Shown here one piece after another: positions 1 through 16,549 of a stretch of DNA of 16,549 nucleotides. Position 1 is the first letter of the stretch, and each line of letters opens with the position of its first letter. This DNA is from a bacterium. GTDB taxonomy: Bacteria > BMS3Abin14. The DNA lies in the NCBI GenBank assembly GCA_029210545.1, contig JARGFV010000053.1, positions 1 through 16,549 on the forward strand. Reading direction: 5' to 3'. The notes under the pieces are model-generated. The model did no database searches. It had not been told where the DNA came from and saw nothing but the letters and a program-made list of their open reading frames with translations. The position numbers and the translations under genes were made by a program.

Positions 1-244
1 AGCGTGGTTTTCGGTTCCCTCACGGATCGAACACACAGCCATTGGCACTCGATCCGGGCGCCTCTCCCAGGCGCGGCGGGTCATTGATTTGGGCGCCCCG
101 CGCGGGGCGCGTTGATGGAATTTTTGCGGGTCCATCAACTTTATCACCTGTTGATTCGAAGGCATAAAGCATTAGAAAAGTTGTTCCGACAAACTTTTAC
201 GCAGCGTGTCAGGGTTTTCCGACACGCTGCCAGGGGAAGCGCCG
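1..244. other. Structured leader upstream of the DUF2232 gene; no gene recognised
   Basis: I see no convincing coding sequence here. One frame is open from base 2 to about 113 but its translation resembles no ribosomal protein tail. The stretch has five inverted repeats: CGGATCGA (23-30) with TCGATCCG (49-56); GCGCCT (58-63) with AGGCGC (69-74); a perfect 18-bp palindrome at 93-110; GTTGATGGA (111-119) with TCCATCAAC (131-139); and a 10-bp stem at 201-210/221-230. None has a following T-tract, so they do not look like simple intrinsic terminators. They may be transcript leader structures for the DUF2232-rplI-dnaB run, or intergenic repeats. The upstream gene, which in related gene orders is often rpsR, is not in the window. 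Confidence 0.5.
201..230 (+). promoter_or_regulatory. 10-bp stem hairpin just upstream of the DUF2232 ribosome binding site
   Basis: GCAGCGTGTC (201-210) is the exact reverse complement of GACACGCTGC (221-230), with a 10-nt loop. It ends two bases before the GGGGAAG Shine-Dalgarno-like sequence at 233-239. No T-run follows, so it is more likely a leader structure or repeat than a terminator. It overlaps the alternative GTG start at 206, which argues against that start. Confidence 0.55.
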
Positions 245-1210
245 GTGAATAATGAGGAAAGCCCGAAAGACAAAGCCGGTCTCTGGCTGCGCCTTCTGGG
301 CTTTGCCCTCCTGCCCCTGACGGTTCAGGCTTTCCAGCCTGCCATCGGGGGCGCCCTGGGCATCATGGTACCCCTGCCCCTCGCCTACGGGATGACACGG
401 CGGGGGTACCTCGAGGGAACCGCAGCCGTCAGTTTCATCGGCCTGTTGACCTCATTCATTCTCGGCGCCGGGCAAGGGTTTTATTTCCTGCTTGAGACCC
501 TGCCCCTTTGTGTCGGGATCAGATGGACCGTCCGGTTCAGGGGACCCCTGTACCGCCCGGTGTTAACAGCGGTCGTGATGGTGGGGCTTTTTGCGCTGGC
601 AGCGGCAACCCTGTACGGCGCGGCTACCGATACGGCCCCGGGTGAGCTTTACCGGCAAGCGATCAAGTCCATGGGACTGTTCGTGAACGATATGTCCGGG
701 AGTTCGGGACTCTCGGACCAGGAGCAAAAGCAGGTCCTGTGGATGGTGGAACTCTGGCAGAGGATGTTTGTCGGCATCTGGCTGGCAACCCTTCTTCTGC
801 TGGTGACTTTTTATTCCCTGCTTGTCCGGGGATGGATGATCGCCGCCGGTGCCATGGAGGACGACGGGTCAGCGCTCCTGTCACGATGGAAGCTGCCCTT
901 CCCCTTCGTTTTCAGCTTTATCCTGGTGGCCTCCCTGGTCCTCCTCACGACGGGTACTGCCCGGGACGTTGCGTTGAACGCTCTCGTACCCCTGGCCGCC
1001 CTCTACGGGATCCAGGGAGTAGTGGTAGCGGGACACATGTTCACCCTCTGGGCGCTTCCGTCCTTTTTCAGGGTAATGGTCCTGGCTTTCGGGATCATCG
1101 CATTTCCACTATGGTTCATGGTCATGGTCGCCCTCATCGGGCTGTTCGACACATGGATAAATTTCAGACAGCGCTGGCCGCTGCAGATGCCGCCACCGCC
1201 TGTGACGTGA
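245..1210 (+). CDS. DUF2232 (YybS-like) polytopic membrane protein
   Basis: A hydrophobic integral membrane protein of about 321 residues with roughly seven or eight predicted membrane segments and a long soluble loop in the middle (around the stretch beginning GAATDTAPGELYRQ). Its composition and its place directly before rplI fit the DUF2232/YybS family, which often sits between rpsR and rplI in this kind of ribosomal gene cluster. The function of the family is unknown. I chose GTG at 245 because GGGGAAG lies 5 nt upstream. The longer frame starting with GTG at 206 has no Shine-Dalgarno sequence and its start lies inside a hairpin. The stop is 15 bp before rplI, so the two genes are probably cotranscribed. 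The family assignment rests on context and membrane pattern more than on a diagnostic motif. Confidence 0.75.
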   Translation: MNNEESPKDKAGLWLRLLGFALLPLTVQAFQPAIGGALGIMVPLPLAYGMTRRGYLEGTAAVSFIGLLTSFILGAGQGFYFLLETLPLCVGIRWTVRFRGPLYRPVLTAVVMVGLFALAAATLYGAATDTAPGELYRQAIKSMGLFVNDMSGSSGLSDQEQKQVLWMVELWQRMFVGIWLATLLLLVTFYSLLVRGWMIAAGAMEDDGSALLSRWKLPFPFVFSFILVASLVLLTTGTARDVALNALVPLAALYGIQGVVVAGHMFTLWALPSFFRVMVLAFGIIAFPLWFMVMVALIGLFDTWINFRQRWPLQMPPPPVT

Positions 1211-1225
1211 CAAAGGAGCAAGAAG

Positions 1226-1792
1226 ATGAAAGTGATCCTGTTGGAAGATGTTGACAACCTCGGCAGAATGGGTGACACCGTCATCGTGAAGGCCGGCTAC
1301 GCACGCAACTTCCTGATCCCGAGAAAACAGGCTCTGGCGGCCACAACCCAGAACCTGAAGGCTCAGCAGAACCAGATCCAGTCACTCGAGCGCAGGAAGG
1401 ACAAGATCATCGAAGGCGCCAGGAGCCTGTCCGAAAAGCTGGCCGGTGTCATGCTCTCCTTTACCCGCAAGTGCGGGGAAAAGGGCCAGCTGTTCGGTTC
1501 CGTGACCAACATGGATATCGCCGAAGCCCTCGCCGAATCGGGCCTCGAGATCAACAGGAAGGACATCGTCCTCGTTGAACCCATCAAAAGCCTCGGCGAT
1601 TTCGACGTGACCATCAAACTCCACCACGACGTCGCACCCGTGATCAAGGTGACGGTCCTCCCGGAGGACGGACAGATCCCGGAAAGCGTGGTCGAAGAAG
1701 TGACCGAAGCGCCTGCCGCGACTGAAGAGCCGGCCGCCGACCAGGCTGCCGAGCCGACGGAAGAGGTAACGGCCGACGAAGATATAGAGTAA
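1226..1792 (+). CDS. rplI: 50S ribosomal protein L9
   Basis: Large-subunit ribosomal protein L9, which binds 23S rRNA near the L1 stalk base and helps keep the reading frame. The N-terminal domain is textbook: MKVILLEDVDNLGRMGD, then VIVKAGYARNFLIPRKQALAAT, followed by the long connecting helix (about residues 40-75) and the C-terminal domain (about 80-150). It is 188 residues against a usual 147-150; the extra is an acidic, Ala/Pro/Glu-rich tail from about residue 152 with no obvious fold. AAAGGAG is well placed before ATG 1226. It sits between the DUF2232 gene and dnaB (18 bp gap), the usual context. Identification is secure; the tail's role is unknown. Confidence 0.97.
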   Translation: MKVILLEDVDNLGRMGDTVIVKAGYARNFLIPRKQALAATTQNLKAQQNQIQSLERRKDKIIEGARSLSEKLAGVMLSFTRKCGEKGQLFGSVTNMDIAEALAESGLEINRKDIVLVEPIKSLGDFDVTIKLHHDVAPVIKVTVLPEDGQIPESVVEEVTEAPAATEEPAADQAAEPTEEVTADEDIE

Positions 1793-1810
1793 AACGACAA
1801 AAAGACCTCC

Positions 1811-3157
1811 ATGAAACCCAACGGCACCGATATCAGGAAGGTCCCTCCGCAGAACCTGGAGGCGGAGAGGGCGGTCCTGGGTGCCGTCCTGATCGACAAC
1901 GACTCCATCTACACGGTCATGGAGGTCCTCGTCCCATCGGATTTCCATCAGCCCTCCCATCGTCTTCTTTTTTCCACCATGCTGGAGCTGAGCGAGCGGG
2001 GTGAGCCCATCGATCTGGTGACCCTGGGCGATCGCCTGCGTTCGGCCGGCAACCTCGACAAGGCGGGGGGGCCCGACTACCTGCCTACCCTGGCCGACGA
2101 GGTGCCCACCTCCGCCGGCGTCGGCAACTATGCCAGGATCGTCAAGGAAAAGTCGGTCTTAAGGCACCTCATCGAAGCGTCTACCGAGATCGTCGCGGAC
2201 TGTTTCCAATCGGCCGGGGACGTGGATGAACTCATCGACGAGGCCGAACGGCGCATTTTCGCCATCTCGGAGCAGAGGATCCGGTCCGGTTTCCTCTCCA
2301 TGAAGGAGATCGTCAAGAGCAGTTTCAAGACCATCGAAGCGCTCTATGAGAAAAAGGAACACATCACAGGCGTCCCGACCGGGTTTGCCGACATCGACGA
2401 ACTGACCTCGGGGTTCCAGCCCTCGGATCTCATCATCATCGCCGGGCGGCCTTCCATGGGAAAGACCGCCTTCTGCCTGAACATCGCCCAGAACGCCGCC
2501 CTCAAGAACAAGCTGACCGTGGCTGTTTTCAGCCTCGAGATGGCAAAAGAGCAGCTTGTCATGCGGATGCTCTGCGCCGAGGCCCGTATCGACGCCCACC
2601 GCCTCCGGAGCGGCTTCCTGGGAACCACCGACTGGCCGAAACTGAGCACCGCTGCGGGCCGGCTGGCCGAAACATCCATCTTTATCGACGACACCCCGGC
2701 CATCAACTCCATGGAAATGAGAGCCAAATCCAGGCGGCTCAAGGCCGACAAGGGACTGGACCTCATCATCGTCGACTACATGCAGCTGATGTCCAGCCGA
2801 GGCCGCAGCGACAGCCGGGAACAGGAGATCTCCGAGATCAGCCGTTCGTTGAAGGCCCTCGCAAAGGAACTGCGAGTGCCCGTGGTCGCCCTGTCCCAGC
2901 TCAACCGGGGTGTCGAAAGCCGCCAGGACAAGCGGCCTATCCTGGCCGACCTCCGTGAGTCCGGAGCCATCGAACAGGACGCCGACGTCATCATCTTCAT
3001 CTACAGGGACGAGGTCTACAACAAGGAGAGCATGGACAAGGGTGTCGCCGAGATCATCATCGGGAAGCAACGGAACGGACCCGTAGGAATGCGGAAGCTC
3101 ACCTGGCTTGACAAGTACACCAGGTTCGAGGATATGACCGACCGTGACAGCTACTAG
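1811..3157 (+). CDS. dnaB: Replicative DNA helicase DnaB
   Basis: Hexameric 5'-3' helicase that unwinds DNA at the replication fork. The N-terminal DnaB domain begins at PPQNLEAERAVLGAVL (about residues 12-27), with the linker near 160-185. The RecA-like ATPase domain has Walker A GRPSMGKT at 212-219, the phosphate-contacting stretch VAVFSLEMAKEQL after it, Walker B LIIVDYMQLM with D322, and the late motif SQLNRGVESRQDKRP followed by DLRESGAIEQDAD. At 448 residues it is of normal length, with no sign of an intein. ATG 1811 is placed at the conserved N-terminus, although the Shine-Dalgarno sequence before it is weak. The gene follows rplI by 18 bp and precedes alr by 9 bp, suggesting one operon. 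Confidence 0.97.
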   Translation: MKPNGTDIRKVPPQNLEAERAVLGAVLIDNDSIYTVMEVLVPSDFHQPSHRLLFSTMLELSERGEPIDLVTLGDRLRSAGNLDKAGGPDYLPTLADEVPTSAGVGNYARIVKEKSVLRHLIEASTEIVADCFQSAGDVDELIDEAERRIFAISEQRIRSGFLSMKEIVKSSFKTIEALYEKKEHITGVPTGFADIDELTSGFQPSDLIIIAGRPSMGKTAFCLNIAQNAALKNKLTVAVFSLEMAKEQLVMRMLCAEARIDAHRLRSGFLGTTDWPKLSTAAGRLAETSIFIDDTPAINSMEMRAKSRRLKADKGLDLIIVDYMQLMSSRGRSDSREQEISEISRSLKALAKELRVPVVALSQLNRGVESRQDKRPILADLRESGAIEQDADVIIFIYRDEVYNKESMDKGVAEIIIGKQRNGPVGMRKLTWLDKYTRFEDMTDRDSY

Positions 3158-3166
3158 GAGACACGG

Positions 3167-4297
3167 ATGAGGAATGGTGCTGACAGGGGGACCGCCTGGA
3201 TCGACATCGATCTGAAGGCGCTCCGGTCGAATTTCAGGCGGGCCGCTGACAGCCTTCCTGACGACCTGCCCATCATCGCCGTGGTCAAGGCCAACGCCTA
3301 CGGCCATGGGGCTATCCCGATCAGCCGGACCCTGGTCGAGGAAGGCGCTTCCATCCTGGGGGTGGCCACGGTCCTGGAGGCCCGAGAGCTGCGTGAAGCC
3401 GGCATCGAGGGCCGCATCCTCATCCTCGGGAGGATGGTGGCCGGTCAGATACCCGCCGCCCTGCGCTGGAAGGCCGAGATCACCGTCCATCACCGCGAAA
3501 TGGCCGAACTCCTGTCCTTCGCGGCGGTGGCAAAGGGTGTCACCGTCCCCGTCCACGTCAAGGTGGACACCGGGATGACCCGCCTCGGCTTCGACTGGCT
3601 GACCGCCCATGAAGAGATCGAACGGGTGGCCTCCCTGCCGGGGCTGGACCTCAAATGCGTCTTCACCCACTTTGCCAACGCCGATTTCGCCGACAGGGAG
3701 TTCACCGGGATACAGATCCGGAGGTTCGAAGAGCTCCGGGCAAAGCTGGCCGGTACAAAGCCCGGCATCTGCTGTCACCTGGCCAACTCCGCTGCCATCC
3801 TCACGGGCCAGGTACCGGACGGTTCCGGTGTCAGGCCCGGGCTCATGCTCTACGGCTCACCACCAGGCGACAATATCCCCCTGGGCGGGATCAATCCCAT
3901 CCTGACATGGAAGTGCCGGATCGTGCAGGTCCGGGACGTTCCCACAGGGGTCGGCATAAGCTACGGGCACGATTTCTTCACAACCCGGGAAAGCCGCATC
4001 GCCACCGCGGCAGTGGGCTATGCTGACGGGTTCATGCGGGTTCTCACCAACAAGGCCCAGGTCCTCGTCCGGGGGAAACGCGCCCCCGTAGTGGGCCGCG
4101 TAACCATGGATATGATCATGGTGGATATCACCGACATCCCTGAAGCCGTCACAGGCGACGAGGTGGTCCTCATCGGCCGCCAGGGAGACGAGACCATCAC
4201 CGCCGAGGAGATGGCAGCCTGGGCGGGCACCATCAGCTACGAGATCTACTGCGGCCTGTCGACCAGGGTGCCGCGATTTTATAGCGATGGACACTGA
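3167..4297 (+). CDS. alr: Alanine racemase
   Basis: PLP-dependent enzyme that interconverts L- and D-alanine for peptidoglycan synthesis, acting in the cytoplasm. The PLP lysine is K41 in AVVKANAYGHG; the second catalytic residue is Y266 in GISYGHDFF. Other family landmarks are VHVKVDTGMTRLGF, CHLANSAA with VRPGLMLYG (phosphate binding), and MDMIMVDITD near the C-terminal beta domain. At 376 residues it has the usual length for a fold-type III racemase. TAGGAG, partly formed by the dnaB stop, precedes ATG 3167, so translation is probably coupled to dnaB. A 9-bp inverted repeat (AGCGATGGA at 4283-4291, TCCATCGCT at 4308-4316) straddles the stop. Identification is secure. Confidence 0.96.
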   Translation: MRNGADRGTAWIDIDLKALRSNFRRAADSLPDDLPIIAVVKANAYGHGAIPISRTLVEEGASILGVATVLEARELREAGIEGRILILGRMVAGQIPAALRWKAEITVHHREMAELLSFAAVAKGVTVPVHVKVDTGMTRLGFDWLTAHEEIERVASLPGLDLKCVFTHFANADFADREFTGIQIRRFEELRAKLAGTKPGICCHLANSAAILTGQVPDGSGVRPGLMLYGSPPGDNIPLGGINPILTWKCRIVQVRDVPTGVGISYGHDFFTTRESRIATAAVGYADGFMRVLTNKAQVLVRGKRAPVVGRVTMDMIMVDITDIPEAVTGDEVVLIGRQGDETITAEEMAAWAGTISYEIYCGLSTRVPRFYSDGH

Positions 4298-4503
4298 GAA
4301 CCTGTCATCCATCGCTGTAAGGGGGTAACGGGGTATCGGTGTAAGGGAGTAAAACCAAAAGAAGCGAAATTCTCCGACACAGGGATGCTCCGACACGTTT
4401 TCCGCTTTTACCCCGACACACCGATACTCCGATACAACACATTTCCTCCCCTCTCCCCTCTTCCCCTCTTCCCCTCTTCCCCTCTTCCATAGTAGATTAC
4501 CCC
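4298..4503. repeat. Intergenic 8-bp repeat arrays in inverted orientation between alr and mlaE
   Basis: Five consecutive 8-bp units read CGCTGTAA, GGGGGTAA, CGGGGTAT, CGGTGTAA and GGGAGTAA (4313-4352; consensus CGGNGTAA). After a short spacer the reverse complement of the same unit recurs at 4372-4396 and 4408-4435 (TTACCCCG, ACACACCG, ATACTCCG). The two blocks could pair into a long imperfect hairpin. I see no gene or clear promoter in this gap. Confidence 0.8.
4448..4488 (+). repeat. CCCCTCTT 8-bp tandem repeat just before mlaE
   Basis: Four perfect CCCCTCTT units run from 4455 to 4486, preceded by a 7-bp partial copy (CCCCTCT, 4448-4454). The array ends 15 bp before the mlaE start codon. 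The + strand is pure pyrimidine across it. Such a simple repeat can change copy number by slippage, but whether it affects mlaE expression is inference. Confidence 0.85.
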
Positions 4504-5280
4504 ATGCGCATCATCGCGGCTCTCGATTGGGTGGGGACTCGAACCCTGTCCTACATGGACGAAGCGGGAACGGGCGTCCTCCTGTTTCTCAAGGTCCTGC
4601 GCGGCCTTTTTCATCGTCCCTTTCCCCTGAAACTGACCCTCGAACAGATGGAAGAGGTCGGGGTCCGTTCCCTTCCCGTTGTCCTCATCACGGCCATCTT
4701 CACCGGGGCGGTCCTTGCCCTCCAGACCTACAGCGGTTTCAAGCGGTTCGGCGCGGAAGGGCTGGTGGGGACGGTGGTGGCCCTTTCCATGACCCGGGAG
4801 CTGGGCCCCGTTCTCGCCAGCATCATGGTGGCGGGACGGGTCGGGTCGTCCATGGCCGCCGAGCTCGGCACCATGCGGGTCACCGAGCAGATCGACGCCC
4901 TGATCACCCTGGCTACCGATCCGGTGCGCTACCTCGTCCTTCCACGCTTCATCGCGGGGCTGTTCATGCTCCCCATCCTTGTGGTGTTCGCCGATCTCAT
5001 CGGGATCATGGGTGGATATTTTGTCGCTGTGAATGTCCTGGGCACCAGCAGCACCACCTACATCAACAGGACCCTCCAGTACCTGGAGTTTTCAGACGTT
5101 TCGGTGGGACTGGTCAAGGCGGCGGTGTTCGGGATGATCATTTCCCTCGTGGGGTGCCAGATGGGCTTTTTCACCGAGGGCGGCGCGGAAGGGGTTGGAC
5201 GGGCGACCACAAAAGCGGTGGTGGGAGCCTCCATCCTTATCCTCATCTCCAACTATTTCCTCACCGCTCTCCTTTTCTGA
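4504..5280 (+). CDS. mlaE: MlaE-family ABC transporter permease
   Basis: Inner-membrane permease of an MCE-type lipid transporter (retrograde phospholipid transport, Mla pathway). The 258 residues include the conserved GVRSLPVVLITAIFTGAVLA segment, an amphipathic N-terminal region and about five hydrophobic segments. The family block LGPVLASIMVAGRVGSSMAAELGTM is easy to see, as is the C-terminal GCQMGFFTEGGAEGVGRATT. It overlaps mlaF by one base (TGATG) and works with that ATPase. No clear Shine-Dalgarno sequence precedes ATG 4504; the pyrimidine-rich repeat ends 15 bp upstream. The family start pattern supports this ATG, but a nearby downstream start cannot be excluded. Function follows from family knowledge; the exact lipid is unknown. 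Confidence 0.93.
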   Translation: MRIIAALDWVGTRTLSYMDEAGTGVLLFLKVLRGLFHRPFPLKLTLEQMEEVGVRSLPVVLITAIFTGAVLALQTYSGFKRFGAEGLVGTVVALSMTRELGPVLASIMVAGRVGSSMAAELGTMRVTEQIDALITLATDPVRYLVLPRFIAGLFMLPILVVFADLIGIMGGYFVAVNVLGTSSTTYINRTLQYLEFSDVSVGLVKAAVFGMIISLVGCQMGFFTEGGAEGVGRATTKAVVGASILILISNYFLTALLF

Positions 5281-6041
5281 TGAACGAAACCTCGACAATA
5301 AAGGTCAGGGACCTGAAAAAATCCTTCGGCGACAAGGTCGTCCTGGACGGTGTGAACGTGGACATCCGGCCCGGCGAGTCCGTCGTGGTCATCGGACAGA
5401 GCGGGGTGGGCAAAAGCGTCCTCATAAAGTGCATCATCGGCATTCTCAAACCCGATTCCGGGACCATCGAGATCGACGGCCAACTCGTCACCGCTCCGGG
5501 CTTTAAAGAGTGGGACAGCGTCCGCCGAAAGTTCGGAATGCTGTTCCAGTACGCGGCCCTGTTCGACTCCCTGAAAGTCTGGGAGAATGTAGGGTTCGCC
5601 CTTCTCCAGCACACCAGGATGACAACCCAGCAGGTCAAGGAACTGGCCGAGGAAAAGCTGCGCATGGTGGGCCTGCCCGGCATCCTGGACCTCATGCCGT
5701 CGGAACTTTCAGGCGGGATGCGCAAGCGGGTGGGCCTCGCCAGGGCCATCGCCATTGAACCTGCGATCATGCTCTACGACGAACCCACCACAGGGCTCGA
5801 TCCAATCCGGGCCGACTCCATCAACGATCTCATCATCCAGCTGAGGGAAGAGCTCGGGGTCGCCTCCATCACCATTACCCACGACATGGTGAGCGCCTAC
5901 AAGATCGCCGACCGTATCACCATGCTCTACAAGGGAAAACTCATCGCCACAGGAACTCCCGACGAGATCCGGAGTTCGGACAACCCCTTTGTCCAGCAGT
6001 TCATCCACGGAAAAGCGGAGGGGCCGATAAGGGATGAATAA
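5280..6041 (+). CDS. mlaF: MlaF-family ABC transporter ATPase
   Basis: ATPase that powers the MlaE permease. It is 253 residues. Walker A is GQSGVGKS (39-46), the signature is LSGGM (143-147), and Walker B is IMLYDEP with D167 and catalytic E168, followed by TTGLDP and the H-switch in ITHDM. The R-K-R residues after the signature (LSGGMRKRVGLARAI) are typical of the MlaF subfamily. ATG 5280 shares one base with the mlaE stop codon, showing translational coupling. The frame is open back to 4527, inside mlaE, but that extension is an overlapping-frame artefact. Downstream is a 231-bp gap before mlaD. Confidence 0.95.
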   Translation: MNETSTIKVRDLKKSFGDKVVLDGVNVDIRPGESVVVIGQSGVGKSVLIKCIIGILKPDSGTIEIDGQLVTAPGFKEWDSVRRKFGMLFQYAALFDSLKVWENVGFALLQHTRMTTQQVKELAEEKLRMVGLPGILDLMPSELSGGMRKRVGLARAIAIEPAIMLYDEPTTGLDPIRADSINDLIIQLREELGVASITITHDMVSAYKIADRITMLYKGKLIATGTPDEIRSSDNPFVQQFIHGKAEGPIRDE

Positions 6042-6272
6042 GCTGCAGCGGTGCAGCCCATGTTCCTCCGGAACGAGGGGGAGAGGGCGAGGGGGAGACG
6101 GGGAGAAAGATCTTTGAAATTCCTCCACCTATGAAAAGCAGAAGACACAAAAGCCCGGTGGCCTTGCTATTTAAAGGGGAAAAAGCATATTCTTGGAAGA
6201 TTGGTCCAGGCCCGATTTTCTCCTGACTACCGGCTCCTGGATTCTGGCTCCCGGATTATATGAGAGAAATCC
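6042..6272. repeat. mlaF-mlaD gap with G-rich 8-bp and CTCCTGG-type 7-bp repeats
   Basis: No gene seen. Between 6074 and 6103 the + strand is a purine-rich G-run array with the unit CGAGGGGG appearing twice. At 6220-6254 there are five 7-bp units: CTCCTGA, CTACCGG, CTCCTGG, ATTCTGG and CTCCCGG. The 3' end carries GAGAG six bases before ATG 6273, the likely mlaD ribosome binding site. The gap is long for an operon that couples mlaE and mlaF by one base; the repeats look like later additions. Confidence 0.7.
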
Positions 6273-7793
6273 ATGAGAAGTTTCAAGACAGAAACATATG
6301 TCGGCCTTTTCGTCCTCACGGGGTTCCTCATCTTCATATGGGGAACAACCCAGATCACCAACCTGGGCGATGACGGAGGGTACGAGCTTTACGCCGTCTT
6401 CGACAACGCCGCGGGCCTCGACATCAACGCCCCCGTGCGCATGGTCGGTGTCAACATCGGACGGGTCCGCTCCATCGATATCACCGACAGAAAGGCCTGG
6501 CTGGCCCTCTTAATCGATAAGGACCGTCAGGTTGACCGGAACGCCACGGTCTCCATCCGCAGCCAGGGCATCCTGGGCGACAAGTTCGTAGGCGTGGACC
6601 CCGGGGACAGCGGAAGTTACTACAACCCGGGCGACACCATCACACGCACACGCGCCGGCGCCGATCTCGACAGGCTCATGGATTCGCTCCAGACGGCCGG
6701 CCAGGACCTTTCAGCCATCCTTTCCAGCCTCCGCAAGGTCATCGGAACCGAGGACGGCGAACGATCCATGGCCGAGATCCTGGAAAACACCCGCGCCCTT
6801 TCATCCAACCTTTCCGCCATGGTCAGCGACAACCGGGACCGGGTAGACAACATCATGGTCAACCTGGACCACCTGACCTCGAAGCTGGACGGGATCGCAG
6901 GGGATAACAGGGAGGATATCAGGGAGGTCATCGCCAACATCCGGCAGGTCACCGAGGACATCCGGGACGACCTGCCCCGTCTCACGCAAAAGCTGGAAGG
7001 CGCCGCCGACCAGGTGTCCGGGGTCCTTTCGGACAACCGGGAGTCGGTCAAGGTGACCGTCGAGCAGATCAGGAAGGACGCCGAGCTGCTGGAGGAGACC
7101 CTCGCGTCGCTCCGTACGGTGGCCCGGCGTATCGAGAGCGGCGAGGGAACGGTGGGCAAGCTCATCAACGAGGACGAAACCTATATCAGCCTCAACGAGA
7201 CCCTCGGCAGCCTCAGCAAGGCCATGAAGAAGGGGGAACAGCTCCAGATCAACCTCGACATCCACGGCCACTACCTCAGCGAGATCGAGGGGACCAAGGG
7301 GTACCTGACCATGGATATCAAGCCGACTCCCGACAAGTTCTACCGGCTTGAGCTGGTGGACGACCCGGAGGGGCTCAGAGACTGGACCAACACCACCGTC
7401 ACGGAGGTAATTCCCCCGGCGCCCCCCACTACAACCATCACGGACGAAATCCGCTACCAGGATCGCCTCAAGTTCTCCATTGAACTCGGCCGCAGGATCC
7501 ACGACACCGTTTTCCGCCTCGGATATATCGAATCGGCCTTCGGTTTCGGTGTCGACCGCTACTTCGCCGGCGATGACATGAGACTGTCACTCGACGCATG
7601 GGAACTGGATCGGGATGAGAACGCCCGGGTACGGGTGGCCGCGTCCTTCAGGTTCTGGGATCTTTTCCACCTGGACGTGGGGGCCGAGGACATCATCAAC
7701 GAGAACCGCGACCCCATGTTCATGGTCGGCTTCGGTCTGTCGTTCATCGACGAGGATCTGAAGTACCTCCTGGCCAAATCTCCCATTCCCTGA
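6273..7793 (+). CDS. mlaD: MlaD/MCE-domain lipid transport protein, long form
   Basis: Periplasmic, membrane-anchored substrate-binding subunit of the MlaEF transporter. A signal-anchor (about residues 9-28, GLFVLTGFLIFIWG) is followed by one MCE domain (about 38-118; core AVFDNAAGLDINAPVRMVG, then GVNIGRV and the GILGDKFV turn). Residues about 130-300 are mostly helical, and DNR recurs at 186, 211 and 254 in similar settings. The last 170 residues are rich in alternating aromatic and charged strands (FYRLELVDD, FSIELGRRI, FRLGYIESAFGFGVD) and look like a beta-strand module similar to outer-membrane protein strands. At 506 residues it is far longer than E. coli MlaD (183). GAGAG precedes ATG 6273. 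radA begins 5 bp after. MCE assignment is firm; the C-terminal interpretation is inference. Confidence 0.9.
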   Translation: MRSFKTETYVGLFVLTGFLIFIWGTTQITNLGDDGGYELYAVFDNAAGLDINAPVRMVGVNIGRVRSIDITDRKAWLALLIDKDRQVDRNATVSIRSQGILGDKFVGVDPGDSGSYYNPGDTITRTRAGADLDRLMDSLQTAGQDLSAILSSLRKVIGTEDGERSMAEILENTRALSSNLSAMVSDNRDRVDNIMVNLDHLTSKLDGIAGDNREDIREVIANIRQVTEDIRDDLPRLTQKLEGAADQVSGVLSDNRESVKVTVEQIRKDAELLEETLASLRTVARRIESGEGTVGKLINEDETYISLNETLGSLSKAMKKGEQLQINLDIHGHYLSEIEGTKGYLTMDIKPTPDKFYRLELVDDPEGLRDWTNTTVTEVIPPAPPTTTITDEIRYQDRLKFSIELGRRIHDTVFRLGYIESAFGFGVDRYFAGDDMRLSLDAWELDRDENARVRVAASFRFWDLFHLDVGAEDIINENRDPMFMVGFGLSFIDEDLKYLLAKSPIP

Positions 7794-7797
7794 CGCC

Positions 7798-9150
7798 ATG
7801 GCCCGCCGCAGCACCCTCTTCGTATGCCAGAACTGCGGCTCCACCTCTCCCAAGTGGATGGGCCGCTGCCCGGACTGCTCCACGTGGGGCTCCCTCCTGG
7901 AGGAAGCGCGCCAGGACAGCCGTTCTACCGGTTCCCGACCGGCGGCCCTCGAGCCCCTGCCTCTGACCAGCATTCCTGAAGATTCCTCCCAACGCGTCCC
8001 CTCCGGTCTTGGTGAACTGGACCGGGTCCTGGGCGGGGGAATGGTCCCCGGCTCGGCCATCCTCCTGGGCGGCGATCCGGGTATCGGAAAATCAACCCTC
8101 ATCCTCCAGATCCTGTCCGGACTGGCCGGCGGAGGGCGCAAGGTCCTGTACGTGACCGCGGAAGAGTCCATGAGGCAGATCCGGATGAGAGCGCTGAGGA
8201 CAGGATCGGAGAGCGGGAATCTCATGGTCCTGGCAGAGACCGATTTTTCCGCCGTCGCGGAAACGATCAGGGCCTCGTCCCCCGATACGGTGGTGCTGGA
8301 CTCCGTCCAGGCCCTGTATCATCCTGACATCGGCTCATCTCCGGGAAGCATAAGCCAGGTCAGGGAGATAGCCAACGTGGCCGTGGGCATCGCCAAGAGC
8401 ATGGAGATCACCACCTGGCTCATCGGCCACGTCACCAAGGAGGGCTCCATCGCCGGACCGAGGGCCCTCGAGCACCTGGTGGACACCGTGCTTTACTTCG
8501 AGGGGGACTCCACCCACGCCTACCGGATCCTCCGCGCGGTGAAAAACCGTTACGGTTCCACCAACGAGATCGCCCTTCTCGAGATGACCGGCCAGGGGCT
8601 CGTGGAGGTCAGCGATCCCGCCGGGCTGTTCCTTCCCTCCTCCGGCGCAAATTCACCCGGCTCCACTGTCGTCATGGGGCTGGAGGGATCGAGGACCCTC
8701 CTCGTCGAGGTCCAGGCCCTGGTGGCCCAGACACCGTTCGCAAACCCCAGACGCACTGTTTCGGGAGCTGACCTGTCCCGGGTGCTGCTGATACTGGCGG
8801 TCCTGGACCGGCGCGCGGGGATCGGGTCCGGAGGCATGGACGTTTTCGTCAACGTCGCGGGGGGGCTGCGGCTCACCGAACCGGCGGCGGACCTTGGAAT
8901 CGCCCTGGCCCTGGTGTCGAGCATGTGGGAAAAACCGATGATCGAAAAAACCGCCGTGTGCGGGGAATTGGGCCTGTCGGGCGAAGTGCGCCCCGTCATG
9001 CGGCTGGAGAGCCGGCTGCGCGAGGCGGCCAGGCTTGGTCTGACCCGGGCCATCGTCCCCGCTGCCGGTGCCGACAAGCTGCCAGGGATAAAAGGCATGG
9101 AGGTCGTCCCGGTAGAAACGATCGAGGACGCCATCGAGGCATCTTTTTGA
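7798..9150 (+). CDS. radA: DNA repair protein RadA (Sms)
   Basis: RecA-related helicase that processes recombination intermediates by branch migration. An N-terminal zinc finger is formed by C10, C13, C24 and C27 (CQNCG...CPDC). The ATPase domain has Walker A GGDPGIGKS at 91-99 and a VVLDSVQALY Walker B. The RadA-specific KNRYG (249-253) is a Tyr variant of the usual KNRFG. A C-terminal Lon-protease-like domain follows (about 285-450; MDVFVNVAGGLRLTEPAADL, without the Lon catalytic Ser). At 450 residues the length is normal. It starts 5 bp after mlaD with no visible Shine-Dalgarno sequence, so coupling is likely. The identification is secure. Confidence 0.97.
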   Translation: MARRSTLFVCQNCGSTSPKWMGRCPDCSTWGSLLEEARQDSRSTGSRPAALEPLPLTSIPEDSSQRVPSGLGELDRVLGGGMVPGSAILLGGDPGIGKSTLILQILSGLAGGGRKVLYVTAEESMRQIRMRALRTGSESGNLMVLAETDFSAVAETIRASSPDTVVLDSVQALYHPDIGSSPGSISQVREIANVAVGIAKSMEITTWLIGHVTKEGSIAGPRALEHLVDTVLYFEGDSTHAYRILRAVKNRYGSTNEIALLEMTGQGLVEVSDPAGLFLPSSGANSPGSTVVMGLEGSRTLLVEVQALVAQTPFANPRRTVSGADLSRVLLILAVLDRRAGIGSGGMDVFVNVAGGLRLTEPAADLGIALALVSSMWEKPMIEKTAVCGELGLSGEVRPVMRLESRLREAARLGLTRAIVPAAGADKLPGIKGMEVVPVETIEDAIEASF

Positions 9151-9413
9151 AGTCATGGCAAAAAAACCTGCCATGTCTCCAGAAAGATGCCTGTAATTAC
9201 TCTTCCCTTCGAAACAGCAAATAAATTCCAATTTGGAACCATGACGTTAACCGAAAAACACCAGGGAACCCGGGGGGAACATGGCAGATTACCGGGCCAG
9301 GCAATCATCGGCCTTGCGGCTGTTTGTCTCTCCGCGTCGCCCCATCGCCGCGTCACCGCGTCTAAACCCAAGCTCCCTCTTCCTCCATCGCCACGATTCT
9401 GTATAATACCGGC
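9151..9413. other. radA to Sec-cytochrome gap; hairpin and candidate -10 box
   Basis: No gene seen. Immediately after the radA stop, CATGGCA (9154-9160) pairs with TGCCATG (9169-9175) around an A-rich loop; without a 3' T-run on the + strand it is a weak terminator candidate at best. The block from 9181 to about 9260 is AT-richer than its surroundings. A perfect TATAAT lies at 9402-9407, six bases before ATG 9414; no good -35 hexamer is seen 16-18 bp upstream. Confidence 0.5.
9402..9407 (+). promoter_or_regulatory. Candidate -10 element (TATAAT) of the Sec-cytochrome gene
   Basis: The hexamer matches the sigma-70 -10 consensus exactly in otherwise GC-rich DNA. With usual spacing, transcription would begin at or next to the A of ATG 9414, giving a leaderless message, which fits the lack of a Shine-Dalgarno sequence before that ATG. 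The -35 position reads CTTCCT or TTCCTC, a poor match, so this is tentative. Confidence 0.4.
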
Positions 9414-10934
9414 ATGACAACGATGGCACCCGGATATAAGCTTCCTTCCCCTCTTCTCCTTTTCCTGGCTCCCATCCTTTTCGCACTCCTTCTTTTCGCG
9501 GCGCTGAACTTCAGCTGCAGGAGCGCCAAGGCGCCCCCGAGCGGCGAGATCACCCTCTTTTACACATCGGACGTGGGCGGGCGTCTTGATCCCTGCGGGT
9601 GAAAGACCGTTCAGGTGGGGGGTCTTCCCCGCCGAGCCACCTTCCTTTCCAACCAGAGGGCCAAGGGCCTGCCCGACCTGACCCTCGACTCCGGCAACAT
9701 CTTCGCGGACCGCCCCCCCTCCGAGGCTTCCCTGGAGTCCACCCTTGAAAAGGCCCAGCTTTTGGTGCGGATCATGTCCCAACTGGGATACGAAGCCGCC
9801 GCGGTAGGCGAGATGGAGCTTTACCTGGGTCTCGAAAACCTCCGGGCCCTGAGCGAAAAGGCTTCATTCAGGTTCCTTTCCGCTAACCTGACAGGCCCCG
9901 ATGGCGCGCTTCTCTTTGATTCCCACCGCGTTTTCCGAAAGGGGTCCCTTACGGTTGGTGTCGTCGGGCTGACATCGGCGCCATCCAACCAGTCCCTCTT
10001 TGAGCAGCGCATGGGTCAAAGCCGGGTCATTGATCCCGTCAAGGCTGCAGCGGACGTCGTTTCCGGGATCAGGAACCGTTGCGACCTCGTTGTAGTCCTG
10101 TCCAGCCTGGGATACGACCAGGACCTCGACCTTGCCAGGGCCGTTAACGGGATCGACATCATCATCGGCGCCAAGAACCGCCGGTTCATGAAAAAACCGG
10201 TGATCGAAGAGGGCACCATGGTGACCACCGGTTATTTCCAGGGGCGGGCGGTGGGTCAGATCACCGTTACCCTCCAGGGGGATCACCGGGGCTGGGCCTC
10301 AAGGGAGGAACTGGCCTTTATCCGGAGGCAGATCGACACGGCCCGTGAAAGGGTCCGGACCCCGGGCGACGAGGAACGGCTGGCGAGGCTCCTTGAAAAC
10401 CAGGAAAAGGCGCAAGCGCTGACCCTTTACGACGCCGACATGGTCAACCTCACTCCCGATTTCACCGGCGACCCCGATGTGGCCGGAATCATAAGCGCCT
10501 ACCGTCAGGGCCTCAATGCAAAACAGCCTGGCGGGACCACGGGCGGCGGTGAAGAAGGGCCTGTACGCTACATCGGCGCTGAAAAGTGCCGGGGATGCCA
10601 CGAAGGTCGATACCGTTTCTGGTCCCGGACACCTCACCGCGCGGCGCTGAGCACCCTGGCCCTTAAGGACGCCGATGCCGACCCCGACTGCGTCCCCTGC
10701 CACGTCACAGGCTACGAACGGCTCACCGGGTACTGGCCCAAGGCGCCGCGAAGGGACCTCGAGGGTGTCCAGTGCGAATCGTGTCACGGCATCGGCTCGC
10801 TCCACGCGGCCACACCCGAGCTGCACAGCCTCCTTCACCTCCCCGCCGCGCCCCAGTGCATCGACTGCCACACGGAGGAACAGGACGACGATTTCGATTT
10901 CCTCCGCGATAAGGTGAAAGTGTGCGCGGAGTAA
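9414..10934 (+). CDS. Selenocysteine-containing UshA-like tetraheme c-type cytochrome lipoprotein
   Basis: Probably an exported redox protein. The reading frame continues through TGA at 9600-9602 (codon 63) with no frame change, giving 506 residues if the TGA is read as Sec. Residues 14-34 form a hydrophobic signal segment ending at C35 (LNFSC, an imperfect lipobox). The UshA/5'-nucleotidase N-terminal motif is split by the TGA: TSDVGGRLDPCG before it and KTVQVGGLPRRAT after it, so both sides belong to one conserved motif and the site is C61-G62-U63. The metallophosphatase-like domain (about 45-290) has lost its usual metal ligands (GEME for GNHE at 132-135, SSLG at 230-233, GAKN at 252-255). 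Four heme sites follow: CRGCH (392), CVPCH (426), CESCH (454) and CIDCH (482), resembling cytochrome c554-type modules. No Shine-Dalgarno sequence precedes ATG 9414; ATG 9423 is an alternative. A nonsense mutation is the competing reading but explains neither the SECIS-like hairpin nor the intact downstream frame. Confidence 0.87.
9600..9602 (+). other. In-frame UGA predicted to encode selenocysteine (codon 63)
   Basis: TGA lies between DPCG and KTVQVGG in a frame that is otherwise open for another 1,332 bases and carries four heme motifs. From memory of the family, a Cys is expected here (PCGC), and Sec/Cys exchange is the usual pattern in bacterial selenoproteins. A SECIS-like hairpin follows immediately. 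Confidence 0.87.
9603..9633 (+). promoter_or_regulatory. Bacterial SECIS-like hairpin following the UGA
   Basis: Two mutually exclusive folds are visible. In the better one, 9614-9620 (GGTGGGG) pairs with 9627-9633 (CCCCGCC; one G-U pair), leaving the six-base apical loop GGTCTT. This GGUCU lies exactly 18 nt after the UGA, the same loop core and distance I recall for the E. coli fdhF SECIS recognised by SelB. The alternative pairs AAGACC (9603-9608) with GGTCTT (9621-9626). The element is inside the coding region, as expected for bacteria. Confidence 0.82.
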
Positions 10935-10964
10935 GCAAAATGACCATTACTTCCGAACACGTTC

Positions 10965-10996
10965 CGGAGTGACGGGGTATCGGAGTAACGGGGTAA
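10965..10996 (+). repeat. 8-bp repeat array, four units (left flank of the four-helix-bundle gene)
   Basis: Units CGGAGTGA, CGGGGTAT, CGGAGTAA and CGGGGTAA run head to tail with no gaps, 31 bp after the cytochrome stop codon. Same family as the arrays near 4313, 12558 and 13793. The inverted counterpart lies at 11491-11522, on the other side of the minus-strand gene. Confidence 0.85.
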
Positions 10997-11010
10997 CAGC
11001 ATTAAACATA

Positions 11011-11418
11011 TCATTCAGGGTCATCTGATGAGTTTTTTCTGATAAGCCATTTGTCCGCGTTATTGATCATTATTACTATTTGTCCCATGACCAAATCATA
11101 GTTCTCCTCAAGTCTCCTGGCATATTCAGCATCAAGGTATTTACAACTACGTGCAAAATCCAGCCAGACCTGTGTTTTACACGCTTCACTTTCAGCATCA
11201 CTTAGTTTGGAGATAAATGCGGCCTTGTACCGGCGTTTCCTCCATCCCTCAGCGATATTGCTGCATACAGACCTGGACGAACGCCTCATCTGATCGACCA
11301 TTGAATATTTCTCAGATACCGGGGATTTTTCGGTTGCTTTAAAAATCTCCATGGCAGCCTTTTTCGCGTTAATGTAGACTCTCAGTTCCCTGTATGAACT
11401 AGCAAATGTGGCCAACAC
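11011..11418 (-). CDS. Four-helix-bundle protein (23S rRNA intervening-sequence protein family)
   Basis: A 135-residue protein matching the S23/IVP family: YRELRVYINAKKAAMEIFKA at the N-terminus, then the family hallmark SVCSNIAEGWRKRR (about residues 51-64) and SKLSDAESEACKTQVWLDFA. The four predicted helices fit the pentameric bundle known for the family. Members occur inside 23S rRNA intervening sequences but also widely elsewhere; no biochemical role is settled. The start is GTG at 11418 with AAAGGGG four bases upstream on the minus strand; TTG at 11415 is an alternative. It is the only minus-strand gene here, is visibly AT-richer than its neighbours, and lies between inverted 8-bp repeat arrays, all suggesting separate acquisition. 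Confidence 0.9.
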   Translation of the reverse strand: MLATFASSYRELRVYINAKKAAMEIFKATEKSPVSEKYSMVDQMRRSSRSVCSNIAEGWRKRRYKAAFISKLSDAESEACKTQVWLDFARSCKYLDAEYARRLEENYDLVMGQIVIMINNADKWLIRKNSSDDPE

Positions 11419-11490
11419 ACCACCCCTTTATCCAAAACATGCGATTCACACTATTAGTGCAGATGAATAACGCAATTGTGATGCCTTTTC

Positions 11491-11522
11491 TCCGATCCAC
11501 CGACACACCGATACTCCGACAC
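11491..11522 (-). repeat. 8-bp repeat array, four units inverted (right flank of the four-helix-bundle gene)
   Basis: On the + strand the units are TCCGATCC, ACCGACAC, ACCGATAC and TCCGACAC, the reverse complement of the CGGNGTAW family. It has the same unit number as the direct array at 10965-10996. It sits 42 bp before the dusB start. Confidence 0.85.
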
Positions 11523-11563
11523 ACGCGATCAACGGCTTTCCGAGCCGTAATAGAGATCATGAA

Positions 11564-12535
11564 ATGATCAAACCATTAAATATCGGAAATATCCGGATCG
11601 AAAATCCGTTGATCCTCGCCCCTCTCGCCGGCATCACCAACCTCCCCTTCCGGGTCGTGTGCCGCATGGGCGGAGCGGGGCTGGTCTGGAGCGAGATGAT
11701 AAGCTCCAGGGCCCTTCACTTCAGGGACCGCCGCACCAATGACATGATCGTTTTCGATCCTGGTGAACATCCCGTGGCCGCCCAGATCTTCGGCAGGGAT
11801 CCGGGGGAGATGGCCGATGCCGCAAGGCTCATCTCAGAAAAGGGCGCTGATATCATCGACATCAACATGGGGTGCCCGGTCAAAAAGATCCTGAAAAGCG
11901 GCAGCGGCGTCCAGCTCATGAGGGAACCTGACCTCGCCCGCTCCATCGTCCGGGAGGTGGTCAAGGCCGCCGGGTGCCCGGTGACGGTCAAGTTCCGGCT
12001 CGGGTGGTCGGAAAGCGAGATAAACTTCCTGGAACTGGGGAAAGTGTTCGAGGAGGAAGGGGCCGCGGCCCTCGTCCTGCACCCACGCACCCGCATGCAG
12101 GGGTTCACAGGGGCTGCGGATATTCAGGCCATCGGAAAGCTTGTCGAGGCGGTGACGATCCCGGTCGTCGGCAGCGGCGGCGTGTCCGGCGGTCAGGCCG
12201 CCTTGAGCATGATCTCCCGGACCGGGTGCGCGGGGGTGATGATCGGACGGGCAGCCCTTGGAAAACCGTGGATTTTTGATGAGATCCATGCCTATATTAC
12301 AGGCAAAGAAAAACATGCTGGACTGGAATTCCGCTCGAATCTTGTGCAGAAACACATTGAACTGCTCCTGGAGCACCTTCCCGGACACCGCAGCGTGGGA
12401 CACCTGAGGAAACATCTGGCCTGGTACAGCAAGGGGTTCGGGGGAGGGGCGGCGTTCCGGAGGGAAATCAACAGGCTTTTGGAACCACATGAAATTGTAA
12501 AGGCTGCTGAGGACTTTTTCTCGTCAACCTTTTAG
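11564..12535 (+). CDS. dusB: tRNA-dihydrouridine synthase (DusB/NifR3 family)
   Basis: FMN-dependent enzyme that reduces uridines in the tRNA D-loop, using NADPH. The TIM-barrel core starts with LAPLAGITNLPFR; the catalytic cysteine is C104 in DINMGCPVKKI; VTVKFRLGW and VLHPRTRMQGFTGAADI follow, and the FMN phosphate site is VVGSGGVSGG with GVMIGRAALGKPW. The C-terminal helical domain (about 245-320) is present. At 323 residues the length is normal. No strong Shine-Dalgarno sequence precedes ATG 11564. A nifR3-type dus gene ahead of ntrB and ntrC homologues is a classical gene order, which supports the DusB subgroup. Confidence 0.93.
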   Translation: MIKPLNIGNIRIENPLILAPLAGITNLPFRVVCRMGGAGLVWSEMISSRALHFRDRRTNDMIVFDPGEHPVAAQIFGRDPGEMADAARLISEKGADIIDINMGCPVKKILKSGSGVQLMREPDLARSIVREVVKAAGCPVTVKFRLGWSESEINFLELGKVFEEEGAAALVLHPRTRMQGFTGAADIQAIGKLVEAVTIPVVGSGGVSGGQAALSMISRTGCAGVMIGRAALGKPWIFDEIHAYITGKEKHAGLEFRSNLVQKHIELLLEHLPGHRSVGHLRKHLAWYSKGFGGGAAFRREINRLLEPHEIVKAAEDFFSSTF

Positions 12536-12555
12536 TGGTGCCAAAAGCCATGTGT

Positions 12556-12637
12556 ATCGGGGTAACGGTGTAAGGAAGTATCGGCGTAACAGAGTAAAAC
12601 CTCGGGTTTTCACCCCGACACTCCGACACTCCGATAC
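12556..12637. repeat. Inverted 8-bp repeat arrays with a central hairpin between dusB and the kinase
   Basis: Direct units CGGGGTAA, CGGTGTAA, GGAAGTAT, CGGCGTAA and CAGAGTAA (12558-12597) are followed by a perfect central hairpin (AAAACC, TCG, GGTTTT; 12596-12610) and then by inverted units TCACCCCG, ACACTCCG and ACACTCCG ending with ATAC (12610-12637). The whole could fold into one long hairpin. On the + strand the central hairpin resembles a small terminator. Confidence 0.82.
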
Positions 12638-12671
12638 AATTTTTCCAGCGACAAACGACACAGGAAAAATT

Positions 12672-13763
12672 TTGTCACTCGAATCTCTCTTAACAGACTC
12701 CCTCCTCGAGGGCCTTTTCATCTTCGACGCCGAGGCGCGCCTTGTGCGGATCAACCCTTCGGGCGAGCGCATCCTGGGCAGATCCGAGCGTACGGCAGCC
12801 GGTAAGTTTGCCGGCGAGATCTTCGACTCGTCCCCCGGGATCAGCGGCCTTGTGAAAGCGGCGCTGGAGGAGGGACGGGCCGTGGTCCAGAGCGGTCTGA
12901 CCATGCCGGCGCCCGACGGCAAAAAGTTCAACCTGTCGGTGAGCGTCTCTCCCCTTCAGGACGCGGACGGCACCCTGGAAGGGGTCGCCCTCCTCATCCG
13001 CGACGAGACCCTCCTGAAAGAGCTGGACCGTTCCCAGCGCCGGGCCGACCAGCTGGCTACTCTGGGCATTCTCAACGTCGGCATGGCCCACGAGATCAAG
13101 AACCCCCTCGGGGGCATCAAGGGCGCGACCCAGCTGCTCAAGTCCGAGATCGGGGAGGGCACCCGGGGCAGCTCCCTCGACGAGTATTGCGACGTGATCC
13201 TCCGGGAGGTCGACCGCATCGACAGTCTTCTCGATGGCCTTCTCGCCGCGGTGCCCCGGGGGGACCTGCGCCACTCCGGGATCAATATCCACGAGATCCT
13301 CAACGAGGTGGTCACCCTTCTGGAGCTTTCCGGAGAAACCGCCGGGCTGACATTCGAACGCCTTTATGATCCAAGCCTTCCCCACATCCGCGGGGACAGG
13401 AACGGCCTTACCCAGGTCTTTTTGAACCTTCTGAAGAATTCCGTGGAAGCCTCCCCCCCTGGAGGGCAGATCGTCGTCCGGACCCTTGTTCCGGTGGGAG
13501 CGCCCCTGACGGCACCAAGCGCCCCGGGGAACAGCCACCGGGGGGCCTTTTTAGAGGTCGAAGTGGAGGACCGCGGGCCGGGGTTCGATCCCGGCGTGAC
13601 GGAGTTTGCGGCGCCGTTCTTCACCACCAAGCCCAAGGGAGTCGGCCTCGGCCTCGTCATCAGCGAGCAGATCGTCCAGAACCACGGCGGTTCCCTGACC
13701 CTGGACAACCGGGAGGGGGGCGGGGCGGTGGTGCGCGTGTTTTTGCCGCTGAATATGGGGTAG
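12672..13763 (+). CDS. PAS-domain sensor histidine kinase, NtrB-like, cytosolic
   Basis: Sensor kinase that would phosphorylate a partner response regulator, most likely the sigma-54 activator encoded next. A PAS domain occupies about residues 5-110 (LTDSLLEGLFIFDAEARLV; GERILGRSE). The HisKA H-box is GMAHEIKNPLGGIKG with phospho-acceptor H140. The ATPase domain has N-box VFLNLLKNSVEASPPGG, G1 DRGPGFDPG, FFTTKPKG, and G2 GVGLGLVISEQIVQNHGG. No membrane segment is present, so the signal is sensed in the cytoplasm. I place the start at TTG 12672 with AGGA six bases upstream: 363 residues. The frame stays open to GTG 12552, but those 40 extra codons are a translation of the 8-bp repeat array and are unlikely to be real. 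Confidence 0.88.
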   Translation: MSLESLLTDSLLEGLFIFDAEARLVRINPSGERILGRSERTAAGKFAGEIFDSSPGISGLVKAALEEGRAVVQSGLTMPAPDGKKFNLSVSVSPLQDADGTLEGVALLIRDETLLKELDRSQRRADQLATLGILNVGMAHEIKNPLGGIKGATQLLKSEIGEGTRGSSLDEYCDVILREVDRIDSLLDGLLAAVPRGDLRHSGINIHEILNEVVTLLELSGETAGLTFERLYDPSLPHIRGDRNGLTQVFLNLLKNSVEASPPGGQIVVRTLVPVGAPLTAPSAPGNSHRGAFLEVEVEDRGPGFDPGVTEFAAPFFTTKPKGVGLGLVISEQIVQNHGGSLTLDNREGGGAVVRVFLPLNMG

Positions 13764-14083
13764 CACAGAAGGTCCTGGCTACCCGCATGTATGGGTGTAA
13801 CGGAGTATGGGGGTAACGGGGAAAGATCTAAAACCGGCTAACCACAGCACGACCCCTTGCAGGTCGTCCCACAGGGTGACACAGAGGAAAGATCATATTT
13901 TATAGCCTTGATCAACCCTGTGTAACCCCGCTTAGCCACGGCGAAGCTGCAAGCCGAAGGTCCTGAGCTAGTCGAAGGGGCGAAGGCCAGTGTACCCTGT
14001 GGTTAAAAGCTTTTTAATGAACTGTGGTGATACCGCCGCGTTTTATTCAGATATTTTTTTTGAAACACCATTTGGGAGAGATA
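13764..14083. repeat. 320-bp kinase-activator gap with 8-bp units and a dispersed inverted repeat
   Basis: No gene seen. At 13793-13824 four units of the 8-bp family occur (GGGTGTAA, CGGAGTAT, GGGGGTAA, CGGGGAAA) with no obvious inverted arm. Then TAACCACAG (13839-13847) and CTGTGGTTA (13997-14005) bound a unit of about 167 bp, with ACAGGGT and ACCCTGT copies inside; this looks like a dispersed palindromic intergenic element. The AT-rich 14005-14083 region carries GGGAGAG before ATG 14084 and could hold a promoter, but I see no clear hexamers. Confidence 0.65.
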
Positions 14084-15508
14084 ATGCCAAAAAAAATATT
14101 GGTGATCGAAGACGACCAGTCCATGCGGTGGGTGCTGGAAAAATCCCTGGCCAGGGAAGGGCACTTCGTCACCACGGCTCCCGACGGACGTTCCGGCCTG
14201 GCTGCCGCCCTGGAGGTAACCCCGGACCTCGTCATCCTGGACATCCTCATGCCCGACATTGACGGGCTGACCGTCCTTCGCAAGCTGAAAGAGTCCCGGC
14301 CCCAGGTCCCCGTTCTCATCATCACCGCCCAGAACATCATGACCCACGCGGTGGAGGCCATGCGGCGCGGCGCCTACGACTACCTCCCCAAACCCTTCGA
14401 CATCGCGGTCCTGGTAGAACGCGTCTCCCGCGGGCTGGCCCAGGCGGAATCGACAACTCCCCGGAAGGGGGAGGACCCGATCCCTGCCGAGATGGAAGAC
14501 ATGATCGGGAAATCCCCTCTCATGGAAGGCCTGTTCAAGGCCATGGGCCGGGTGGCGGCAAGCGACGCCACGGTGCTCGTCCTGGGCGAGAGCGGCACGG
14601 GCAAGGAGCTTGTCGCCAGGGCCATCCACCGGTTCAGCAACCGGGTTGACGGCCCCTTCGTCGCCGTCAACGCCTCCGCCATCCCCAGTGAACTTCTGGA
14701 AAGCGTCCTCTTCGGCCACGAGAAAGGATCGTTCACCGGCGCCACCGACACCCGGAAGGGCAAGTTCGAACTCGCCGAAGGCGGCACCCTGTTCCTGGAC
14801 GAGATCGGGGACATGCCAACAAACCTCCAGGCCAAGATCCTGCGGGTGCTGGAAAGTCGCGAGTTCGAAAGAGTGGGCGGACAGCGTTCCCTTGCCGCCG
14901 ACGTCCGCGTTATCTCGGCCACGCACCGGGAGCTTTGGGACGCGGTGAAGGAGGGGGACTTCCGGGAGGACCTTTACTACCGCCTCAACGTGGTATCCCT
15001 GAGGATCCCGCCCCTTCGTGAGCGGAAAGAGGACATCCCCATCCTGGCCGGGCATTTCCTCAAGGTCTTCGCCGACGAGGCGGGCATCGAACCGAAGAGC
15101 CTGTCCGACCCCGCCATGGCGGCTCTCATCAGGCACGTGTGGCCCGGCAACGTCCGTGAACTGCTCAACACCCTCAAGAGGGCCTCGGTCCTGGCCACAG
15201 ACAGGGTCATCCAGGTCGCGGACCTGGGTCTCACATCCGAGGGGGCCGACCGCGGGGCGGGGGAATCCTTCGAAGGTTTCCTGAGGGAGTGGCTGCAGGA
15301 GATCGTGGCGCCCTGGAGCGCCATGGAGGAAGGGGACCTGTACGACCAGGTCCTGTCCAAGGTGGAAAAACCGCTGTTCGAGATGACCATGAACTCGGTG
15401 AAAGGCAACCAGGTCCGCGCCGCCAGGGTGCTGGGGATAAACAGGAATACGCTTCGCGAGCGATTGAGAAAGTACGAACTGTTGAAGAAAAAGTCCGGGA
15501 AGGAATAG
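14084..15508 (+). CDS. Sigma-54-dependent response regulator, NtrC family
   Basis: Enhancer-binding activator of sigma-54 RNA polymerase. The receiver domain (1-120) starts KKILVIEDDQSMRWVLEKSL with phospho-acceptor D53 in VILDILMPD and the late Lys in YLPKPFD. The AAA+ domain (about 140-375) has Walker A GESGTGKE (168-175), the sigma-54 contact loop as GSFTGA (215-220; a Ser variant of GAFTGA), Walker B TLFLDEIGDM, and the R-finger region VRVISATHREL. A Fis-type helix-turn-helix closes the protein (VRAARVLGINRNTLRERLRK). It is 474 residues, like NtrC. ATG 14084 is supported by GGGAGAG directly upstream; the 20 codons ahead of it in the same frame have no family match. Its targets, nitrogen-related or otherwise, cannot be read from the window. 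Confidence 0.95.
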   Translation: MPKKILVIEDDQSMRWVLEKSLAREGHFVTTAPDGRSGLAAALEVTPDLVILDILMPDIDGLTVLRKLKESRPQVPVLIITAQNIMTHAVEAMRRGAYDYLPKPFDIAVLVERVSRGLAQAESTTPRKGEDPIPAEMEDMIGKSPLMEGLFKAMGRVAASDATVLVLGESGTGKELVARAIHRFSNRVDGPFVAVNASAIPSELLESVLFGHEKGSFTGATDTRKGKFELAEGGTLFLDEIGDMPTNLQAKILRVLESREFERVGGQRSLAADVRVISATHRELWDAVKEGDFREDLYYRLNVVSLRIPPLRERKEDIPILAGHFLKVFADEAGIEPKSLSDPAMAALIRHVWPGNVRELLNTLKRASVLATDRVIQVADLGLTSEGADRGAGESFEGFLREWLQEIVAPWSAMEEGDLYDQVLSKVEKPLFEMTMNSVKGNQVRAARVLGINRNTLRERLRKYELLKKKSGKE

Positions 15509-15940
15509 CGTCCGCAGTAAGACACGGGGACACGGGAGGGAGAAGAACGTGGGAGTATGGGGGGAAGAGCAGGCGCATGGGCGAGGGGGTTAAAAGCGGT
15601 CCAATGCCCAAGCTTGTCATCGCGAGGCAGTAGTCCGGGCCGAAGCGATCCCGGTTTCTGTAAAGGCGGTCAAGGCTGCCTCACGCGGAGGCGCGGCCGG
15701 CTGAAGGCCGCTTCGCAGAGAAAGGCTGACATCAGGAGAAACCACCCCGTTATTCCGGACGAGGCGACCTGTCACGGCATAGCTCCGAAGGAGCGACGAC
15801 GGAAGCCTCGATCCGGAATCCAGGAAGGCGCGGTTCCTGCCTCTTGCGTTCCCCCTTTCCCTTCCCTAAAATGTAGGCCTGTTGAAACTGTAAACCGTAA
15901 ACTGTGAACCGGAAACTTCAAGCTCCGAAGGAGATTGATC
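15509..15940. repeat. 432-bp gap: dispersed palindromic elements and 7/8-bp repeats, no gene
   Basis: I find no credible coding sequence. Contents in order: ACACGGGG and ACACGGGA (15522-15537); a GTCATCGCGAGG ... CGAAGCGATC block (15616-15650) of a type common in intergenic repeats; hairpins GCCTC/GAGGC (15678-15692) and GCGGCC/GGCCGC (15693-15711); an inverted repeat with arms at 15752-15765 and 15805-15819 (ATTCCGGA outermost, one bulge) enclosing GCTCC-GAA-GGAGC (15782-15794); and four 7-bp units CTGTAAA, CCGTAAA, CTGTGAA, CCGGAAA (15888-15915). AAGGAG at 15928-15933 serves the next gene. Confidence 0.7.
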
Positions 15941-16126
15941 ATGTGCAACGAATCAGCATTTGTCCTCTTTCACAAGGATGGCCACCAGCACCTGGACGAC
16001 ATCGACCTTATCGAGGTGGAGGAAGGGCAGCTCCGCATCAAGGACATGAAGGGCAACGAGACGGTGATCCCTGGGCGGATCAGGACGATCGACCTGGTCA
16101 ACCGGAGAATTGAAACTGCTGAATGA
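15941..16126 (+). CDS. CooT-family nickel-binding protein
   Basis: A 61-residue protein starting MCNESAFVLF, with the pattern of the small CooT family (formerly described as a predicted RNA-binding protein family): invariant Cys2, alternating strands, and a middle VEEGQLRIKDMKGNE then PGRIRTIDLVNRRIE. In Rhodospirillum CooT the N-terminal Cys2 binds Ni(II) in a dimer and the protein takes part in nickel supply to CO dehydrogenase; other family members bind nickel with unknown partners. ATG 15941 has a perfect AAGGAG seven bases upstream, which decides the start over TTG 15935. No CODH or hydrogenase gene is within the window, so its client is unknown; the gene looks monocistronic. Confidence 0.88.
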   Translation: MCNESAFVLFHKDGHQHLDDIDLIEVEEGQLRIKDMKGNETVIPGRIRTIDLVNRRIETAE

Positions 16127-16147
16127 AAGCCGGTTCCAATTCTCCGG

Positions 16148-16227
16148 TATGCAGAGTGCAAAGTGCAGGGTGCAGAGGGAAAAACAGCTGTTTTCTCTAC
16201 ACTCTACACACTACACACTGCACTGCT
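16148..16227. repeat. 7-bp repeat arrays in inverted orientation around a palindrome, after cooT
   Basis: GCAGAGT, GCAAAGT, GCAGGGT and GCAGAGG (16151-16178) are followed by the palindrome AAAACAGCTGTTTT (16181-16194) and then by the inverted units ACTCTAC, ACACTAC, ACACTGC and a partial ACTGC (16201-16226). The array can fold as one imperfect hairpin of about 75 bases, perhaps ending cooT transcription. Confidence 0.8.
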
Positions 16228-16264
16228 GAGCTGTCCCGGCATTTTGAACATCCCTTCCCTTCCC

Positions 16265-16293
16265 TTGACAGTCTATACCCTTTTTCATAAGAT
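16265..16293 (+). promoter_or_regulatory. Sigma-70 promoter of tRNA-Thr
   Basis: TTGACA (16265-16270) matches the -35 consensus perfectly; TAAGAT (16288-16293) matches five of six -10 bases; the spacer is exactly 17 bp. Transcription would start near 16300, about 11 bases before the mature tRNA 5' end. Confidence 0.85.
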
Positions 16294-16310
16294 GTGCCGC
16301 CGTTCAATAT

Positions 16311-16386
16311 GCCGGGATAGCTCAGTCGGTAGAGCAGCTGATTCGTAATCAGCAGGTCGTCGGTTCAAGTCCGATTCCCGGCTCCA
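16311..16386 (+). tRNA. tRNA-Thr (anticodon CGT)
   Basis: All arms fold. The acceptor is GCCGGGA with TCCCGGC; the D-arm is GCTC/GAGC; the anticodon stem GCTGA/TCAGC carries loop TTCGTAA with anticodon CGT at its centre, decoding ACG; the variable loop is AGGTC; the T-arm GTCGG/CCGAT has loop TTCAAGT. CCA is encoded. The discriminator base is T, whereas E. coli tRNA-Thr genes have A. The 76-base length is standard, and the anticodon loop equals that of E. coli thrW. Confidence 0.97.
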
Positions 16387-16432
16387 GCTCAAAATAAAAC
16401 CCCATCCAGAAGGATGGGGTTTTATTTTGAGC
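16387..16432. terminator. Bidirectional intrinsic terminator after tRNA-Thr
   Basis: A perfect 21-bp inverted repeat (arms 16387-16407 and 16412-16432) with AGAA loop. The inner half is the GC-rich CCCCATCC/GGATGGGG, the outer half is A-rich on one side and T-rich on the other, so a T-run follows the GC stem in both directions. It directly abuts the CCA end of the tRNA. Confidence 0.93.
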
Positions 16433-16549
16433 CCGTGGCATAGGTGCCGGTCGGACTTGAACTTGACCGAAGGTCAGCTAGACCCTCGGCTGTAAGCCGA
16501 GGGCTTGAAGTGGCGCGTCGAATGAATTCGACTTGAAGCGCCACTTGAT
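16433..16549. repeat. Row of three hairpins at the window end
   Basis: TGACC-GAA-GGTCA (16464-16476); CCCTCGGCT-GTA-AGCCGAGGG (16483-16503); and a two-tier structure with outer arms AAGTGGCGC/GCGCCACTT (16508-16516/16538-16546) and inner arms GTCGAA/TTCGAC (16517-16522/16527-16532). The motif CTTGAA or CTTGA recurs between the stems. No gene or T-runs seen. Could be a structured RNA or a palindromic intergenic element; it may continue past the edge. Confidence 0.65.

Follow-up and report, generated by a model that had tools for sequence, protein, structure and literature searches.

UshA-like selenoproteins of COG0737 with a CxU motif have been catalogued in ocean metagenomes (PMC2398784); the table of that paper gives the CxU motif, and its discussion omits the UshA-like proteins from the families with Cys-based redox motifs. 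Later reviews also include the family, and PMC13188914 gives NF041198 with CxU. Both papers are in accordance with the original prediction, which stated that such selenoproteins were already catalogued. Our literature search on UshA-like (PCGU) selenoproteins returned catalogue entries only, in which the function is not given. The curated model NF041198 (UshA_like_PCGU) has 519 positions and includes a cytochrome part. Here we describe a gene of this kind in the window, that is, in the whole analysed stretch of 16,549 nucleotides, which is contig 53 of a MAG (G000; 2.72 Mb, 241 contigs, 97.5% complete).

Results

Translation of the gene (Table 1) gives a single frame whose sole interruption is one TGA at codon 63, situated within the motif DPCG-U-KTVQVGGLPRR. 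With TGA read as Sec the product has 506 residues; with TGA read as a stop, 62 codons (9414-9599) and an ORF of 439 amino acids starting at GTG 9615 are obtained. Translation and ORF calls thus reproduce two predicted features, a frame broken only by the TGA with halves of one motif on either side, and the short peptide and truncated protein into which a standard caller would split it. Wherever a gene caller takes UGA as a stop, proteins of this kind will be annotated without their signal sequence and active site. A good ribosome-binding site is not visible at either of the two possible ATG codons, so the choice between them was left unsettled, and a scan upstream of the gene detected no promoter-like site. 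The N-terminal export-type segment that had been proposed is present in the AF2 model (pLDDT 85.7, pTM 0.83) as a hydrophobic helix, which may be an export signal or a membrane or lipid anchor; in the alignment of phylum-mates a Cys comes after this helix.

Table 1. Positions of the gene and its features in the window.
Feature	Position	Strand	Details
UshA-like (PCGU) selenoprotein-tetraheme cytochrome, predicted	9414..10934	+	506 aa, Sec at residue 63; start ATG 9414 or 9423
N-terminal hydrophobic helix, residues 13-34	9450..9515	+	AF2 model, alignment
Metallophosphoesterase-fold domain (5'-nucleotidase/SoxB type), residues 42-345, without metal ligands	9537..10448	+	
C61-G62-U63 motif, UGA 9600-9602 read as Sec	9594..9602	+	Cys/Sec in relatives, phylum-mates
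SECIS-like mRNA hairpin	9609..9637	+	7-bp core stem 9614-9620/9627-9633, apical GGUCUU 9621-9626
Tetraheme cytochrome c554-type domain, residues 383-496	10560..10901	+	PF13435 60.7 bits, alignment
Heme motif 1 CRGCH (C392-H396)	10587..10601	+	translation, alignment
Heme motif 2 CVPCH (C426-H430)	10689..10703	+	translation, alignment
Heme motif 3 CESCH (C454-H458)	10773..10787	+	translation, alignment
Heme motif 4 CIDCH (C482-H486)	10857..10871	+	translation, alignment

The protein scores 333.1 bits against NF041198 (curated equivalog cut-off 275) and 325.5 bits in the genome search, where a second stretch, positions 333-518 of the model, matched with 130 bits. Since the cytochrome region makes up this end of the model, the fusion of a Sec domain with a cytochrome belongs to the known family. 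The PCG-(U/C) motif of the family is present, and the gene is an additional member of an already catalogued family whose function is the unsolved part. Exceptions to the motif occur among the homologues: some heme-less paralogs described below, and L131 (G128, contig 168; PSGR), a heme-bearing member that has lost both Cys and Sec and in which DPSGRF replaces EPCGUF. The sample comprised 395 genomes of the phylum to which one Desulfobacterales genome belongs; matches reached E 1e-30 or better in 170 of them, and 68 scored above the curated cut-off.

The TGA could be attributed either to decoding as Sec or to a true stop or sequencing error, in which case the gene would be a pseudogene or encode an ordinary Cys protein. 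The second explanation does not agree with the distribution of the codon: all eight phylum-mates having the N-terminal domain (eight of the 12 genomes of the phylum) contain one in-frame TGA, each within DPCG-UGA followed by GGLPRR, and most N-domain copies in Desulfobacterota, among the matches listed, carry one as well. The frame downstream of the TGA is also conserved, all hemes included. The proposed check for Cys or Sec at residue 63 was made on 60 relatives and gave Sec in 37 and Cys in 23, in support of the predicted Sec form with a CGU site. G69 and G70, beside the Cys-Gly-Sec/Cys loop, are invariant in all 60, and the invariance of Cys, Gly and GG is partly by construction because the relatives were chosen by the C-G-(C/UGA) motif. 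In the tree the eight copies from the phylum form one well-supported clade within the Sec-rich part, and the Cys forms come chiefly from Armatimonadota, Planctomycetota and Myxococcota.

A hairpin follows the UGA, with the sequence GGUCU (9621-9625) in its loop 18 nt past the codon. RNAfold of 9598-9640 gave -21.7 kcal/mol with z -2.2, and 9 of 200 shuffled sequences were equally stable; for 9590-9660 z was only -0.7, and Sec genes resemble Cys genes in mean fold energy. Fold energy by itself is weak evidence and not decisive, in contrast to a position-specific comparative test of the stem, which is strong. Rfam cmscan of 9000-11000 at E up to 1 found no SECIS family, and for this reason the hairpin was judged by comparison. 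Stems of 4 bp or longer closing a loop with GGU, the second Gly codon, were present in 34 of the 37 Sec genes and in two of the 23 Cys genes, with the GG(L/V/I) codons at constant spacing from the UGA. GGUCU at +21 was found in 24/37 Sec and 1/23 Cys genes (Fisher p 2e-6), and within the Leu-only subset in 24/29 and 1/6 (p 0.004), the two p-values not being independent tests as the members are related. When positions are counted from the U of UGA as 0, compensatory pairs occur at nt 20-27 (G-C/C-G/U-G), nt 17-30 (G-C/U-A) and nt 15-32 (G-C/A-U/C-G/U-A). Two genomes of the phylum itself show a change from GUG to AUG in the 5' arm paired with a change from CGC to CGU in the 3' arm, and most heme-less paralogs retain GGCGGUCU at the corresponding position. 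RNAfold and the comparative stem test are both in agreement with the hairpin, apical GGUCUU and 18-nt spacing that were originally described; a hairpin that goes with Sec and not with Cys speaks against a stop or an error.

The original prediction had proposed a search of the genome for selA, selB, selC and selD, and the first three were found: tRNA-Sec (selC; 74.3 bits, anticodon UCA), selB (362.8 bits) and selA (598.5 bits), selA adjoining selB on contig 14. Upstream of the two lies a gene named from its sequence as formate dehydrogenase alpha subunit (L055:1049-4150; contig 14, 23048-26149), which is interrupted in frame only once, by a TGA where Sec is expected (QARI-U-HSATVA), and is thus a second selenoprotein gene of the MAG. 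This second gene, together with selA, selB and tRNA-Sec, further disfavors a stop or error. The fourth gene was not found: no recognisable copy of selD is present in the MAG assembly (below cut-off), and this is the one observation that favors the stop or error. Six of the 12 genomes of the phylum do have selD, each copy with one in-frame TGA, and among those read, three have it adjoining a yedF-like gene. A search of the MAG for this yedF-like neighbor was also negative, in agreement with a gap in the assembly, which would most simply explain the absence of selD. The SelD of these phylum-mates (L056-L061) is itself predicted to contain Sec. We conclude that codon 63, a UGA, almost certainly specifies Sec, a reading strongly supported by the comparison of sequences, and that a stop or sequencing error is highly improbable.

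The N-terminal domain has the fold of 5'-nucleotidases and SoxB (Z 33-35). The 5'-nucleotidase ligands DxH, GD, GNHE, H and GHxH are not found in the protein of the window, where the His of DxH is replaced with G55 (D53-V-G55), the bridging Asp with N95, NH with E133-M134, and two further His with S231 and K254. Positions equivalent to the metal-binding His, Asp and Asn of the Thermus 5'-nucleotidase 2z1a are variable among members of either type, Sec or Cys; the GHSH columns drifted in the MAFFT alignment, so only the first His was used there, together with the HMMER alignment. A Pfam search up to E 1 gave no match to the 5_nucleotid_C domain, the C-terminus being PF13435. The predicted label UshA-like consequently holds for the fold but not for nucleotidase chemistry, as the metal site is not kept.

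The cytochrome domain scores well above the PF13435 cut-off of 20.8 bits and contains four CxxCH motifs. The motifs of the four predicted hemes are therefore present, but their combination with the other features is not special to this gene, as NF041198 includes the cytochrome and 56 of the 60 relatives have it. The heme motifs, His408 and His464 are retained in 55-56 of the 60, and these two conserved His are likely the distal heme ligands. A standalone cytochrome gene with a TGA in another genome (G004, L032) was considered as a Sec gene and rejected, since its TGA is an ordinary stop past the last heme motif.

Some paralogs lack hemes and keep both Sec and the hairpin; CPxU or Cys-less xSGU forms are among them. 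Their existence indicates that the cytochrome is not strictly needed by the Sec domain, and those with Sec and without Cys that the Cys-Sec pair is not the rule for all. Four heme-less genes of Desulfobacterota (L161, L170, L171 and L177) have an in-frame TGA, the GGCGGUCU hairpin and xSGU without a neighboring Cys; the first three score below the NF041198 cut-off and have no match to family 2 at E 1e-20. These four are possibly an uncurated kind of UshA-like selenoprotein. Heme-less L164, L178 and L179 share neighbors with heme-bearing L145-L149, namely a pyrophosphatase-like gene and, for L178, also a rarA-like gene; this pattern suggests that the cytochrome domain was lost or gained without a change of locus.

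Gene order in the phylum is conserved: mla genes and radA, the PCGU gene, dusB and a histidine kinase/sigma-54 regulator pair. In the window the mla-type phospholipid transport genes and radA occupy 4504-9150 upstream of the gene, in an order conserved in several phylum-mates. A gene for a 23S rRNA-intervening-sequence protein (PF05635; 11011-11418, minus strand) lies between the PCGU gene and dusB; it is present at that spot also in G006 and not in the other phylum-mates read. In several Desulfobacterota the PCGU gene is preceded by a rarA-like and followed by a pyrophosphatase-like gene, both named by eye from their sequences. The inspected neighborhoods of phylum-mates and Desulfobacterota revealed no functional partner, the conserved neighbors being uninformative.

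Discussion

Loss or variability of the metal ligands, together with maintenance of the Cys-Gly-Sec/Cys loop and of the heme domain, led us to a redox reading of this protein. The UGA is very probably decoded by SelB and tRNA-Sec, directed by the hairpin immediately downstream, and the exported protein carries a domain of the 5'-nucleotidase/SoxB fold without the dinuclear metal site. The loop that follows the first of the former ligand motifs holds Cys-Gly-Sec, or Cys-Gly-Cys where a relative has no Sec; Sec63 would be the attacking or electron-accepting residue, which Cys61 would usually resolve as a selenenyl-sulfide. The fused tetraheme c554-type domain would transfer electrons between this center and the cytochromes of the periplasmic network. 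We consider it somewhat probable that Sec63 and Cys61 form the reactive center with the hemes moving electrons; Sec decoding and the redox mechanism taken jointly, weighted towards the decoding, are fairly probable. The paralogs with Sec but without Cys suggest that Sec may be the essential partner. On this reading the protein would be a periplasmic oxidoreductase, for which the role of a reductase of oxidised sulfur, selenium or a similar small substrate is likelier than that of a phosphatase. Points that weigh against it are the neighborhood without a functional partner, the absence of selD from the MAG, the heme-less and Cys-less paralogs, and the omission of the UshA-like proteins from the Cys-based redox families in the discussion of PMC2398784.

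It could be argued that the protein is still a hydrolase of a phosphate or thiosulfate ester, like UshA and SoxB, with Sec or Cys as nucleophile or replacement metal ligand and the hemes serving separately. Homology and fold match to both enzymes are clear, the first Asp of DxH is kept in 27 of the 37 Sec members, and scattered members retain single ligands. The remaining ligand positions are nevertheless replaced in the protein of the window and variable in the whole family, and we regard a hydrolase as unlikely. Binding of a soft metal ion by Cys-Gly-Sec is another explanation, the protein then serving in the periplasm as metal chaperone, sensor or electron donor: such binding would suit an exported protein that has a CxC/CxU pair, and some paralogs are heme-less. 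Sec paralogs without Cys, however, have no chelating pair, and no recurring metal-transport gene was recognised in the neighborhoods inspected, so that we find this role rather unlikely.

If the redox reading of the single protein is extended to its relatives, the whole PCGU family may be an unrecognised enzyme class in which a selenol/thiol redox center replaces the dinuclear metal of a metallophosphoesterase fold, usually wired to a tetraheme domain and with Sec alone (xSGU) in some heme-less paralogs. We propose this tentatively, at a little less than even chances; if it is true, a periplasmic redox reaction that is common in anaerobes has gone unrecognised.

Comparison with known systems

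With the Thermus 5'-nucleotidase 2z1a the protein shares the N-terminal metallophosphoesterase fold (rmsd 2.3 across 278 residues, Z 34.9), but in comparison with UshA and 2z1a it has lost the metal ligands, and a tetraheme domain replaces the C-terminal nucleotide-binding domain. The fold is also shared with SoxB 2wdc (Z 34.3; TIGR04486 E 1.7e-18), although the TIGR04486 score of 66.2 bits is below the cut-off of 550 and the metal ligands are not retained. The C-terminal domain resembles cytochrome c554 (PF13435; 1bvb) in passing the PF13435 cut-off and in its four CxxCH, and differs from it in being fused to a Sec domain. UshA-like family 2 (NF049981, CxxU) has in common with our protein a region of the fold and Sec near the corresponding loop, but the score of 59.8 bits is below the cut-off of 140 and the motif is CxU instead of CxxU. 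From NF041198 there is no essential difference: the motif is CxU in both, its last position is occupied by Sec or Cys, and the domain order ends with a cytochrome; the gene adds a member from a small phylum in which all eight copies of the domain have Sec. This family is widespread and rich in Sec, and while its name UshA-like suggests a nucleotidase, the comparison gives a testable redox hypothesis and singles out the residues C61, U63, G69-G70, His408 and His464.
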